A stretch of DNA of 64,000 nt from Methanomassiliicoccales archaeon (GTDB lineage Archaea > Thermoplasmatota > Thermoplasmata > Methanomassiliicoccales > UBA472). The stretch covers positions 62,001 through 126,000 of the forward strand of contig JAJRAK010000032.1 in NCBI GenBank assembly GCA_028682895.1, read 5' to 3'. Positions within the stretch are counted from its first letter, which is position 1, and each line of letters begins with the position of its first letter. Shown here one piece after another: positions 1 to 64,000 of this stretch. The position numbers were made by a program, and so were the translations under genes. The notes beneath the pieces are model-generated. The model saw only the letters and a list, made by a program, of their open reading frames with translations, did no database searches and was not told where the DNA came from.

Positions 1-160
1 GCTTGACGTCGTCCACGGTCACATTGAGCGGGGGGGCCTCGATCTCGTTCGATGTGACACGTTCCCTCAGCGCCCTCATGAGCGTGAGCGGCTCGTGACC
101 GAACCTCTCCACTAGATCGCTCAGTATCAGGCTGTTCGGCGGCATTATGAAGATCTTCAT
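1..160 (-). CDS. Methanogenesis marker protein 5 (N-terminal part, cut by window edge)
   Basis: Reading leftward from an ATG at 160, the frame is open to the window edge and begins MKIFIMPPNSLILSDLVERF, followed by GHEPLTLMRALRERV. This matches the start of methanogenesis marker 5, a small protein restricted to methanogens and of unsettled biochemical role. Its ATG overlaps the TGA stop of the mmp6 gene (ATGA), so it is translationally coupled and is the third gene of an mmp3-mmp6-mmp5 operon. The C-terminal part lies outside the window. The family call rests on recognition of the N-terminus and the neighbours. Confidence 0.8.
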   Translation of the reverse strand, partial: MKIFIMPPNSLILSDLVERFGHEPLTLMRALRERVTSNEIEAPPLNVTVDDVK

Positions 161-582
161 GGCGACACCTCATCTACAAGGATCTTAAGTTCATTAACTG
201 GCATCTTCCCCCGCTTCCTCACCTGCGGCGGGTCCTCGCCCTTCTCCACGCAGATGAGCCCTTTCTCGATCAAGCAGAGGTCCTTCCATTCCTTTTCCAG
301 CTGGGCAAAGCCTGGCCTGGAACCGTGATGGGCACGGCAACGGCGGATGTCCCCCATAGGGAACGCCCGCTCCTTGGAGAATATTCGATTGGGGTCCAGC
401 TTCCTGACCTCGTCGAGCGTGCGCTTCACATCGGCCTTGTGGCCTTCGATGACCACACCGTAACAGGTCTCCTTGACCGTCACCGGATTGCCCAGGTTGT
501 GTATGAAGCGGGCTATGCGGTCCGGCGTCAGGTCGGACGTGGGCGCGATGAATATCAGTCTGGTCTCGATGTCACTGTCCAT
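157..582 (-). CDS. Methanogenesis marker protein 6
   Basis: A 141-residue protein that fits methanogenesis marker 6 in length and operon position, between mmp3 and mmp5. Markers 3, 5, 6, 7, 15 and 17 recur with mcrC and atwA in methanogen genomes, and several are linked to the ATP-dependent complex that reductively activates MCR. No catalytic motif is visible; there are three cysteines, in ETCYG, DLCLI and LICVE. Its start overlaps the end of mmp3 by 11 bp and its stop overlaps the mmp5 start codon, so the three genes are probably one transcript. The precise function is unknown. Confidence 0.85.
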   Translation of the reverse strand: MDSDIETRLIFIAPTSDLTPDRIARFIHNLGNPVTVKETCYGVVIEGHKADVKRTLDEVRKLDPNRIFSKERAFPMGDIRRCRAHHGSRPGFAQLEKEWKDLCLIEKGLICVEKGEDPPQVRKRGKMPVNELKILVDEVSP

Positions 583-2260
583 TGCCTTCCCCCTTGCCTT
601 TCTTGGTACCTTTGATGGGGGACCTTTCCTTGACCGGAACCTTCTTGACCGACCTTTTGGTGGCGGCCTTCTTTTCCGTAGAGGCGCCCTCTTCGGACCT
701 GACCTTCTTCGGGGCGGCCTTCCTCTTGGGCTTGGCCTCCTCCATAGCTGCCTGGCGAATGTAAACTATGTCCCCATCGCTGATCCCTTTCATCAAGGTG
801 TCCAGGTCCCCGATGAAACGACCGAGCATGCTGGTACCTGGCGATTCCTCCCCGGTGGGACCGAACTCGTCGCTGTCCTCCAGCCTTATGCCTATCAATC
901 CCCTTTGAGGGCGTGACATGTTGGTGATGGCCACGTCCCCGCGGTGCACCGTTCCTTCATACAGCTTTTCCGGGTACAGGTCGGCCGCCAGCAGGGGATC
1001 GCCTTCGAAGGTGATCATCGACATGCCCTCGTATGTAAAATGGACCTTCATGGTGCCGATGGGCTTGTGGTCCAGGCCGGTCACCTTGCGGAAGTAGCGG
1101 ACCGTCCATGGCGACCCATTGGCGTCCATGGTCACAGAGAATATCTTGTCCGCAGGCACGCCCATGGTATCGACCTCGTCCTCCTTCAGGGCGTATATGG
1201 TCATCTCCGGCTCCTGCTCTACCACGATGGCGCCGTCAGTGACATCACCGGTGCGCTTCTGCTTCTTTCCGATGGACCCTAGAAAGGAACTGGCCTGCGC
1301 CTGCGTCATCCCGATGGTCAGTATGCGGCCCGGGTCGGGCCTGACCATGAACTTACCCTTCAACGGAACGAGATGGACCAGGTTCATGCCGTTGGTGACC
1401 TTGCCCACGAGGTTGTGGGACCGGTTCAATTGGCGCACCTGATTGTAGAAGTATACCTTGCCGGCCTGGTAGCCCTTGTGCCGGACCGTCACATCATCGG
1501 GACGACGGACATCACTGAACTCCTGGCCCAGGTTAGTGTCCATGTTGGCCTCGCTAGCGCTGTAGCTGAAGCCCTTATCGTCAATGGACATGCCCCCTTC
1601 TTCGGCGATCACCAGGAAATGCTCGCAGCATAGCGGTGACCTTTCATCGAGCTTGACGCCTACGTAGGTCTCGACGAGCATCCCGTCCTCCACCTTCATC
1701 TGGAGGTCGGTTGTGGCGAAGGCGTCCTTGGTCGCCATGCGCAATACGACCGGTTCGATGTGCTCGATCATGTCGCCCTCGTCGAGACGGTCTAGGATGT
1801 GCCTGCCTCGCGTCACCCGGGCGAACACCGAGTCCTTAAGGCCCAGGTCATCGCTGGTATCGATCCTGGCTATCATGAGATAAGTGGTGTTTACATCGTA
1901 TCCGCCCAATCCGAAGAAGCAATCGTACCGCTTGTACGAGGTGACGCTCCGGGACTTTTCGAACTGAGTAGGGAACGAACCGAAGGCGTGCAGACGGCTG
2001 GTCTGCCAGCGCAGGTTCTTGCCTACGATGTCGTGGTATATCCTTTTCCACGCCTTCGAATATTCATTGCCCTTGAGCTCGATGATGAAATTGCCCTTGC
2101 TGGTCCTGACCAGGTACTCATTGGTCATCTTGCGCTGGGCGTCCATGGGGCGTATAAGGGCGATGGAGTTGCCAGGCAGGTATGGCTCGCCTTCGATGGC
2201 CTGAGCGACGGTGGCACCTTCGGGCAGTTCCTTTTCCGTACCGTTGATTACGATCCTCAT
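572..2260 (-). CDS. Methanogenesis marker protein 3 (UPF0288 family)
   Basis: A 562-residue protein recognised as methanogenesis marker 3. It opens with a small beta-grasp-like segment (MRIVINGTEKELPEG), and the middle (about residues 130-330) has the look of a cyclophilin-like beta domain. Marker 3 has been found with McrC, AtwA and other markers in MCR-activating fractions. Residues after about 505 form a Lys/Arg/Ala-rich, low-complexity tail that looks like an extension beyond the usual length of about 500 residues and may bind nucleic acid or an acidic partner. It is the first gene of an operon with mmp6 and mmp5, and it diverges from the hypothetical gene at 2402 across a 141-bp promoter region. 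Confidence 0.88.
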   Translation of the reverse strand: MRIVINGTEKELPEGATVAQAIEGEPYLPGNSIALIRPMDAQRKMTNEYLVRTSKGNFIIELKGNEYSKAWKRIYHDIVGKNLRWQTSRLHAFGSFPTQFEKSRSVTSYKRYDCFFGLGGYDVNTTYLMIARIDTSDDLGLKDSVFARVTRGRHILDRLDEGDMIEHIEPVVLRMATKDAFATTDLQMKVEDGMLVETYVGVKLDERSPLCCEHFLVIAEEGGMSIDDKGFSYSASEANMDTNLGQEFSDVRRPDDVTVRHKGYQAGKVYFYNQVRQLNRSHNLVGKVTNGMNLVHLVPLKGKFMVRPDPGRILTIGMTQAQASSFLGSIGKKQKRTGDVTDGAIVVEQEPEMTIYALKEDEVDTMGVPADKIFSVTMDANGSPWTVRYFRKVTGLDHKPIGTMKVHFTYEGMSMITFEGDPLLAADLYPEKLYEGTVHRGDVAITNMSRPQRGLIGIRLEDSDEFGPTGEESPGTSMLGRFIGDLDTLMKGISDGDIVYIRQAAMEEAKPKRKAAPKKVRSEEGASTEKKAATKRSVKKVPVKERSPIKGTKKGKGEGNGQ

Positions 2261-2401
2261 CTTGTCCCCTCATGGATGCAGTGCGGTTGTAATAAGGTTT
2301 GTCCCTATCAATACTTGCTGGCTATGGCACATCTACATCTGCAGAACATAACTGCGTTGACCTTTCGCTGTGCATACAATGAAAAACTGGAATGGTGTTC
2401 A

Positions 2402-2971
2402 ATGTACGTGGACATCGACCAGCTGCGCTCGAACATCAGGGACGTGCTCCTCTCCTTTCCAGGGATAGACGCCGTCGTGTTCCTGGACAAGAACCTACGC
2501 GACGAGGTCGCCAATCTGGAGAAGCAGGCAGAGTGCAACGGGGCGGTCGGCGGTCTGATGCCCTTCGTGAACACCGGCGTCTGGGAGACCTTGAAGCGGG
2601 CGGAGATCTTCGTTCTGGTGGCGCAGCCGGACGTTCCCATGCTCTCCCCCCAGCAGAACCTGGTGCATATTGTCGATCGGAAAGGGCAGATAATCGGGGA
2701 ATATCTTTCTGAAGAGAGGCGCAAGGAGGTCATGGAGCGCGAGGACGCCATATGGATCAGCGACGACTTCGTGCTCTACGGTGACCTGGACATATCGGGG
2801 GAACCGTACGTGCGCATACCGCCCATGACCTTCCCCCTGTTGGAGGACCTGCCGGGAATAAACAACCTGACCAGCGGCAGCGTCTCCACGCTCACGGACG
2901 ACTTCCTGCGCGCCGTCCTAGGGTTCAGCGATACCAAGGACTGGACCCAGCTCGTTGGTTTCGACCCATGA
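2402..2971 (+). CDS. Conserved hypothetical protein, paralogue of the protein at 7157-7699
   Basis: A 189-residue soluble protein beginning MYVDIDQLRSNIRDVLLSF. The open frame extends upstream, but that part is antisense to mmp3, so the ATG at 2402 is chosen. I do not recognise the family. Its C-terminal half resembles the protein at 7157-7699: IWISDDFVLYGD against IWLGSDFVVFTD, then PPMTFPLLEDLPGINNL against PPVSFPELEQIKGAKNV, and both end LVGFDP or MVGFDM. It is divergent from mmp3 and ends 1 bp from the convergent mcrC stop, inside the MCR activation gene cluster. A role around MCR is suggested only by position. Confidence 0.75.
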   Translation: MYVDIDQLRSNIRDVLLSFPGIDAVVFLDKNLRDEVANLEKQAECNGAVGGLMPFVNTGVWETLKRAEIFVLVAQPDVPMLSPQQNLVHIVDRKGQIIGEYLSEERRKEVMEREDAIWISDDFVLYGDLDISGEPYVRIPPMTFPLLEDLPGINNLTSGSVSTLTDDFLRAVLGFSDTKDWTQLVGFDP

Positions 2972-3574
2972 TCACATACAGCGCTTTACCTTGGAGATTA
3001 TCTCATCGAGCTTGACCTGGCTCACGGTCGTCCCGCGGACCACGCCAGTCACTATCTCCATGATGGTGCCCTTGGTGGCGATGTCCGCGTCCGCGGGCAT
3101 GACCAGGCGGGTCTTGCAACCGATGCGTGCGAAGTCCTCGAAGTCCACTGGCGCCTGGCATACTATGATGGAAGGAAGGTCGACGTTCCTCATTATGAGC
3201 CTTGCCTTGTAGATGATATGGTTGCGAACGTTGCCCAGGTGGATGAGCACCACCTTGAACTGTTGGATGCGCGCCACTTCGATGGGGTCCAGACCGAACA
3301 GCGAGCTTGTCGAGACGTCGGGGGCGTCGGTCGGGACCCCTGAGCCGGCGGTGACCACGAGCACGGAGGTGTCGATGCCTTCCTCCCTGAGCCCGTAGGT
3401 GATCTCGCACACTGGTTTGGTGATGTGCCTCTTGCCAGGACCCATGGCCACGGCCACTACGTCGCGGCCGCTATCAGATATTGTCGCTCTGGCGGCCATG
3501 CTCCCACCTACGCCCATGCCGCGTGCCTCGCGGCATTCGACGAACCTGGTCTTACGCCCGATGGAGTCCTTCAA
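2972..3574 (-). CDS. mcrC: Methyl-coenzyme M reductase operon protein C
   Basis: A 200-residue McrC. Recognisable family stretches are [40 protein letters not shown] and [19 protein letters not shown]. McrC is a core part of the A3a complex that, with component A2 and ATP, reduces the nickel of F430 to Ni(I) to activate MCR. In many methanogens mcrC lies inside mcrBDCGA. Here it is separated from the operon and follows atwA after 2 bp, so the two activation factors are probably co-transcribed. It ends against the convergent hypothetical gene at 2402-2971. Confidence 0.95.
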
Positions 3575-3576
3575 GT

Positions 3577-5199
3577 TCAGACCTCGCAGACCTTGCCTTC
3601 ATCTCCGTCGAGGTCGTTCTGCGTCATTCCGGCCAGGACATCCTTCGGGGTCCCCATGGCCACGACCTTGCCGCCCTTCATGAGCGCTACGCGGTCGCAC
3701 GTCGCCAAGATGAAGTCCATGTCATGGCTGACGATGAGGAACGTCTCGTTCAGTTCCTTGCGGGCGTGAAGAACGGACTTCGCCACCGCCTGACGGGTGA
3801 TGGGGTCCATCGTCCCGGTCGGCTCGTCGAGGATGACGAAACGCGGTTCGATTATCATGGTGCGTGCCAGGGATATGCGCTGCCTCTCGCCCACGCTCAA
3901 TGCGTCGGGATAGGCGTACAATATACGGTCGACCTCCTTGGGCGTGAAACCGACACCTCGCATGACCTGGATGGCCTTCATCTTGGCAAGCTCCTGCGGG
4001 AGCTTCATTCCCAGGCATACGGTGAGGTTCTGCAGCACCGTGTTGAACGGATAGAGCGCGTTCTCTTGGTGCATTATGCCGATGTATTGAGTGGCGCGGC
4101 CTCTGCCTTCCTCGCCCATATCGGACATGTTGATCCATTCTTCCCCGATGCGGACCAGTACGTCGCCGTGTGTCGTAGGGGTTATACCAGATATCATTCG
4201 GGACAATGTTGTCTTCCCTGCTCCACTAAGACCGATGAGACCGAATATCTCCTTATCGTTCACATCGAACGTGACATCGTCCACGGCCTTGACGACCCCC
4301 CGGACGATCGAGTAGTAATATTTCTTGGCCCCGGCCACGCGTATTACAGGTTGGCCGACCTGGACCTCCAACCCCTTCTCTTTCTCGTAGATGACATCGA
4401 AGGCCTTGGTGATCTCTTCGGGAGTGCCCTCGGCCTTGATCACCCCGTCCTCCAGCCAAATGGCGCGGTGGGACAATAGTGCGATGGCCTTAGGCCAGTG
4501 GGAGGTGACGATCATGGACATGCCCGTGTCCTTGGCCGCCTTGATGAGCGCCTTGTGAACGATATCGGCGGTCTCGGGGTCCAGCGTCCCGGTCGGTTCG
4601 TCCGCCAGGAACAGAAGTGGGTCGCGGGCGAGCTGCCTTGCCAGGACGGTCCTCTGTTTCTCCCCACCGGAAAGGTCACGGGCTATGTGCATGGTGCGGT
4701 GGGTCATGTTGACCATCTCCAGCAACCTTATGGCCCGTTCCACCTTCTTCTCGTCCGACTTTTCCTTCATCGGTTCGAACACGTTCTCTATGACCGACAG
4801 GTCACCGAACAGTGCGAACGTCCTCTGCAACATGATGGCTATGCGCCCGCGCATCACCGTGCGCACTGGGTCCCTCTCGTCCAAGGCCCAGAAGTCCACC
4901 TCCATTATCTTAGTGGGCTTGCCGCACTTGGAACATACCGCCCCTGGAGAGGGCATGTCTATCCAGCCGCAGCTTGCGCAGTGATTGACACGATAGATGA
5001 TACGACCGGAGTCCGGCTTGTACTCACGGTTCCCCCTCAGGGCGTTGATGAGGACCGACTTGCCGCTACCGCTTTTTCCGATGAGGCCGAGCACCTCACC
5101 GGTGTGAACTTTAGTGCTGATATCCTTCAGTACCAGGTTTCCATTGAAGCTCTTGGAGACCTTGTCCAATACTATGAAGACCTCTGCACTCTCAGCCAT
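3577..5199 (-). CDS. atwA: MCR activation component A2, twin ATP-binding cassette protein
   Basis: A 540-residue soluble protein with two ABC domains and no membrane segments, the pattern of component A2, which supplies ATP-driven steps in MCR activation. Walker A of the first cassette is at residues 41-48 (GKSGSGKS), with signature [10 protein letters not shown]; the second cassette has GLSGAGKTT (about residue 325) and signature [12 protein letters not shown]. Between Walker A and the signature of the first cassette, C74, C77, C89 and C92 form a CxxC-x11-CxxC knuckle that could hold zinc or an iron-sulfur cluster. It is the first gene of the atwA-mcrC unit. Upstream lies a 114-bp divergent promoter region shared with the regulator at 5314. 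Confidence 0.95.
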
Positions 5200-5287
5200 A
5201 CGAGTTTGCCAATGATTATGGCGATTATAATACTTTTCCCGTTAATGACATCTGGCCTTAACGATTGCAGTCTTGTGTAAGATATTT

Positions 5288-5308
5288 ATGGATGGATTAT
5301 ATATCCAA
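5288..5308. promoter_or_regulatory. Palindromic element of the ATGGATGGA family, between atwA and a regulator gene
   Basis: Left half-site ATGGATGGA is perfect; after spacer TTA the right half is TATATCCAA, 6 of 9 matches to the perfect half TCCATCCAT seen upstream of mcrB. The site ends 5 bp before the ATG of the regulator at 5314. An AT-rich TATA candidate (about 5281-5289) lies at or upstream of its left edge, so bound protein would block that promoter if the gene is leaderless. The atwA start is 89 bp away on the other side. A role in autoregulation is an inference. Confidence 0.55.
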
Positions 5309-5313
5309 CCATA

Positions 5314-6279
5314 ATGTCAATGTCCTTCAATTCCTATTTTGCCGGGGGGCCAACACCGAAGTTCAACGCATACCACATTTGGAAGGCGCATCAGGTCATC
5401 TCCAAAGAAGGCCCGATAGGGCGCAAGGCGCTGGCGGACGTCCTTAAGATAGGCGAGGGGAGCACTCGGACCATCCTCGACAAGATGATGAAGGAAGGGT
5501 CGATCGAAAGCTCACGACTGGGCATCACCATCACTGACCGGGGCAGGCGCAAGCTCGACACGTCTGGCATTGACGTACGACAAGTGGACCTCTCCGACCT
5601 GACCCTGGGCAAGTTCAACTGCGCGGTCCTGATCAAGGGCATGGCCGCCCGTGTGCGCATGGGATGCGAGCAGAGGGACGAGGCCGTGCGTGCCGGTGCG
5701 GTCGGAGCCACCACCCTGGTGGTCGAGAAGGGAAGGATCGTGTTCCCGGGGGACGAGGAGTTCCCGGAGCAGATACTGGTCGCCCCCCTGCGCAACTATT
5801 TCCGCATGGATGATGGCGATGTGATCGTCATCGGCTCCGCTTTCAGCTACGATGCGGCGGAAAGAGGTGCGGTCACTGCGGCCCTGTCATTGATCAACCT
5901 CAGCAAGAGATGCTGGAACGAAGGGACCAACATACTGAGCCAGGATACCGAGGCCGATGACCTGCGCTGCCTAGCATTGGCGATACATGAGCTGTTAGGT
6001 CGGTTGCCTGTCACCATGCGCAGCCGCAACCAGCTGGGAGTGCGCTGTGAGGAAGGAGAGGTCGTCGATACTCAGTTCACCGGCCCCATGCTCGAGGAGT
6101 CCCTGAAGAAGGGCACCATCATACGCCGGATCTCCACCAGCGGACCGTATAGAGGGATGCCGATAATCGCCGTCCCTATCATGAAGAAGAAGGAAGCGAT
6201 CGCCGTGATCGCCACCATGGACCTGGGGAAGGCGTCCTTCGAAGAGCTCTTGAACAAGCTGGCGAACATACGTTCCTGA
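5314..6279 (+). CDS. Winged-helix transcriptional regulator with DUF4443/DUF2111-like domains
   Basis: A 321-residue soluble protein. Residues about 15-75 form a winged helix-turn-helix (GRKALADVLKIGEGSTRTIL as the helix pair). A middle domain, about 90-185, contains CAVLIKGMAARVRMGCEQRD and resembles DUF4443. The C-terminal domain, about 205-320, resembles DUF2111, known mainly from methanogens, and looks like a ligand sensor; it has no metal motif I can identify. The gene is divergent from atwA-mcrC and lies close to mcrBDGA. Its own leader carries a copy of the ATGGATGGA element shared with mcr, a corrinoid protein and a methyltransferase gene, which makes it the first candidate for the protein binding that element. 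The family names are from memory and moderately sure. Confidence 0.75.
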   Translation: MSMSFNSYFAGGPTPKFNAYHIWKAHQVISKEGPIGRKALADVLKIGEGSTRTILDKMMKEGSIESSRLGITITDRGRRKLDTSGIDVRQVDLSDLTLGKFNCAVLIKGMAARVRMGCEQRDEAVRAGAVGATTLVVEKGRIVFPGDEEFPEQILVAPLRNYFRMDDGDVIVIGSAFSYDAAERGAVTAALSLINLSKRCWNEGTNILSQDTEADDLRCLALAIHELLGRLPVTMRSRNQLGVRCEEGEVVDTQFTGPMLEESLKKGTIIRRISTSGPYRGMPIIAVPIMKKKEAIAVIATMDLGKASFEELLNKLANIRS

Positions 6280-6441
6280 TCGACCTTCCGATCGGACCTC
6301 CCTGTTGGAATAGGATGTACCATCTGATCACGTCCTATAGGCGATCGTGTCATATTCCTCCATATTTTTTCTATCGATCACGCCGGATATTGGCGCTGAT
6401 TGGGCATATGATTATCTGGCAAGAAGGAAATCTACTAAGGG

Positions 6442-6783
6442 ATGACCGATGAGTCTGAGCTTCCGCTCCAAGCCACGGTGAAGGTCGAACCAGGCGTGTG
6501 CCGCCTTCTGAGCACCATCAGGGCCAAGACCGATGGCACCGCCCTTGAGTTCGAGATAGTTCAGAGCGATTGCCCGCAGGTGAGGAACCTTACGAAGGTG
6601 CTGCACCGCATGGAGGTCTGGGACGTCATGAAGATGCCTTTCGCGGAGAACACCGTCTATCAGATATGTGGACAGGTACTGAAGCATTCGGCCTGCCCGG
6701 TCCCGATGGCCATGATCAAGGCGGGAGAGGCCGCGGCCGAGCTCGGTCTCAAGAGGAAGGTCACCGTGGAGTTCGTGGAGTGA
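6442..6783 (+). CDS. Small conserved cysteine-containing protein of unknown function
   Basis: A 113-residue soluble protein. Four cysteines sit in recognisable blocks: VEPGVCRLLSTIRA, QSDCPQVRNL, YQICGQVLKH and SACPVPMAMIKA. It resembles small conserved proteins I associate with methanogens and other anaerobic archaea, but I know no function for them. The cysteines could bind a metal, or a Fe-S cluster if the protein oligomerises. It is followed directly, tail to tail with no gap, by the AhpD-like gene on the minus strand. The 162-bp gap before it contains a T-rich stretch (about 6365-6371) that may terminate the upstream regulator transcript. Confidence 0.65.
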   Translation: MTDESELPLQATVKVEPGVCRLLSTIRAKTDGTALEFEIVQSDCPQVRNLTKVLHRMEVWDVMKMPFAENTVYQICGQVLKHSACPVPMAMIKAGEAAAELGLKRKVTVEFVE

Positions 6784-7077
6784 TCATCTAGACAGAAGCT
6801 CGTCGATCGACGGCATGCCGACCACGGCACTAGGCCCGCCCAGATACATGGCGACAAGGAGAGATTCCCGTAACTGGTCCCTGGTGGCCCCTGCCCCCAT
6901 GGCCTTCTGTGAGTGCATCTTCAGACAGTTGTCGCATTTCAGGACTGCGGTGACGGCCACCGCGATCAGTTCCTTCTCCCGGAAAGAGAGCGCGCCGTTC
7001 TTGAACACCTCATTCTTGAAACGGTACATCGCACGAATGACCTCAGGCTGTTGTTCCGCGATCTGTTCTAAGCTCAT
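6784..7077 (-). CDS. Carboxymuconolactone decarboxylase / AhpD-family protein
   Basis: A 97-residue all-helical protein with the AhpD-type active-site block KCDNCLKMHSQKAMGAG (CxxCxxxH), preceded by LSFREKELIAVAVTAVLKC. Members with this motif act as thiol-disulfide or peroxide-reducing proteins; the exact substrate cannot be read from sequence. Its length matches the small single-domain members. In an oxygen-sensitive MCR neighbourhood a redox-protective role is reasonable, but that is inference. It is divergent from the hypothetical gene at 7157. Confidence 0.85.
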   Translation of the reverse strand: MSLEQIAEQQPEVIRAMYRFKNEVFKNGALSFREKELIAVAVTAVLKCDNCLKMHSQKAMGAGATRDQLRESLLVAMYLGGPSAVVGMPSIDELLSR

Positions 7078-7156
7078 ACATCAAAGACCGTTCGGACCGA
7101 TATTTAGGCACTGCGTCAAAATAACATTTTTCTAACACGATGCTGTTAAGGGCAAC

Positions 7157-7699
7157 GTGCAACCGGAAGAGAGAGCGGTAGAGATCATAAAGGGAATGTC
7201 CGGAACGCGGTTGGCGTTCGTCCTGAGTCCAGAGGTCATCGATGCTATCAAGAACGTCGAGGGAGGGATCAAGTCCCAGGTCGGACTGGATGTCGTGAAC
7301 GAGGGAGTGAACCAATGCCTTCAGCGGCAGTATGTCATCTGCATCATAAAGGATACCAGATTCCGTCCGCCGCCTGAACCGACCGTCCTGATGATGGCCG
7401 ACAACGGCATCGTCATAGGCACCGAGGTCCTAGCCGGTGAGCATCATAAGTACAAGGACAATGAGGACCTGATCTGGCTGGGAAGCGATTTCGTCGTCTT
7501 CACCGATAAGGTCCCTAAGACCAAGGAATATTTCTTCATGCCACCGGTATCGTTCCCGGAGCTGGAGCAGATAAAGGGAGCGAAGAACGTCGTCTCCTGT
7601 AGCCCGTCACCTTTGGGCGACCTGATCATAAAGGACGTCTACAAGCTGGAGGACGACCCGAAGCTGGCCAGTCTAATGGTCGGCTTCGACATGTCCTAA
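7157..7699 (+). CDS. Conserved hypothetical protein, paralogue of the protein at 2402-2971
   Basis: A 180-residue soluble protein with a GTG start at 7157; no in-frame ATG lies nearby at the N-terminus. I do not recognise the family. The C-terminal half aligns by eye with the product of 2402-2971 (see that entry), including the shared ending xVGFDx. The N-terminal halves differ: this one has FVLSPEVIDAIKNVEGGIKSQV. Two T-tracts just after the stop suggest transcription ends there. It lies between the regulator/AhpD block and the convergent mcr operon. Confidence 0.7.
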   Translation: MQPEERAVEIIKGMSGTRLAFVLSPEVIDAIKNVEGGIKSQVGLDVVNEGVNQCLQRQYVICIIKDTRFRPPPEPTVLMMADNGIVIGTEVLAGEHHKYKDNEDLIWLGSDFVVFTDKVPKTKEYFFMPPVSFPELEQIKGAKNVVSCSPSPLGDLIIKDVYKLEDDPKLASLMVGFDMS

Positions 7700-7702
7700 T
7701 CC

Positions 7703-7744
7703 TTTTTTCCGATGGTCCATCGAGACCTTCGTCCACCTTTTTTT
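7703..7744 (+). terminator. Pair of T-tracts after the 7157-7699 gene
   Basis: Runs of six T (7703-7708) and seven T (7738-7744) follow the stop codon within 45 bp. U-tracts are enough for termination by archaeal RNA polymerase. The A-rich stretch further on (about 7760-7785) would read as a T-rich terminator for the opposing mcr transcript. Confidence 0.5.
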
Positions 7745-7800
7745 CTTAAATAACAGAGATAAAAAAGAAGATAAAAGGAAAGGGTTTGTTATCTGGGTGC

Positions 7801-8070
7801 CTAACCGCCCCCGCTCGGTGTAACGGTCGAGATATCGACCTCAACCTCTTGGCTGAGGCCTTGCATCTCGTCCATATGCACCGTGCGTGTCCTCTCCTTA
7901 TAGGAGAACTGCTTGTACTCGGAGGCCTGGGCGGGGTCCAGCAGGCTGGTGACGTACCAGAGGTTGTGGGTGTCGAGCAGAGCCCATTCCACCCCATCAC
8001 GCTCTCGCACTTCCAGTACCTTCCCGACCGTCCCAGTCGCTCTGTACTTTGCTAGCTCTCCTATTTGCAT
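7801..8070 (-). CDS. DUF2098 family protein, last gene of the mcr operon
   Basis: An 89-residue protein with the pattern of DUF2098: a small beta domain built on YRATGTVGKVLEVRERDGVE and WALLDTHNLWYVTSLL. DUF2098 proteins are typical of methanogens and have no established function. It starts 9 bp after the mcrA stop, so it is almost certainly co-transcribed with mcrBDGA. The position suggests a role linked to MCR synthesis or assembly, but the sequence does not show which. Confidence 0.8.
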   Translation of the reverse strand: MQIGELAKYRATGTVGKVLEVRERDGVEWALLDTHNLWYVTSLLDPAQASEYKQFSYKERTRTVHMDEMQGLSQEVEVDISTVTPSGGG

Positions 8071-8079
8071 TGGACAACC

Positions 8080-9744
8080 TTACTTGGCGGGGATGATTGC
8101 GGTCCTCTCACCAGCAGGCATGAACTCCCTCAGGCAGCCGCGACCAAACTCTTTGGTTATGTTCGCGAAGTCGAAGGGCAGGTTCTTGTCTGCGAAGGCG
8201 ATCTTGACCAACGGGTTGCACACGAAGGCGTCGCCGCGAGCGGCGTGGGGCGCCATTGCGATACCGGTGTATCCGGGCAGGTGTCCCACGTTCATGGCGT
8301 AGATCGGGTAGTTCGGACCGCGCAGCTCGTGCGGCAGGCCCTCGTCGCTCCTGTAGGAGAACGAGTTGGCTGCACCGCAGTTGTCCTGCAAGTCGTATCC
8401 GTAGAACCCGAGCCTTCCGAGCCTCTCCCTGTGCTGGTACATGGACAGATACCATCCGTTGACACCAGCGTTGGCGTTACCAGTTGCCATCGCGATACCG
8501 ATACCGGTAGCTGCGGCGGCGACAGTGGCCCTCTGGGACCCACCGAAGTGGGCTTCCATGGCGGCCGGGTAGCGCTCATACATCTCCAGGGCGTAGGAGT
8601 TGATCTCGGAACCGAGCTTCTCGATCAGGTCGGAGCTGGGCTTGCTCTTGCAGAACCCGCCGTACTTGCTCTTTATGTGATCGACTGCCCAGTAGGTGTA
8701 ATCCTCCAGGATGTTGTCGGTATAGGCTGCGGTGGCGTACTGAGTGAACCCGACCCCGCCGGACATGTATGATCCGAGGTAGATCTGGTCGAACACCACT
8801 GCACCCAGGGCAACAGCTTCCAGGGATGCGCGCGCGGGGTCGTCCGGCTTGGTCCTGGTGCTCTGCACCATGTCGGCCATTACACCGAACGGGATTCCAC
8901 CGGGCTCGTTGGGGCTCCTGGCCCTCCTTGCGGGCATCATGGTACCCATTTCCACCACTGCGGCGTGCTTGGCGGCGAAGGCGAAGTCAGCGATTGCTGC
9001 CTCACCGGCTGCTAGCCTGTAGGCGGTGATGAAGGCCATGGATATCTGCATCGCAGAGTGCCTGGATATGGTACCACCATCGCACACACGTCCAACGATG
9101 GACGGGACACGTACGACCTGCCACAGCTTCTTGCCGACAGCGGCCTTCAGCTGCTTGGCCTGGTCTGCGGGGAACTCCTTGTTGATGTCGATGACGAAGC
9201 ACTTGTCGATCTCGTCGATAAGCTCATCGTCACCAGAGAACACCTTTACGTAAGAGTCCTTCACGCACTCCGGGCATAGCTCGGCCATGTGCTCCTGGAC
9301 AACTGCTCCGCCAGGCATAGTGTGGTTAACTGCCTCTAGGTAGCGGTTGATGGTCTCAGGGGTAACTTCCTTTGACAGCCTCTTCTCGATAACGTTGTGG
9401 GCGACATCCAGACCGACGATAACGGTCCTGCGTATGTCATCCCAGCACTGCTGCATAGCAGCGTTGTTGACCCAGTGTAGGTCATCGGCCTCGCCATATA
9501 TGTCAGTGTGGGACAGCTGGTAGGGCATCAAGACCCTCTGGCCGAGCGCGACACCGACATCCTGGTTCATCATGGGGATTCCACGGGCCTTGGCGATCTT
9601 GTTCGCCTGCTCGACCCACTCCCGCTTCCTCTTCGACTGTCTCCAGCCTCCGTAGGAATAGTGCGAGGAGCGGACCTCCGTGGGGTCCTCCTTGAACTTC
9701 TTGTGCATGGCGGCGATGAACATCTTGTCCTTTTCCTTCGCCAT
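8080..9744 (-). CDS. mcrA: Methyl-coenzyme M reductase subunit alpha
   Basis: A 554-residue McrA, the catalytic subunit that reduces methyl-CoM with coenzyme B to methane. By alignment with the M. marburgensis enzyme, the axial F430 glutamine is Q150 (AVVQEH). The residues modified in that enzyme are all present: H260 (N-methyl-His), R274 (methyl-Arg, in [12 protein letters not shown]), Q404 (methyl-Gln, GGSQR), G449 (thioglycine, FYGYD), D454 and C456 (LQDNCG). Whether each is modified here is unknown, though tfuA and ycaO for the thioglycine lie nearby. The start has a strong Shine-Dalgarno, AAGGAGG, 7 nt upstream and overlapping the end of mcrG. Confidence 0.98.
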
Positions 9745-9746
9745 AT

Positions 9747-10529
9747 TTAATCCTCCTTAACATCGAAGGGCTTGAAGCCACACTTGGTCCTGAGGGTGTG
9801 AATCCTAAGGTTCTGCCTCATTACCTCTTCATCGTCCCTCATGTCCACACCGTCGGCGCGGAACATGGTGGTATGGTCCTTCAACCACTTCTCGGGCATA
9901 GGCTTTCCGACTGGGACCGGCTTGTCCAACGGGACACCGACCTGGTCCTTCACGTACTCGACTTCTCCCTTCTTAGCGTTCCATCGGAACCGCTGCCAGG
10001 CGTCGAACATCATTCCGTTCTGGTCAAGCCTGACGGCGTGCCCGTGAACGGTCGCTCCCCTGATACCAGTTCTTGCGGTATCGAAGGTCTCGTTGTCGAT
10101 GAGTTCCTTGGCGACCTTTTCGACGTCCCTCTCCCTCATCTCGATGATCTGCCTTCCGGACAGGGTACCGGTATCAATTCCTCTGTACCTGCACATGTAC
10201 ATCTGAGCCCTCACGTAGGGGATTATGGGGGCCCAATACACGGAGTCAGTGAACTGAACGTACCTGATCCTGTCACCCTTCTTCGCACCTTCTATGGGCT
10301 CGACCAATGCCCTTATGGGGCAGTCGGGCTCGTTACCCTCCTCGAGCGGCGGGTGGATGGTGGCGTAGTCAGAACCGGGGGTCCTGTGACCCAAGATCTT
10401 GACGACGTCGTCCATGGGAATGTCACGGAGCTTCTCCAGCTTGACGCTGGGGTCCATGAATCGCCTCCTGTTCTTGGCGGGCAGGGTGGTGCCTGGATAG
10501 AATTGTGCTTTGTACTTTGTCTTAGCCAT
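9747..10529 (-). CDS. mcrG: Methyl-coenzyme M reductase subunit gamma
   Basis: A 260-residue McrG of full family length. Typical blocks are [55 protein letters not shown] and the [20 protein letters not shown] region that contacts F430 and coenzyme M. It packs in the (alpha-beta-gamma)2 hexamer. It lies 1 bp from mcrD and 2 bp from mcrA, so it is fully coupled within mcrBDGA. No mcrC lies between mcrD and mcrG, unlike mcrBDCGA operons. Confidence 0.98.
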
Positions 10530-10530
10530 G

Positions 10531-10953
10531 TTATTTCACCAATCCTTTGTTATAATCTGTAGTAGTCGGCTTGAACTTCGAGTATCTGCCTACCTCCAAA
10601 TTAAAACTGAACGGAAGAACTTCCTTACAAACAGCTTCGATGTCCTTCATGGCCTGCGGTACGAGATCGATATCGCATATCTCGACGAAGATGCGCCCGA
10701 CCTGGACCGTAAGCTCGATCTCCTCGCCCTTGACCTTTATCTTCTTGCGTTCCGGATGATTGACAGGGCCACCAGTGCCAGGACCGGCCTTTATGATAGC
10801 AGGCAGGCCCTCGCCCTGGATGTTGATCTGTCTGACGTTCTTCACGGCGTACAGCTTGTTCAGCAATAGCTCCGTGGTGTCAGCGAATAGCAATCTTTCC
10901 GGGAAGATGAGTATCTCGGGCAGGGGGACCGATTCAGAGGTAGACTTGCTCAT
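10531..10953 (-). CDS. mcrD: Methyl-coenzyme M reductase operon protein D
   Basis: A 140-residue McrD, an accessory protein found only with MCR. It associates with MCR but is not part of the mature enzyme; a chaperone-like or F430-related role has been proposed. Recognisable blocks are [20 protein letters not shown] and [14 protein letters not shown]. It sits between mcrB (2 bp) and mcrG (1 bp). Its length is slightly short of many family members. Confidence 0.95.
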
Positions 10954-10955
10954 GT

Positions 10956-12284
10956 TCAGACCAGCTCCTTCAGCTTCTTGGCCTCCTTACCGACCATCTT
11001 CATCGGGCTCTTGAACTCCGGGATGTCACCGAACACTTCCTTCAGGATGAGGGAGGTGTTCTCGGCGCTGAAGTACTGAGTACCAGCGTCCAAGGCGCAT
11101 CCAGCAGCGATAACCGGGTTGACGGTTCCCTTCGCGTGTCTGGTAACCACGTGGTTTCCGTGGAACAGACCCGGGCCGCCTCCACCATAGATAGAGTGGC
11201 TGAAGAAGGACATACCGACCGCGGTACCCATTGCCCTGCCGTAGTCTAGTCCAGGCAGGCTGGTCTCATGCTCCACCAGGTCGTTGAAGTACAGAACGGT
11301 GGACGGGATACCTTGTGCTGCCCTGGCGGCACCGATGTTCACGCATATTGCGGACAGCATACCGGCGGCAACGTAGGCGTTCCATAGCGGGTAGTCGTTG
11401 GTGGTGTACTCAACGAATCCGGATGGGAACTTCTTTCCCTTCTTGATTACCTTGTCTTCCAAAGCCCTTCCGACCATGGACGCGACGACATCACCGACAG
11501 TGCCGGTCTTGCCGTTCTCCTTGACCCAGCTATAGGCCAGGTTGTTGGCGTTCAGGCCCTGGTAGGCCAGGGACAACAGGTGCTGCCTCTCGAAGTTACC
11601 GACAGCGTCACCCATTTCGTAGGCGGCTGCGGTCTCGTATATAGAGGACAGAGCGGCTGCGTTCATGGCGTTCCTGCCAGTCAGCATGACGATGTGGTTC
11701 GCGGTGATGTTCCTCAGAGCGAAACCGGTTCCCTCGTTCAGCTGCGGTACATCAAGGATGGTCTTCAGGTTGGATCCCAACATGTTGATGGTCTGCGGGT
11801 ATCTTCCCCAGACTGCTCCCTTGACCATCGAGGCCTCGAACATGTTCACATCGAACTGGTCGATTATGGCCTCAGTGACGGCGGCTGCTACGGCGGTGAA
11901 TCCGGTCGTGTACTCGGCACCAGCGTCAATCCTTACGCTGGGGCAGGTAACGACCATCCTCTTGCCTTCGGCCATCGTCCTGATCTCGGTGTCGTCATCC
12001 TTGCTGACCTTGAGAATGTCTTTGATCCTCTTGCCTAATTTGTCAGCGTTCGCCACTACAGCGACGTTCAAAACCCTGCCAGGGACGTTCAATCCGCCAA
12101 CCGCTCCGGTCTTGAGACCCTTCTCAATACCTTCTAGGTTGACAGCGATGGTCCTCTTTGTCAGAGAGATGGTTCGCTTAATGGCTGCGTTGTTTAAAGG
12201 ACTTATAGCGTCCAGAGGCACATCTTTCTCGATTATTTTGCCTCTGTCGTCATACAAGTCCACCTTGTCCTTGTATTTTGCCAT
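10956..12284 (-). CDS. mcrB: Methyl-coenzyme M reductase subunit beta
   Basis: A 442-residue McrB, first gene of the mcr operon. Family blocks include KYKDKVDLYDDRGKIIEKDV, LEGIEKGLKTGAVGG and, near the C-terminus, FFSHSIYGGGGPGLFHGNHV, which lines the F430/coenzyme B channel. A strong Shine-Dalgarno (AGGAGG) precedes the ATG by about 6 nt. The promoter lies in the 272-bp gap upstream: a TATA-like element at 12381-12391 and, 6 bp beyond, a perfect palindromic element at 12397-12417. The inferred leader is about 75 nt. Confidence 0.98.
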   Translation of the reverse strand: MAKYKDKVDLYDDRGKIIEKDVPLDAISPLNNAAIKRTISLTKRTIAVNLEGIEKGLKTGAVGGLNVPGRVLNVAVVANADKLGKRIKDILKVSKDDDTEIRTMAEGKRMVVTCPSVRIDAGAEYTTGFTAVAAAVTEAIIDQFDVNMFEASMVKGAVWGRYPQTINMLGSNLKTILDVPQLNEGTGFALRNITANHIVMLTGRNAMNAAALSSIYETAAAYEMGDAVGNFERQHLLSLAYQGLNANNLAYSWVKENGKTGTVGDVVASMVGRALEDKVIKKGKKFPSGFVEYTTNDYPLWNAYVAAGMLSAICVNIGAARAAQGIPSTVLYFNDLVEHETSLPGLDYGRAMGTAVGMSFFSHSIYGGGGPGLFHGNHVVTRHAKGTVNPVIAAGCALDAGTQYFSAENTSLILKEVFGDIPEFKSPMKMVGKEAKKLKELV

Positions 12285-12364
12285 TTTTTACCTCCTTTTC
12301 GATGACTCGGTCACCTCAAGTAGATTTACGTCAAACTTGAGAAAACCGGCTCCCCTTGCGGCCT

Positions 12365-12391
12365 CTACAATGTGTAGACATAATATATAGT
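12365..12391 (-). promoter_or_regulatory. mcr operon core promoter
   Basis: On the minus strand a TATA-like element ACTATATATTA lies at 12381-12391. Transcription would start roughly 25 nt downstream, near 12360, giving a leader of about 75 nt before mcrB. A short inverted repeat, CTACA then ATG then TGTAG, occupies 12365-12377 between the TATA box and the inferred start. Positions are read by eye; no start-site data are available. Confidence 0.6.
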
Positions 12392-12396
12392 TGATG

Positions 12397-12417
12397 ATGG
12401 ATGGATAGTCCATCCAT
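12397..12417. promoter_or_regulatory. Perfect palindromic operator-like element upstream of the mcr operon
   Basis: Half-site ATGGATGGA, spacer TAG, half-site TCCATCCAT: a perfect 9-3-9 inverted repeat. It lies 6 bp upstream of the mcr TATA box, a position typical of archaeal activators that help recruit TBP/TFB. Imperfect copies with the same 9-3-9 geometry occur at 5288, 31176 and 31207, and a partial copy at 24815, all in intergenic regions next to methanogenesis genes. Confidence 0.7.
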
Positions 12418-12420
12418 ATT

Positions 12421-12556
12421 AAACAATAGCTAATTTTTTAGTGATTCCCAGACGTGAGAAGCACTATTTTAACAGTATAAATTTTTAAATAAATCATAAT
12501 TCAAATATTTAATTGACCTTCTCAATTTTAAATATTTTTTAATGAGTTAAATAATT
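12421..12556. other. AT-rich intergenic stretch between the mcr promoter and tfuA
   Basis: About 136 bp of strongly AT-rich DNA with many short A and T runs, following the tfuA stop. It probably holds the tfuA terminator (T-runs on the minus strand) and upstream promoter DNA for mcr. I see no open reading frame with a ribosome binding site and no convincing RNA structure. Confidence 0.4.
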
Positions 12557-13213
12557 TTACAAATCGGGAATTTTCCTTAATTCCTTAAGAGCATTGAGCA
12601 GGGCTATTGCGTCCTCCTTTTTAATATCTCGGTATTTAGTCTCGATATATCGGGTAAGACCTGTGGACGCCTCCGAGCGGTCGAAGTTCCTCGCAAGGTC
12701 TTTGAACGCGGCCATCGTCCGCCTTGGATAATATATCGACCTGAACTGATCCAGGAGAGTTTTTGCGTCCTCATTGGAGATGATGCCGTCCTTGACCGCT
12801 CCGTTCAGAAGGAACCTCGTGTTGACCAATGGTTCCGATAAGGGTTCGAGGGTCTCTGGGTCGAAGACCAGAGCGACCTCGTCGTCCCCTTCGATCTCGC
12901 CTTGGGAATACATCTCAAATATCCGTCCGACCCCGATCATGCCATAATGATGCAGCTCTGCTGCCCTGAGCGCCCCCATGCTGCCCGCGCCGTACACCTT
13001 GATGCCACTGTTTATTATGTGTAATATCTCGCGATGCCCCACGGAACAGCTCTGCAGGAACACGCCGTCGATGATGGCGACCGTCCTTATCCCCTCGTCC
13101 TCGACCTTCTTCAGATCGCCGCGCTTCACCGGGGGGCGGTAATCGGCATCCAATATCCCTTTCGCCTCTTCCAGAGGAAGACTTGGGCCGAGATAGACGA
13201 CCGGTCTGTTCAT
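12557..13213 (-). CDS. tfuA: TfuA-like protein, partner of YcaO in McrA thioamidation
   Basis: A 218-residue TfuA-like protein, with typical blocks VVYLGPSLPLEEAKGILDAD, RPPVKRGDLKKVEDEG, IDGVFLQSCSVGHREILHII and VYGAGSMGALRAAEL. In methanogens TfuA and YcaO together install the thioglycine in McrA; TfuA is thought to help deliver sulfur or recruit the substrate. Its start overlaps the ycaO stop by 4 bp, so it is translated with ycaO. The pair sits immediately upstream of its expected substrate gene (mcrA, G449). Confidence 0.93.
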   Translation of the reverse strand: MNRPVVYLGPSLPLEEAKGILDADYRPPVKRGDLKKVEDEGIRTVAIIDGVFLQSCSVGHREILHIINSGIKVYGAGSMGALRAAELHHYGMIGVGRIFEMYSQGEIEGDDEVALVFDPETLEPLSEPLVNTRFLLNGAVKDGIISNEDAKTLLDQFRSIYYPRRTMAAFKDLARNFDRSEASTGLTRYIETKYRDIKKEDAIALLNALKELRKIPDL

Positions 13214-14403
13214 GCCCCCAGCCTCGGACCTTCCCGGTCCATGTCCATGGCGTATATCTCCATCCCGGGTATGATCATGCGCACCACTGGAATCCCCAGG
13301 TCCGGACGGGTGAGCTCCACGGCTATCACCCTTTCGAACCCTTTGTCGAGAAGATGGTCGAAAACCGCCTCGATGTCCTCGAGGATGTCCTTGGTATCAG
13401 ACTCTTGGAAATCGGACAGGCTGACCTCGTTGGATGTGGAGAAGTACATGTCGTTCATGCGCTTCATTCGCTCGTATCCCACTGTCCGATTGATGTCCGC
13501 TTTGGTCGTATCCTCCCTTGCACCATGTATCTGTGTGCAGCGGCTCTGCGCCACCTCGGTGAGAGCCCTGATGGCCGCCACCCTGGGGCTGAGATGAGTT
13601 CCCACGCCCAGGTTGAGCAGCGCAGGGTCCTTCATGCGTACATCGTCCGCAGCGGCGGCGATGGTCGGTATCCCGACATCGCTGGTTAGGTCCTTGAGAT
13701 GGACCTCCACCCCTTGTGAACGGAACTTTTGCATTAGCTCGCTGACCACCGGACAATCGTCACCTACGACCAGTTCTCCCCGGGGAGCACGTTTGGCCTC
13801 GCATATGGACCAGGCATCGCGTTCGATCACCTCGCACATCCCGTGCAGGACCGCCTCCTCCAGGTTGTTCCCGGACGCCAGTCCGTTGGTGTTGCTCCGG
13901 AAGAGCTGCAGGTCGTTCTTTGAATCGTAAGGGTGGTAGACAGCGACGGCAGGCACCCATATGTCCTCGCCCTCGATCAGGTCGTAACCTTTGACCCAGG
14001 CTATCGGCTGTTGGTGGACGTACATGTTGATCATCTGAGGGAGTATGAGCTCCCGCGGGTCCACGGTGTTCTCGGACGAGAGCATGTTCTCCATGAGATC
14101 GGTACGCAACCTCTCGCCCCTCGGTTCCGCAGAGAAACGTTCCATGGCCTCCATTATTGCGGAGACGCGCGCCTGCTCCCGACTGGCTCCCTTGCCGTTA
14201 TAGATCGATATCGCCCCTTCCATCGCGCCCGGTCTAATGCTGGAGAACACCGGGATCCCAATGCGGTCGAGGTCGGTTATGTCCGCGACACGTGTGATGC
14301 CGGCCTTGGAAAGCAGAGGTTCGACCCTTCTCAGTGTGGCCTCCGGGCTTACCGCGCGATGTCCGTCCTTGGTGTAGGTCTTGGGTGCGGGATGGAGCTC
14401 CAT
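13210..14403 (-). CDS. ycaO: YcaO-type cyclodehydratase, methanogenesis marker 1
   Basis: About 397 residues from the ATG at 14403 (MELHPAPKTY); a TTG at 14418 in the same frame could add five residues, and neither has a clear Shine-Dalgarno. YcaO uses ATP to activate a backbone amide; in methanogens it converts the McrA glycine to thioglycine with TfuA. The ATP-binding blocks are visible: SIYNGKGASREQARVSAIMEAMERFSAE in two parts, LEEAVLHGMCEVIERDAWS and AIRALTEVAQSR. The C-terminus (RPDLGIPVVRMIIPGME) is intact. It forms a two-gene unit with tfuA. Confidence 0.93.
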   Translation of the reverse strand: MELHPAPKTYTKDGHRAVSPEATLRRVEPLLSKAGITRVADITDLDRIGIPVFSSIRPGAMEGAISIYNGKGASREQARVSAIMEAMERFSAEPRGERLRTDLMENMLSSENTVDPRELILPQMINMYVHQQPIAWVKGYDLIEGEDIWVPAVAVYHPYDSKNDLQLFRSNTNGLASGNNLEEAVLHGMCEVIERDAWSICEAKRAPRGELVVGDDCPVVSELMQKFRSQGVEVHLKDLTSDVGIPTIAAAADDVRMKDPALLNLGVGTHLSPRVAAIRALTEVAQSRCTQIHGAREDTTKADINRTVGYERMKRMNDMYFSTSNEVSLSDFQESDTKDILEDIEAVFDHLLDKGFERVIAVELTRPDLGIPVVRMIIPGMEIYAMDMDREGPRLGA

Positions 14404-14448
14404 GAAGAGGGGAAACAATCATGGCCGTCATTAAAACTTCGGTCACGA

Positions 14449-14928
14449 CTACCGTTCATCATCGTTCTGCGCCAGGGGGATGACCAGATCGAACATGGCA
14501 TCCTCGTTCATGGCGATGCGCTCGATCAGGATGTCCACCTCGACCCTCTGCACGCCGGGGATGTTGACTATCTTGTCCTGTATCAGATCATACAGGCTGT
14601 CCACGCTGGTGGAGTAGACCTCGCAGACCAAGGAATGGTCTCCGAATACCTTGTATACATATCGTATCCCGGGGTACTTCTTCAGCTCCTCGATCACCGC
14701 AGATAATGGTGCGCCGACCACCTGGAGACCTATATGGGCCCGCATGAGGCCGACCTTGGAGGTGTTCAGCTGCATCGTGTAAGCGTTGATGTAGCCGTCC
14801 TTCTCCAAACGGGAGATACGTCTGCTGACGGTCGCCTTGGACACCTTCAGCTGCTCAGCTATGACGCTCAGGTTCTCCCGGGCGTTCTTGCGTAGCATCC
14901 TGAGTATCTCAAGGTCAGTGGTGTCCAT
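14449..14928 (-). CDS. Lrp/AsnC family transcriptional regulator
   Basis: About 159 residues from the ATG at 14928 (MDTTDLEILRMLRKNAREN); an in-frame start 30 bp upstream would add MICKLFAGRP and looks unlikely. An N-terminal winged HTH (LSVIAEQLKVSKATVSRRIS) is followed by a RAM-type ligand-binding domain with VFGDHSLVCEVYSTSVDSLY and IVNIPGVQRVEVDI. Such proteins usually form dimers to octamers and sense amino acids. It lies 45 bp upstream of ycaO in the same direction, so it may be co-transcribed with ycaO-tfuA. Target genes are unknown. Confidence 0.9.
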   Translation of the reverse strand: MDTTDLEILRMLRKNARENLSVIAEQLKVSKATVSRRISRLEKDGYINAYTMQLNTSKVGLMRAHIGLQVVGAPLSAVIEELKKYPGIRYVYKVFGDHSLVCEVYSTSVDSLYDLIQDKIVNIPGVQRVEVDILIERIAMNEDAMFDLVIPLAQNDDER

Positions 14929-15045
14929 TGGTCGTCCTGCAAATAATTTGCATATCAAGCAACATTTTGAGGAGTATTTGGAACTATGTCAGGAATTTTA
15001 TGAAAAATAATTGAACATCCGGATTACGAACCGGTCCGGCCCCGA

Positions 15046-15903
15046 TCAGAACAAGCCGAGGTCGTCCTCATTCGGAACACAGGTTACGGAGCAGACCCAG
15101 TGGTCGTAGAACGCGTCCCTAATGTTCTCGAAGACGCGGGCGGGTCGTCCTTTCCCTTCCGCCCATGACCTGAGCATTTCCGCCTCCTCCTCGCTCGCCA
15201 CTGTCACCATGACATCATCGGCCAGCTCCAGCACCTGCTCGAAGATCCTCTGCCATGTCCAAGCGTTGACCAAATTGATGTCACCGGCCATGAGCATCAA
15301 GGCGAACGGCGCCCTGTCCAGATACCGCGATGCCTGAGATGCGTCGATCCTGGCGGTGTTCCACGTCTGCAATCTGCCCTTCTCGATCCCGCGACATAGC
15401 AGTTCACGGTCCACATCGAAGGCGAAAGGCCTGAGCCCTACCTTGACAAGCGCCTGGCTGCCTACGCCAGAACCGCAGCAGCAATCGTAACAAAGGTCAC
15501 CCGGTTTGAAATGCCATTCCTTCCATATGAGGTCGGATACCTTTTTGATGCGGTCCTCGGGAAGGTCGTCCAAGGCAGGTTGGCACTCGCTCATCATGCG
15601 GCGGCAGAAATGATCGCAGATCGCCTCCCTGTATGCGTCGATGGTGCAGCTGTATGCCTTGATATCCAGCTTCGGAAGCATTTCGATGAGCGCATCGGAC
15701 GGTTCTTTCCACAGAAAGCTGACCACCTTCCACCCATGATCCTCACGGGCCATGGCCAGGGGGGTCTCGTCATCATCAATCAGGAGACGTGCCTCATTGG
15801 AACCGCTGAGAAGTTGTGCGAGCAGTGATTCGTCGGTAAGTTCCTCGAACGAACTCTCCACCAAACGAATTTCCTCCAGGTCGAAAAGGTCAGCTAGGTC
15901 CAT
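15046..15903 (-). CDS. Class I SAM-dependent methyltransferase-like protein, possible MCR-maturation enzyme
   Basis: A 285-residue protein with a Rossmann methyltransferase core: motif I is CYDCCCGSGVGSQAL (about 138-152), followed by FAFDVDRELL as motif II. The N-terminal 120 residues are acidic and unrecognised. Three adjacent cysteines in motif I are unusual. It stands upstream of ycaO-tfuA and the mcr operon. In Methanosarcina a SAM methyltransferase gene near mcr makes the S-methylcysteine of McrA (McmA), and McrA here has that cysteine (C456). I propose this gene as a candidate for a similar job; I cannot show orthology. Confidence 0.7.
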   Translation of the reverse strand: MDLADLFDLEEIRLVESSFEELTDESLLAQLLSGSNEARLLIDDDETPLAMAREDHGWKVVSFLWKEPSDALIEMLPKLDIKAYSCTIDAYREAICDHFCRRMMSECQPALDDLPEDRIKKVSDLIWKEWHFKPGDLCYDCCCGSGVGSQALVKVGLRPFAFDVDRELLCRGIEKGRLQTWNTARIDASQASRYLDRAPFALMLMAGDINLVNAWTWQRIFEQVLELADDVMVTVASEEEAEMLRSWAEGKGRPARVFENIRDAFYDHWVCSVTCVPNEDDLGLF

Positions 15904-15990
15904 GGCATGCTCGAGATGAGGATCACATTATTAATAACTGGTTCAGTTCCCATCGGTACCGCGAAAAAGGATATATGTCAATGTTCATCC

Positions 15991-16995
15991 ATGGACCGAA
16001 TGAGAACGCCGTCAAAGCGCGATTGGGACCTGTTGGCCATCGCAATCCTCTCGCTCGTTCTGATATTGGTAATATATCTTCTACCGGACAGCGTATTGCG
16101 CATCATACTGGGACTGCCGTTCATCTTGTTCTTCCCGGGCTATGCCGCTTTGACAGTGCTGTTCCCGGAGGACCGGTCGCTGGAGACCATCGAGCGCATA
16201 GCGCTTTCTTTCGGGCTCAGCATCGCCATCTCCCCCCTGGTAGGATTCGGTCTTAACTATACTCCGTTCGGGATAAGGTTGGCACCCATACTCATCTCGC
16301 TTTCCGCCCTGAACATCGCCTTGAGCCTGGGAGGTCTATTTAGGAGGGAGAGGGCCGAGACGCCCTATCTTCCGTTCGACCCTTGGAAAACGGTCGGCAC
16401 CTATGTATCCATGTTCAAGGCCGAGAAGGGAGTGGACCGTGCCCTCACTGTAGTGTTGGTGATATCCATCATATCCTCGATGGTCGCCCTCGTCTACGTT
16501 GTGGCAGTGCCCAACGATGGGGAGAGCTACAGCGAGTTCTACATACTGGGACCGGACGGGAAGGCGGATGGATACCCGAGCAACCTGACCGTGGGAGAGA
16601 ACGCCTCGATCATCATCGGCATCGCCAACCATGAGAACCAGGTGGTGGAGTATACGGTGGAGATATGGCTTGTGAACATGACCTATGTGAACAATGCCAC
16701 CGAGATCTACCATATGTACTACTTTGATTCGTTCACGGTCACCCTGAACCATACCGATGCGGACGTGGACGGTGATTGGACCGCGCAGTGGGAGACGGAC
16801 TATGACTTCAATGTAACGGTCCCAGGCAACTACAAGCTCTGGTTCCTGCTGTATCAGGATGGTGCCCCGGACCTGCCATATGCCGCGACCCCGATGAGCG
16901 ATTATGTAGGCACGTCGGCCGAGGACCGCATCATAGGGGCGGTGGAGAACGATGTGCAGAGCCTCAACCTGAACCTCAGGGTCTCGTCTACATGA
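15991..16995 (+). CDS. DUF1616 family membrane protein
   Basis: About 334 residues from the ATG at 15991 (MDRMRTPSKRDWDLLAIAIL). The open frame reaches further upstream, but that part looks non-coding. Four hydrophobic helices in the first 130 residues include LGLPFILFFPGYAALTVLFP and IALSFGLSIAISPLVGFGLN; a fifth near 165 (VVLVISIISSMVALVYVVAV) leads to a C-terminal extracytoplasmic beta domain with PNDGESYSEFYILGPDG and YPSNLTVGENASIIIGIANH. These are hallmarks of DUF1616, a widespread euryarchaeal family likely tied to envelope or polysaccharide functions. Its last 8 bp overlap the convergent gene at 16988. Confidence 0.85.
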   Translation: MDRMRTPSKRDWDLLAIAILSLVLILVIYLLPDSVLRIILGLPFILFFPGYAALTVLFPEDRSLETIERIALSFGLSIAISPLVGFGLNYTPFGIRLAPILISLSALNIALSLGGLFRRERAETPYLPFDPWKTVGTYVSMFKAEKGVDRALTVVLVISIISSMVALVYVVAVPNDGESYSEFYILGPDGKADGYPSNLTVGENASIIIGIANHENQVVEYTVEIWLVNMTYVNNATEIYHMYYFDSFTVTLNHTDADVDGDWTAQWETDYDFNVTVPGNYKLWFLLYQDGAPDLPYAATPMSDYVGTSAEDRIIGAVENDVQSLNLNLRVSST

Positions 16996-17263
16996 TGGTC
17001 AGGTAACGCCGGTCATACTCGTCCATGAGGGCTGAGCGATACCTGCCCTCGAGTCCGACAGGGACAACGCCCAGGGCCTTCACCCTGGCCAATAGCTCGT
17101 CGGCCACTGATCTCCGTTTTGGGACCTTCATCTTCCGGACCGCCTCCATTATTCCTTCCAGACCGGGAATATGAACGAGCTGTCCGTCGACTATCATCGT
17201 GTCCGTGGAGAATGTTGACGTTTCGCAGCCTTCGCAGTTCAGCTTCGCCCCTCCATCCGTCAT
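16988..17263 (-). CDS. Small hypothetical protein with an N-terminal CxxC
   Basis: A 91-residue protein. The only clear motif is CEGC near the N-terminus (residues about 10-13), which could bind a metal or act as a redox pair. The rest is basic and helical (MEAVRKMKVPKRRSVADELL). I do not recognise it. It overlaps the end of the convergent DUF1616 gene by 8 bp and lies 52 bp downstream, in the same direction, of the cysteine-rich protein at 17315-18040, so the two may be co-transcribed. Confidence 0.55.
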   Translation of the reverse strand: MTDGGAKLNCEGCETSTFSTDTMIVDGQLVHIPGLEGIMEAVRKMKVPKRRSVADELLARVKALGVVPVGLEGRYRSALMDEYDRRYLTIM

Positions 17264-17314
17264 CGTCTACGTGATAAATAATGATAAAAACAGAAAAAAG
17301 GGTTTCGGTGGGGT

Positions 17315-18040
17315 TTAGAGGAAGTAGAAACGGGTCTTGTAGGTGATGCAGATGTTGCCCGTCTTCTCCAAGCGGTCCAAGACACCGGAGTAGCGGCGGA
17401 CCATTACCTTTCCCTCAGCGGGAAGCTTCTCCCTGAGCACCTTGACCTCTTCCAGCAGCTTCACCGCGTCCTCCGGGGTGAAGATCTTCTTGCTGACGAT
17501 GGAATCGGGAACGCTGGCGACTATGGCGCAGTTGCTCCTCTTGGCGATCTCGGGCAGAGCGCTGTTCTCCGGCCCGAAGGTGCCCATGCATCCGCGGCCC
17601 TCGTCCCATGACAGGGGGCACTTGGCGCAGGTGGCGCTCATCTCGTCGAAGGAGAGCATGTCCCATCCGGTCAGCCTGTCGTCCTTTCCGGCCTTGGCCA
17701 ACAACGCGTCCTTGCGGTCAGCGGGCACCTTGTCCAGGGCGATCCATCCCGTATAAAGCTTCTTGCCCACGGGCGCCAACCTCTGCTTGTCCGCGTCCTG
17801 CTTGACCTTGTCCATGTAGAGGGTCTCCATCTCCGCGTCGAACCGGTTCCTCTTTAGGAACGCTTCCCAATCCGCGCCCATGACCGCCTTGGCCTGGTCC
17901 ATCGGAACGACCGTGTCGAACTCGGCCACGTCCTCGAAGCCGGCGACGTCCTTCAGGTTCACCTTGAGCAAGGTGGCCTTGCCGACCTTGCACAGCGCAC
18001 TGTCACTGTCTGTCTCGCAGATGGCTATTGAAACTCCCAT
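17315..18040 (-). CDS. Hypothetical protein with a CxxC-x9-C cluster
   Basis: A 241-residue soluble, lysine-rich protein of unknown family. Residues about 136-152 read CAKCPLSWDEGRGCMGTFGP, a C-x2-C-x9-C cluster, and a fourth cysteine follows at KRSNCAIV. Two further cysteines are near the N-terminus (AICE and ALCK). This layout suggests a Fe-S or zinc site. It is divergent from the MtrA-like gene at 18192 across a 151-bp gap, so the two may share regulation. I cannot assign a function. Confidence 0.65.
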   Translation of the reverse strand: MGVSIAICETDSDSALCKVGKATLLKVNLKDVAGFEDVAEFDTVVPMDQAKAVMGADWEAFLKRNRFDAEMETLYMDKVKQDADKQRLAPVGKKLYTGWIALDKVPADRKDALLAKAGKDDRLTGWDMLSFDEMSATCAKCPLSWDEGRGCMGTFGPENSALPEIAKRSNCAIVASVPDSIVSKKIFTPEDAVKLLEEVKVLREKLPAEGKVMVRRYSGVLDRLEKTGNICITYKTRFYFL

Positions 18041-18191
18041 TTTATCCCTTCCGAGGGCGTATTACAAAACGTGGGGTATTTATCAATTGCTCCCCTGTTG
18101 TTGAAAATGGTATGACTTATAAAGTTTGTCCAGACGGCCTATAGCCATATACTTGGTCTTTGATGGTTTATATATAATTGAAATTAAATTC

Positions 18192-18971
18192 ATGATCGGA
18201 GCGATTTCTTTGGACGAAGGATGGCCGATCGCCAGCGGGGACTATGTGATTGGTAGCGCCACTTCGCCCGTGGCCGTCCTGATAGTCGGCAGGGGCGCCG
18301 TGGACGTGCCCACCGACCTGTTCCGCATCAAGGGCATATTGAAGACCGAGAACATAGGATTGGAGAAGGTCATTGCTAACATCGTCTCCTGCCCGGCCAT
18401 CAGGGTCCTGGTCATTTGCGGCAAGGAAGAGTTCGGACATTTTCCTGGAAAGGCCATCAACGCCTTGATGAAGAACGGCGTGGACGAGCACCGCCGCATA
18501 ATAGGGACGAATTCCGCCATCCCTTTCCTGTGCGACATCTCATCGGAGTCGGTGGAAAGGTTCCGGCAGCAGGTGGAGATCATTGACCTTCTGGATTCGT
18601 CCAATGTCAACGAACTTGTCGAATACGATCCGATATACGAGTTCACTGAGAGGAGCAGAGAAGGCCTAATATCGAAGCTCCGCCACCTGAGCTCGCAGCA
18701 TTTTGACCCCTTCCCGGGAGACCCCATCATCACTGGTACCAAGGCCATGCGGGGAGATGGCATGGAGATAGCAAAGCAACTGCACAAGGCATCGGACGAA
18801 TTCATAACCCCGATGCTACGACTCCCGTCCGAAGGACTGAACACAGGCATGGGCATGGTACTGATATCGGAGGAGTTCGGTGTCGTCATCGAACCACTGC
18901 AGGGCAGGGTGCTCGCGGTGCCGTCCATTGAGTTCGCCTTGAGGTTAAGGTCATATCTTACAGGTGTGTGA
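18192..18971 (+). CDS. MtrA-like corrinoid protein (tetrahydromethanopterin S-methyltransferase subunit A family)
   Basis: A 259-residue protein. Residues 10-130 match MtrA: GWPIASGDYVIGS, KTENIGLEKVIANIVSCPAI, RVLVICGKEEFGHFPGKAIN and VERFRQQVEIIDLLD. MtrA carries a cobamide whose cobalt is ligated by a histidine (H84 in M. marburgensis); the equivalent here is H83 in GHFPGKA. The rest of the protein is polar with no terminal transmembrane helix, so it looks soluble, unlike MtrA of the membrane complex. No upstream Shine-Dalgarno is visible; a TATA element about 25 bp before the ATG (near 18168-18177) fits a leaderless transcript. The MtrH-like gene follows 1 bp after the stop. Confidence 0.85.
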   Translation: MIGAISLDEGWPIASGDYVIGSATSPVAVLIVGRGAVDVPTDLFRIKGILKTENIGLEKVIANIVSCPAIRVLVICGKEEFGHFPGKAINALMKNGVDEHRRIIGTNSAIPFLCDISSESVERFRQQVEIIDLLDSSNVNELVEYDPIYEFTERSREGLISKLRHLSSQHFDPFPGDPIITGTKAMRGDGMEIAKQLHKASDEFITPMLRLPSEGLNTGMGMVLISEEFGVVIEPLQGRVLAVPSIEFALRLRSYLTGV

Positions 18972-18972
18972 C

Positions 18973-19857
18973 ATGTTCAAATTCCAGACAGAACAGAAGG
19001 AGATCGATATTGCCGGGAGCATCTTCGGCGGACAGCCCGGTCGCCACCGGACGGTCATGGTCGGATCGCTTTTCTATCCGAGGCACACCATCGTCATCGA
19101 CCCGACAAAGGGCATCGTGGACATGACCAAGCTGGACCAGCGCCTGGAACGGTATCGTAAGGCCACTGAGAACTGCCAGTGCCCTTCCGCGTTGATGCTG
19201 TACGCCGAAAGCGTGCAGGCGGCAAGATCATATCTGGAAGCTGTCTGCGATAGGATGCCAGGTCCGCTCTTCGTCGATTCGGGCAGCAGCGAGGTGAGGC
19301 TATCTTTCCTCAGACATGCGGAGGAGATGGGGCTGCAAGACCGCATCGTCTATAACACCATCAACGCCGGGCTGTCCACCGAGGAATCGGACTCCCTCAG
19401 GTCATCACCGCCGAAGAACGCGGTCGTCCTGGCCTTCAACCCCCGCGGGGACGATGTGAAAGGACGGATATACATGCTGGAGAGCGGGGACGACCTGCTG
19501 CCCATGGGACTGCTCGATATGGTCAATGAACTGGGCATCAAGAACGTCCTGTTGGACGCGGCCGTCACCTCACCGCAGATGAGCGCCGGCTCGGCACTGC
19601 GCGCCATAATGGTGGCCAAGGCCAAATGGGGCATCCCCACCGGATGTGCGCTACATAACGCGGTCGAATGCTTGGACCTTAGCAGCATGGAGGACCCCAA
19701 GGATGCTAGGAGAAATGTCGACAGCTCCGCGGTCGCCATCAGCATCATGGCCGGTGCCGATTATGTCGTGTACGGGCCGATGGAGTATGCGCAGAGGGCC
19801 ATGCCAGTAGCGGCCTTCGCCGACCTTATGCTGTCCCAGTCGGCACACGACCTTTAG
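18973..19857 (+). CDS. MtrH-like methyltransferase (tetrahydromethanopterin S-methyltransferase subunit H family)
   Basis: A 294-residue protein starting MFKFQTEQKEIDIAGSIFGG, the family start, so the ATG at 18973 is preferred over an upstream GTG. Other MtrH blocks are MVGSLFYPRHTIVIDPTKGI, FVDSGSSEVRLSFLRHAEEM, YNTINAGLSTEE and IPTGCALHNAVE. MtrH is a TIM-barrel enzyme that passes a methyl group between a pterin and the MtrA corrinoid. Beside it is an MtrA-like gene, but there are no MtrB-G genes anywhere in the window. It may serve methyl transfer to or from a pterin, or another methyl donor as in MtrH-like bacterial MtgA. It overlaps the convergent metallo-beta-lactamase gene by 4 bp. Confidence 0.88.
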   Translation: MFKFQTEQKEIDIAGSIFGGQPGRHRTVMVGSLFYPRHTIVIDPTKGIVDMTKLDQRLERYRKATENCQCPSALMLYAESVQAARSYLEAVCDRMPGPLFVDSGSSEVRLSFLRHAEEMGLQDRIVYNTINAGLSTEESDSLRSSPPKNAVVLAFNPRGDDVKGRIYMLESGDDLLPMGLLDMVNELGIKNVLLDAAVTSPQMSAGSALRAIMVAKAKWGIPTGCALHNAVECLDLSSMEDPKDARRNVDSSAVAISIMAGADYVVYGPMEYAQRAMPVAAFADLMLSQSAHDL

Positions 19858-20714
19858 ATATCGATATAGCAGCCGGTGCTAAAGAGCTCGAAGCCGGGGA
19901 ATCGATCGGATAACATCTTGGTGGCCTCGAAGCCAGTGCAATGCATGGGCACCACCTTCTCCACGCCCAGTCTCTTCAGTCCGTCCATCGTCCTTAACAG
20001 CCGGTCCCGGTCGGCATCGTGCAGGTGGAAGCCTCCCATGACCATGTACAGCTTTCTTTCGCTGCGGTGTCTGACCTGCGACACGATGTTCACGATCCCG
20101 GCATGACCGCAGCCTGTAAGGATGACCAATCCTTTACGGGTGGAGATGCAGAGCGCCTGTTCCTCGGCGATAAGGTCCGGTCCTTCTGCCCCATCGCAGT
20201 GGATCATGAACGAATCAGGATGTTCGTAGTTGGTAGTGCGAGCGATCTGACCGGTGGTGGACACATCTTGAACGAGCTCACGGGGCGATGCGTCAAATGA
20301 TGGCAAATGCCCGGACAGCGAACGTAGGACCTCTGCTGACGGCCCTATATCCTTGACCACCCCAGACATGCTGACAAAACGTTGCCCGAGGAACGTGGAT
20401 GGATGGGTCATGCATGGGACGCCCGCATTCAATAACAAGGGCAGTCCACCCAGATGATCGTAATGCCCGTGCGAGATGAACACTAGGTCGATGTCCTCCG
20501 GACGGAGGCCGAGCGAGCCCATGTTATGAGAGAAGGCCATTTCCGAGGAGCCTGTGTCCATGAGGACCTTCTTCCCCGAATTGGTCTCTATGAGCAAGGA
20601 CAGACCGTGCTCTGACAGGAACGCACCCTTCGTCCTTTGGACCGGACCGGCCCCCCGTAGGGGACTGGTGTGGTTGTCAACTACGCATGTTATTCGCACT
20701 TTATGCGTCCTCAC
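19854..20714 (-). CDS. Metallo-beta-lactamase fold protein, dihydropterin-ribofuranosylaminobenzene phosphate synthase-like
   Basis: A 286-residue MBL-fold protein with the metal motif SHGHYDHLGG, a later GGFHLHD and a C-terminal MHCTG. The layout, including LTGCGHAGIVNIV, matches the archaeal group to which MJ0301 belongs; MJ0301 was reported to make a 7,8-dihydropterin-ribofuranosylaminobenzene phosphate intermediate of methanopterin. That substrate would fit beside the pterin-linked MtrH-like gene, but MBL proteins are versatile. Its start lies within the end of ramA (overlap 14 bp), so it is probably co-transcribed with ramA. Confidence 0.8.
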   Translation of the reverse strand: MRTHKVRITCVVDNHTSPLRGAGPVQRTKGAFLSEHGLSLLIETNSGKKVLMDTGSSEMAFSHNMGSLGLRPEDIDLVFISHGHYDHLGGLPLLLNAGVPCMTHPSTFLGQRFVSMSGVVKDIGPSAEVLRSLSGHLPSFDASPRELVQDVSTTGQIARTTNYEHPDSFMIHCDGAEGPDLIAEEQALCISTRKGLVILTGCGHAGIVNIVSQVRHRSERKLYMVMGGFHLHDADRDRLLRTMDGLKRLGVEKVVPMHCTGFEATKMLSDRFPGFELFSTGCYIDI

Positions 20715-22350
20715 CCTTCTTTACGATCTTCATGGAGGCGAAGTCGTAAACATCCTCGGGGCATATGGCCTGGCATTTCTTGCATGCGGTTCCGAGGCAC
20801 AGCTCGGTGTTGACCTTGGCCTGGAATTTTTTATTGCCCAGAGAAAGTATCTGCAGCGCCCGCTCGGGACATTCCTTCTGGCACTTCTTGCAGCCGGTGC
20901 ATCCCTCGAACGAGGCCATAAGATAGACGCCTATATCGTCCAGTGTCTTCAGCCCACGTGCGCCAATGACCGGTATATCGGAAGAGACCAGACGGATGAT
21001 CTCCTTCGGCCGCACTATGTCAGGCAGAGGTTTCAGACCAGCGTGTGCAAGCATCTCGTTGTACATCTCCATTGTCATGCCCTCCGTCCAATATGCGATC
21101 TCGTTGACGTATATGTCCTCGAAGACCTTGCTGGTGGCGAACATGATATGCTTGCTGGATATGGCATTGGCCACGTCCTGCATCTTGTCCAGACCGTCAT
21201 CGTCCACCAGTATATCGTAGGACATCATGAGCGAGGTGTTGCCGGCCTGCACGGTCTTGTCCAGAACGCGGGGTATGAGCCCGACCGTCTGGGCCTTGAT
21301 CGGGTCCACGTAAGTACCGGACGCTCCGGCCATGTACATGGTCTTGACGTCCTTGTCCTCGATGCCGACCTCCTCGATGAGGGTGCGGTGCCCGGCGCGG
21401 ATGGCCCCGGTGGCCTTCCCCGCCTCGCGGACGTCCTCCTCGTTGAAGTAGATACCATTGGTGAGGTGGATCTTGTGGTCGGGGGTCATTATGTTCGGGA
21501 GCTTGATTATTCCAGCTTCCAAGCCGACGGCCATGGCCGCGACCACACCGGTGCCGGTGATGCCGCGGGCGATGACCCCGTCGATCTTGGTCTCTGCACC
21601 GGTGATAGGGTCGACCAGGGCGGACCTGACCGGGTGCAGGCTATCGTTTAGAACTACGTTGTACCATCGTCCGTTCTCCCCAGGTATTATATCGGATATT
21701 GCCTGAGGTGCGGCCAGCATACCGTAATCGATGGACTGACCCTCCATCGCCGGACCTGCGGCGGCCGAGCCAGTATATAGCTCGCCCTTGTAGAACAGGC
21801 CCATCTCGGCGTTGGTGCCGTAATCGGTGACCATGCAGGTCTCCTTCTTGTCCATCAACCCGGTCTTCATGATCATGGCCAGAGCATCAGCGCCGATCTC
21901 ATGGCGTATGGACGGGGGAATGCGGACCTCGGCGGTCTGCCTTACCGACCTCATGCCCAGCTCCTCGGCCTTGATAGCATGGGCCTTCCTTTCCGGGACC
22001 TTCACGTTCAATTTCTTCAGCAGGGTCTGGCCGGCGAAGGCGAGGTCGCGTATCTCGATCTTCTCGAACATGGACATCTGGGCGGGATTGCCGCAAACAG
22101 AGACACGTACGATCTCCTCGGGCTTGGCGCCCATGGTGGAGATGAGCTTGTCCACTGTCTCGATGATGATTCGGTGACCGACATCGGCACCGTTCTCCAT
22201 CCAGAAATGCAGATGGTCCATGATGTTGGCCCCCGGCAGGGGATGCCTCATGGTTATGGCCGTGGCCAGTATCTTCCCATTCTTGTCCAGATCGACCAAG
22301 TGTCCCCGGTAGCCACTTGTTCCCAGGTCAAGCGCGACTCCTAATGCCAT
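20701..22350 (-). CDS. ramA: Reductive activator of corrinoid methyltransferase proteins
   Basis: A 549-residue RamA-family protein. It uses ATP to reduce inactive Co(II) corrinoid proteins of methylamine-type methyltransferases to Co(I). The N-terminal part has the ASKHA-type nucleotide blocks ALDLGTSGYRGHLVDLD and VTDYGTNAEMGLFY. The C-terminus carries two [4Fe-4S] motifs: C484, C487, C490, C494 and C518, C523, C526, C530. It diverges from the CobW gene at 22523. The corrinoid protein at 30472 is a plausible substrate. No ATGGATGGA element is visible upstream. Confidence 0.93.
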   Translation of the reverse strand: MALGVALDLGTSGYRGHLVDLDKNGKILATAITMRHPLPGANIMDHLHFWMENGADVGHRIIIETVDKLISTMGAKPEEIVRVSVCGNPAQMSMFEKIEIRDLAFAGQTLLKKLNVKVPERKAHAIKAEELGMRSVRQTAEVRIPPSIRHEIGADALAMIMKTGLMDKKETCMVTDYGTNAEMGLFYKGELYTGSAAAGPAMEGQSIDYGMLAAPQAISDIIPGENGRWYNVVLNDSLHPVRSALVDPITGAETKIDGVIARGITGTGVVAAMAVGLEAGIIKLPNIMTPDHKIHLTNGIYFNEEDVREAGKATGAIRAGHRTLIEEVGIEDKDVKTMYMAGASGTYVDPIKAQTVGLIPRVLDKTVQAGNTSLMMSYDILVDDDGLDKMQDVANAISSKHIMFATSKVFEDIYVNEIAYWTEGMTMEMYNEMLAHAGLKPLPDIVRPKEIIRLVSSDIPVIGARGLKTLDDIGVYLMASFEGCTGCKKCQKECPERALQILSLGNKKFQAKVNTELCLGTACKKCQAICPEDVYDFASMKIVKKGEDA

Positions 22351-22522
22351 GAAAAACCTCGGAAGGGAAATGCGACCGCCCCTTTAATAAAGCTGTCCCC
22401 GTTCCCTTCCGTCGTTTTTACGACACGCCAGCATTATCATTTTACCTACGGTTTTTTATTGACGATTGATAACAGGGACAATGAAGTTATAGTCTTGAAG
22501 GGCTTTTCGCCATTGTGATTTC

Positions 22523-23188
22523 ATGAGGATCGCCCAGGTGACAGGATTCTTGGGGAGCGGAAAGACCACTTTCCTCATCGAGGTGGCCAAGGAGTTGAAC
22601 TTACGGGGGCTGAAGGTGGCCACCATCGTGAACGACGTAGGTCACATCAATGTCGACCGCAAATGCATGGAGGTCCATGGCATCCATACCCTTGAGATAT
22701 CGGGAGGTTGCATCTGCTGCGAGGTGCAGGGGACGCTCACCACCACGATCACCAACATTTACATGAGCTATAGGCCTGATGTCATTTTGGTCGAGCCTAC
22801 GGGCGTGGCCATCCCCTTGGGGTTGAAGCAGGCCGCTGCCGAGACGGTGAAAAAGATGCCGAACATCCTGGAGCAGTCGCCCATCATCACGTTCGTTGAC
22901 GCGATGCGGATCGACAAGTTGATGAACAACGTGCGTCGGCTCGTAGAGACCCAGATCATCGAGGCCGACGCTGTTCTCATAACCAAGGTGGACGCTGTGG
23001 ACCAGAAAAGGCTGGACATGGTGATCGCGCTCGTGAGGGAACTTAACCCTGACGTGGAGCTCCTATATGGTTCCTCGAAGACCGGCCAAGGGGTCAAGGA
23101 GATAGCTGACATCATGCTGAACGGCAAGGCGGTCGTGTACGACCTGACAGATGCGGAGAAGCGCTTCGACAAGAAGTACGGGGAGTGA
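22523..23188 (+). CDS. CobW/HypB/UreG-family GTPase (metallochaperone)
   Basis: A 221-residue G3E GTPase, shorter than full CobW and lacking its C-terminal domain. P-loop GFLGSGKTT is at residues 8-16, the metal-binding CxCC at C63, C65 and C66 (GGCICCEVQG), a Walker B-like DVILVEPTG, and the base-recognition motif TKVD. Such proteins deliver metals, often cobalt, zinc or nickel. Its position between ramA and methyltransferase genes suggests supply of Zn to a MtaA/MtbA-type enzyme or of cobalt to corrinoids. The hypothetical gene follows after 4 bp. Confidence 0.88.
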   Translation: MRIAQVTGFLGSGKTTFLIEVAKELNLRGLKVATIVNDVGHINVDRKCMEVHGIHTLEISGGCICCEVQGTLTTTITNIYMSYRPDVILVEPTGVAIPLGLKQAAAETVKKMPNILEQSPIITFVDAMRIDKLMNNVRRLVETQIIEADAVLITKVDAVDQKRLDMVIALVRELNPDVELLYGSSKTGQGVKEIADIMLNGKAVVYDLTDAEKRFDKKYGE

Positions 23189-23192
23189 TCTC

Positions 23193-23645
23193 ATGGACAA
23201 AGAGGAGCGGACACTACTGACGCACCGTGCTACGGACGAACTGGGCAAGTTCTCCATGTGGTTGCGCCTTTACGTACCTGACGCGTTGGACGGCAAGATG
23301 TCGGAAAAGATGGTCCTCGACCTTCTGGATGGTATCACCAAGGAATGCTTCGCCCAGGGAGCGGACATGATCGGGCATGTCAAATCCTTCCTCACCGCCG
23401 AGGGAGGTGCCACCATAAGCGTCAGCCTGATCGACCTGGACATCCCGCCGACGGTGCAGAACCGCTTCGATGGGACGAAGATGAACCGCGGAGAGCTCAT
23501 CGTCCACGTCATCGTGCATGGCATGTGGGACCCACAGGTCAGGGAGACCTCTCTCAGAATAACCAAGGACTTCATGAGTGATCACAAGATCGATTACGAA
23601 GTGATCAACGACTTCTATGAGAAGGAGAAGCGGATAAAGGACTGA
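23193..23645 (+). CDS. Hypothetical protein in a corrinoid/methyltransferase operon
   Basis: A 150-residue soluble acidic protein with no cysteines and no motif I recognise. It is predicted helical at the ends (DKEERTLLTHRATDELGKFS, NDFYEKEKRIKD) with a central beta region (GATISVSLIDLDIPPTVQNR). The start ATG at 23193 follows the CobW stop by 4 bp, and the methyltransferase at 23687 follows 41 bp after its stop, so it is probably part of that transcript. A partner role for the GTPase is possible but unsupported. Confidence 0.65.
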   Translation: MDKEERTLLTHRATDELGKFSMWLRLYVPDALDGKMSEKMVLDLLDGITKECFAQGADMIGHVKSFLTAEGGATISVSLIDLDIPPTVQNRFDGTKMNRGELIVHVIVHGMWDPQVRETSLRITKDFMSDHKIDYEVINDFYEKEKRIKD

Positions 23646-23686
23646 GCCAAACCATCATATATTGATGTGGGCGCATCCATTCTTTC

Positions 23687-24724
23687 ATGACCCCCAGGGA
23701 AAGGTTCGTTGGAGCTTTGGAAAGGTCCCCGGTCGATCGACCGCCGATCATGTACCAGCATCTCGGTGCCGCGAAGAGCGTTCTTGCCGCTAGCGGACTG
23801 ACCATGCGCGAAGGCTTCCATGATCCCGAGAAGTTCGCCCGCATCGCCACCATGGCGCAGCGGATGACCGGTTTCGATAATGTCATGGCCGGTTGGGGGG
23901 ACATACTGGTCGAGGCGCATGCCCATGGCACCCAATGGAAATGGCCGGAGAGGGACTTCTACCCCCGGGTGGAGAGCTATGCGGTGCGATCACCGAGCGA
24001 CATCGATATGGTACAGCCGGTCGACCCTATGCGCGACGAGCATTGGTCCGTCCCGCTGAAGGCAGCGAGGATAATGAACGATGCGATAGGGAAGGAGGTT
24101 GCCGTCTTGGGCTGCATCAACTCCCCCATGCTCATCGCCAGCGAGATGATGGGATTGGAAGGGCTGCTGATGGCCACCATCACCGACCCGAACGACGTGG
24201 ATCACCTCCTGAATGTGCTCTTGGAATCGACGAAGGCATATGGAGAGCACCTTTCTCGCATGGGAGTGGACATAATCTTCGTGGAGAACGGCTCGGCAGG
24301 ACTGGAAACGAACTCGGCGGAGAGCATCGAACGTTTCGACACGGTCAACATGAAGAAGGCTGTGGAAAGCTTCCATTCGCAGGGGCTGAAGGTCATCGCC
24401 CATAATTGTGCCCAGACACCATATTTGGACGGGTACTTGGGAATGGGCGTCGATGCGGTGCATTTTCACCTGACCGCGGTAGACCGCCAGATGGCGTTCG
24501 ATAAGTTCAGGGGACGTACCTCGGTGATGGCCGGGATAGATCATATGTTCCTACTGTTCAAAGGGAGACCGTCGGAGATCGATGCCGAGGTGGCCAATAT
24601 CCTGAGCACATGGGGGGACTCCCCTGGACTGTTCATCTGCCCCGGTTGCGAGATGCCGTTCAAGACGCCGATCGACAACATCATCGCCCTGCGGGAGGCC
24701 GTGTCCCGCCAAGGGACGCGATGA
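23687..24724 (+). CDS. Uroporphyrinogen decarboxylase-fold methyltransferase, MtaA/MtbA/CmuA family
   Basis: A 345-residue TIM-barrel protein starting MTPRERFVGALERSPVDRPP, the standard start of this family. The catalytic zinc ligands of methylcobamide:CoM methyltransferases are present: H-x-C in AHNCAQTPYL and a distal cysteine in CPGCEMP. It should move a methyl group from a corrinoid protein to a thiol, or in related families from a substrate to a corrinoid. It is clearly diverged from the enzyme at 24912, so a different thiol or corrinoid partner is likely. It lies in a run with the CobW GTPase and a hypothetical gene. Confidence 0.85.
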   Translation: MTPRERFVGALERSPVDRPPIMYQHLGAAKSVLAASGLTMREGFHDPEKFARIATMAQRMTGFDNVMAGWGDILVEAHAHGTQWKWPERDFYPRVESYAVRSPSDIDMVQPVDPMRDEHWSVPLKAARIMNDAIGKEVAVLGCINSPMLIASEMMGLEGLLMATITDPNDVDHLLNVLLESTKAYGEHLSRMGVDIIFVENGSAGLETNSAESIERFDTVNMKKAVESFHSQGLKVIAHNCAQTPYLDGYLGMGVDAVHFHLTAVDRQMAFDKFRGRTSVMAGIDHMFLLFKGRPSEIDAEVANILSTWGDSPGLFICPGCEMPFKTPIDNIIALREAVSRQGTR

Positions 24725-24814
24725 ACCGATGGGATACTGAGTGGATGAAATTATTATCAATCGTTTCATATGAATAATCCATAGCCAGATATGAAAAAAT
24801 CAACACCTGTTAAA

Positions 24815-24829
24815 GGATGGTCCATCCAT
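24815..24829. promoter_or_regulatory. Partial ATGGATGGA-family element upstream of an MtaA/MtbA-type gene
   Basis: The right half-site TCCATCCAT (24821-24829) is perfect. The preceding GGATGG matches the mcr site at GGAT and G, so 14 of 15 bases agree over this stretch, but the outer left half is absent. It also forms its own small inverted repeat GGATGG-T-CCATCC. It lies 82 bp upstream of the start codon, with a weak TATA-like stretch following. Confidence 0.5.
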
Positions 24830-24911
24830 CTAAATCCCCGATAGATTAATGTACGGTAAAAAAGATACTCGGGATAGGTCAGATTCCTACTGGATATAAG
24901 GAGGAATGAAT

Positions 24912-25928
24912 TTGTCTAAAAAAATGACTCCGAGGGACAGAGTATTGGATGCCCTTAAGGGCAAGCAGCACGACAGGCCGCCGGTCGCGGTCTTCACTCA
25001 GAGCGCCACCATCGGCCAGATGAACGCACTTGGCGTTAGCTGGCCTGAGGCCCACTATGACGTTGATAAGATGGTCACTTTGGGCGCAGGACAGGCCAAG
25101 GTTTTCGGGTTCGAGGCCGTAAGGGCCCCATTCTGCCTGACCGCCGAGGCTGAGAGCCTAGGATTGACCGTTGACAAGGGACGCCCGGACAGGACCCCTA
25201 TGCTGAAAGGACACCCCTTCGCAATGGAGGACACCCCCGCCCTTATGGATGTCGCAACCTTCCTGAAGACCGGCCGCGCCGCAGTCGTTCAGAAGGCCAT
25301 CACGAAGATGAAGGCCCAGTACGGAGCCGAATACCCGGTCATCGCCGGTAACACCGGACCGTTCACCTTGGCCGGCCACCTGGTCGGGACCGAGAACTTG
25401 GTGCTCTACATAATGGTCGACCCCTCCCTGGTTCACGTCTGGGTAAAGGCCGTCAACGAAATATGCACGGGATACACCCAGGCATTGGCTGATGCTGGAG
25501 CCGACATCGTTCAGATGTCCGAGCCTTCCGCAAGCACCGACCTGTTGTCCCCCGATATGTTCGACGAGTACGCGGGTACCTACCTGAAGACCTGCTTGGC
25601 CCCGGTCAAGAAGGCCACTGGTGTATTGCACATCTGCGGCAACACTACCCCCATCCTGAACAACATGATCGCGACCGGGTGCAAGGCCTTGTCCATTGAA
25701 GAGAAGGTCGTTCCGGAAGAGGCTGTCAGGATAGTCAACAAGCGCGCCGCCCTGGTCGGTAACATCGGCGTGGTCAACCCTCTGTTGCAGGGTACCCCGG
25801 CTGACGTCTTGGCCCATGGAAAGCGCTGCGTCGCTGCCGGCTTCGATGTCGTTGCCCCCGGATGCGGACTCTCCGCCCTGATCAAGGACGAGAACCTGGC
25901 CGCACTGGTAAAGGCCGTAAAGGGCTAA
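24912..25928 (+). CDS. Methylcobamide:coenzyme M methyltransferase (MtaA/MtbA type)
   Basis: About 338 residues, beginning MSKKMTPRDRVLDALKGKQH. This enzyme takes the methyl group from a corrinoid protein and gives it to coenzyme M, producing the substrate of MCR. Zinc ligands are H-x-C in LHICGNTTP and the distal cysteine in APGCGLS. An ATG at 24906 directly abuts the Shine-Dalgarno AAGGAGGA (24898-24905), which leaves no spacer. A TTG at 24912 has the ideal 7-nt spacing, so I choose it. The codon choice is regular, as in a highly expressed gene. Whether it is MtaA (methanol) or MtbA (methylamines) cannot be decided here. Confidence 0.88.
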   Translation: MSKKMTPRDRVLDALKGKQHDRPPVAVFTQSATIGQMNALGVSWPEAHYDVDKMVTLGAGQAKVFGFEAVRAPFCLTAEAESLGLTVDKGRPDRTPMLKGHPFAMEDTPALMDVATFLKTGRAAVVQKAITKMKAQYGAEYPVIAGNTGPFTLAGHLVGTENLVLYIMVDPSLVHVWVKAVNEICTGYTQALADAGADIVQMSEPSASTDLLSPDMFDEYAGTYLKTCLAPVKKATGVLHICGNTTPILNNMIATGCKALSIEEKVVPEEAVRIVNKRAALVGNIGVVNPLLQGTPADVLAHGKRCVAAGFDVVAPGCGLSALIKDENLAALVKAVKG

Positions 25929-25967
25929 AGAGCCCCCAACTCTTTTCTTTTTTTTCTTTCTTTTTTT
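25922..25967 (+). terminator. Hairpin plus T-rich tract after the methyltransferase gene
   Basis: A GGGCT/AGCCC stem with loop AAAG (25922-25935) includes the stop codon. A nearly unbroken T-rich tract follows over 25941-25967, with runs of eight and seven T. This is a strong terminator by archaeal standards. Confidence 0.65.
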
Positions 25968-26061
25968 ATCAGATGAACATATTGATCGTCATTATGATGC
26001 CGGGACGACCGTCCGGTGCATCGGCCCTCACAGGGAGATGGACCGGAGAAGATGAAATGCC

Positions 26062-28032
26062 CTAGTCGACCGGCCTTTCCTTGATCCGCGGGTCCCCCGT
26101 GGCCCTGGCCACTATGTCCACCCAGGCCACCTGTTCCCCTTCGACGTTAACTCCGCCATAGAACTTGTTCTCGTGGACATCGCTCCTGACCCGGATGTTC
26201 TCTGCACCGGCCTCGTACGCCCGGTTCCGAACGTACTCCTCGGCCTGCCTCTTGGCGGAGCTGATGGCCTGCTCGACGTGACTGTACGTCACTGGAGACC
26301 CGAACGGCCCTAGGACGAAGAACAGGTTGTCCATGTTCGGGAATACCTGCACTGTCACCGTCTCGGATATCTGGCTGCAGACCGCGCCGACGGCATTGCC
26401 AACGTCGTGGTTCTTGGGGATGATCACCTTGATGTCCATCCGGTCCTCCAAAGGCGGCATATAGATGTGCGTGGGCGCCCCGATGCCCACCAGCGGGCGG
26501 TCGAGATGGAGGTTCATCCTCATGTTGCTGCCCTTGTTGCCGTTGACGGTGGCACGGAGAAGATAATTGAAGCCGGGTGCGTCGGGCATCTCCCCTGACT
26601 CGTCCAGCACTATCTTCCTCATGACCTCCTCGCCCACCCGGGTGACCATCTCCCCCTGGAAAGATTCGATGAACTCGTCCACTGGCATGTTGGCCCAATT
26701 GGCCATGAATGTGACGCCGATGTTGGCCGCCTCGGTATCGAACGAGCTGAAAAGCCCGAGGGCGTGCATAAAGTCCGTGGCGGTCAGGCCGGTCATCTGC
26801 AAGTATCCCCTGTCCTTCAGCCTCTTGACGATGTCCCTGTACGTATAGACGTCAGGGACCCCGACGCGCACCTCCTCGAGCGTGCATACCGGGTTCTTCT
26901 TGACGAAATCATAGATGGCCCTCTCCCGCTCTGCGAGCCTGCTGGTGCCCTTGTCTATGACCATGTAGTAATTGGTCTCACTGGTCTCGGTCATCTTAGT
27001 CTTGATCGATGGATACTTGCTGGCGGCGACCGACAGCGGCACCACCCTCTCGGGACCTATCTTGAAGTTGCCCCTTTGGTCAGACACCACGTGCGAGTCC
27101 CCTCCCAGGCCGACGGTCCATATGTCAATGGCCTTGACCCTGGTACGCCAGCGGCCGACGGTCGCGCCATCCTTTGATATTCGAGGGAAACCGTCATCGA
27201 GGAAGGCGATGTCGGTGGACGTTCCTCCGATGTCCACCATTATGGAGTTCTCCTCCTTGCATAATATCTTAGCGCCCATAAGACTGGCCGCCGGACCGGA
27301 TAGAATCGTCTCCACCGGCCTTTCCCTGGCCATCTTGAGGTTCATCAGCGTCCCATCGCCTTTGAACACGAGTATCGTGGCCGATATACGCCGTTCGTTG
27401 AGGGAACGCTCAACGCTGTCCAGGAAATCCGAGATGATAGGTAGCAAACGTGCGTTCAGTACCGCGGTGACCGAGCGCTCGGGAACACCGAGCTGAGATG
27501 AAAGATGATGCCCTAGCACCACTGGCATGCCTGTCCTTTCCTTGATCATCTTGGCGGCCGTCCGCTCATGATCGGGATTATAAACGCTGAAATGGGCCGA
27601 TACGACGAAAGAGTCCACCTTGTCCTTCATCTCTTCGATCGCGGTCTCGAGAGCTTCCGTGTCCAAAGGGTCCATTTGCTGAGCCCAGACGCCGTGGCCT
27701 CCTTTGATGTATGCATCTATGTCCGCCCCGGACGAATAATCTTGATGGGGCGTCCATCCGATGCCGATATGACCGACCTTGCCCCCTTTCCCGGTGAGGA
27801 TGGAGTTGGTGGCCAATGTCGTGGACAGCCCTACGAACTGGATATCGGCGGGGTCGAAGCTCTTTGTAGCGAGCACACCATCGATGGCCCCTAAGATGCC
27901 GATCGAAAGGTCGTGATAGGTGGTCGGGGATTTTGCCTTCACGAGCACCTCGAAGGTCGACATATCGATCACCGCCGCGTCGGTGTATGTCCCGCCGGTG
28001 TCAAGACCGAGACCTAATTTCCTAGATGTCAT
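26062..28032 (-). CDS. Hydantoinase/oxoprolinase-family ATPase (HyuA type)
   Basis: A 656-residue protein. The N-terminal LGLGLDTGGTYTDAAVIDMS is the phosphate-1 motif of the HyuA family and MVDIGGTSTDIAFLDDG is phosphate-2. GSNMRMNLHL and the C-terminal third are family-specific. HyuA proteins are ASKHA ATPases that use ATP to drive ring opening or activation. Related ATPases are found beside corrinoid methyltransferases, so a role as an alternative activator is possible, but no Fe-S motif of the RamA kind is present. It lies downstream of the six-repeat membrane protein and may be in its operon (50-bp gap). Confidence 0.8.
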   Translation of the reverse strand: MTSRKLGLGLDTGGTYTDAAVIDMSTFEVLVKAKSPTTYHDLSIGILGAIDGVLATKSFDPADIQFVGLSTTLATNSILTGKGGKVGHIGIGWTPHQDYSSGADIDAYIKGGHGVWAQQMDPLDTEALETAIEEMKDKVDSFVVSAHFSVYNPDHERTAAKMIKERTGMPVVLGHHLSSQLGVPERSVTAVLNARLLPIISDFLDSVERSLNERRISATILVFKGDGTLMNLKMARERPVETILSGPAASLMGAKILCKEENSIMVDIGGTSTDIAFLDDGFPRISKDGATVGRWRTRVKAIDIWTVGLGGDSHVVSDQRGNFKIGPERVVPLSVAASKYPSIKTKMTETSETNYYMVIDKGTSRLAERERAIYDFVKKNPVCTLEEVRVGVPDVYTYRDIVKRLKDRGYLQMTGLTATDFMHALGLFSSFDTEAANIGVTFMANWANMPVDEFIESFQGEMVTRVGEEVMRKIVLDESGEMPDAPGFNYLLRATVNGNKGSNMRMNLHLDRPLVGIGAPTHIYMPPLEDRMDIKVIIPKNHDVGNAVGAVCSQISETVTVQVFPNMDNLFFVLGPFGSPVTYSHVEQAISSAKRQAEEYVRNRAYEAGAENIRVRSDVHENKFYGGVNVEGEQVAWVDIVARATGDPRIKERPVD

Positions 28033-28082
28033 TTGATCGCCCTAGCCATCGTTGAACACCCTAGAAAAAGGTTGTCGTCCTT

Positions 28083-29456
28083 TCAGAGCACCAGGACGAA
28101 CGGGAGAATGAGCATGACGAACATGGCCCCGGCGGTGCCGGTCATCTTGAACTTGAAGGGAACACCATCGGAGCGGACCCAGCAGAACAAGGCGATGGCG
28201 GACAATATGACCATCTGCGCCCCTCCGAGAAGAACGTACTTCTCGCTCAGACCCTGCTCGATGTCGTAGATGTAGATGTTCGCGGCCATCAACGAGGCGG
28301 CCAGACCTTCTAGGGCGATGATGATCAGGCAGACGATGGGGACTGCGGACATTATGCGCTTGGTCCAGACGCCGTGCAGTTGGTCCTTCAGCATCCATGC
28401 CATCAGTCCGATCAAGGCCAACACAAGGAGCTGCTCCCCGGCGATCATGAACGTGCTGTCCAATATCGTGCCGATGCCACCTATGTTGGTTTTGCTGGAA
28501 AGACCGATGGCGAACACACCCTCGAACGCCAGTATTGAAAGGATGATGGGAGTGATGAAATTGGGGGTGAAGTCGAACCCCATCTCCTTGTGTCGGATCC
28601 TCCAGAGCAAAGGCGATAATAGACCGAGGAGGAACAGCTGGGCACATCCAGCGACGACATACTCTTTGGGGAAAAATCGACCGTCGGTTATATCGATCGC
28701 ACCTGCCCATGAAGCGGCGATTACGCCCTCCAAGGCCACTATCCCACCTAGGACGAGCATGATGATGAGCGTGTTCCTTCGGCTCAATACCTTTGCCATC
28801 AGACCTTCGGCCCGCGATTCACGGACCAGTGTCCATAGGACGAACATCATCGCACCTATGATGAAGAGCTGCAGTCCCGCGTCGAAGAACGTATAGGCCT
28901 TGATGTAGCCGATCCCTTCGATGTTGGTCATCTCAGCGATGCCCATCACCGTAAGGCCTTCCATTACCAGAAGAGCGGCCACTATCGATCCGAGACCGTC
29001 CACTATCCAGTTCATGGGCTTCGTGTCCCGGAGCCACCATGATCGGAGGGACAATATCCCGAGCACGAAGAGCTGAGCCCCGGAAAGGACTATCAGTTCA
29101 TTGGTGATGCCGCCGATGCCTTCAACGAACACCGGCCCACCGATATAGACGATGACCAGACCTTCGACGGACACTATGACCATGGCGGCGTAGGTCAGGA
29201 CACTGAATACCTTGGCCAGGACCGTCTTGTTCCCTTCAGGGGATGATGGTTTGAACATCCACATGATGGAGATAAAAATACCCAGGGCGATAAGTTGGAC
29301 CGCAGCCAGCTGGAACGTTGAAGCTCTGATCCCGCCGATGCCCTCGACGACCGCCCCATCAGCAATGGAAAAGGCCACCAAGCCCTCGAAGATGATGAAC
29401 CAGCCTATCAGCATCCCTATGATCGTACGACTGGAGAACTTATTCATCGCCTTCAC
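28083..29456 (-). CDS. Polytopic membrane protein of six internal repeats, unknown family
   Basis: A 457-residue integral membrane protein. It consists of six copies of a unit of about 72 residues, each made of two hydrophobic helices. In each unit helix 1 ends with an EG pair (FEGLVAF, VEGLVIV, MEGLTVM, LEGVIAA, FEGVFAI, LEGLAAS); a loop with IEGIGGI-like sequence follows in several; helix 2 carries a buried Q (AVQLIALG, GAQLFVLG, LQLFIIG, AQLFLLG, EQLLVLA, AQMVILS) and ends in a tryptophan. A last hydrophobic stretch closes the protein, so about 13 helices in all. I know no family with this design. Two ATGGATG half-sites lie in its promoter region. Confidence 0.75.
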   Translation of the reverse strand: MKAMNKFSSRTIIGMLIGWFIIFEGLVAFSIADGAVVEGIGGIRASTFQLAAVQLIALGIFISIMWMFKPSSPEGNKTVLAKVFSVLTYAAMVIVSVEGLVIVYIGGPVFVEGIGGITNELIVLSGAQLFVLGILSLRSWWLRDTKPMNWIVDGLGSIVAALLVMEGLTVMGIAEMTNIEGIGYIKAYTFFDAGLQLFIIGAMMFVLWTLVRESRAEGLMAKVLSRRNTLIIMLVLGGIVALEGVIAASWAGAIDITDGRFFPKEYVVAGCAQLFLLGLLSPLLWRIRHKEMGFDFTPNFITPIILSILAFEGVFAIGLSSKTNIGGIGTILDSTFMIAGEQLLVLALIGLMAWMLKDQLHGVWTKRIMSAVPIVCLIIIALEGLAASLMAANIYIYDIEQGLSEKYVLLGGAQMVILSAIALFCWVRSDGVPFKFKMTGTAGAMFVMLILPFVLVL

Positions 29457-29566
29457 CGAGCCTCATTGATGACCATGTTCATCACTTATAGAATTTACGC
29501 ATGTAATTCCATCCATAATATTAATTCGAATGGATGTTCAGAAGGGAACGACTAGCGCGCTGCGCC

Positions 29567-30379
29567 TCATTTGACCATGCCGTTTCCCTGATGGTCTGAA
29601 CTTGTCGATCGGGCCGTCCAAAGGTAAAGTTCGTTCACCAGCTCCAGTGCCTTCATCCCTTTATCGGAAAGACCGTAATCCCCACGCTCACCGTTCTGGA
29701 TTATCATCCCGGATGCGGTTAGTCGCTGCAGGTGGAACAGAAGGTTACCACCCCTGAGGTTGGTGAGCACGGAAAGTTCCGAGAACGAGCACGGTGCCTT
29801 GGCCAATGATTTCAGCACCGTTATCCTCTGGACGTTGGATATCGGCTCTAACAGATCTTTTACCACTCGGTCCTCCGGGAGCACATCTATGCTGTTGCGC
29901 AGCTCCTCCTTGGTTCGATAAAGGCCAAGAGCTCGCATGAGCTCGGTCTGTTGTTGAAAGATGGAACCGACCTCGCCTATGCATCCATCGCATCTTCCTT
30001 TGATGACATTACCATCGAAACGACCCAATTTCTCGGATTGCAGCAGGACGTCCTCATCCGATATCCGCGGCCTCTCCAATAGCAGCAGGTTCTCATCGAG
30101 GAAACCGATGAACTCCTGCCTGCACTCCTTGCGCATCTCACATCGTTTCGGCATGCCCGCATCCAGCTGGGTGATGGCCTTGTCGCGGGCCTCGTCACGC
30201 AAGATGCGAAACAGCCCGGAACGGTCGTTGTTTGAGACATTGATGCTGGTCAGCAATGAGGTGATACGCTGCAGCTCGATGCTCATCTCATCCATCCGCT
30301 CCTTGATCTGAGATACTTCGTTCTCTAGCGGGTCCGGTCTAGTGGCCATCGTATCACTCAAGGTCATCTCAATGACCAT
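29567..30379 (-). CDS. Winged-helix regulator with coiled-coil N-terminus and four cysteines
   Basis: A 270-residue soluble protein. Residues about 15-50 look like a coiled coil (NEVSQIKERMDEMSIELQRI). The middle has CEMRKEC (C-x5-C) and CDGCIG (C-x2-C), four cysteines that could bind a metal or Fe-S cluster. The C-terminal third is an ArsR-like winged helix (SFSELSVLTNLRGGNLLFHL, then ASGMIIQNGERGDYGLSDKG). It lies between the six-repeat membrane protein and the corrinoid protein, all on the minus strand, and may control one or both. Start choice among MVIEMTLSDTM is uncertain. Confidence 0.75.
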   Translation of the reverse strand: MVIEMTLSDTMATRPDPLENEVSQIKERMDEMSIELQRITSLLTSINVSNNDRSGLFRILRDEARDKAITQLDAGMPKRCEMRKECRQEFIGFLDENLLLLERPRISDEDVLLQSEKLGRFDGNVIKGRCDGCIGEVGSIFQQQTELMRALGLYRTKEELRNSIDVLPEDRVVKDLLEPISNVQRITVLKSLAKAPCSFSELSVLTNLRGGNLLFHLQRLTASGMIIQNGERGDYGLSDKGMKALELVNELYLWTARSTSSDHQGNGMVK

Positions 30380-30441
30380 AACATATATTACGATGCCTCT
30401 GCGACAATTATTATATAATATGAATATTTATAAAACTTGAT

Positions 30442-30468
30442 AAAAAAAAAGTTTGGGGCGAAAGCCCC
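30442..30468 (-). terminator. Intrinsic-type terminator of the corrinoid protein gene
   Basis: On the minus strand a GGGGC/GCCCC stem with a four-base loop (30455-30468) is followed after AAAC by nine T (30442-30450). It begins 4 bp past the stop codon. Such a strong terminator suits a highly expressed monocistronic gene. Confidence 0.65.
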
Positions 30469-30471
30469 TGT

Positions 30472-31113
30472 TTACTTGTGCCCGATCAGGAGCTTGGTTG
30501 CCACGGCAACGGCTTCGTTGGCATCGTAGCCCCAGCCGTCCGCGCCAATGCTCTTGGCGAAGTCTGCGGAGGTAGCGCCGCCACCGACCATGGTCTTGAT
30601 CTTGCCCTTCAGGCCACCCTCGGCCAGCATCTTCTCGATCTCCTTCATTCCCGCCAGGGTGGGGGTCATGAGGGTGGAGGTCGCGATTATGTGGGCGTTC
30701 TCGTCCTTTGCCTTCTGAACGATGTCCTTCAGGGGTACATCGCGGCCGAGGTCGAAGATAGTGTTTCCAGCTCCGGTCATCAGGGCCTTGACGATGTTCT
30801 TACCGATGTCGTGCACATCTCCCTCTACAACGCAGAGGACGACCTTACCGGCAGCTCCTGCAGATGCAGCGTCGAGCTTCGGCAAAGCCAGGTTCAATCC
30901 CTGGTACAGGGTCTGAGCGGACAAAAGAACCTGGGGCAGGAAGTACTCCTTCTTCTCGTACTTCTCACCGACGATCTTCATGGCCTCGCTCAGTCCGTTG
31001 AATATGATCTCCTTAGCGGAGACTCCCTGATCGAGGAGTGCCTGGGTAGCTCCCTTGGCTTCCTTGATCTTCCCCTTTACAACGATGTCAATCAATGCAT
31101 CCATGTTTGCCAT
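30472..31113 (-). CDS. Corrinoid protein of a methyltransferase system (MtaC/MtbC/MttC type)
   Basis: A 213-residue protein with an N-terminal helical cap domain (residues 1-80) and a B12-binding Rossmann domain with base-off motif D99-x-H101-x2-G104 (EGDVHDIGKNI), then STLMTPT and MVGGGATS. It carries the methyl group between a substrate methyltransferase and a MtaA/MtbA enzyme. The start MANMDALID has Shine-Dalgarno GGAGGA 7 nt upstream. Usually such a gene lies beside its substrate methyltransferase (mtaB, mtmB, mtbB, mttB), but none is in this window, so the substrate is unknown. Two operator-like palindromes and a clear TATA box precede it. Confidence 0.9.
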   Translation of the reverse strand: MANMDALIDIVVKGKIKEAKGATQALLDQGVSAKEIIFNGLSEAMKIVGEKYEKKEYFLPQVLLSAQTLYQGLNLALPKLDAASAGAAGKVVLCVVEGDVHDIGKNIVKALMTGAGNTIFDLGRDVPLKDIVQKAKDENAHIIATSTLMTPTLAGMKEIEKMLAEGGLKGKIKTMVGGGATSADFAKSIGADGWGYDANEAVAVATKLLIGHK

Positions 31114-31154
31114 TAATATTTCCTCCAAAGAAGTTTTCTGCGTCCAAATTTCAA

Positions 31155-31168
31155 TATATTATTATAAA
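31155..31168 (-). promoter_or_regulatory. TATA box of the corrinoid protein gene
   Basis: The minus strand reads TTTATAATAATATA over this stretch, about 45 bp upstream of the start codon. It lies 7 bp from the nearer palindromic element at 31176, almost the same spacing as at the mcr promoter (6 bp). Confidence 0.6.
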
Positions 31169-31175
31169 CCCTTGC

Positions 31176-31196
31176 ATGGATGGATGCAACATCCAT
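31176..31196. promoter_or_regulatory. ATGGATGGA-family palindromic element, copy proximal to the corrinoid gene
   Basis: Perfect left half ATGGATGGA, spacer TGC, right half AACATCCAT with 7 of 9 matches to TCCATCCAT. It has the same 9-3-9 layout as the mcr site and lies just upstream of the TATA box of the corrinoid protein gene. Confidence 0.65.
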
Positions 31197-31206
31197 ATGG
31201 TCTACA

Positions 31207-31227
31207 ATGGATGGATTAATAATCCAT
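31207..31227. promoter_or_regulatory. ATGGATGGA-family palindromic element, copy distal to the corrinoid gene
   Basis: Perfect left half ATGGATGGA, spacer TTA, right half ATAATCCAT with 6 of 9 matches. It starts exactly 31 bp from the start of the proximal copy, close to three DNA turns, so bound dimers would lie on the same face. The AmrS-like gene ends 43 bp further on. Confidence 0.62.
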
Positions 31228-31269
31228 ACTAGTATGGCCATGCACTATCGTTAATGGTGTTTAACCCCC

Positions 31270-32370
31270 TTATTTGCATTCTTCATGACAAATATTTTCC
31301 CCGCATTTCGGGCAATTTCCATTGATCGTCCTATCGATTATTGAAGCATAGGAAGGACAGAACTTGCTCAATCGCCCTTTATCGCAGACCACCCCTTCTG
31401 AGACGGCCTCGGCCGCCCGATCGATGACATCTGTTCCACACCTCGGACAATAAGTGCGATGCTCGTCCCCCTCGACCATCCCACTAAGATAAATAAAATC
31501 GAGGCCTGCTATCTTGCCAGCTCCCTTTATCAGCCGCATTGCGCTCTCGCTAGTAGGAGCGAGATGCGACAGACGATGGGATGGCATGAAGCGGTAGAGA
31601 TGTATGGGAACGTGGGTCCCTAATCGTATTCGCACCCATTTGAAGAACTCCCCCAGCTCATCGGCACTATCGTTGAGACCTGGAATGATGAGGTATGCTA
31701 GTTCCACATGATTACCGTTCTTTACGAGGTATTCACATGTGCTCAGAACGGGCGCCAGATGCCCTCCGCAATGCTGGTCATAGAAAATCTCATTGAACCC
31801 TTTCACATCGATCTTGAAAACGTTCACTATCGATGCCAGCCTTTTCAATGGTTCCATCTCGATGAAACCGTTGCTGTTCATCATGGTGAAAAGTCCAGTG
31901 GTCTGGGCGATCTCCGCGACATCCAGTATGAACTCGTACCATACCGTTGGCTCGTTGAATGTGAAGGCTATCCCCTGGACGTTCTTCTGCAGGGCAAGGT
32001 CGACAACCGCCTTGGGTGTCATCTCGGAACATTGGTTATCATCAACGCCTGATAAAGCAAGGGCCGCGTTCTGACAGCAATCGCAATCCAGATTGCACCC
32101 GAATGTTCCTATGGAGAGAAGTTTTGAGCCGGGACGATAATGGTATATCGGTTTCTTCTCGATCTGATCTATGGCCTGCGCACAAACCTTTCCATAGTTC
32201 AGAGATGACACACGTCCGTTCATCACGCGTCTGGTCCGACATCGGCCAGTATCGCCTTCACCAAGGACACAATGATGTGGGCATAATGTGCATTCCCAAC
32301 TAGTGGTCGCATTGCTGTCCTGCGCCCCGGATGGCACGATCGTCCTATAGACAGGATCAATAGTCGTCAT
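31270..32370 (-). CDS. amrS: AmmeMemoRadiSam-type radical SAM protein (AmrS)
   Basis: A 366-residue radical SAM protein. The cluster motif is C92, C96, C99 (GCNLDCDCC). An N-terminal set of four cysteines (ECTLCPHHC and GRC) and two C-terminal zinc-ribbon-like pairs (YCPRCG, NCPKCGENIC) suggest extra metal sites. It resembles pyruvate-formate-lyase-activating-type enzymes of the AMMECR1/Memo/AmrS group, of unknown chemistry. The extra C-terminal zinc ribbons add about 70 residues. Its ATG overlaps the 31-residue rubredoxin-like gene at 32357-32452, so the two are translated together. Confidence 0.85.
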   Translation of the reverse strand: MTTIDPVYRTIVPSGAQDSNATTSWECTLCPHHCVLGEGDTGRCRTRRVMNGRVSSLNYGKVCAQAIDQIEKKPIYHYRPGSKLLSIGTFGCNLDCDCCQNAALALSGVDDNQCSEMTPKAVVDLALQKNVQGIAFTFNEPTVWYEFILDVAEIAQTTGLFTMMNSNGFIEMEPLKRLASIVNVFKIDVKGFNEIFYDQHCGGHLAPVLSTCEYLVKNGNHVELAYLIIPGLNDSADELGEFFKWVRIRLGTHVPIHLYRFMPSHRLSHLAPTSESAMRLIKGAGKIAGLDFIYLSGMVEGDEHRTYCPRCGTDVIDRAAEAVSEGVVCDKGRLSKFCPSYASIIDRTINGNCPKCGENICHEECK

Positions 32371-32452
32371 CCTCAGATTGGGATGCCCCGCATACAGGAC
32401 ACTTGTCCTGGTTCTTCTTAAGAATACATCCGCATACTATGCACTCGACCAA
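32357..32452 (-). CDS. 31-residue rubredoxin-like zinc/iron knuckle protein
   Basis: A very short gene read from a TTG at 32452 (MVECIVCGCILKK...). It encodes two CxxC knuckles (CIVCG and CPVCGA) 11 residues apart, the pattern of the small rubredoxin domain of rubrerythrins or a zinc ribbon. A Shine-Dalgarno-like GAGAGGG lies 6 nt before the TTG. The TGA stop falls 14 bp inside the AmrS-like gene, which suggests translational coupling. It may pass electrons to, or hold metal for, that radical SAM protein. The start codon is inferred. Confidence 0.65.
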   Translation of the reverse strand: MVECIVCGCILKKNQDKCPVCGASQSEDDDY

Positions 32453-32588
32453 ACGTAACCCTCTCAGAGAAATATCATATTTTGAGCGTAATTAAGTTTC
32501 GGTGAGGTCGTGTCCTACCCTTGGTCATTTTTTGAGTACGATATGATGACCTCACTGTACGTATCATAGGGAACAAATATGCTCCCGT

Positions 32589-33533
32589 CTATCGCATGCT
32601 GTTGATGGTCAGCGCCAATCCTTTGTTCATATCGAACTTGGGAGAATATCCCAGTTCGTTCATGGCCTTGCTGATGTCGGCCATGGAATGCTTGATATCG
32701 CCCTTCCTGGCATCCTTATGTTCCACCTTACTTTTAACATCGGATGGAAAATTTTTAAGGATCATGTGTGCCAACTGGTTCACTGACACCCTGACCTGAT
32801 TGGCGATGTTGAACACTTGTCCGTTATGTTCGTTATCCAATGCAGCGAGGACATTGGCCTGGACCACATCATCGATATAGACGAAATCGCGGGTGTTCTC
32901 CCCATCCCCGAATATGTTGAGCGGACCCCCCTTGACGGCGGCCTCGATGAACCTGGGCACCACGGCCGCGTAGTCCGAGGAAGGGTCCTGACCGGGACCA
33001 TAGATGTTGAAGTATCTGAGGCTGCACGTCGGCAGACGGAAGTTCAGCCAGAAGTTCTTGCAGTAATGTTCACCAGTGAGCTTGGTAACGGCATACGGTG
33101 ATATGGGAGCCGGCAGGTCGTCCTCCCTTTTCATCTCCGCGAGGGAGTCGCCGTAGACGGCCGAAGAAGAAGCGAACACCACCTTCCCCACCTTGGCATC
33201 CCTGGCCTCGGTAAGCACGCGCAACGTGCCGCACACGTTCACCTGGTTGCATGCGATAGGGTCAAGGATACTTTTAGGGACGGATGCTATGGCCGCCTCG
33301 TGGAACACCAGATCGACACCTTTCATGACCTCTCGGACCTTGTCTGCGTCCCTGATGCTCCCGATCACGAGCTCTGCATCGATTCCAGACAGATTTTCTT
33401 TCTTTCCGACGGAAAGGTCGTCCAGGACGATGACCTCGTTCTCCGGTGCGAGAGCGGAGGCGATGTGCGATCCCACGAACCCTGCCCCGCCAGTGATGAG
33501 GATGCGCTTTCCTTTGATGATCTTGATGCTCAT
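32589..33533 (-). CDS. galE: NAD-dependent epimerase, UDP-glucose 4-epimerase type
   Basis: About 314 residues from the ATG at 33533 (MSIKIIKGKRILITGGAGFV); a longer frame upstream looks non-coding. The Rossmann motif is GGAGFVGSH, the catalytic pair is YAVTK (Y-x3-K), and a serine block is FASSSAVYGDS. It interconverts UDP-sugars, feeding surface glycans, and fits with the ugd, galU and flippase genes later in the window. UDP-glucose or UDP-GlcNAc epimerase activity cannot be separated here. Confidence 0.88.
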   Translation of the reverse strand: MSIKIIKGKRILITGGAGFVGSHIASALAPENEVIVLDDLSVGKKENLSGIDAELVIGSIRDADKVREVMKGVDLVFHEAAIASVPKSILDPIACNQVNVCGTLRVLTEARDAKVGKVVFASSSAVYGDSLAEMKREDDLPAPISPYAVTKLTGEHYCKNFWLNFRLPTCSLRYFNIYGPGQDPSSDYAAVVPRFIEAAVKGGPLNIFGDGENTRDFVYIDDVVQANVLAALDNEHNGQVFNIANQVRVSVNQLAHMILKNFPSDVKSKVEHKDARKGDIKHSMADISKAMNELGYSPKFDMNKGLALTINSMR

Positions 33534-33589
33534 AATGGACCATCCACTGAAAATCATACGCGTTATTGAAACTATGCTATCATTCATCA

Positions 33590-34306
33590 TCACCAGCGCA
33601 TCTTTCCCTTTTTTCCCAGGCGCATAAGTCCGATGTCGCTGCAACCGTACACCTCAGCACCTTCCAGGTCCATCCCAGTTAGACCTGGTGACAGCATGTC
33701 CCCGGATGTCATCCGGTTAATGTCGTTACCAGCCGCCAAAGGGCTGAAGGCGGGCAGAACAAGGACCTGCCCCTCCTGAAAATGAAGGAACGCTGGCAAT
33801 TTGATGTGGCCGCTCACACCGTCGAAAAGTCTGACCGAAGGATGCTCGTGCCCCTGGAGCAGAGGACGTGCATCGGAGGCGATATGACCATGTACAAGAT
33901 GGTATCCGTCGATGTCCAGTTCGTCGACCAGGTCAACCCCCATCCGAGAGGTGATGTTCGCCAGATAGTTGTCGTGATTCCCCTTGACCACCGTGACATC
34001 GGCCATTGATCGCATATGCTCCAGCACGTCCTTGACCTCCCTACGTTCCTGGTCCAGGTTGTGCGAGAACTCGTGCTTCAGGTCCCCCAGCACGATGATG
34101 CGTAGCGGGCGGGCCGACCCTACGGCCGCCGATATGCGATCTTTCATCTCCTGGCCCTGCGATCGTGGGATCTGCAGACCGTCCAGCTCCAAGCTGGCCT
34201 CTATGCCAAGATGCAGATCGGCCAGGACCATCGTCCTGGAATTCGTGAGGAAGGCGCACCGGTCGTTGCTGATCCGCAGGCCGGGGGCGATGTCCATTTG
34301 CCTCAT
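33590..34306 (-). CDS. Metallophosphoesterase (archaeal SbcD-related family)
   Basis: A 238-residue calcineurin-like phosphoesterase. Metal motifs in order: LADLHLG, VLGDLKHE, KGNHDN and VHGHIAS, with a further QGHEHPS. It fits the archaeal SbcD-related single-domain group, whose substrate is unknown (phosphodiester or nucleotide). The start may be the second methionine (MDIAPGL, 34297). It is divergent from the nuclease pair at 34407-36820; a role in nucleic acid metabolism is a mild inference. Confidence 0.85.
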   Translation of the reverse strand: MRQMDIAPGLRISNDRCAFLTNSRTMVLADLHLGIEASLELDGLQIPRSQGQEMKDRISAAVGSARPLRIIVLGDLKHEFSHNLDQERREVKDVLEHMRSMADVTVVKGNHDNYLANITSRMGVDLVDELDIDGYHLVHGHIASDARPLLQGHEHPSVRLFDGVSGHIKLPAFLHFQEGQVLVLPAFSPLAAGNDINRMTSGDMLSPGLTGMDLEGAEVYGCSDIGLMRLGKKGKMRW

Positions 34307-34406
34307 GCGACCGGCCTAAAGCATCGCGGAGATATGAAACCCTTCATCCACCATTTTCAGGACCGAGTGCAAAAATCTATTATATGGACGCTCCGCTGAA
34401 TGGGCG

Positions 34407-35171
34407 ATGATCAAGCGGACGTTCCTTCTGTTGCCGGGGATCGGCCAGGTCAAGGAGCGTCGGCTATGGCGCTCCGGGGTCCTCTCATGGGAGGAGTTCG
34501 AAATGCGTGATGGCCTGGATGGGATCTCCTCCGTCAAGAAATCGGCAATGGACCGTGAGCTGGAGATGGCCATCGACTGCTGGGACCAAGGACGGACCGA
34601 GTATTTCTGTCGATTACTTCCGAGCGGCCATCATTGGAGGATGTACGACCGATTGAAGGAGAGCACTGCTTACCTGGACATAGAGACGGACGGGTTGGGA
34701 CCGGGCACCGTGATAACCATGATCTCCGTTCACAGAGGTGGGTGTACCACCACGCTCACTCGCGGCATAGACCTGGAGGCAGAGAAGCTGCACCAGGTGC
34801 TGAAAGGAACGAAGCTCATGGTCACTTTCAATGGCAGTTCGTTCGACCTGCCCATGATCGAGAAGGAGTTCCCGTTCACTTTGCCGAAGGTCCCGCATTA
34901 CGATCTGCGCCACGCCTGCCCGAAGGTCGGGCTGCGCGGCGGTCTGAAACAGGTGGAGGTGCTGCTTGGCTACCGTCGCCCTCAGGAGGTCGAGTACGTG
35001 ACCGGAGAGGAAGCGGTGTACCTTTGGCACCTATGGGAGAGGAAAGGGAGCGAGAACGCCTTGAACCTTCTTCGCCGTTACAATCAGGAAGATACCAAGA
35101 ACCTGGAGCCCCTGGCCGAGGTAGTGTATAAAAGACTGGCCGAGCAGATCGATAGGGAGTGCTGGGAATGA
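34407..35171 (+). CDS. RNase H-like 3'-5' exonuclease of the YprB type
   Basis: A 254-residue protein with a small helical N-terminal region (LLPGIGQVKERRLWRSGVLS, HhH-like) and a DEDD nuclease core: YLDIETDGLG (first D and E), VTFNGSSFDLPMIEKEF, and RRYNQEDTKNL (last D). These match the YprB ribonuclease H-like family. It overlaps the following RecJ/DHH gene by 4 bp, so the two are co-translated. Confidence 0.82.
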   Translation: MIKRTFLLLPGIGQVKERRLWRSGVLSWEEFEMRDGLDGISSVKKSAMDRELEMAIDCWDQGRTEYFCRLLPSGHHWRMYDRLKESTAYLDIETDGLGPGTVITMISVHRGGCTTTLTRGIDLEAEKLHQVLKGTKLMVTFNGSSFDLPMIEKEFPFTLPKVPHYDLRHACPKVGLRGGLKQVEVLLGYRRPQEVEYVTGEEAVYLWHLWERKGSENALNLLRRYNQEDTKNLEPLAEVVYKRLAEQIDRECWE

Positions 35172-36820
35172 GAGAGGATCTCGGAGGGTTCCTGGAACGG
35201 GCAAAGCACCTGGCGGACATCGTTCGCTCGGCCGGGACGGTCGCCGTGGTCTCCCATATCGATGCCGATGGTATCTCCTCAGCGGCCATCGCCAGAGGTG
35301 CGTTGGAGAGGATGGGTCTGCATCCCAGGCATATCTTCCTGAAATCGCTGGGAGAACCCGAGGTCGAGGCCATCTCGACCTTGAAGGAGGACCTGATCTG
35401 GATATGCGATCTGGGTGCCAGCGCCTACAGCCGTCTTAACTTATCCAATTGCATAGTGACCGACCATCATCAGTTCTTCGGAGAGGGGCAGGCATCCCTG
35501 GACCTCTTCAGCCCCATGGACAGGATGCTGAACCCTTTGTTGTTCGGGTTCAAAGGCTCATCGCATCTGAGCGGCGCGGGATGCACCTATTTCGTAGCGA
35601 AGTACCTGGACCCATCGAACGAAGAGCTTTCGTATCTGGCCATCGTCGGGGCCGTCGGCGACATGCAGGACCGGGAGGGTCATAAGCTGGAGGGTCCGCT
35701 ACATGCCATTGTCATCCAGGATGCCGTGGGAAAGGGCATTTTGACGGTCGAGCCGGACGAGCTGCCTTTCTTCGGCTGGACGACGCGCACGGCAGCGTCC
35801 ATGATAGCATACTCCAACGAACTGAAGGCCGTGGGCTGTGCCTGCGGTTTCCATGACGTGAGGGATATGTTCGAAGAGGGCGGGATAGCCACATATCGCA
35901 AGGGGAAGGTGCCTCCTGCATACCGGGACCAGCAGACCGAGAGATACCTGACCTGGTCCGAACTGGACCGGAACTCCAGGAACATAATGAAGGTCCTCTT
36001 GCGGGATAAACTGGAAAAGAACGGCATCGACCCGGGAGAACTAGACAAGCTGCTCGGCGATGTCTACCTGTTCCCAGGCTACCCTCAGGGACCGAGCCGG
36101 GAGGCCAAGGAGTTCGCCACCGTGCTCAACGCCTCGGGACGGTATATTTTGAACGAGGCACCCGTGCCAAAGCAGGCCGATGGCGTGGATACGGATAACA
36201 TGGAGGAGAAGGACCGAGACATACCAGGGGAGATCATCATCAGGAACTGCCTGGACCCGGTCAACCTCTCCTCGTCCGCCTTGGACAACCTGCGTGTGCA
36301 TCGGGAGAACCTGAGGGAGGGCATCTCGCGGATAGCGCATGTGGACCGGCTGAAGAACGTGCAGTGCTTGCAGTCGGATAAGGATAGCATCCGCCTGGAG
36401 GTGAACGATACCATCCTGGGCATCATCGTAGGGATGATGCTGGACCAGTCGACGCCCCGGCCCGGCCTGGAGATCGACCCTGAACTGCCGGTGATCGCCA
36501 TGGCCGTGAGCACCGAGGACCGGAACACGATGTCATATATCGCAGGGAGCACCGATGCCGCGGACGAGAGTCCGGTGGCGAACAAGACCGGTGTCAGGAT
36601 AAAGGTCTCGGGGCGCATGAAGCGCGACCTGGTGGAACGCGGCCTCAATCTGGGAGAGGCGATGAAGCAGGCCGCCCTGAAGGTGAACGGTACTGGAGGG
36701 GGGCATGACGTCGCCGCAGGGGCGACCATCCCTGAAAAGAAGATGAGCGCGTTCAAGAAGGCGCTGGATAAAGAGATCGGGGGCCAGAGGTCCCGTTCTA
36801 CTTCATCAGCGCGACCATGA
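35168..36820 (+). CDS. DHH-family single-strand nuclease, RecJ/GAN-like
   Basis: A 550-residue DHH protein. Motifs: SHIDADGISSAAIARGAL, WICDLG, TDHHQF (DHH) and, in the C-terminal DHHA1 domain, GTGGGHDVAAGATIP. Archaeal RecJ-like proteins include GAN, which binds GINS in the replisome, and others acting on RNA; this one cannot be placed more precisely. The ATG overlaps the stop of the upstream nuclease. Its 3' end overlaps the convergent argF by 23 bp. Confidence 0.85.
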   Translation: MREDLGGFLERAKHLADIVRSAGTVAVVSHIDADGISSAAIARGALERMGLHPRHIFLKSLGEPEVEAISTLKEDLIWICDLGASAYSRLNLSNCIVTDHHQFFGEGQASLDLFSPMDRMLNPLLFGFKGSSHLSGAGCTYFVAKYLDPSNEELSYLAIVGAVGDMQDREGHKLEGPLHAIVIQDAVGKGILTVEPDELPFFGWTTRTAASMIAYSNELKAVGCACGFHDVRDMFEEGGIATYRKGKVPPAYRDQQTERYLTWSELDRNSRNIMKVLLRDKLEKNGIDPGELDKLLGDVYLFPGYPQGPSREAKEFATVLNASGRYILNEAPVPKQADGVDTDNMEEKDRDIPGEIIIRNCLDPVNLSSSALDNLRVHRENLREGISRIAHVDRLKNVQCLQSDKDSIRLEVNDTILGIIVGMMLDQSTPRPGLEIDPELPVIAMAVSTEDRNTMSYIAGSTDAADESPVANKTGVRIKVSGRMKRDLVERGLNLGEAMKQAALKVNGTGGGHDVAAGATIPEKKMSAFKKALDKEIGGQRSRSTSSARP

Positions 36821-37709
36821 TGGCCTTTTGAGCGTGCAGACGATTCTCCGCCTGGTCGAAGACCACGGCGCGCTCGCTGTCAATGACGTCTGCAGTTATC
36901 TCCATGCCCCGGTGCGCCGGCAGGCAATGCATGACGATCGCTCCCTTCTTGGCCTTTGACAGCAGTTCCGCGTTGACCTGGTAGGGTTTGAAGATCTGCT
37001 CGCGCTTCTTTGCCTCCTCCTCCTGGCCCATCGATACCCAGACATCGGTGTATATCACATCGGCGTCCTTGGCCGCTTCCATGGCGGACTCGACTATCTG
37101 CAGCTTGCACCCGTTGGCCTTGGCGATCTCCTTGGCCTTCTTGATCACTTCCGCATCTGGCTCATACCCCTTGGGGCAGCCGCATGAGATGTCCATGCCC
37201 ACCATGGCACAGCCCAACATCAAGGAGTTGCAGACATTGTTGCCGTCACCGACGTATGCCATCTTCACCCCTTTCAAGCGACCCACGTGTTCTTTGACGG
37301 TCAGCAGATCGGCGAGTATCTGGCACGGATGCTCGAAGTTGTCCAGTCCATTGATGACCGGTACCGTGGCGTGCTTGGCCAGCTCGGCCACCATGCTGTG
37401 CTCGTACGCACGGTACATGATCCCGTCGACGTAGCGGGAGAGCACCCGGGCAGTATCGGCCACGGTCTCCCCGCGCCCCATCTGCAGGTCCTTGCTGCTG
37501 AGAGTGAGAGCAAAACCGCCCAGCTCTATCATCCCCACTTCGAACGAGACCCTGGTACGGGTCGAGGACTTCTCAAAGATCATGGCCAATGTCTTTCCTT
37601 TCAGCGGATAGATGTCCTCTTCCCTCTTCTGTTTCATGTCCTCGGCCATATCCAGTATGTCCTGGATGATGTCCTGGATGTCAAGCATCGTGATCAGGTC
37701 GCGTTTCAT
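36798..37709 (-). CDS. argF: Ornithine carbamoyltransferase
   Basis: About 303 residues from the ATG at 37709 (MKRDLITMLDIQDI). The carbamoyl-phosphate motif is SSTRTRVSFEVG, the ornithine-type motif HPCQILADLLT, and the C-terminal HCLPAHRGMEI identifies an ornithine rather than aspartate enzyme. It makes citrulline in arginine synthesis. No other arg gene is adjacent. The stop region overlaps the end of the convergent DHH gene. Confidence 0.95.
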   Translation of the reverse strand: MKRDLITMLDIQDIIQDILDMAEDMKQKREEDIYPLKGKTLAMIFEKSSTRTRVSFEVGMIELGGFALTLSSKDLQMGRGETVADTARVLSRYVDGIMYRAYEHSMVAELAKHATVPVINGLDNFEHPCQILADLLTVKEHVGRLKGVKMAYVGDGNNVCNSLMLGCAMVGMDISCGCPKGYEPDAEVIKKAKEIAKANGCKLQIVESAMEAAKDADVIYTDVWVSMGQEEEAKKREQIFKPYQVNAELLSKAKKGAIVMHCLPAHRGMEITADVIDSERAVVFDQAENRLHAQKAIMVALMK

Positions 37710-37879
37710 TCCATGCACCGTTGATATTGAGACGGCAATGCTGCTTAGCTATGCCGGGAATGGTAGGATTGCGATGACCGTAATAAATGGAATGATTTGA
37801 AAATGACAAAACCGGACGTATTTGTCGGCGCATGGTCTCATAGATGTGATAATGTTCTGTTCACGATACCCGTTCTCAT

Positions 37880-38677
37880 TCAAACTAGGTTGTAACCCAG
37901 CGGTATGAGCGAGAACAGGAAGAAGTTCAGTATGCCGTGCATCAACGCCACAAGACCCAAGCTGCCGGTCCTCTCATATGATGCACCGAGGATGAGACCT
38001 ACTCCGAAAACGAAGAACAAGTAGGGTATGCTGTGATAACCTGAGTGCATGATGGCGAAAAGGAAGGACGATATGAGCACCGCTGCGATACTTCCGTACT
38101 TCGGCGTTATAGCGCTCTGCAGGAAGCCACGGAACACTATTTCCTCGCCCAGGCCGACGAACACGACCATCACCAAGAACAGCATGGTGAGGTCAACGGC
38201 CCCCAGACCGGCGACCATGGCATCGTTGTTCAGCACCGCATATTCCAGGTTGGCGAATAGGAAACCGAAGATTATGGCGAACAGAACATATTCCCAACAC
38301 CACTGCACTTTCTCTCGTAGGTCTTTGCCGTTGAGGAACCGTAAAAGGTTCCTCCAATTCATCTTTTTAGCATCAACGACCGTCTGGCGCCAGACTATGT
38401 ATCCGGCCAGTATGATAGACCCATAGATGAACGGCAGCCAATAGATAGTCAGTTCGAAGAAGATGGGCATGCCGATGTTCAGTACCCTGAGCATCGAGAT
38501 GAGGGCGAACGATTGGTACATCAATGTCCGTTCGACGGTGAAGACAGGGATGAGTATGCATATGAAGATGTTGAGCGCATGGACCGCTAGGCTGGCCTCG
38601 ATCTGAGAGGAGAACGTAAATGCCTCCGCCACGACTATGAGGAGGATGGGAATCAGAAGACCAGCCTTATCCCGCAT
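37880..38677 (-). CDS. CPBP-family intramembrane metalloprotease
   Basis: A 265-residue membrane protein with about seven hydrophobic segments. The catalytic motifs of the CPBP (CAAX prenyl protease 2 / Abi) family are clear: GLGEEIVFRGFLQ (EE-x3-R), FAIMHSGYH and LMHGILNFF. It is probably a membrane protease; substrates are unknown. It stands alone, with a 170-bp gap on the argF side that contains nothing I recognise. Confidence 0.88.
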   Translation of the reverse strand: MRDKAGLLIPILLIVVAEAFTFSSQIEASLAVHALNIFICILIPVFTVERTLMYQSFALISMLRVLNIGMPIFFELTIYWLPFIYGSIILAGYIVWRQTVVDAKKMNWRNLLRFLNGKDLREKVQWCWEYVLFAIIFGFLFANLEYAVLNNDAMVAGLGAVDLTMLFLVMVVFVGLGEEIVFRGFLQSAITPKYGSIAAVLISSFLFAIMHSGYHSIPYLFFVFGVGLILGASYERTGSLGLVALMHGILNFFLFSLIPLGYNLV

Positions 38678-38772
38678 TCTGCCAGAGATGCCTCATGGGA
38701 TTTATGTACTATCGCATAAGTTGATAAAAAAAATAAAAAAAGGAGGATTGGTCAGCGTGAGATGCGAACCGA

Positions 38773-38835
38773 TTATCTCATGAAAAATATGTTACCGTTT
38801 ACTATGACGAACGACGGACCGACCTTCTTCTTCAT
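38773..38835 (-). CDS. Putative 20-residue microprotein
   Basis: An ATG at 38835 preceded by GAGGTG with 6-nt spacing opens a 20-codon frame starting MKKKVGPSFVIVNG and ending in TAA. The N-terminus is basic and the rest hydrophobic. It lies between the CPBP protease gene and the regulator at 38951, divergent from the regulator. T-runs on the minus strand downstream (38722-38740) could terminate its transcript. It is predicted from the ribosome binding site alone; codon statistics mean little at this length. Confidence 0.4.
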   Translation of the reverse strand: MKKKVGPSFVIVNGNIFFMR

Positions 38836-38950
38836 CGATATCACCTCTTAATGACTTCTTATCGCTATAATCGCATTTGAACGATGATTGAAATAATATT
38901 TAATCATTACCTTCATACTAAAGCGTTAAAAATTGGTTTTAGTGGTAAAC

Positions 38951-39523
38951 ATGACCGAGATAGGCATCGAACAGATCAAGGTATTGTCCGACCCGAACCG
39001 TCTAGCCATACTGTCCTTGCTGGCAATGCGTGAGATGACGACGACCACTGTCTCGAACCTTTTAGGGCTGAGCGTTCAGAACGCACAGTACCATATCAAG
39101 AAATTGTTGGAGGCGGACCTCATCGTGCCTACCCGCAACGAGCTCGTGGGCAACCTGGTAGAGAAGTACTACCGTTCCGCTTTCGAACCGGGTATAATGG
39201 GAGATGCCGCTGGTGTCAGCTCGATAGACATCGCCGAGCGGCTTAACATCGTGTTCGCCGCCCTGGGAGCTATAAAGGGCATATTGAACCGCGGCATAAT
39301 GGTCATGGACGAGCAGAGGGACTACTTCATGAACGTGGCCGAACGTCCGAACTATCCGTTCGGGGCCAATTACGTCATACTTCCTGTGAACGACCAGACC
39401 ACGCAGGAGGCGGAGAAGCTCATCGCGGAAATGGACGATCGTCTGAAGGAGCTTTCGGACAAGCACTCAGAGGATGGGAAGCCGAAGTTCGCCATACTGT
39501 ATTCAGTGTTCCCATACGAGTGA
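38951..39523 (+). CDS. ArsR-like helix-turn-helix regulator
   Basis: About 190 residues from the ATG at 38951 (MTEIGIEQIKVLSDPNRLAI). The N-terminal HTH is ArsR-like: VLSDPNRLAILSLLAMREMT and TTVSNLLGLSVQNAQYHIKK. The C-terminal domain (about 85-190) is unrecognised, with ERLNIVFAALGAIKGILNRG and a charged end; it lacks the cysteine metal site of classical ArsR. It is divergent from a possible 20-residue microprotein gene, with an AT-rich promoter between them. Confidence 0.82.
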   Translation: MTEIGIEQIKVLSDPNRLAILSLLAMREMTTTTVSNLLGLSVQNAQYHIKKLLEADLIVPTRNELVGNLVEKYYRSAFEPGIMGDAAGVSSIDIAERLNIVFAALGAIKGILNRGIMVMDEQRDYFMNVAERPNYPFGANYVILPVNDQTTQEAEKLIAEMDDRLKELSDKHSEDGKPKFAILYSVFPYE

Positions 39524-39570
39524 TAGAGGGAACATTTATTAAGCTGGAAGCGATGCAGAATCCCCATCAT

Positions 39571-39645
39571 GGCCGGGATGGGGTAGCCTGGTTATCCTTG
39601 GGGACTGTGGATCCCCGGACCCGCGTTCAAATCGCGGTCTCGGCC
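39571..39645 (+). tRNA. tRNA-His (anticodon GTG)
   Basis: The sequence folds into a full cloverleaf: acceptor GCCGGGA (39572-39578) pairs with TCTCGGC (39638-39644); anticodon stem GGGGA/TCCCC holds the loop CTGTGGA with anticodon GTG; T-arm CCGCG-TTCAAAT-CGCGG is perfect. The extra G at 39571 is the G-1 typical of tRNA-His, and discriminator C73 (39645) opposes it. CCA is not encoded. A TATA-like ACATTTATTAA lies about 28-38 bp upstream, and a T-tract follows directly. Confidence 0.93.
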
Positions 39646-39650
39646 CCTTT

Positions 39651-40838
39651 TTATATATCCTCTAATCTCACCAGCTCGAGCTCCCGTTCAAAGATGGCTT
39701 GCTGGACAGGGCTCAACGTCCTTGGGTCAAGAGAGACCAGCATGATCGAGCCCTCATCGATGATGGTGTCCCTTACCTTCCCCACCATCTTGACCACCTT
39801 GTTCAGGTCGTTGTTGATTATGAGATACTCGATACCTTCGATGGCCACTATGGAAGGGCCGTGGCCGACGAACTCCGTGGCCATGTGGGAAAGGGTCTGC
39901 AGGTTGGTGGGGTCGATGCGGTCCGGCCCCGGTATCTCCGCAAGCCATACGATGGGTGTCCTTGTCAGGTGATATCTATCCCTTAGCTGGTCTGGGTTCG
40001 TACGGCAGATTATCAGAGCGGACGTCCCGGTGCCCATCTCGTGCAGCAATGCGTTGAACATCCGGTCGGACGAGGGGGACTCGAACAGGTAGGCATGGCC
40101 CATGACGAGCTTGACCGTCTGCGGTTCGGAAGGTGCTTCGGGCCTTTCCCCGGCATGATGGGGCACGAAGACCTGGTAGCGGAGCACCCCTATGATGATC
40201 AGGAATATCGTCGCCAGGAAACCAAGGGAGAATAGGCGCGGCAGGTAGATGTCGAAGAACCGGAGAAGTATTATTGCCAGGTTGAGGTCTGCCGGTATGG
40301 TGAGGGCAGCGGTGAGCAGCGCAGTCTGCCATTTCAAGAGCCTGTTGTTGAGCTGAGATCTCCTGCGGATCGCGTTGTAGACGACCAGGATGATAAAGAT
40401 GGTCAGACCTATCGGGACGGCTAAAACGTGCCATGAGTATGTAGGGTACCATCCGCTGCTGCTCCAGGTCATGTCATTGATCATCAATGCCGAAAGGGCT
40501 GCGAGTATCACGACGATAGCAGTGTCGATCCAATGGAGCTCGCCTATCTTCCTCATGTCGAAAGGGACCATCGTGCTCAGGTAATAGCCGACCCCCATCT
40601 GCAGCACGAGCAGGAATAGCCATATCCTTCCGGCCAGGAGGGCCTCGTCATGACTTTGCGCCGTAAGCCCCATGAGGACCATGTCCATGACCCCGCACAG
40701 CGCCGCAAGGCCGATGTACTGGGCGAACACACGGTTGGTTGGTGCCTTGCAATCGCGCATTATGACGTACACGCCGAGGGCTAGTTCGCACGCTATGATC
40801 GCTACGAACATTGGCGTGAACCAACCGAACTCTAGCAT
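39651..40838 (-). CDS. Membrane protein with seven-helix N-terminus and DUF835 domain
   Basis: A 395-residue protein. The first 220 residues form about seven transmembrane helices (FVAIIACELALGVYVIM and onward, ending LGFLATIFLIIIGVLRYQV), like the sensor part of 7TM histidine-kinase-type proteins. The C-terminal 160 residues match DUF835: GHAYLFESPSSDRMFNALLH, ALIICRTNPDQLRDRY, IVAIEGIEYLIINN. DUF835 proteins are common in Thermoplasmata and related archaea and may be signalling outputs; no kinase motif is present. The stop codon lies just past the tRNA-His T-tract. Confidence 0.82.
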   Translation of the reverse strand: MLEFGWFTPMFVAIIACELALGVYVIMRDCKAPTNRVFAQYIGLAALCGVMDMVLMGLTAQSHDEALLAGRIWLFLLVLQMGVGYYLSTMVPFDMRKIGELHWIDTAIVVILAALSALMINDMTWSSSGWYPTYSWHVLAVPIGLTIFIILVVYNAIRRRSQLNNRLLKWQTALLTAALTIPADLNLAIILLRFFDIYLPRLFSLGFLATIFLIIIGVLRYQVFVPHHAGERPEAPSEPQTVKLVMGHAYLFESPSSDRMFNALLHEMGTGTSALIICRTNPDQLRDRYHLTRTPIVWLAEIPGPDRIDPTNLQTLSHMATEFVGHGPSIVAIEGIEYLIINNDLNKVVKMVGKVRDTIIDEGSIMLVSLDPRTLSPVQQAIFERELELVRLEDI

Positions 40839-40966
40839 GGGGTTGATTAAATAAACGCCGCTCCCTAATAATAATAACTCTTTCAGAATATCAAATAGAG
40901 AAACGACAATTGGGTTTCCTATAAATCAGGGAAGCTGCATTGGTTCATTAATCGAGAGTGATATAA

Positions 40967-42421
40967 ATGAGCTGGAACGGACCACTGGAAAAGGTCGATG
41001 ACTTTCGCTGGAAGATCCCGCGCTCCTACAAGGAAGGCATGAACTGCGACGCCGTCATCTTTGCTGACGAGAAGATGATTAAGACCATCGCCTCCGACAA
41101 TTCCCCGGAGCAGGCGGCGAACGTGGCCTGCCTGCCGGGCATAGTGGGCAGGTCCATGGCCATGCCTGACATCCACTGGGGGTACGGGTTCCCGATCGGT
41201 GGCGTGGCCGCCATGGACGCCGACGATGGCGTCATTTCCCCGGGCGGTATTGGCTTTGACATCAATTGCGGTGTGAGGCTCATCACCACCAATCTTCGCA
41301 CGGCGGACGTAGCGCCGCATATCAAGGACCTCATAGACATCATGTTCCACAATGTGCCTGCGGGCGTAGGCTCCCGGGGCGTCGTGGACGTAGCGGCGAA
41401 CCAGATAGACCATATCCTGGAGGACGGAGCGGAATGGGCCGTCAAGAACGGCTATGGCTGGTCCGAGGACCTGGTCCGCACGGAGGAGAACGGACGCATG
41501 AAGAACGCGGACGTCTCGAAGGTATCGTCGAAAGCGAAGCAGCGTGGCGTACCCCAGGTGGGCTCGCTCGGCTCCGGGAACCATTTCCTGGAGGTGGACC
41601 GGGTGGACAAGATATTCGACCCGGTGGCGGCCAAAGCCTTCGGCATCGTCGAGGAGGGGCAGGTCACCGTCTCCATCCATTGCGGCTCCCGCGGCTGCGG
41701 CCATCAGATCGCCACCGACTATCTGCAGGTGATGGAGATGGCGGTCAAGAACAGTGGACTGCGACTTCCCGACAGGCAGCTTGCCTGCACGCCGGTGCAT
41801 TCCCGCGAGGGCGAGGACTACTACGCGGCCATGGCCTGTGGGGCGAACTACGCCTGGGCCAACAGGCAGATGATAATGCACTGGGTCAGACAGTCCTTCG
41901 AGAAGGTGTTCTCACGCAGCGCCGAGGACATGGAAATGGAGCTGGTCTATGACGTGGCGCACAACATCGCCAAGGTGGAGGACCATGAAAGCGATGGTAG
42001 GCGCCGTAAAGTCTACGTTCACCGCAAGGGCGCCACCAGGGCATTCCCGGCCGACCATCCTGAGGTGCCGATGAAGTACCGCTCGGTCGGACAACCAGTG
42101 CTCATACCGGGGGACATGGGCGCCGGCTCATATGTGCTGGTAGGAACGGACAAGGCCATGAAGGAGTCGTTCGGCTCCACCTGCCACGGTGCCGGGAGGA
42201 TCATGTCCCGCGAGGCGGCCATCCGCAACTATTCCGTCAAGTCGATCACGAACGAGATGGAGGGAAAGGGCATCTATCTCAAGGGCAGCACCAAGGACGG
42301 CATCCAGGAAGAGGCCCCGGGCGCTTACAAGGACATAGACGACGTGATCAGGGTGGTGGTCGGCGCCGGTCTGTCCCGACCAGTGGCGAAGATCACCCCC
42401 ATCGGCGTGATGAAAGGTTAA
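40967..42421 (+). CDS. rtcB: RNA-splicing ligase RtcB
   Basis: A 484-residue RtcB, which joins tRNA exon ends (2',3'-cyclic phosphate or 3'-phosphate to 5'-OH) with GTP and Mn. Metal and GMP-site blocks are present: GGIGFDINCGVRL, LGSGNHFLEV, SIHCGSRGCGHQ, and near the end STCHGAGRIMS, which includes the guanylated histidine region. Length is typical for archaeal RtcB without an intein. It ends 4 bp inside the convergent HD-domain gene. Confidence 0.95.
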   Translation: MSWNGPLEKVDDFRWKIPRSYKEGMNCDAVIFADEKMIKTIASDNSPEQAANVACLPGIVGRSMAMPDIHWGYGFPIGGVAAMDADDGVISPGGIGFDINCGVRLITTNLRTADVAPHIKDLIDIMFHNVPAGVGSRGVVDVAANQIDHILEDGAEWAVKNGYGWSEDLVRTEENGRMKNADVSKVSSKAKQRGVPQVGSLGSGNHFLEVDRVDKIFDPVAAKAFGIVEEGQVTVSIHCGSRGCGHQIATDYLQVMEMAVKNSGLRLPDRQLACTPVHSREGEDYYAAMACGANYAWANRQMIMHWVRQSFEKVFSRSAEDMEMELVYDVAHNIAKVEDHESDGRRRKVYVHRKGATRAFPADHPEVPMKYRSVGQPVLIPGDMGAGSYVLVGTDKAMKESFGSTCHGAGRIMSREAAIRNYSVKSITNEMEGKGIYLKGSTKDGIQEEAPGAYKDIDDVIRVVVGAGLSRPVAKITPIGVMKG

Positions 42422-43740
42422 AGGTCGGCGATGGTCCGTGAGGCGACCTTCTCCACCCTCGCGACCTTGTCCGCAGGGCAGGAGACCATCACGGCCCAGT
42501 CCTGGACACCGCGCAGCTGCAGCGCCTTGCTTATCGGGCTGAGACGTGTGAGCGGCCTCACCTTATCTCCGTTCAGTATCGGCACCTCCGTCTTTCCCCG
42601 GCGCGCCTCACCGGTTATGAGCTCGCGCTTGGGAACGTCCAAAATGATCTCGGAAACGTCCACGCTAGCCCGGTCAGCGATCAGCGATTCGACCTCCTTG
42701 CGCTTGCGATAGTCGGTCAGGCGGAGAAGGCCGCTCATATCCTCGTCGCTCATGTCCGGTATGAACACCGCATAGGCGCGCTTGTACAGCTCGCGATACT
42801 TCAGCATCGTCACCAATCTCTGCGGGCAGCCTCCCTGCCGCATCAGCCTCTCGGTCAAGGAGGCGTCGTTCTCCCGCTGCAGCTGGTCAGCGATGCTATC
42901 GTCCGCCAGTTCTACCGCCTTGCATAGCATCATCTCGGCTATGCGGACGGTCTTGTGATAGTATACCGATGTGTACATCAGGGCACGGGCGACCATCATC
43001 CCTTCCGCGGCCACCATGCCGCCCTTCCTGACCACGATGTCGCCATGGTATAGCTCGATCGTCTGCATCAGACGGTCGATGTCTATGGCACCGTGCGCCA
43101 CCCCCGTATAATGCGCATCCCTGAGCAGGTAGTCCATCTGGTCGGCGTCCACTGGCCCGTGTATCATCTGGTGAAGGTACTCATGTGAATTGAAATGCGA
43201 TTGACCATCCGTCTCCATCAGAAGGCTCTGCCCTCGCCTCCCCTTGTGTCCCGGTGAAACGATTATATCGGTCACGGCCTCGGACGATATCCCGTTGCGG
43301 TCCAGCACCTCTGCGATGGTGGATCTCGTCCCGATGTTCTTCCGCTCGTCCTCCCTGATGACATCCCTCTCGCCATCGATGAGCGAGACCCCCAGGTCCA
43401 TATGGTCCAAGGAGAAGCGGTTCTCCAGTACTTCCTCCAGAGTGTGGGAGAAAGGTGCGTGCCCTACGTCATGCAGCAGCGCAGCGGCCAACGCCTGGTC
43501 CCGGTCCTCACACTGAAGCCCGAGGGCCTGGCACATGAGGTCTGCCACGTGGTAGGTACCTAAAGAATGCTCGAAACGGGTATGGTTCGCGCCTGGGAAC
43601 ACGAGATGGGCCAGTCCAAGCTGTTTGATGCCGTGCAACCGCTGCATCTCCGGACGATGCAAGATCTCCAGGAAAACACCGTTCACCTTTACGCTTCCAT
43701 GCACGCTGTCATGGATTATCTTGCGCTCGGGCATGGACAT
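42418..43740 (-). CDS. HD-domain phosphohydrolase (dGTPase-like)
   Basis: A 440-residue protein with the HD motif series TRFEHSLGTYHVA, ALLHDVGHAPFSHTLE and DADQMDYLLRDAHYTG. This pattern is shared with SAMHD1-like dNTP triphosphohydrolases and related archaeal enzymes. The last third (about 320-440) is a basic accessory region. It probably degrades (d)NTPs or nucleotides; substrate unknown. The upstream sepF gene ends 51 bp away in the same direction. Confidence 0.87.
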   Translation of the reverse strand: MSMPERKIIHDSVHGSVKVNGVFLEILHRPEMQRLHGIKQLGLAHLVFPGANHTRFEHSLGTYHVADLMCQALGLQCEDRDQALAAALLHDVGHAPFSHTLEEVLENRFSLDHMDLGVSLIDGERDVIREDERKNIGTRSTIAEVLDRNGISSEAVTDIIVSPGHKGRRGQSLLMETDGQSHFNSHEYLHQMIHGPVDADQMDYLLRDAHYTGVAHGAIDIDRLMQTIELYHGDIVVRKGGMVAAEGMMVARALMYTSVYYHKTVRIAEMMLCKAVELADDSIADQLQRENDASLTERLMRQGGCPQRLVTMLKYRELYKRAYAVFIPDMSDEDMSGLLRLTDYRKRKEVESLIADRASVDVSEIILDVPKRELITGEARRGKTEVPILNGDKVRPLTRLSPISKALQLRGVQDWAVMVSCPADKVARVEKVASRTIADL

Positions 43741-43791
43741 GATAAGGAGAAATATGACAGGCCCGCCGAGGTGGGTGGGCCTAGGGACGGC

Positions 43792-44169
43792 CTACTGGTA
43801 GCCGCCCTTTATCTTCTTCCGGTCGATGCGAATGCCGTTGGGGGCCACCACGATGAAGTTGTTGCCTATGGCGGCCACATCGCCGTTGGTGTCGCGGGCC
43901 ACGGACTTCAGCTCGTTCGTGATGCGTTTGAGGGTGTTCTGGTCGTTCGCGATCGGGGTATAGTCGATCATCAGGATATTGCCCTGATATACAGGCTGGG
44001 TAATCGGGCCCACGTCCTCATAGCGGTAGATCTCGGCCACCTTGATGCCCCCGGCGGAGAGCGAGCTCTCCTCCTGGAAGTATAGCGCACCCAGGTCGAT
44101 GTACTGGTCGGTCTCCACGCTCTTGATCTCTTCCTTCCCCTTTCCCAGCGGTTTCTTTAGAATTGGCAT
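43792..44169 (-). CDS. sepF: SepF-like cell division protein
   Basis: A 125-residue protein. The short basic N-terminal segment (MPILKKPLGKGKEE) could act as a membrane anchor, followed by a linker with YIDLGALYFQEES and the SepF core: IYRYEDVGPITQPVYQGNIL, ANDQNTLKRITNELKSVARD, DVAAIGNNFIVVAPNGIRID. Archaeal SepF anchors FtsZ to the membrane. No ftsZ is in the window. A 92-bp gap separates it from the PUA gene upstream in the same direction. Confidence 0.85.
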   Translation of the reverse strand: MPILKKPLGKGKEEIKSVETDQYIDLGALYFQEESSLSAGGIKVAEIYRYEDVGPITQPVYQGNILMIDYTPIANDQNTLKRITNELKSVARDTNGDVAAIGNNFIVVAPNGIRIDRKKIKGGYQ

Positions 44170-44260
44170 TGCATCCCTCGATTGGCCATGTTATGGCATG
44201 AGATTAATATTAAAGTATCGACACAGCTGGACCTGGCTGAGCGTTTTTTAAGCTCTGCGG

Positions 44261-44794
44261 TTACCTTTCATCGTACTTCCATATCTTGTCCCCGACGAAA
44301 TGAAGGTTCTTGATCGCCTTGCCGGGAGACCTGGCCGTCATCACCTGTGCTGAGATCAAGGCCTTTCCTACGGCAAGAGGACGCTTGTGAGTAGCATCCC
44401 TTATCCACACCATGTCCCCTTCCTTCACATCGGGATCGACCTCTACTATACCTGGCGCCATGATGTCCGCACCGTTGGTCACGTATGGTACGGCCCCCAT
44501 GTCGACGGTGACGAAGCTCTTCGTGGCCTTATGCCGGAGCAGACCGCGCACGGTGAGGAAAGGTTTCCCTTCTACGATCATCCCCTCGATCGCATTGTTT
44601 ATGAAGATGAGCTCGCAGTCCGGACCTTCTGCCACATCGACAGCGTCCCTGGGCGTCAGTATCTCGATGCCAGTTGAGGACGCTAACCCATCTGTCAGTG
44701 CCTTCAGCTCCTTTTCCCGGAGGCGCTTCCGCTTCCTTACCCTGATCTCGCTCACGTTAACGGTAACGGAACGGTGTCCAATTAACTTTACCAT
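44261..44794 (-). CDS. PUA-domain RNA-binding protein
   Basis: About 177 residues from the ATG at 44794 (MVKLIGHRSVTVNVSEIRVR). A GTG 42 bp further in (VSEIRVRKRKRLREKELKAL) is an equally good start, as relatives begin there. The N-terminus is very basic. The C-terminal part is a PUA domain: GRFLTVRG-like KPFLTVRGLL, VTVDMGAVPYVTNGADIMAP and EGDMVWIRDATHKRPLAVGK. It is related to MCT-1/MJ1432-type proteins that bind ribosomal or transfer RNA. It is divergent from the secreted protein at 44845. Confidence 0.82.
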   Translation of the reverse strand: MVKLIGHRSVTVNVSEIRVRKRKRLREKELKALTDGLASSTGIEILTPRDAVDVAEGPDCELIFINNAIEGMIVEGKPFLTVRGLLRHKATKSFVTVDMGAVPYVTNGADIMAPGIVEVDPDVKEGDMVWIRDATHKRPLAVGKALISAQVMTARSPGKAIKNLHFVGDKIWKYDER

Positions 44795-44844
44795 AAAAAT
44801 GAAGTTGAGATAATTACATAAACACTGAATTATCTTATTGCCCC

Positions 44845-45666
44845 ATGAAGGTTCCATTGCTGATCACCCGTCTGGGGATCATCGCTTTCAAGCTCATCGT
44901 CGCTCTTATCGTGATCTTTAGCATCCTTCCCTTGATCAATGGCGGTCTGAACGTGGACATTGATGAGACGGATGATGGTCAGTCGTCGATGGACGCGAAC
45001 TCAATGCGCTATGATTTCCCGATCACCATCACCAACAATGGGATCTATGACATCAATGACGTGACCATCTCATTTACTATCGTAGATGATGATGGAAATG
45101 AACTGGTGAGAGGGTCCACAGGTAATGTGGACGTACCGGTGGGCAGCGAGGTTGAACTAGACTTTCGAATGACAATCAACATCGATGACCTGGAAGATGT
45201 GAAGATGGAGATGGTGTTCAACGGCACGGATCTGACGATGAACCTCGATGTGTCCGCAAAATATACGATGGACCTTGTCAACGTGGGATTCCAGGCCGAT
45301 ACTGAGCTCACGATCGGACCTTTCATCACCAATATCCAGGTCCACACTTATAGCGTGAATCTGGAATCGGAGGGTTCCGAGCACTTCATGATCGTACCTT
45401 ATTCGTTCTCCTGCGCAGATATGGCCACGGGACAGGACGCCTCGGTCCATACCGAGCTTAGCGACAACAACGGGACGATGGGGAACGTAACACAGCAGAT
45501 CGAACTGCAGTCATATACATACGATCAGACCCGGGTCCCGATCACCCAGGAGGCTTACGACAGATTGATAATGGGCGAGTATGTCAATGTTGCCTTTTCC
45601 GTGAACTTCCTTGATTGCACATCTACCGTGAACGGTCAGTTCTACTACGGAGGCGGTTCACCATGA
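44845..45666 (+). CDS. Secreted or membrane-anchored protein with one N-terminal helix, unknown function
   Basis: A 273-residue protein with a hydrophobic segment at residues about 11-32 (GIIAFKLIVALIVIFSILPL), a signal anchor or uncleaved signal. The rest is an acidic extracytoplasmic beta protein with repeated patterns (FPITITNNGIYDINDVTISF, VPVGSEVELDF) recalling CARDB/LEA-type beta sandwiches, and several N-x-S/T sites. I do not recognise a family. It overlaps the following membrane protein gene by 4 bp, so the two probably act together at the cell surface. Confidence 0.7.
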   Translation: MKVPLLITRLGIIAFKLIVALIVIFSILPLINGGLNVDIDETDDGQSSMDANSMRYDFPITITNNGIYDINDVTISFTIVDDDGNELVRGSTGNVDVPVGSEVELDFRMTINIDDLEDVKMEMVFNGTDLTMNLDVSAKYTMDLVNVGFQADTELTIGPFITNIQVHTYSVNLESEGSEHFMIVPYSFSCADMATGQDASVHTELSDNNGTMGNVTQQIELQSYTYDQTRVPITQEAYDRLIMGEYVNVAFSVNFLDCTSTVNGQFYYGGGSP

Positions 45667-46760
45667 ACTTTGGCGAGTTCGACCGGAAGTTCGTAAAATT
45701 GGGCGATGGCCTAAAATCCGTAGTCCTGCACGCGGTCAAGTATCTGGTACTACCGCTGTTTTTTGTCGTGTTCTTTTCGTTTTTCCTAATGAAGATGGAT
45801 ACGATGGAAACGATCGGGGGCATAGTGAGCGAGATGCAGCCCCTGGTCCTGATCTTTGGTATCGTGATCTCAGCAGTGGGATTCTTCAAAGGAGCATATC
45901 CCAAGGGCAGCTACTCCCGTTTGACCTTCGCCACCGCAGTAGCCATACTCACCATTCTGTATGTCTGGAGCTTACTTCTTGGAGGAGGCCTGCAAGAAGC
46001 GGTCAACGATGAGATATTCGAACTGGACCTGATGAGCCTCTTCATGCTTTACATGGTAGGTGCCCTGTTCAACACCTTCCTGCCATTAGCGGAGTTCATA
46101 GACCATCGTCACGCCTGGTTGGAGAGAAGCGAACAGGTCGCTCCCCGAGAAAAAGAGAGTGCTGATGGACACTTATGGTATCACGATTTCCACCTTAGGT
46201 ACGGGAGCATGTTCAACGGGATCGTGCTCTCCAGAAGGAGCGCGAACAAGTTCGTGATCGTTCCCTTGATCGTCATCATCCTCCTTAAGGCAGGGCTGAC
46301 CTCGCTCGATATTGACGAGATAGATGCCCTCACATCGAGCCTGGATGATGCCTACTATGTCATGCTCTATCTTGGTCTGGCCATCACGGCCATCTCGTTC
46401 TTTAAAGGATTCTATCCCAAAGGTTCGTTCTCTAGGTTCCTGCCAGCGCTGATCGTCGTTCTCATCAGCATGTACTGGGTCTGGACCATAGGACTGGAAG
46501 GAAAGTTCGTGATCGATGCCGCCGATGTCGTGACATTCACCCTGGACTATACTGGAATATTGCTGTTGATGGTCTGTGGAACGGGCTTGTGGGGAGTGTA
46601 CTATGCAGTGGAACTCTGGACATACCGTCGTGAGTGGAAGGAAGGAGGGTTCCAAAAGGACGCTCTCGAGGGCGAGAAGAAAAAGAAGAAGGTGAAGAGG
46701 GAACGTAAGTCCAAGCCAACAGAGGAACCGATACCACCACAGCAGAACGTTCAACCGTAG
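45663..46760 (+). CDS. Polytopic membrane protein with internal duplication and lysine-rich tail
   Basis: About 365 residues from the ATG at 45663 (MNFGEFDRKFVKLGDGLKSV). Two homologous halves are visible: each has a block FFKGAYPKGSYSRLTFA or FFKGFYPKGSFSRFLPA followed by a hydrophobic helix ending YVWSL or YWVWTI. I count seven or eight membrane segments. The last 45 residues (EGEKKKKKVKRERKSKPTEE) are a cytoplasmic basic tail. The family is unknown. It is coupled to the secreted protein upstream and ends just before a perfect hairpin. Confidence 0.7.
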   Translation: MNFGEFDRKFVKLGDGLKSVVLHAVKYLVLPLFFVVFFSFFLMKMDTMETIGGIVSEMQPLVLIFGIVISAVGFFKGAYPKGSYSRLTFATAVAILTILYVWSLLLGGGLQEAVNDEIFELDLMSLFMLYMVGALFNTFLPLAEFIDHRHAWLERSEQVAPREKESADGHLWYHDFHLRYGSMFNGIVLSRRSANKFVIVPLIVIILLKAGLTSLDIDEIDALTSSLDDAYYVMLYLGLAITAISFFKGFYPKGSFSRFLPALIVVLISMYWVWTIGLEGKFVIDAADVVTFTLDYTGILLLMVCGTGLWGVYYAVELWTYRREWKEGGFQKDALEGEKKKKKVKRERKSKPTEEPIPPQQNVQP

Positions 46761-46774
46761 GTCCAGCGGACCAT

Positions 46775-46803
46775 GGGACCGCCGATCGGCGGTCCCCTTT
46801 TTC
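46775..46803 (+). terminator. Perfect 22-bp palindromic hairpin followed by a T-tract
   Basis: GGGACCGCCGA and its exact complement form an 11-bp stem with no loop bases left over (46775-46796). A C and a run of T follow (46798-46803). It lies 15 bp after the stop of the membrane protein and resembles a bacterial intrinsic terminator. In vivo, a shorter stem with a small loop would form. Confidence 0.65.
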
Positions 46804-46870
46804 TTTCTGACCTAGGTATTGGGACGCATCTTAAATAATCCATATTCATTCAAAGTCCAGAGTGGACCCG

Positions 46871-48133
46871 ATGAAGGTTTCGGTCATAGGAACTGGTTAC
46901 GTGGGCTTGGTCTCCGGTGTGTGCTTCTCCGAGCTTGGTCATGACGTAGTCTGCGTGGACACGATAAAGGAGAAGGTCGACCGTATAAACGCGGGAGTGC
47001 CCCCTATATTCGAGGAGGGGCTCGAAACGCTGCTCCAGAAACATCTGGCAGATGGCTCGTTCCATGCCACCTTGGACCTCAAGGAGGTTCTGCGGACCGA
47101 TATGACCTTCCTATGCGTAGGCACCCCATCTTTGGACGATGGCTCGCTGGACCTGCGTTACGTGCTGAAGGCCTCAGAGGACCTTGGCAAGCTATTAAAT
47201 CAGAAGAGAGGGCGGCATGTGGTCGTCGTTAAGAGCACCGTTTTACCGAACACGACCCGGGATGTCATCTCCCCTATCATCCAACGGACGTCCGGAAAGA
47301 GGTTGGGCGATGAGCTGGGGATGGCGATGAACCCTGAGTTCCTCAAGGAGGGTATGGCCGTGGCCGATTTCCTAGGGCCGGACAGGGTGGTCATCGGGGC
47401 GATGGACGAAAGGACATGTGAGGAGGTGGCCTCCCTATACAAAGCGATCGAGGCCCCCTTGATGAGGACCGACCCATCCACGGCCGAGATGATCAAGATG
47501 GCCTCCAATGCATTCTTGGCGGCGCGCATATCCCTGGTGAACGAACTTGGCAACCTGAGCAAGGAACTGGGGCTGGACTTCAGGGAGGTGGCCAAGGGCG
47601 TTGGCCTCGATCCGCGCATCGGTCCGCTCTTCCTGAGGGCGGGCTGCGGTTTCGGAGGTTCGTGTTTCCCTAAGGACGTCAGGTCAGTCCGGGCCAGAGG
47701 CGCGGAGCTGGGCCTGCGCACGGAGATGCTTGACGCGACCCTCTCCGTGAACGAGAGGCAGCCCCTGCGCGTGGTCGACCTTTTGCAGAACAAGATGGAT
47801 GTCGATGGGACCACTGTGGCCGTGCTCGGGCTGGCGTTCAAGCCGGGGACGGACGACATCCGCGAGGCTAGCTCGTTGACCGTCGTGGCCGAGCTGTTAC
47901 GACGTGGTGCCAAGGTCAGAGCGTACGACCCTCAGGCGATGCCGAACTTCAAGCGGCTGTTCAAGGACGTCAATTACTGCGGTTCGACCAAGGAATGCCT
48001 AGCAGGGGCCCGTGCTGCCCTCATCCTGACGGAATGGAAGGAGTTCGCCGACCCTACGCTCTACGGTGACATGCTGGTCGTGGACGGCCGCGGCATTACT
48101 AAGACTAATAACTACGAAGGGATATGCTGGTAG
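46871..48133 (+). CDS. ugd: UDP-glucose 6-dehydrogenase
   Basis: About 420 residues from the ATG at 46871; a GTG at 46862 could add three residues. It oxidises UDP-glucose (or a related UDP-sugar) to the uronic acid. Motifs: VIGTGYVGLVSGVCFSELGH (NAD), EGLE, TAEMIKMASNAFLAARISLVNE and the catalytic-cysteine region GCGFGGSCFPKDV. The C-terminal GLAFKPGTDDIREA is standard. It ends in TAG and is followed or overlapped by galU; with GalE and the flippase it suggests surface glycan synthesis. Confidence 0.92.
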   Translation: MKVSVIGTGYVGLVSGVCFSELGHDVVCVDTIKEKVDRINAGVPPIFEEGLETLLQKHLADGSFHATLDLKEVLRTDMTFLCVGTPSLDDGSLDLRYVLKASEDLGKLLNQKRGRHVVVVKSTVLPNTTRDVISPIIQRTSGKRLGDELGMAMNPEFLKEGMAVADFLGPDRVVIGAMDERTCEEVASLYKAIEAPLMRTDPSTAEMIKMASNAFLAARISLVNELGNLSKELGLDFREVAKGVGLDPRIGPLFLRAGCGFGGSCFPKDVRSVRARGAELGLRTEMLDATLSVNERQPLRVVDLLQNKMDVDGTTVAVLGLAFKPGTDDIREASSLTVVAELLRRGAKVRAYDPQAMPNFKRLFKDVNYCGSTKECLAGARAALILTEWKEFADPTLYGDMLVVDGRGITKTNNYEGICW

Positions 48134-48135
48134 TT

Positions 48136-49005
48136 ATGAAAGCGGTCATTCCTGCGGCTGGATGGGGAGTAAGGTTCCTCCCGCTCACGAAGGAGCAGCC
48201 AAAGGAGATGTTGCCGGTTATCGACAAGCCAGTCATCCAATATGTCGTGGAAGAGGCTGTGAAAGCAGGCATCCAGGACATAATTATCATCACCGGACGT
48301 CATAAGCGCACTATCGAAGACCATTTCGACCGTTCCTTCGAGCTCGAGGCACTGCTGCAGAACGGGAATCGTCAGGAGTATCTTCAGAAGATAAAGGACA
48401 TCTGCAACCTGGCCAATCTGCATTTCATCAGGCAGAAGGAGCAGAAAGGGCTTGGTGATGCTGTCTATCATGCCAGGTACCACGTGGGCGACGAGCCGTT
48501 CGCAGTAATGCTCGGCGATACGATACATGTTTCCGACGTCCCAGTGGTCAAACAGCTGATGGACGTGCACGCCGCTACCGGTAAATCGGTGATCGCCGCT
48601 GAGAGGGTGCCAGGACCGAAGGTCAAGGACTACGGGGTGCTCGATGCGAGGAAGATAGGTGACCGCCTATACGACATCGATGATCTGGTGGAGAAGCCTA
48701 AGCCGGAGGATGCACCTTCAGACCTCTGCATCGCTGGCACGTACGTGCTCACGCCGGGGATATTCGAGTGCATTGAGAGGACCGCACCTGGCTACAACGG
48801 CGAGGTGCAGCTCACCGATGCCCTGCGCCTCCTGAAGGAAAAGGAAGGGATGTTGGCCTGGGAGTTCGAAGGCAGAAGATATGACATCGGTGACATCCCG
48901 GGATGGCTGAACGCACAGTTCGAACTTGGGCTTAGGCATCCGATATATGGACCAAAGATGCGCGAGCACATCAGGACCCTATACCAGAACGAGAAGCCCA
49001 TCTGA
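48136..49005 (+). CDS. galU: UTP-glucose-1-phosphate uridylyltransferase
   Basis: A 289-residue GalU from the ATG at 48136 (MKAVIPAAGWGVRFLPLTKE); an in-frame ATG at 48124 adds MLVV and overlaps ugd. It makes UDP-glucose, the substrate of the upstream Ugd. Motifs: AAGWGVRFLP (where the usual GTR is GVR), QPKEMLPVIDKPVIQYVVEE, MLGDTI and VEKPK. The GTR-to-GVR change in the nucleotide loop is a small departure. It shares a transcript with ugd. Confidence 0.92.
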   Translation: MKAVIPAAGWGVRFLPLTKEQPKEMLPVIDKPVIQYVVEEAVKAGIQDIIIITGRHKRTIEDHFDRSFELEALLQNGNRQEYLQKIKDICNLANLHFIRQKEQKGLGDAVYHARYHVGDEPFAVMLGDTIHVSDVPVVKQLMDVHAATGKSVIAAERVPGPKVKDYGVLDARKIGDRLYDIDDLVEKPKPEDAPSDLCIAGTYVLTPGIFECIERTAPGYNGEVQLTDALRLLKEKEGMLAWEFEGRRYDIGDIPGWLNAQFELGLRHPIYGPKMREHIRTLYQNEKPI

Positions 49006-49098
49006 CCTTGACCTTTTCCGCTGACGAGATCGCAGGACATCGATGATAGATGACATAAGAATGGAAAAGGGTTTAGAACGGCTTGAAGAGAGGAGCTT

Positions 49099-49161
49099 TT
49101 ACTTCTTCTTCTTGTCATCCTTCTTCTTCTCACCCTTTGTTCCGCACTTTCCGCAGGACAT
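49099..49161 (-). CDS. 20-residue CxxC microprotein with lysine tail
   Basis: From an ATG at 49161 the 20-codon frame reads MSCGKCGTKGEKKK and ends in a lysine run. An excellent Shine-Dalgarno, AGGAGGT, lies 6 nt upstream. The CGKCG knuckle could bind a metal; one knuckle alone would need a dimer or partner. It is the only possible gene in a 448-bp gap between galU and the regulator at 49454, and is transcribed toward galU. A minus-strand TATA candidate (near 49209-49220) is in place. Too short for standard gene finders. Confidence 0.6.
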   Translation of the reverse strand: MSCGKCGTKGEKKKDDKKKK

Positions 49162-49453
49162 TACTTGACCTCCTATGGGATGCCCACGTGTACAACATGG
49201 AAGGGGTGGCTATATTAATCTTATCTAACTAGTAAAATAAATGTTAAAAAAGTATTCAAAAAGTAATACTCATGCCGGCTTTTTGCTATCGTCCGAAAGG
49301 CTCATTCCTTCTTCTTTGATTTGATAATTCACGGCCGATTACATATATAGATAATGTGCTGGCTATCGACAATTATCAAAAATCAAAAGTGATTTTGGAA
49401 CGATTCTGATTATATACCCTGCTTATCACTCTCAAATTATTGAAGGTGAATAT
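49162..49453. other. Intergenic region, AT-rich
   Basis: About 290 bp with no convincing open frame. It contains the possible minus-strand promoter of the CxxC microprotein (49209-49220) and, near 49410-49420, a TATA-like GATTATATACC in front of the regulator at 49454. No RNA gene is recognised. Confidence 0.4.
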
Positions 49454-49810
49454 GTGCAGGTCCTAGAGATGTCACGACTGCTAACGGAAGAGTATACGGC
49501 GAAGATACTAATGGCTACGATGGGCCGCCCTAAGAGCGCGTTCGAACTGAGCAACGCGTTGGGCATACCGATCGCTGCCTGCTACCGCAAGATCCGCGTC
49601 CTTGAGGACGCCGGGCTGATCCAATGCTGCGAGAGGCGTTTGACCCAGGCCGGAAAGAGGATGAGCATGTACAAGTCAAATGTGCGTAATGCCAACATCA
49701 GCTTCGAGCGCAACAAGATCCGCGCCAAGATCGAGATGGCCGATGGCAGCAGCACCGATGACGTGATGGACATCGACCTAGGACTGGTCTTCAAGGAGCA
49801 GCACGCATAA
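49454..49810 (+). CDS. Small winged-helix regulator
   Basis: A 118-residue protein starting at a GTG (49454) with GGTGA Shine-Dalgarno 4 nt upstream; an ATG at 49469 is an alternative. The first 70 residues are a winged HTH: TAKILMATMGRPKSAFELSN and ALGIPIAACYRKIRVLEDAG. The C-terminal 45 residues (VRNANISFERNKIRAKIEMA) are a beta segment perhaps for dimerisation. It precedes the acetyl-CoA synthetase gene by 252 bp in the same direction and may control it. Confidence 0.8.
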   Translation: MQVLEMSRLLTEEYTAKILMATMGRPKSAFELSNALGIPIAACYRKIRVLEDAGLIQCCERRLTQAGKRMSMYKSNVRNANISFERNKIRAKIEMADGSSTDDVMDIDLGLVFKEQHA

Positions 49811-50062
49811 AGAGGCGGAATGGAAAGGACCTACCATATCGATCAAAATTAAGAAATCCTCCTGATTCCTAATGGGACTATTCGTGTCCCATTGGAATCA
49901 TATCCGTCTATTTTTATCGACAATCCCAGAAGGGTTGTTGGAAAAGATAATAAATTCAACCCGTTCTATGAGCATTCCGTAATCCTCATCACACATGACG
50001 TGGACGACGTCATGGCGATAAACCTAGTTCCGGCGGACATCCGCAAGGGGAGGAAAAGGGGA

Positions 50063-52045
50063 ATGAGCGACGAAAAGACCATCGAGAGCGTAATGGAAGA
50101 GGTGCGACGGTTCCCTCCATCAGAGGAAGTGAGCGCAAGAGCCTACGTGAAGAGCCTGGAACAGTACAAAGCAATGTACAAGGAGTCCATCGACGACCCC
50201 GAAAAGTTCTGGAGCAAGATGGCCTTGGAGGAGCTCCATTGGTTCTCCAGATGGAAGACCACCTTCAGCTGGGACAAGGATAGCGCCACCATCAAATGGT
50301 TCGAGGGCGGAAAGCTGAACATCTCATACAACTGCATAGACAGGCATATAGAGAACGGCCGCAAGAACAAGGCGGCCATAATATGGCAGGGAGAGAACGA
50401 GGACGATGTCAAGACCTACACATATCAGCAGTTGCACGTAGAGGTCTGTAGGTTCGCCAACGTACTGAAGTCCCTAGGAGTGAACAAGGGCGACCGCGTG
50501 TCGATGTACCTCCCGATGATACCCGAACTGGCCATAGCGATGCTGGCCTGCACGCGCATCGGAGCCGTTCACAGCATAGTGTTCGGAGGGTTCAGCTCCG
50601 AATCCCTGAAGGACCGTATCGCTGACTGCTCCTCCAAGGTGCTCATCACCGCCGACGGCAATCACCGCGGGAGCAAGTTCGTACCTCTGAAGTCCAACGT
50701 CGACATCGCGCTCGAGAAGGGAACCTCGGTGGAGAAGGTCGTGGTCGTGAAGCGCGCCGGCGTTGAGACGTCCATGGAACCAGGCAGGGACATATGGTGG
50801 CATGAGGAGATGGCCAAGGCCGACCGCACCTGCGAACCGACCTGGTGCGACGCCGAGGACCCGCTCTTCATCCTATACACATCGGGATCCACTGGAAAGC
50901 CCAAGGGCGTCGTACATACCACCGGCGGATACCTCTTGGGATGCGCGGTGAGCTTCAAGTACATATTCGACTACCACGAGAACGATACCTACTGGTGCAC
51001 GGCCGATATCGGCTGGATCACCGGACACAGCTATATTGTGTACGGACCGCTGTGCAACGGCGCCACCACCATCATGTTCGAGGGCATCCCGACGTATCCT
51101 CAGGTGGACCGCTTCTGGAACATCGTGGAGAAGTTCAAGGTCAACATATTCTATACCGCGCCCACGGCCATCCGTTCCCTCATGAGGGAGGGGGAGAAGT
51201 GGCCCCAGGACCGGGACCTGAGCTCGCTGCGCATACTAGGTTCGGTCGGCGAACCGATCAACCCAGAGGCGTGGATGTGGTACCACAAGTATGTCGGCAA
51301 CGAGCATTGCCCCATCGTGGACACCTGGTGGCAGACCGAGACCGGTTCGATACTGGTGACGCCTTTACCGGGCGCTATAACCACCAAGCCTGGGTCGGCC
51401 ACGCTGCCGTTCTTCGGTGTCGTGCCTGAGGTTGTAAAGGACGACGGGACCAAGGCGGAGGCGAACGAGGGCGGTTATCTTACCATCAATAAGCCTTGGC
51501 CGTCCATCATGCGCACGGTCTGGGGAGAGCATAACCGCTTCAAGGAGACGTATTGGATGCGCTTCCCGGGAAAGTACTTCACCGGCGACTCGGCCCGTGT
51601 GGACGAGGAAGGGTACCTGTGGATCATGGGACGCGTGGACGATGTGATCAAGGTCTCCGGGCACCGCATCGGCGCGGCCGAGGTGGAGTCGGCGCTGGTA
51701 TCGCATCACGACGTGGCCGAGGCGGCCATCGTGCCGATACCACATAACATCAAGGGGGAGGCCATCTACGCCTTCGTCACCTTGAAGTCAGGGGTCCAGG
51801 AGACCGAACAGCTGCGCAAGGAGCTGGTAGCGCACGTAAGGCGCGAGGTCGGCCCGATCGCCACGCCTGAGGTCATCCAGTTCTGCCCCGGAATGCCGAA
51901 GACGCGCAGTGGCAAGATCATGCGCCGCATACTCAGGAAGGTCGCCACCGGTACCGCGGAAGGCATGGGAGACACCTCCACCTTGGCGGACCCGGCCATC
52001 CTGGACGTCCTGATACAAGGCAGTCGCGCCCTGTCGAAGAAGTGA
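50063..52045 (+). CDS. acs: Acetyl-CoA synthetase, AMP-forming
   Basis: About 660 residues from the ATG at 50063 ([20 protein letters not shown]). The open frame extends 57 codons further up, but that part lacks family similarity and the ATG has a purine-rich GGGGAGG nearby. It converts acetate, ATP and CoA to acetyl-CoA. ATP loop: [20 protein letters not shown]; acetate-pocket block: [11 protein letters not shown]-terminal hinge and lysine: [15 protein letters not shown] and [10 protein letters not shown], with the acetylation-site lysine. For a methyl-reducing methanogen it would assimilate acetate as carbon. Confidence 0.94.
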
Positions 52046-52107
52046 CAAGAGCGTCAAACCCTTTCCAATCCCTTCCTTTTCTTTGCTTCTCTGACATCCA
52101 GAAGGCC

Positions 52108-53616
52108 CTATTTGCTCCTGAGCTCGGTCTTGATGTAGGCCCACATCTCCTTAATGTCCATAAGCTGGAGGAAATAGTCCAGGTCCTTCCGCGTGAACTC
52201 CTTCATGAGATAGAGCACGCCTATGAACACCGATACGGACACCAGCCCATACAGCAAGATGATGTATATCCTGGTGATGGGGAGGACGAAGGACATCGGA
52301 TATATCACCAGGAAGACCGCCAGAGCGGCCAGCAACTGAAATGCCAGGCGTTTGTCCGGAATCGTTCCAGTTAGCTTCCATACGACATAGCGGGTGATGA
52401 TGAACGTCACAATGCGTCCGATCAATAAGGCCAGCGCTGCCCCGACATAGGATAGCCCTAGTCCTATCCCTAAGAATGATTGGTCCGAGGTAGGAATCAG
52501 TATGAATAAAGATATCAATGTGACGAAGAAGCTTACCAGTGATATACGGGCGGTAACATCTGGACGATCGACAGCGGTGATCTGTGTCGAGTCTACGCTA
52601 TTGATCATCAATAGCAGGTAGGTGATGGTCATTATTCCGATGATGTCGGCTGCCTCGACCATCTCGTTCAGTAAAATCGATGACATCTCGTACGGGAACG
52701 TGAGGAGAAGGATCGAGATCGGCAAGCTTAGCATCAGGATGTAACGTTCAGCCTCCTGAGTGACCTTACGGATCATAGCGATGTTGCCCTCAGAATGGAG
52801 TTTGGAGAAGGATGGGAACGTTAAGGTCGCAACCGCAGTACCGATCACTGCAAAAGAAGTTAGCATTGCCTGAGGAGCGTAATAAAAGGCCACCTCATCG
52901 GGGGTATAGTAGAAACCCAAAATAAGACGGTCCATCGTGCTACCTAGAACGCTGATTATAGAAATCAGCATCAATGGAAGGGCGAACTTGTAGTATGATC
53001 GGAAGAGCGTTGGATGTCGCCACATTATCGGGCCCCGTAGGAGAAGATATGTGGCCACCAGCACTACACCGACGGCTGAGATGACATACATCCAAAACAG
53101 ACCTATGAGGCTTAGGCCCAGGAAGCATGAGAGTATGACCAACGGGACCCTGATAAGAGGGTCGGCCAATGTAGCGATCGGTAGTTTGACCATTTCCATT
53201 TTTGCCGTGAAGGTGTTGGTGGCGATGGAGGAAAGATCAATCAGGACATAGTACAGGACTATTATCAGTATCATTTCTGTGGTTATATCATCCAGACCAT
53301 GACCAAGGAGAACTGTCCAGAGATATGTGGACACTAATGTTATCACTACCATGAGCAAGGTGAGGCTGGCCTTTATCACGGCATAGGTGCAGACACAGTC
53401 GTTCAGGTCCTTGCCTTCAGAAATTCTTTTAACATGGGCGCTGGAGAAGCCCATGTCAGAGAATGCATTGAATGTAGAAACAAATGCCATGGCATATGAT
53501 AAGGTACCGTAACCGGAATCGCCATACGTCCGCAGCATGAAGAGCAGGCCGACGTATGATAGCAATGCCACTAGTATCCGGGATAGGAACAGCAGGAAGG
53601 ACTTACGACCCAGCAA
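52108..53616 (-). CDS. Polysaccharide flippase-type membrane transporter
   Basis: A 502-residue membrane protein with about 12-14 helices, in the MOP superfamily (RfbX/Wzx-like): SRILVALLSYVGLLFMLRTY at the N-terminus, GYGTLSYAMAFVSTFNAFSD, and the central LPLMLISIISVLGSTMDRLI. Such proteins flip lipid-linked sugars across the membrane. The last 35 residues (EFTRKDLDYFLQLMDIKEMW) are a cytoplasmic tail. It is convergent with acs and fits with the nearby nucleotide-sugar genes. Confidence 0.88.
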   Translation of the reverse strand: MLGRKSFLLFLSRILVALLSYVGLLFMLRTYGDSGYGTLSYAMAFVSTFNAFSDMGFSSAHVKRISEGKDLNDCVCTYAVIKASLTLLMVVITLVSTYLWTVLLGHGLDDITTEMILIIVLYYVLIDLSSIATNTFTAKMEMVKLPIATLADPLIRVPLVILSCFLGLSLIGLFWMYVISAVGVVLVATYLLLRGPIMWRHPTLFRSYYKFALPLMLISIISVLGSTMDRLILGFYYTPDEVAFYYAPQAMLTSFAVIGTAVATLTFPSFSKLHSEGNIAMIRKVTQEAERYILMLSLPISILLLTFPYEMSSILLNEMVEAADIIGIMTITYLLLMINSVDSTQITAVDRPDVTARISLVSFFVTLISLFILIPTSDQSFLGIGLGLSYVGAALALLIGRIVTFIITRYVVWKLTGTIPDKRLAFQLLAALAVFLVIYPMSFVLPITRIYIILLYGLVSVSVFIGVLYLMKEFTRKDLDYFLQLMDIKEMWAYIKTELRSK

Positions 53617-53673
53617 GTAATCACCCAGTGAGCGGCGGGATGCTATATAATCCTGATTCGGTGCCCATCTTCC

Positions 53674-54771
53674 TCAATCTTCCTCCCACTTGGTGACCAG
53701 GACGGCCACCACCACGAAGATGACAGCGATGATCGCTACGACGAGCAGGTTCGAGTACGCCCCGTCCATATTGTCGTAGACCATGGCGTCCCTCAGGCCC
53801 TGGCTCAGGTAGGTCAGCGGCAGCACCTGCGCTACGGATTGCAGGTATTCTGGCATCATGCTCATCTCGAAGAACGTCCCAGAGAGGAACATCATCGGGA
53901 ATGTTATGGCGTTGGCGGCGGCGCTGGCCGTCTCCTCGTTCTTGACGAAGCGGGCGATGATCATGCCGAGGGCTGAGAACATGGCGCTACCGCAGACGAT
54001 CAGGAGCAGCGCCTCCGGGTTGATGGTCATGTTCATCCCGAACGCGAGCATCCCGAACACCATGATGACGACCAGCGTCAGCAAGGATATGAAGAGCAGC
54101 CATATCATCCGCGAGAGCAGCCACTCGAACGGCCTCATCGGGGTGGTCGCCAGTTTTCTGAATATGCCTGCGGCGCGGAAGCGTGAGATCGTCCCCTGCA
54201 TCCCGAAGACGCAGGTGGTCATGATGGTCATGCCGATTATCCCGGGTATGAAGAAGTCCAGGTAGGTGAAGTGCTCTTGGACGATGCTGTCCGAGTCAAC
54301 CTGGATATGCTCGGTCCCGCCGGACATGCCGAGGTTGAAGTTGTTGACGACCGCGGACACTATGTTGCGGACGACAGATGAGGTAGAGACCGTATCGTCC
54401 AGCCTCATATCTATTGCCACCGTGGCCGTGCTGTTGGCCACGAACGCCTCGGAGAAGTTGGACGGTATGACCATCACGCACGTCAGGGAGTTGTCCTTGA
54501 TGTACTGGTCGATGTCCTCGTCAGCATCGATGAACTTGAGCTCGATCGCCTCGGTCTGGTTCAGTGCCTCTAGGAAGGCGGTGGAACCCGGACCTTCGTC
54601 GAGGTCCTGCACATAGAGCGTAGTGGTGCTGTCGCCCATGTTCGAGAATATCGCACCGAACACCAGGATGAGGAAGAGCGGGAAGGCGATGGTCCAGAAG
54701 ATGTTGCTCTTGATGCGGAAGAAGGACTTGGCCTGTCCTTTCAGGTCGACGATCACGTGCTTCATCTTCAT
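53674..54771 (-). CDS. ABC-2 type transporter permease
   Basis: A 365-residue permease. One N-terminal helix (NIFWTIAFPLFLILVFGAIF) precedes an extracytoplasmic domain of about 150 residues (starting DLDEGPGSTAFLEALNQTEA), then five helices with TMTTCVFGMQGTISRFRAAG and the ABC-2 pattern LSGTFFEMSMMPEYLQSVAQ, LPLTYLSQGLRDAM. It works with the ATPase whose stop overlaps its start by 1 bp. The substrate is unknown; drugs, lipids or glycans are typical of this group. Confidence 0.9.
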   Translation of the reverse strand: MKMKHVIVDLKGQAKSFFRIKSNIFWTIAFPLFLILVFGAIFSNMGDSTTTLYVQDLDEGPGSTAFLEALNQTEAIELKFIDADEDIDQYIKDNSLTCVMVIPSNFSEAFVANSTATVAIDMRLDDTVSTSSVVRNIVSAVVNNFNLGMSGGTEHIQVDSDSIVQEHFTYLDFFIPGIIGMTIMTTCVFGMQGTISRFRAAGIFRKLATTPMRPFEWLLSRMIWLLFISLLTLVVIMVFGMLAFGMNMTINPEALLLIVCGSAMFSALGMIIARFVKNEETASAAANAITFPMMFLSGTFFEMSMMPEYLQSVAQVLPLTYLSQGLRDAMVYDNMDGAYSNLLVVAIIAVIFVVVAVLVTKWEED

Positions 54772-55694
54772 TACTGCCCCTCCCTTTCAGCGAGCTTCTT
54801 TCCTGTGAGCTTGAGGAACACGTCCTCAAGGGTGCTGCCTTTGACGAGCATCTCCCCATATGAGGCTTCCCCGGCTGAGAGCAGGTTGACGAGCTTCGCC
54901 AGCGACCTGTTGTCGTCGAGCTTTACGCACAGGTCGCCGTTCGTGATCTCGTACTGCATGCCCGAGTCCTTGACACCTTTGGTGGCGGCATCGTTAGGGG
55001 CCTTCACCACGCATATGCTTCCGGCCCCGTACTGGTCGATGATCTGCCGGGGCGTGCCCATGGCGATGAACCTGCCGCCGTCCATTATGGCCACGCGGTC
55101 GGACAGCACTTCGGCCTCCTCCATATAATGAGTTGTAAGGATCACGGTCTTGTTCTGGGCCTTGAGGTCCTGGATGACCTTCCAGACCTCACGGCGCGCC
55201 TTGGGGTCCAGACCGGTCGTCGGTTCGTCCAGGAATATTATCTCCGGATCGTTGACCATGGATATGGCGACACCGACGCGCTGCTTGAGCCCACCGGAAA
55301 GGTTGACGAACCATACGTTGCGCTTGTCCTCGAGCTGCACCGCCTTTATGAGACCGTCCGCACTGATGCGCTTGTCGAACAGATCGCCGAAATAATCAAT
55401 GTTCTCCTTGACAGTGAGATAATCGAAGGCATTGAACGCTTGGGGGAGCACACCGATGCGGCGGCGGATTTCCTTCTGCCCCTTGTCGATGTCGAGGCCC
55501 AGTATACGTACCTCTCCGGAGGTCTTCAGCCTGAGGCATTCCATTATCTCCACGGTGGTGGTCTTGCCCGCGCCGTTCGGACCGAGTATGGAATAGACCT
55601 CCCCGGCCTTGACCTCCAGATCGACCCCTTGCACCGCGTGGAGGTCCCCGTAGTTCTTTACCAGGCCCTTGACGTCGATCACTGTCTCTGACAT
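54771..55694 (-). CDS. ABC transporter ATP-binding protein (ABC-2 exporter)
   Basis: About 307 residues from the ATG at 55694 (MSETVIDVKGLVKNYGDLHA), which has a GGGGGGA Shine-Dalgarno upstream; a GTG 12 bp earlier overlaps that site. Walker A is GPNGAGKTTTVEI, signature LSGGLKQRVGVA, Walker B IIFLDEPTTGLD. The C-terminal domain matches drug/lipid exporter ATPases. It is operonic with the permease and diverges from the E1-like gene at 55804. Confidence 0.92.
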   Translation of the reverse strand: MSETVIDVKGLVKNYGDLHAVQGVDLEVKAGEVYSILGPNGAGKTTTVEIMECLRLKTSGEVRILGLDIDKGQKEIRRRIGVLPQAFNAFDYLTVKENIDYFGDLFDKRISADGLIKAVQLEDKRNVWFVNLSGGLKQRVGVAISMVNDPEIIFLDEPTTGLDPKARREVWKVIQDLKAQNKTVILTTHYMEEAEVLSDRVAIMDGGRFIAMGTPRQIIDQYGAGSICVVKAPNDAATKGVKDSGMQYEITNGDLCVKLDDNRSLAKLVNLLSAGEASYGEMLVKGSTLEDVFLKLTGKKLAEREGQ

Positions 55695-55803
55695 GATTCC
55701 CCCCACTCAGCGGGCATTATTCCTAGACTACAATACAATCTTTTCCATGGCGCGCCACGTCAGAACGTGTTATATCCATTCGAAGGCATTCTCGTTTGAT
55801 CCA

Positions 55804-56523
55804 ATGAAGGACCGCTACTTGCGCCAGCTCATCATGGAGGGCTTCAGTCAAAAAGGACAGGACCAGCTCGCCGGCTCCTGCGTGGCCATCGTTGGCCTGG
55901 GCGGCCTCGGGTGCCCGGCCAGCCTATACCTGGCCGCCGCTGGTGTCGGCAAATTGGTGCTCATAGACGATCAGAGGATAGAAGGCTCGAACCTGAACCG
56001 CCAAGTGCTTCATTTCCAGGAGGACGCACAGCTTTCGCGCTACAAGGTGGAGTCGGCGCGCATGAAGCTGAATGCATTGAACCCTGACATCGAGCTGGAG
56101 GCGCTGCCCATCCGATTGGAGGAAGACAATCCATATATCCTTGAGAATGCGGACGTGGTCCTGGACTGTCTTGACAATCCCAAGGGAAGGTACATATTGA
56201 ACCGCCACTGCCTGATGTCCAAGACCCCTCTGGTCCATGGGGCCGTGGAGGACATGGGCGGCCATGTGCTGACCATCATGCCCGGAGGACCCTGTCTCCG
56301 ATGCGCATTCCCGAAGATGGCGGAACGTCGGGGACCGGTCCCGGTGCTGGGCGCCGCGGCCGGGATGATAGGCTCCGTGCAAGCGATGGAGACCGTGAAG
56401 ATCATCACGGGCATCGGCGAGCGGACGGAAGGGCGCGCGCTCTTCTTCGATATGAAGAACGGACTTATGGACGAGGTGCTGTTCGCCCGGGACCCGTCAT
56501 GCCCCGATTGCAGCTCACTTTGA
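55804..56523 (+). CDS. E1-like ThiF/MoeB-family adenylyltransferase
   Basis: About 239 residues from the ATG at 55804 (MKDRYLRQLIMEGFSQKGQD). The nucleotide loop is AIVGLGGLGCPASLYLAAAG, followed by EGSNLNRQVLHF and VLDCLDNPKGRYILNRHC. Zinc ligands are PCLRCAFP and SCPDCSSL. It adenylates the C-terminal Gly-Gly of a ubiquitin-like protein (ThiS, MoaD or SAMP) for sulfur transfer. No such small partner is adjacent. It overlaps the convergent CoA-transferase by 9 bp. Confidence 0.9.
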   Translation: MKDRYLRQLIMEGFSQKGQDQLAGSCVAIVGLGGLGCPASLYLAAAGVGKLVLIDDQRIEGSNLNRQVLHFQEDAQLSRYKVESARMKLNALNPDIELEALPIRLEEDNPYILENADVVLDCLDNPKGRYILNRHCLMSKTPLVHGAVEDMGGHVLTIMPGGPCLRCAFPKMAERRGPVPVLGAAAGMIGSVQAMETVKIITGIGERTEGRALFFDMKNGLMDEVLFARDPSCPDCSSL

Positions 56524-58374
56524 CCATAGGTCGATGGTGACCAGATAGGTGTCCGCGACCAGGCGCGTCTCCACCTTCAGTCCGGTGCGGTAGAACAGGT
56601 CCAGCATGCGCATGTTCTCTGCCAGCAGCTCGGCCGTGAAGGCCTTTATCTTCCGCTCCTTGGCGATGGTCACCATGATATCCATGAGCATCGTGCCCAG
56701 GCGTTTGTTCTGCCAGCTGTCCCTCACCGCGAAAGATATCTCAGCGGTGTTCGACCTCTTGTCCAGGTCGTACATGGCGAATGCCACCATGGTCCAGACA
56801 CCGTCCTCGTTGACGATGGCGGGAATGGTCATGCGCGTATCGTAATCGATGTTCACTATGCGCTGCAGTTCCCGGTGCGGCATGGCACGCTTCAATCCCA
56901 TGAACCTCTGGTACACGGTGTCGCGGGAGAAGGAATAGAAGAGGTCCTTGAGCATCGGCTCGTCGGTCGGCTTCGCCGGCCGTATGTATATCTCCTGGTC
57001 GGCGACGACCTTGATCGTCTCGTAATGGTCCGGGTAGACCCCGACGTATCCAGCCTCCAGCTGGTCCTGGTAGACGTAGTGCATCGACTTGGCGTGCATG
57101 AGCAGCTCGGCCCGGAAGCGCGGATGGGAGATGCCGATGAGGGCCAATGCCCGTTCCATTATGCTCTTGCCCCGGAGGTCGGCCACACCGAACTCGGTCA
57201 CGATGAACTGGACGTCACCCCGGGTGGTGGTGACGCCCCCGCCGGCCGTCAGCGTGGGAACGATGCGGGAGACGGTATAATGCTGGGCCGTGGACGGCAG
57301 TGCGATAACCGCCTTTCCGCCGCGGGAACGGGAGGCGCCGCGCATGAAGTCCGCCTGTCCCCCTATCCCGGAATAGAAACGGTGGCCGATCTGGTCAGTG
57401 CATACCTGGCCGGTCAGGTCCACCTCCAGGGCGGAGTTGATCGCTATCATGTCGTTATTGCGCGCGATGTTGCACGGGTCGTTGGTGTACGACGACGGGT
57501 ACATCTCGAACATCTCGTTGTTGTTGATGAAGTCGTAAAGACGCTTGGAGCCCATGCAGAACGAGGAGACGACCTTGCCGTTGTGGAACCTCTTCTTCTT
57601 CCCGTTTATGACGCCCTTCTCCACCAGGTCGATGATGCCGTCCGAGAACATCTCGGTGTGCACCCCCAGGTCCTTCTTGTCCGTCAAGTATGAGAGGATG
57701 GAATCGGGGATGGCGCCGTAGCCTACCTGGATGGTCGCACCGTCTGGGATGAGCTCGGCCACGTTCTTGCCGATGCGGGGCGCCATTCGGGACGGCTCAT
57801 TTTCGCCGACGTATTCGATGAGAGGCTGGTCGCTCTCTACCAGATAGTCTATCTCCCGCATGTGCAACCGGCTGTCCCCGCCCAATCGGGGCATGTTGGG
57901 GTTCACTTCGGCGATGACCAGGTCGGCGTGCATCGCGGCCGCCTTCGTTATGTCGACGGAGACACCAAGGTTGCAGTACCCGTCCTGGTCCGGCGGGGCC
58001 ACCTGGATGAGCGCGACGTCCACTGGCTTCAGTCCGCTGGAGAACAACCGCTCGATATCTGAGAGGTTGACCGGCGTATAATCTGCCCTTCCATCGTTCA
58101 CGGCCGCGCGGACGTTAGGACCGATGAAGAATGCGTTCAATCGGAACTGGTCCATGAACTTGTCCTCGGCGTAGAAGGTCAAACCCAATGAGAGGGTCTG
58201 CATGACCTCGCTGTCTATGATGGCATATGATTTGTTCAGCAGAGATCTTACCAAGGCCTGCGGCTCCCCGCACGCCGTCCCAAGGAAGACGGTCCTGCCT
58301 GGACCGATCTTGAGGACCGCCTCGTCCGCCGTCAGCAACTTGGAACGGTACTCCTTTTCCAGGGTCTCGTCCAT
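56515..58374 (-). CDS. Acetyl-CoA hydrolase/CoA-transferase fused to a GNAT acetyltransferase domain
   Basis: A 619-residue protein. Residues 1-430 are a family-I type CoA-transferase of the acetyl-CoA hydrolase/4-hydroxybutyrate CoA-transferase group (PNMPRLGGDSRLHMREIDYL, IPDGATIQVGYGAIPDSILS, HTEMFSDGIIDLVEKG, and the E of VTEFGVADLRGKS). Residues about 450-619 are a GNAT domain (YIRPAKPTDEPMLKDLFYSF, and acetyl-CoA loop DSWQNKRLGTMLMDIM). The two domains may couple CoA transfer to protein or metabolite acetylation. It lies 470 bp from acs-linked genes only by chance, as far as I can see. Confidence 0.88.
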   Translation of the reverse strand: MDETLEKEYRSKLLTADEAVLKIGPGRTVFLGTACGEPQALVRSLLNKSYAIIDSEVMQTLSLGLTFYAEDKFMDQFRLNAFFIGPNVRAAVNDGRADYTPVNLSDIERLFSSGLKPVDVALIQVAPPDQDGYCNLGVSVDITKAAAMHADLVIAEVNPNMPRLGGDSRLHMREIDYLVESDQPLIEYVGENEPSRMAPRIGKNVAELIPDGATIQVGYGAIPDSILSYLTDKKDLGVHTEMFSDGIIDLVEKGVINGKKKRFHNGKVVSSFCMGSKRLYDFINNNEMFEMYPSSYTNDPCNIARNNDMIAINSALEVDLTGQVCTDQIGHRFYSGIGGQADFMRGASRSRGGKAVIALPSTAQHYTVSRIVPTLTAGGGVTTTRGDVQFIVTEFGVADLRGKSIMERALALIGISHPRFRAELLMHAKSMHYVYQDQLEAGYVGVYPDHYETIKVVADQEIYIRPAKPTDEPMLKDLFYSFSRDTVYQRFMGLKRAMPHRELQRIVNIDYDTRMTIPAIVNEDGVWTMVAFAMYDLDKRSNTAEISFAVRDSWQNKRLGTMLMDIMVTIAKERKIKAFTAELLAENMRMLDLFYRTGLKVETRLVADTYLVTIDLWSK

Positions 58375-58537
58375 ATAGTACGAGTATCGACAATCGTCTC
58401 ATTAAATGCTTCTACGTCGTTCTTTTGACACCGAAGGAACGGGACCGTGGGACGCGAACTTTGCGCCCCTATCATACGGCCTCGGGTGAGCAAACGCTTA
58501 TCTCCGCCCTGAGACATGTTCACAGGGGTCATCCACA

Positions 58538-58804
58538 ATGGAATTGAGCAGTGAGGAGAAGAAGAGGGTCATCAGCAAGGACGGACGCGAACTTGGAACG
58601 CTGGCCGGCAGCACCATCGACACTACCAAATGGACCGTTCTGAGCATAATGGTCGATGTGCCCAAGGAACAGGCCAAGGTCCTGGGGATCAAGAAGAAGT
58701 TTCTGAAGCCAGTGATAATAAATGTGTCCACCGACCTTATCGCAGTGGTAGGCGACGTGATCCAGCTACGTCTGGACATGAAAGAACTGGCAGAAAAGTT
58801 CTGA
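58538..58804 (+). CDS. PRC-barrel domain protein
   Basis: An 88-residue small beta-barrel protein (SKDGRELGTLAGSTIDTTKW, then LKPVIINVSTDLIAVVGDVI) matching PRC-barrel proteins common in archaea. These are linked to RNA processing or cell division (CdpB-like) in some lineages; no specific role is evident here. A TATA-like AACGCTTATC lies about 40 bp upstream. Confidence 0.85.
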   Translation: MELSSEEKKRVISKDGRELGTLAGSTIDTTKWTVLSIMVDVPKEQAKVLGIKKKFLKPVIINVSTDLIAVVGDVIQLRLDMKELAEKF

Positions 58805-58842
58805 TCCAACACCTCTTTTACTGTCACGAAGGGAGCCGCCAA

Positions 58843-59361
58843 CTATCGGTCGACCCCTTCCCTCGACAGCGTTCCCTTCTCGTAGGGATGTCTCAGCGCC
58901 TTCATCTCTGTGATGTAATCTGCTACCGCGAGAAGTTCTGAGGGAGCACATCGTCCGGTCAGCACCACTTTCACATCTATAGAGCGGTCATTCACCGCCT
59001 CGACGACGTCGGACGTATCGAGCAGGCCGAGCTTGATGGCCATGTTGCCTTGTCCAGGACCACGATGCCGTAACGACCTTCGTGCATGGCGGAACGTGCC
59101 AGTAAGAGCCCTTCGGCCGCCATATCGAGGTCCCCCCCCCCGGGCGATCTCCTTTTAAAACACTTGGCAATCACGCCCGGATGGGACCATATTGAGCCCT
59201 GGCACATCGAGGAAGCTCTCACCATATGTGCCCGCGGTCTTCATGAACTGCACCACCAGTGCGGTATGGCTTATCGTCCTGATGCACATCCCCAGGGCGG
59301 CCGTGGTCCTTCCCTTCCCATCACCGGTGTATACATGCACCAGCCCGGTCCTGTCACCCAT
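58843..59361 (-). pseudogene. cobO: ATP:corrinoid adenosyltransferase, broken by frameshifts
   Basis: The three frames together read as a CobO/CobA protein. Frame 1 (from 59361, MGDRTGLVHVYT) holds the P-loop GDGKGRTTAALG and LVVQFMK, ending at a TAA after GRDCQVF. Frame 2 carries DLDMAAEGLLLARSAM and GIVVLDKA. Frame 3 carries NMAIKLGLLDTSDVVEAV and VVLTGRCAPSELLAVADYIT to the end. The breaks fall at TTTTAAAA (near 59153-59160), at a run of ten C (59132-59141) and at a short A run near 59050. Either a decayed gene or homopolymer sequencing errors. Its start overlaps the flavodoxin-like stop (TGATG). Intact CobO would make adenosylcobamides. Confidence 0.8.
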
Positions 59362-59933
59362 CAGCTCAGCTTCTTGAGCAACCATGCCATGTTCTGACCG
59401 AGCGTTCTGAAGGTGCGCTCACCCTCCTCGTCCGAGGTGATGTCACCCGGCCTCGTGCCGTTCCCTACGTTCCAATAGCTGCTTCCCGGTACTATCATTT
59501 GGCTGATGAGGAAGAGCTTGTTTATTTCGTCGAAGGTACAAAGCGCCCCGGCCCTTCGGTTTATGGCCAAGGCAGCGCCGACCTTGCGCTTGAACAAGTA
59601 TCCATTGGCCATGCCAACGTACCCTAGCCTGTCGATGAGCGCCTTGGTCTGTGCTGTCATGCTCCCGAAGTACACGGGGGAACCGATGAGGATCCCGTCC
59701 GCCTCCTTCACCTTCTGTATGTACTCGTTCAGACGGTCATCGTTCATGATGCACCTGCTGTCCTTGTTTCGTCCGCAGGCGCCACAGGCCCGGCATGGCT
59801 TAAGTTCCTCCTTGCAGATGTCGATCAGTTCGGTCTCGATGCCCTCCTTGTTCAGCTCTTCGAGCACCATCTCCAATGCCTGATGGGTATTCCCTTTCAC
59901 CCTGGGACTGCCATTGAACGCTACGACCTTCAT
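59361..59933 (-). CDS. NADPH-dependent FMN reductase / iron-sulfur flavoprotein-like
   Basis: A 190-residue flavodoxin-fold protein with FMN loop VVAFNGSPRVKGNTHQALEM and IGSPVYFGSMTAQTKALIDR. The cysteine set CRACGACGRNKDSRC (about residues 48-62) matches iron-sulfur flavoproteins of methanogens (Isf), although the spacing is looser than the compact Isf motif. It would move electrons between ferredoxin, flavin and other acceptors. It is coupled to the broken cobO gene, where it could reduce the corrinoid before adenosylation (inference). Confidence 0.87.
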   Translation of the reverse strand: MKVVAFNGSPRVKGNTHQALEMVLEELNKEGIETELIDICKEELKPCRACGACGRNKDSRCIMNDDRLNEYIQKVKEADGILIGSPVYFGSMTAQTKALIDRLGYVGMANGYLFKRKVGAALAINRRAGALCTFDEINKLFLISQMIVPGSSYWNVGNGTRPGDITSDEEGERTFRTLGQNMAWLLKKLS

Positions 59934-60014
59934 CGGGATATCTCCGTTCCCCCGATGACGCCGGCCGATATTATCATTCTTCTATAGGTCCGCCGTTCCA
60001 GGCAACGTTCGACG

Positions 60015-60628
60015 ATGAGCGCTCTTTTGGACGGTCTGCTCGCTGGCTATGGCATCGCCATCCCTCTGGGAGGCATCTCCATCCCCATCGTCAACCTTGC
60101 TTTGGAACGAGGTTTCCGCCTCGGTTTCGTGGCCGGCGTCGGGACGGCCACTGTGGACATGGCCTGCGCCGCGCTGGCGGTCTTCACCGGTGCCGCATTG
60201 GCCGCGTTCATCTCTCCCTATTCGTTCCCGCTCCAGCTGGCGAGCGGTCTGGCACTGATGGCCATGGGCGCCTATGGGCTGTTGCTCATAAGAAAGAAAA
60301 AGGACGGGGGAAAGCCCGGGAGACGGACCGGACCGAGGCCTGGACGATATATGGCAGGTTCATAGCCCTGACCTCTCTCAACCCGTTCACCGTGGCCTAC
60401 TTCGCCGCGCTCATCATAGGGAGGGGGACTACCTGGTCGTTCACTCTGGAAGAGTCCCTGCTTTTCGTTGTCGGTGTGACCATCGCCTCGGTCTCTTGGC
60501 AGACCGTACTGGCGGCGATCGAGGCGATCGCCAGGACGCGCCTGTCCCCGCGGTTCATGAACGCCAGCATCATAGTGGGCAATGCCATCGTGGTCCTTTT
60601 GGGCATTCAGATAATCCTATCGATATGA
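60015..60628 (+). pseudogene. LysE/RhtB-type membrane exporter, one frameshift
   Basis: The first frame (60015 on) reads MSALLDGLLAGYGIAIPLGG and continues to KDGGKPGR. Beyond that the natural reading moves to another frame, AWTIYGRFIALTSLNPFTVA, and runs to 60628 (IQIILSI). Joined, the halves give about 200 residues with six helices and the LysE pattern LNPFTVAYFAAL. The shift lies between about 60293 and 60330, where runs of five A and five G occur. Real inactivation or a sequencing error cannot be told apart. LysE proteins export amino acids or other small solutes. Confidence 0.75.
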
Positions 60629-60727
60629 ACTGGTCCTCGGCGTCCGTTCGATACCAGCACGCTCGATTCAACAGGTGCTTCAAAACTCGTGTCCTTCTTG
60701 TCGCCATCACCGAACATATAATATATT

Positions 60728-60780
60728 TACATGTATTATAAAATACAATAATGCTTATATATAGTCATTAATGTGCACAT
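60728..60780 (+). promoter_or_regulatory. trp operon promoter region with palindromes
   Basis: A TATA box CTTATATATA (60754-60763) lies 24-33 bp before the trpE ATG and no Shine-Dalgarno is visible, so a leaderless transcript is likely. A perfect 10-bp palindrome, ATGTGCACAT (60771-60780), sits between TATA box and start, and another, TACATGTA (60728-60735), lies upstream. TrpY of Methanothermobacter binds TGTACA-type boxes near trp; these resemble but do not equal them. Operator function is an inference. Confidence 0.5.
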
Positions 60781-60786
60781 CTTACT

Positions 60787-62103
60787 ATGAAAAAAAGCGA
60801 ACGAACGGTCTATGAGGAGATTGACCTGCGCCTATCTCCGGCCCAGGCCTACGACAGATTGAGGAGAGGATCTGCCGCTTCGTTCCTCCTGGAGAGCGCC
60901 GACGCATCCTCGCGCACCGTCGCCTACTCATTTCTAGGCGCCTCGCCGAAGAAGGTCCTGGTGGGCGAAGGTCAGCGGCAGGGGTTGGATGAGGTCCGCA
61001 AGGAGATGTCGTCCCGGTCATCGGGTCCATCCCCGTTCCCGTTCATGGGAGGGCTGGTCGGCTACTTCTCCTATCATCTGATAAACTCGATCGAACCGGA
61101 CCTGGACCTCAGCTCCGGCGGCTTCCCGGTCTATGAGCTAGGATTGTATGAGAGCGGGCTCATCTACGACCACTCGGCCTTCAAGGTCTACCAATTCCAC
61201 CCGGAAGGAGAGGAGTGCTGCCTGCCTCAGCTCGAGGTGGAACCGACCGAGGAACAGTTCGTGCTGGAGGACGTCACCTCCGCTACTTCGAAGGAGGAGT
61301 ACGTAAGCGGTGTCAGGGACGTCAAGAAGCGGATAGTTGACGGAGAGGCGTTCCAGGTAGTTCTCTCGGGACACGAGGAGCACCGTTTCAGGGGCGATCC
61401 GTTCCAACTATATCTTCGCTTGAGGAAGGTCAACCCATCGCCTTACATGTTCTATCTGGACTTCGGGAGGAGGAAGGTCATCGGCTCCAGCCCGGAGACG
61501 CTGGTCACCGTCAGGGGAAAGGAGGCGATCATGTATCCCATAGCGGGGACCAGGCCGCTGGGTGCGGACCTCAGGCAGCGCCGCAGCAACCGGCGCGAGA
61601 TGCTCTCCGATGAGAAGGAAAGAGCGGAACATATAATGCTGGTGGACCTGGCCAGGAACGACCTGGGGAAGGTGTGCGAGTACGGCACGGTGGAGGTCGC
61701 CGACCTGATGAGGGTGGAGGAGTACAGCCACGTACAACATATGGTCTCCCGGGTCCGAGGCATACTGCGTCCGGACAGGGACGCTCTGGACGCATTGACG
61801 GCCGTGTTCCCGGCGGGGACGGTCAGCGGGGCGCCGAAGCATCGCGCCATGCGATTGATCGAGTCGCTGGAGGGCCGGGGCCGTGGACCGTACGCCGGAG
61901 CGGTCGGCTACATATCGGACCAGGGCGACCTGGACACCGCCATCACCATCCGTTCTGCCTTCATAAACGAGGACCGGATATACATGCAGGCCGGGGCCGG
62001 CATAGTACTGGATTCCGTTCCTGAAAAGGAATACGAAGAATGTCAGAGCAAGCTCGGTGCCGTGCACCGCTCCCTGCAGATGTGCGCCGGAGGGAGCCCA
62101 TGA
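60787..62103 (+). CDS. trpE: Anthranilate synthase component I
   Basis: A 438-residue TrpE. The N-terminal LLES motif (SFLLESADASSRTVAYSFLG) is the tryptophan feedback site. The chorismate-binding domain has GSSPETLVTV, PIAGTRPLG, DEKERAEHIMLVDLARNDLG and FPAGTVSGAPKHRAMRLIE. It makes anthranilate from chorismate with glutamine-derived ammonia from TrpG. First gene of trpEGDC; its stop overlaps the trpG start (ATGA). Confidence 0.95.
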   Translation: MKKSERTVYEEIDLRLSPAQAYDRLRRGSAASFLLESADASSRTVAYSFLGASPKKVLVGEGQRQGLDEVRKEMSSRSSGPSPFPFMGGLVGYFSYHLINSIEPDLDLSSGGFPVYELGLYESGLIYDHSAFKVYQFHPEGEECCLPQLEVEPTEEQFVLEDVTSATSKEEYVSGVRDVKKRIVDGEAFQVVLSGHEEHRFRGDPFQLYLRLRKVNPSPYMFYLDFGRRKVIGSSPETLVTVRGKEAIMYPIAGTRPLGADLRQRRSNRREMLSDEKERAEHIMLVDLARNDLGKVCEYGTVEVADLMRVEEYSHVQHMVSRVRGILRPDRDALDALTAVFPAGTVSGAPKHRAMRLIESLEGRGRGPYAGAVGYISDQGDLDTAITIRSAFINEDRIYMQAGAGIVLDSVPEKEYEECQSKLGAVHRSLQMCAGGSP

Positions 62104-62693
62104 GGCCTCGCGTCCTTCTCATTGACAACTATGACTCCTTCGTCTACAACCTTGCCCACTCGTTGGCATTGGCCGGTGCGGAACCGGAGGTAGTGCGCAA
62201 TGACCATCTGGACATGGACGGGATAGCGGGAAGGTACCAGGGCATCGTGATCTCTCCTGGACCGGGGCATCCTACGGACCCGGGAGATTTCGGTGCCTGC
62301 AGCTCTGTGCTCAAAGAGCTTTCGCCGCACATTCCGACGCTCGGCGTATGCTTGGGGCATCAGGGCATCGCCTGCGCTTTCGGTGGGGTCGTCTCCCGGG
62401 CGCCGACACCAGTGCACGGACGTTCGTCGATGATGGACCATGATGGAAAGGGCGTCTTCCAAGGATTGCCGTCACCGATGATCGTCGGAAGATACCACTC
62501 ATTATGTGTGATAGAAGAGGCGCTGCCGCCGGAGATAGAGGTGACGGCACGCTGTGAGGACGGCACCGTCATGGGCGTACGCCACCGCTCCTATCCTATC
62601 GAAGGCGTGCAGTTCCATCCGGAGTCGGTGCTGACCGAGCGTGGTCAGGAGATCATCGACAATTTCGTCCGTTCGCTCGAGGTGCGGCAATGA
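62100..62693 (+). CDS. trpG: Anthranilate synthase component II (glutamine amidotransferase)
   Basis: A 197-residue class I amidotransferase from the ATG at 62100 (MRPRVLLIDNYDSFVYNLAH). The triad is the cysteine in GVCLGHQGIACAFG and the H and E in VQFHPESVLTERG. It supplies ammonia to TrpE; a PabA role is less likely given the operon. It overlaps trpE and trpD by ATGA. Confidence 0.95.
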   Translation: MRPRVLLIDNYDSFVYNLAHSLALAGAEPEVVRNDHLDMDGIAGRYQGIVISPGPGHPTDPGDFGACSSVLKELSPHIPTLGVCLGHQGIACAFGGVVSRAPTPVHGRSSMMDHDGKGVFQGLPSPMIVGRYHSLCVIEEALPPEIEVTARCEDGTVMGVRHRSYPIEGVQFHPESVLTERGQEIIDNFVRSLEVRQ

Positions 62694-63685
62694 GCGGTTC
62701 CGAGGGATCGTTCCAGGCACGGAGGTTCGCCGTCGAGGTGCTGGAAGGCCGCATGACGGACCGTAATATCGCCAATCGCCTCATGGAGATGGGAAAGGAC
62801 GGAGAGAGCCCGGAGGACCTTGTCGGAATGATATCCGTGTTCTACCCGCCCAGCAAACGCATATCCACGAAGCACCCGATCGTCATGGACCTGTGCGGTA
62901 CGGGCGGTGCCCCGGTCCGCAGCTTCAACGTAAGCACCATCAGCTCGTTCGTGCTGGCCTCGACGCACGTTCCCGTGGCCAAGCACGGGAACCGTTCCTC
63001 CCTGGGAAGGTGCGGGAGCGCCGATCTGCTGGAGGCCATGGGAGCCGACATCTCCCCGGACATCGAACGCACGGAGAGGATGCTGAACGATATCGACTTC
63101 GCTTTCCTCTTCGCCCCGGTGTACCACCCGGCCATGCGCCATGTGGCCAAGGCCCGGAAGATGGTGCCGGGAAGGACGATATTCAACATCATGGGCCCGC
63201 TGATGAACCCGGTCCTGGGTCGTCGCAGGCAACTGATCGGCGTCTGCGCGCCTGAGCTTCTGGACCCGGTGTCCCAGGCGCTCATCTCTCTGAACGTGGA
63301 CCGGGCGTTGGTAGTTCACGGCCTGCCGGGGATGGACGAGGCCTCGATGTGCGGACCGACCCTGGTAGCACAGGTAGATGGCGATGGTGTGGAACGATAT
63401 GAGATCACACCGGAGGAGTTCGGACTGCAGCGGTGCCTGCCTGAGAAGGTAGGAGAGCTCGCCCCGCAGGCCTCCGTCCGCGCCTGCAATGACATATTGC
63501 GCGGCAAGAGGAACGAACGCCGGGACATGGTCCTGCTCAACAGCGGATGCGCCCTGTATGCCTTCGGTTCGGTTCCGAGCATAGCCTCGGGAATATCCCT
63601 GGCCGAGAAGGCCATCGACAGCGGTGCGGCCTTCGCCAAGGTGCAGGAGTATGTCTCTGCCAGCAATTACAGGAGTGATGAATGA
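62690..63685 (+). CDS. trpD: Anthranilate phosphoribosyltransferase
   Basis: A 331-residue TrpD. The PRPP loop is DLCGTGGAPVRSFNVSTISS (the usual GTGGD has Ala in place of Asp), followed by KHGNRSSLGRCGSADLLEAM and IFNIMGPLMNPVL, GRRRQLIGVCAPELLDPVSQ. It joins PRPP to anthranilate. The GTGGA variant in a normally strict loop is notable. It is coupled to trpG and trpC. Confidence 0.93.
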   Translation: MSGSEGSFQARRFAVEVLEGRMTDRNIANRLMEMGKDGESPEDLVGMISVFYPPSKRISTKHPIVMDLCGTGGAPVRSFNVSTISSFVLASTHVPVAKHGNRSSLGRCGSADLLEAMGADISPDIERTERMLNDIDFAFLFAPVYHPAMRHVAKARKMVPGRTIFNIMGPLMNPVLGRRRQLIGVCAPELLDPVSQALISLNVDRALVVHGLPGMDEASMCGPTLVAQVDGDGVERYEITPEEFGLQRCLPEKVGELAPQASVRACNDILRGKRNERRDMVLLNSGCALYAFGSVPSIASGISLAEKAIDSGAAFAKVQEYVSASNYRSDE

Positions 63686-64000
63686 TGCTCAGCGGGGTCG
63701 AGGACCGCCTGTCGCTGCTGATCGACAACGCCCGCGAGCTGGTCGACTGCGGTTTCTATTCCGATCGGGCGGCCGGTCTTCCGGACGCGGCCCCGGGGAG
63801 ACGGACCTCGTTGATAGGGACGATAAGGGACCATCCAGATTACCCGATAATAGCCGAGGTGAAACTGGCCTCGCCCACCGCCGGCCGCCTGGGAGCGCAT
63901 ATGGCCGAGGAGCTGGTGGAGGACTACCGCCAGGGTGGCGCTGCCGCCATGTCCGTACTTACTGAACCCCGATATTTCATGGGATCTCTGCGCTACATGG
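63682..64000 (+). CDS. trpC: Indole-3-glycerol phosphate synthase (N-terminal part, cut by window edge)
   Basis: From the ATG at 63682 (a second ATG follows at 63685), the frame is open to the window end and contains YPIIAEVKLASPTAGRL and GGAAAMSVLTEPRYFMGSLR, the substrate-binding blocks of TrpC. The usual EVKRASPS reads EVKLASPT. A good Shine-Dalgarno AGGAG lies just upstream within the trpD end. It is the fourth gene of the trp operon. Confidence 0.9.
   Translation, partial: MMLSGVEDRLSLLIDNARELVDCGFYSDRAAGLPDAAPGRRTSLIGTIRDHPDYPIIAEVKLASPTAGRLGAHMAEELVEDYRQGGAAAMSVLTEPRYFMGSLRYM

Follow-up and report, generated by a model that had tools for sequence, protein, structure and literature searches.

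The regulator gene and the palindrome in its leader

The window, that is, the whole stretch of 64,000 nucleotides that was analysed, comes from an assembly that comprises 63 contigs and 1.66 Mb and whose relatives recovered by sequence are Methanomassiliicoccales. It contains a regulator gene (5314..6279, + strand, 321 aa) that points away from atwA-mcrC, the start of atwA being at 5199, which confirms the divergent arrangement described in an earlier note made from the letters alone. The clustering of mcr with methanogenesis marker genes in this order has been noted before (PMC4153887), and the accessible part of that paper names no regulator of the cluster. The encoded protein consists of a winged helix (approximately residues 31-80; PF22167, 42.8 bits, cut-off 30.2), a DUF4443 domain (residues 98-194; PF14544, 97.3 bits, cut-off 27) and a DUF2111 domain (residues 224-304; PF09884, 96.4 bits, cut-off 27), in agreement with the winged helix and methanogen-type C-terminal domain recognised earlier; a search of Pfam and NCBIfam at E values up to 1 gave no match to an Lrp/AsnC domain. 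DUF2111 was found in 18/18 genomes of the order and in 0/127 genomes of the rest of the phylum, and DUF2111 proteins are also present in Methanocaldococcus and Methanosarcina. Homologues of the regulator were found in 119/120 genomes of the order. Our literature searches returned no publication naming DUF2111 or DUF4443.

A palindrome, ATGGATGGATTATATATCCAA, occupies 5288-5308, leaving 5 bp to the ATG at 5314. Its exact core, TGGAT-N5-ATCCA, spans 5293-5307, 6 bp ahead of the ATG. The palindrome follows a TATA-like box (ATATTTAT, 5282..5289, + strand) in the promoter of the regulator, as had been proposed, and the position of this box implies a nearly leaderless regulator transcript. The palindrome, of the form GGATGGAT-N5-ATCCA(TCC), is predicted to be the operator of the regulator gene and belongs to a type of site termed class A below. 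A site with no more than one mismatch lies within 45 bp of the start codon in 53/79 leaders of relatives, where mononucleotide shuffling gave a mean of 0.14. Across the distinct 5′ regions of homologues (n = 80), 31 have the core with no mismatch and 22 with one. These leaders span six families (f1-f6) and are related sequences, so they are not independent. Leaders of family f2 often carry a changed spacing (TGGATG-N7-CATCCA). Among the homologue 5′ regions scanned, the operator is absent from the f2/g8 and g25 regulators, and it is also absent from five other regulator copies, four of which are second copies in f1 genomes and one of which is in G004. Full-length homologues, 46-49% identical and without the operator, were seen at L098, L099, L100, L101 and L107. 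A conserved operator in its own leader is what would be expected of an autoregulated archaeal transcription regulator, and the leaders of this gene have one.

It is the conserved position in relatives, rather than the number of occurrences, that makes the element secure. The window holds 4 exact 15-mers (0.1-0.2 expected), and the genome holds 9 exact cores where Markov models predict 2-5; a reversed-pattern control gave 0 matches, but differs in composition and makes the genome count look better than it is. Outside the order, the background of core palindromes in the phylum is approximately 4.6 per genome. Exact matches to the core pattern with the sequence TGGATTGCTAATCCA, at L184:2001-2015 and L201:1501-1515, resemble parts of tRNA genes and are a source of false positives. 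The genome-wide count of the core alone is weak evidence, and it was rejected as proof on the strength of these expected counts, the background and the tRNA-like matches.

Class A elements at mcr, corrinoid protein and MtaA-like genes

The class A motif is GGATGGAT-N5-ATCCATCC and variants, with the core form TGGAT-N5-ATCCATCC. One element (TGGATGGATAGTCCATCCA, 12398..12416) lies 5′ of the candidate TATA box (12380..12389, - strand, conserved spacing) of mcrB-mcrD-mcrG-mcrA (8080..12284, - strand), the putative target operon, and is kept in 26/29 mcrB upstream regions. Two more precede a gene for a 214 aa corrinoid protein of methyltransferase systems (30472..31116, - strand; PF02310 and PF02607, with TIGR02370, below its cut-off, as the top NCBIfam match), which is also a putative target: element 1, at 31177..31195, is nearer the TATA box, and element 2 is at 31208..31226. 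At mcr and the corrinoid gene the elements are thus found 5′ of the TATA box, where they had been placed before. A weaker class A-like site (AGGATGGTCCATCCA, 24814..24828) stands before a gene for an MtaA/CmuA-type methylcobamide:CoM methyltransferase (24906..25928, + strand; PF01208, with NF004889 and TIGR01463 above cut-off), which may be a further target.

In the 11 class A genomes there are 35 sites, and 31 of the 32 that were examined belong to one of three kinds of gene, namely the regulator (9), mcrB (8) and corrinoid protein genes (14). The single off-pattern member in the source genome is an ABC transporter gene on contig C13. Strand-hits of the class A motif average 2.3 per genome in the order and 6.5 in the source genus, and approximately 0.2 outside the order. 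The mcr site is absent in 16/17 genomes of family f2 examined (L291-L295, L297-L305, L309 and L310), although f2 regulators mostly retain an operator, so mcr control is proposed for one f2 genus and for the families other than f2. The earlier idea of one regulon thus stands in that class A sites mark the regulator, mcrB and corrinoid genes, and has to be amended in that its content varies by family. The literature found does not name a dedicated regulator for the mcr operon in Methanomassiliicoccales.

An Lrp/AsnC-type gene at 14449-14958 of the window adjoins ycaO and mcr, and is kept in most of the order.

Class B elements at cobalamin genes

A second type of site, class B, has the motif TTGGAT-N5-ATCCAA (for example TTGGATGATATATCCAA) and is separated from class A by its flanks. 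Class B sites are found at genes for cobyric acid synthase, BtuF-like and CobT-like proteins, a CbiT-sized methyltransferase and a threonine-dehydrogenase-like protein, among others; those of the cobyric acid synthase, BtuF-like and threonine-dehydrogenase-like genes are at L012:9164, 12749 and 12772, and L013:7980. There are 3.8 sites per genome in the order vs approximately 0.25 outside it. Beside these sites, L012:11001-11861 is a truncated second CobQ-like copy directly following a full cobQ, which has an N-terminal cysteine-rich domain.

A paralogue of the regulator that has only the DUF4443 domain, encoded on contig C6, carries a recognition helix near-identical to that of the regulator (IGEGSMRTI against IGEGSTRTI), and in G034 a class B-type site is located at a gene adjoining this paralogue. 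Class B may define a cobalamin regulon in the order, and we hypothesise that the DUF4443-only paralogue reads it. All TGGAT sites had been considered as a single regulon, and this was rejected after the flanks divided them into classes A and B: the TGGAT core also marks this second class, which is probably not under the control of the DUF2111 protein. The possibility that a CblR-like cobalamin regulator reads class A was discarded as well, the class A sites examined being at the regulator, mcrB and corrinoid genes and not at cobalamin synthesis. The class B palindrome may be linked to the archaeal CBL-box of CblR. As a tentative evolutionary scenario, which we regard as possible though not probable, a PH0730-like cobalamin regulator may have been duplicated and gained a DUF2111 sensor of a methyl-pathway metabolite, becoming a master regulator of methyl-reducing methanogenesis, with the paralogues dividing the TGGAT half-site by its flanks (TTGGAT-N5-ATCCAA at cobalamin genes, GGATGGAT-N5-ATCCATCC at mcr and corrinoid genes).

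Natural loss of the regulator and its sites

Two genomes from sister species, G010 and G014 (99% complete), have no regulator gene; only the DUF4443-only paralogue was found in them. In G014, approximately 310 bp (L313:12082-12392) separate atwA from the gene usually found after the regulator, and since atwA and this next cluster gene abut, the regulator gene was lost alone. In G010, where the regulator is likewise absent, atwA and the usual next gene are approximately 20 kb apart. Neither genome has a class A site (0 in each, vs 2-4 in sister species with the regulator gene), and they retain 16 (G010) and 13 (G014) cores with other flanks. Their mcr promoters have kept the TATA box, and the element has decayed to the remnant ATCCAACTA. 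The two losses are probably one evolutionary event. Co-occurrence of regulator and motif across genomes, which the earlier note had named as a check, is seen in this joint loss but is incomplete elsewhere: in G044, mcr and a corrinoid gene have class A sites and no full-length regulator was found, the mcr genes running off the end of a contig; the regulator of G006 is divergent (48%), its own site is degenerate and the genome lacks exact class A sites; and G022 has a regulator and no exact class A site.

Position relative to the TATA box and proposed mechanism

Spacing between site and TATA box was taken as the offset of listed TATA-like hexamers in distinct sequences, because a generic TATA score over the entire upstream region misplaced the boxes. 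In regulator leaders the hexamer most often starts 9-10 bp 5′ of the element, and it is 3′ of the element in 0/52. At mcrB (n = 29 distinct sequences) the hexamer start is mostly 9-13 bp 3′ of the element, and at corrinoid protein genes (n = 17) mostly 12-13 bp 3′. In archaea, the typical place for an activator is upstream of the BRE and that for a repressor is on the promoter or 3′ of it (PMC5512572), so this fixed and opposite placement fits repression of the regulator's own gene together with activation of the targets.

Taken together, we favour a reading, based on sequence comparison, in which the DUF2111 protein reads class A, represses its own gene and activates the mcr and corrinoid genes. 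In this model the protein would be a sequence-specific transcription regulator that recognises the class A palindrome, probably as a dimer. That the class A site belongs to the DUF2111 regulator, which would bind it, is likely. Self-repression is also likely: protein bound to the site in its own promoter, which is 3′ of the TATA box and 5′ of the start codon, would block polymerase in a negative feedback. Archaeal activators bound just upstream of the TATA box and BRE recruit TBP or TFB. The site occupies such a position at the mcr and corrinoid genes, and probably at the MtaA-like gene, so binding should switch these genes, and with them the methyl-reducing pathway, on; the position of the sites makes this activation of mcr and corrinoid genes reasonably probable. 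Of the earlier claim that the regulator represses itself and activates its targets, the autoregulatory part and the opposite geometry are thus strongly supported by conservation and natural loss, and activation is deduced from position only.

The C-terminal DUF2111 domain may tune this regulation by binding a small molecule. Structure models had mean pLDDT values of 52 and 63, their low confidence being due to a shallow alignment (12 sequences), and the sensor fold is therefore only a hint. The best structural match of the full regulator model was 9heh (Z 8.6, rmsd 2.7, 100 aligned) and that of the model of DUF2111 alone was 6d8v (Z 7.4, rmsd 3.7, 108 aligned); no solved structure matched the domain significantly when searched by sequence. 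The models weakly suggest a resemblance to PAS/GAF/Cache ligand-binding folds, since Z values of 7-8.6 can reflect a common arrangement only, and a sensing role for DUF2111 is plausible, the C1 signal suggested in the earlier note being a candidate ligand.

The same protein could instead repress everywhere, the mcr and corrinoid genes included, if the upstream site hindered TFB and a ligand relieved this hindrance. The element ends approximately 9-13 bp before the TATA box, beside the BRE, which is near enough for steric hindrance. However, site and TATA box keep a fixed distance and do not overlap at mcr and corrinoid genes, in contrast to their arrangement in the promoter of the regulator itself, and the two species without the gene lost the mcr element yet kept the TATA box; repression throughout is thus unlikely.

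Class A might also have another reader, either the Lrp/AsnC protein encoded beside ycaO or the DUF4443-only paralogue. The Lrp gene adjoins mcr in 13/14 class A genomes checked and was not found within the 60 kb examined in G010 and G014, and because it too is missing near mcr in these two genomes, it remains a rival. G029, however, keeps the class A sites of mcr and the regulator, although no Lrp gene was found in the 9 kb 5′ of mcrB; this speaks for the DUF2111 protein. Nor was a class A site observed at lrp, whereas the DUF2111 regulator has one. The paralogue, despite its near-identical recognition helix, is retained in G010 and G014, which have no class A site. A different reader is accordingly considered quite improbable. 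That the element is a promoter or chromatin feature of strong promoters with no dedicated regulator is very improbable: it does keep a fixed distance from TATA boxes, and its core has a background in the phylum, but the side of the TATA box on which it lies depends on the gene, it is nearly restricted to three kinds of gene and it vanishes together with the regulator gene.

Comparison with known systems

A role for the DUF2111 protein as reader of class A would be the first suggested for a protein family that is confined to methanogens in the genomes searched, and the gene with its operator, the likely targets and the natural loss make control of the mcr enzyme in this order open to direct tests.

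The nearest solved structure is PH0730 of Pyrococcus horikoshii (PDB 2p8t; PF22167 and PF14544; E 1.6e-11 over regulator residues 31-190), for which no function was reported in the literature found. Both proteins have a winged helix and DUF4443 and share the same recognition-helix pattern, but PH0730, unlike the regulator, has no DUF2111 domain. CblR of Pyrococcus is a predicted cobalamin regulator, the regulator itself being unknown (PMC10746257). The present genomes resemble that system in having a TGGAT palindrome, class B, at cobalamin genes and a DUF4443-only paralogue, and differ from it in that class A is at mcr and corrinoid genes and not at cobalamin synthesis. EarA of Methanococcus maripaludis and Ptr2 of Methanocaldococcus jannaschii bind upstream of the BRE (PMC5512572), and the predicted sites just upstream of the BRE and TATA box at mcrB and corrinoid genes have the same placement; protein and site nevertheless differ from the regulator and class A, and activation is here only predicted from position. 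The DUF2111 protein and class A therefore appear to form a new regulator-operator pair of a general kind that is already known.

Follow-up and report, generated by a model that had tools for sequence, protein, structure and literature searches.

A conserved palindrome shared by the mcr operon, a corrinoid-protein gene and the gene of a candidate DUF4443-DUF2111 regulator in Methanomassiliicoccales

A palindrome in front of mcrB, a corrinoid-protein gene and a candidate regulator gene

A palindromic operator with the core GGAT-N9-ATCC is shared by the mcr operon and a corrinoid-protein gene of a Methanomassiliicoccales archaeon and recurs directly in front of a gene for a winged-helix protein carrying the domains DUF4443 and DUF2111, which probably binds the palindrome, activates the mcr and corrinoid genes and represses its own gene. 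Methyl-coenzyme M reductase produces nearly all biological methane, and the Methanomassiliicoccales include methylotrophic methanogens of the rumen, the gut and wetlands. A search of one open-access library, in which absence is no proof, retrieved no described mcr regulator for this order, in agreement with the preliminary description of this DNA, which knew of no regulator with such a site. For the control of mcr, our analysis proposes one defined operator, a particular protein as the candidate binder and a small set of targets. It also provides a functional hypothesis for DUF4443 and DUF2111, two domains of unknown function; no paper naming either of them was found in the same library.

The stretch analysed, referred to as the window, comprises 64,000 nucleotides. 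Upstream of mcrB it contains a perfect inverted repeat, ATGGATGGA-TAG-TCCATCCAT, read from the sequence exactly as had been claimed. The gap to the presumed TATA box on the minus strand is 7 bp, essentially the 6 bp given before. The features of the mcr and corrinoid-protein promoters are as follows.

12397..12417, no strand: mcrB operator, ATGGATGGATAGTCCATCCAT, core GGAT-N9-ATCC; relatives keep it immediately upstream of their TATA box
12380..12389, minus strand: presumed TATA box of the mcr operon, TATATATTAT; read from sequence, position kept in relatives
8080..12284, minus strand: mcr operon, presumed target (Pfam MCR_alpha, MCR_gamma, MCR_beta), consisting of the next four genes
10956-12284, minus strand: mcrB
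10531-10953, minus strand: ORF in the mcrD position
9747-10529, minus strand: mcrG
8080-9744, minus strand: mcrA
31176..31196, no strand: proximal operator of the corrinoid-protein gene, ATGGATGGATGCAACATCCAT, 7 bp upstream of the TATA box
31207..31227, no strand: distal operator of the corrinoid-protein gene, 31 bp farther upstream
31160..31168, minus strand: presumed TATA box of the corrinoid-protein gene, TTTATAATA; in register in orthologs
30472..31128, minus strand: gene for a stand-alone methyltransferase corrinoid protein (TIGR02370-like), presumed target

When up to three mismatches were allowed, the repeat was matched five times in the window (starts at 5288, 12397, 21727, 31176 and 31207) against 0.03 expected, and five matches were reached in none of 100 shuffles. 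The match at 21727 lies inside a coding region and was dropped as almost certainly due to chance; a half-site at 29508 has no partner at the correct distance. In a pattern search of the whole genome (1.66 Mb, 63 contigs) the same threshold yielded nine matches versus none for the reversed pattern, so that the sites are in excess of the control across the genome. The copies described previously at 5288, 31176 and 31207 are real, but the register they share is GGAT-N9-ATCC and not the 9-3-9 arrangement, a description valid for the mcr copy only. The unit common to the sites in relatives is likewise GGAT-N9-ATCC, mostly TGGAT-N9-ATCCA, and outer bases lengthen the repeat. Exact TGGAT-N9-ATCCA occurs four times in the genome, each time within the window; since about 1.6 occurrences are expected by base counts (an estimate), the argument is carried by position and conservation rather than by the genomic count. 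A partial copy at 24815, proposed earlier as a further member in front of an MtaA-type gene, is not one, because its spacing differs and the MtaA orthologs in five other genomes of the genus lack it. The association with methanogenesis genes thus stands for mcr and the corrinoid gene but not for MtaA.

Conservation of the operator within the order

Exact sites were present in the mcrB promoters of all six families, f1 to f6 (18/18 in f1, 1/1 in f2, 4/4 in f3, 1/1 in f4, 7/13 in f5 and 1/16 in f6), where 0.065 promoters were expected for all families together from mononucleotide shuffles. Outside f6, the Methanomethylophilaceae, 31 of 37 promoters carried the site as opposed to 1 of 16 within it. 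Most f6 genomes have retained the regulator's own site and lost that at mcr, and control of mcr is therefore not universal. Among orthologs of the corrinoid gene, 55 of 68 had the full site together with the TATA pattern, 87-128 bp upstream of the start of homology, and the operator pair 31 bp apart is kept in the genus.

At TATA distance, GGAT-N9-ATCC gave about 72 rows versus 3 for the reversed pattern in 22 genomes of the family. For TGGAT-N9-ATCCA the figures were 171 versus 10 in 147 genomes (99 versus 0 outside f6), sums in which some sites were entered twice through alternative TATA readings. The gap between target sites and TATA box is constant at about 7 bp and contains a BRE-like stretch; all TATA boxes and start sites are unmapped readings of the sequence. 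When loci were fetched (30 from the family and 30 across the other families), the downstream gene was mostly mcrB, the corrinoid ortholog or a second corrinoid operon, and the remaining loci were mostly the regulator's own site seen from the opposite strand or matches inside genes. In syntenic DNA of 20-36 kb from each of eight genomes, exact motifs were confined to three places, namely the regulator, mcrB and the corrinoid gene. Because related genomes are not independent, these counts express consistency more than a number of independent events, and more weight falls on their spread over six families and over proteins down to about 40% identity. Comparison of the upstream regions of orthologous genes thus indicates an operator conserved across the Methanomassiliicoccales. 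With this and the genome-wide excess over the control, the idea of a shared operator withstands both refuting conditions named in the preliminary description, and the observation of the palindrome is confirmed.

Two sites of this genome outside the window are similarly spaced from a TATA box. One (C21:31711, locus L002) precedes genes for a corrinoid protein and an MtaA-like protein, the other (C53:146486, L009) precedes mtaC-mtaB. The latter was seen in this genome only and was absent from eight of eight related genes tested in the family; mtaCB was dropped as a conserved target, and its site appears to be a lineage-specific gain or a chance match. Among the loci fetched, no hdr or mvh gene was seen. 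A regulon operator for the core of methylotrophic methanogenesis had been envisaged; mcr and a corrinoid gene do share one, but the regulon looks narrow, with mcr, the regulator gene and one or two operons for corrinoid proteins as its members.

Several further observations concern these regions. In genome G038 (L406, G038:C5:31000-39000), three operators 2.2-2.6 kb apart are followed by a hydantoinase-like gene and two corrinoid/MtaA-like operons, whose corrinoid proteins resemble each other. The arrangement looks like a duplicated, regulated substrate cassette. Positions 3577-32370 of the window form a conserved island of atwA, the regulator, mcr, TfuA/YcaO, an Lrp-type gene, mtrA/mtrH-like genes, a RACo-like activator, MtaA-like genes and the corrinoid gene, and their order is constant within the genus and for the most part also in other families; the MtrA-like and MtrH-like genes (18126-19857) lie near the RACo-type corrinoid activator. 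The mcr 5' leader (12282-12360, minus strand) has a GCAAGGGG box just 3' of the presumed transcription start and, behind it, a hairpin in which compensatory changes occur: one of its pairs is GC in nine sequences and AU in eight. The box is also kept in most f6 promoters without the palindrome, where a hairpin-like repeat was recognized by eye. Rfam gave no match in the window, hence none at the palindrome and none for this box and hairpin. In f1, f2, f3 and f5 the mcr palindrome is directly preceded upstream by another conserved block (about 12418-12431; minus strand ATTGTTTA-like), possibly the site of a second factor.

The candidate regulator and its own promoter

The site at 5288 lies between two divergent genes.

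5288..5312, no strand: autoregulatory operator, ATGGATGGATTATATATCCAACCAT; ends 1 bp before the regulator start codon
5314..6279, plus strand: candidate regulator, winged helix (PH0730-like_N) + DUF4443 + DUF2111
3577..5199, minus strand: atwA (component A2; TIGR03269), divergent from the regulator across the operator

This 25-bp repeat, ATGGATGGAT-TATAT-ATCCAACCAT, is longer than the others, as each side carries the GGAT unit twice. It overlaps a TATA-like box (about 5282-5289) and extends 3' of it. For atwA, which might be activated from this palindrome, the likely TATA box as read from sequence is about 60 bp away. The regulator was present in 144 of 147 genomes and in 30 of 30 genera of the order, the three genomes without it being 67-68% complete. 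Scanning of distinct regulator upstream regions from -50 to +20 for the exact core revealed it in 77 of 103, against 0.06 expected from mononucleotide shuffles. In all 77 the site ended 1-8 bp before the start codon, and in 68 a TATA-like box stood 5' of it, typically 29-31 bp from the start codon, a distance which suggests that the regulator mRNA is leaderless. The own-promoter site occurred in all larger families, including many f6 genomes without the mcr site and the corrinoid ortholog, and its conservation reached proteins about 40% identical.

The regulator, a protein of 321 residues, belongs to the DUF4443 winged-helix family (PF14544, 97.3 bits, cut-off 27), with a PH0730-like N-terminal winged helix (PF22167, 42.8 bits, cut-off 30.2), and to the DUF2111 family (PF09884, 96.4 bits, cut-off 27). 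In the AlphaFold2 model (pLDDT 82.5), the winged helix resembles the DNA-bound domain of CggR, with an rmsd of 0.8 A over 64 columns in Foldseek. DUF2111 modelled alone (pLDDT 85.9) is predicted to adopt a GAF/PAS-like sensor fold; its best Foldseek matches, which include GAF domains, are weak (E 2.6e-4 to 1e-3, TM about 0.5). DUF2111 was found in 27 of 27 sampled genomes of the order and in 0 of 167 other Thermoplasmatota. Among 14 control genomes it matched in Methanocaldococcus jannaschii and Methanosarcina acetivorans, and DUF4443 matched only in Sulfolobus acidocaldarius. From this distribution, the DUF4443-DUF2111 fusion is confined to this order within the Thermoplasmatota and control genomes sampled. 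Most genomes of the order also encode a short DUF4443 paralog of about 195 residues without DUF2111 (G000:C6:4834-5118, relatives L273-L288), which in f1 lies directly behind another gene and has no palindrome.

Proposed mechanism and alternative explanations

The ORF at 5314-6279 is singled out as the likely regulator gene by the site in its own promoter. We infer that its product is the binder, that the sign of regulation differs between promoters and that a ligand is involved. In this likely scheme, the palindrome would be the operator of a one-component regulator, a dimer of which would occupy the two GGAT half-sites. TrmBL1/Tgr of the Thermococcales recognizes TATCAC-N5-GTGATA, and its sites upstream of BRE/TATA are associated with activation, those downstream with repression (PMC4158304). 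Here, too, the operator lies upstream of BRE/TATA at some promoters and downstream at others, with TATA boxes read from sequence. Application of this position rule would give activation at the mcr and corrinoid promoters; at its own gene, bound between TATA box and start codon, the regulator would stand in the way of RNA polymerase and thereby limit its own level. DUF2111 may respond to a signal that reflects the supply or flux of methyl groups.

The same protein could instead be a repressor everywhere, which would block access of TFB at the BRE of the mcr and corrinoid promoters until a signal frees it. Target sites do abut the BRE/TATA region, and MsvR has been described as a BRE-blocking repressor (PMC3729527). 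However, the constant gap of about 7 bp with its BRE-like stretch corresponds to the placement of described activators (PMC4158304, PMC5937170), and the target sites are placed unlike the regulator's own site, which makes repression throughout unlikely. We give a still smaller chance to a different binder, either the short DUF4443 paralog, an Lrp/AsnC protein (14449-14958) or an ArsR-type protein (29567-30379). The recognition helix GEGSxRTI is nearly identical in paralog and regulator, so that both could share a site, the Lrp gene is syntenic in eight of eight genomes compared, and the ArsR-type gene adjoins the corrinoid gene. Yet the short paralogs examined, from f1, f6 and other Thermoplasmatota, had no palindrome in front of them, and none is found at the Lrp gene; G136, G005 and G010 keep the site at the corrinoid gene with no ArsR-type gene found next to it. 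In G038 (99% complete), the DUF4443 search gave a single protein, the long form, and the autoregulatory site is kept (L202, record UBA593, taken as the same genome). Taken together, the own-site, paralog and G038 evidence for a DUF4443-DUF2111 binder is strong but circumstantial.

That the palindromes are no operator at all, arising by chance, as a mobile repeat or as an RNA hairpin, is hardly conceivable. Slippage could create GGAT repeats, and one-mismatch matches to the loose pattern in the genome are mostly background-like, but the sites are kept at three promoters with proteins as low as 40% identical, their spacing to TATA is fixed and control counts are near zero. The mcr and corrinoid copies, moreover, lie outside the transcript because they are upstream of the TATA box. 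Returning to activation by the DUF4443-DUF2111 protein, we tentatively consider a wider role, which we hold to be possible rather than probable: the protein might be an order-wide master switch of methyl-reducing methanogenesis, in which DUF2111, limited to methanogens in the genomes sampled, directly senses a methanogenesis metabolite or the methyl-corrinoid state and couples mcr to methyl supply, and it might have been rewired away from mcr in most Methanomethylophilaceae.

Comparison with known regulators

The candidate regulator resembles PH0730 of Pyrococcus horikoshii (PDB 2p8t) in its winged helix and DUF4443 (phmmer E 1.6e-11, Foldseek TM 0.77). Unlike the regulator, PH0730 has only about 200 residues and is too short for DUF2111; the one open-access paper found to name it lists its family and gives no function. 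MsvR of methanogens binds a TTCG-N7-9-CGAA repeat in its own promoter, which is taken as self-repression (PMC3729527). Like MsvR, the candidate regulator belongs to methanogens and has an inverted repeat in its own promoter, but the repeat here is GGAT-N9-ATCC, and the MsvR targets discussed there are redox-related. By its own-promoter motif, the protein is not MsvR. TFB-RF1 of Pyrococcus furiosus recognizes TCTG-N5-CAGA and activates through TFB recruitment (PMC5937170). A palindrome upstream of the BRE is common to both systems, but motif and targets are unrelated. MreA of Methanosarcina acetivorans, a TrmB-type protein of 139 residues with no binding motif identified, has a role comparable to the one proposed here, the global control of methanogenic pathways including methylotrophic genes (PMC4158304). 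The TrmB-type DNA-binding domain (PF01978) was absent among the Pfam matches of the regulator at E values up to 0.001, and membership in the TrmB family was rejected. From TrmBL1/Tgr the system therefore differs in protein family, and it differs also in its motif and in its targets, which belong to methanogenesis instead of sugar metabolism. As in TrmBL1/Tgr, for which autoregulation of Tgr has been proposed (PMC4158304), one palindrome serves a metabolic regulon.
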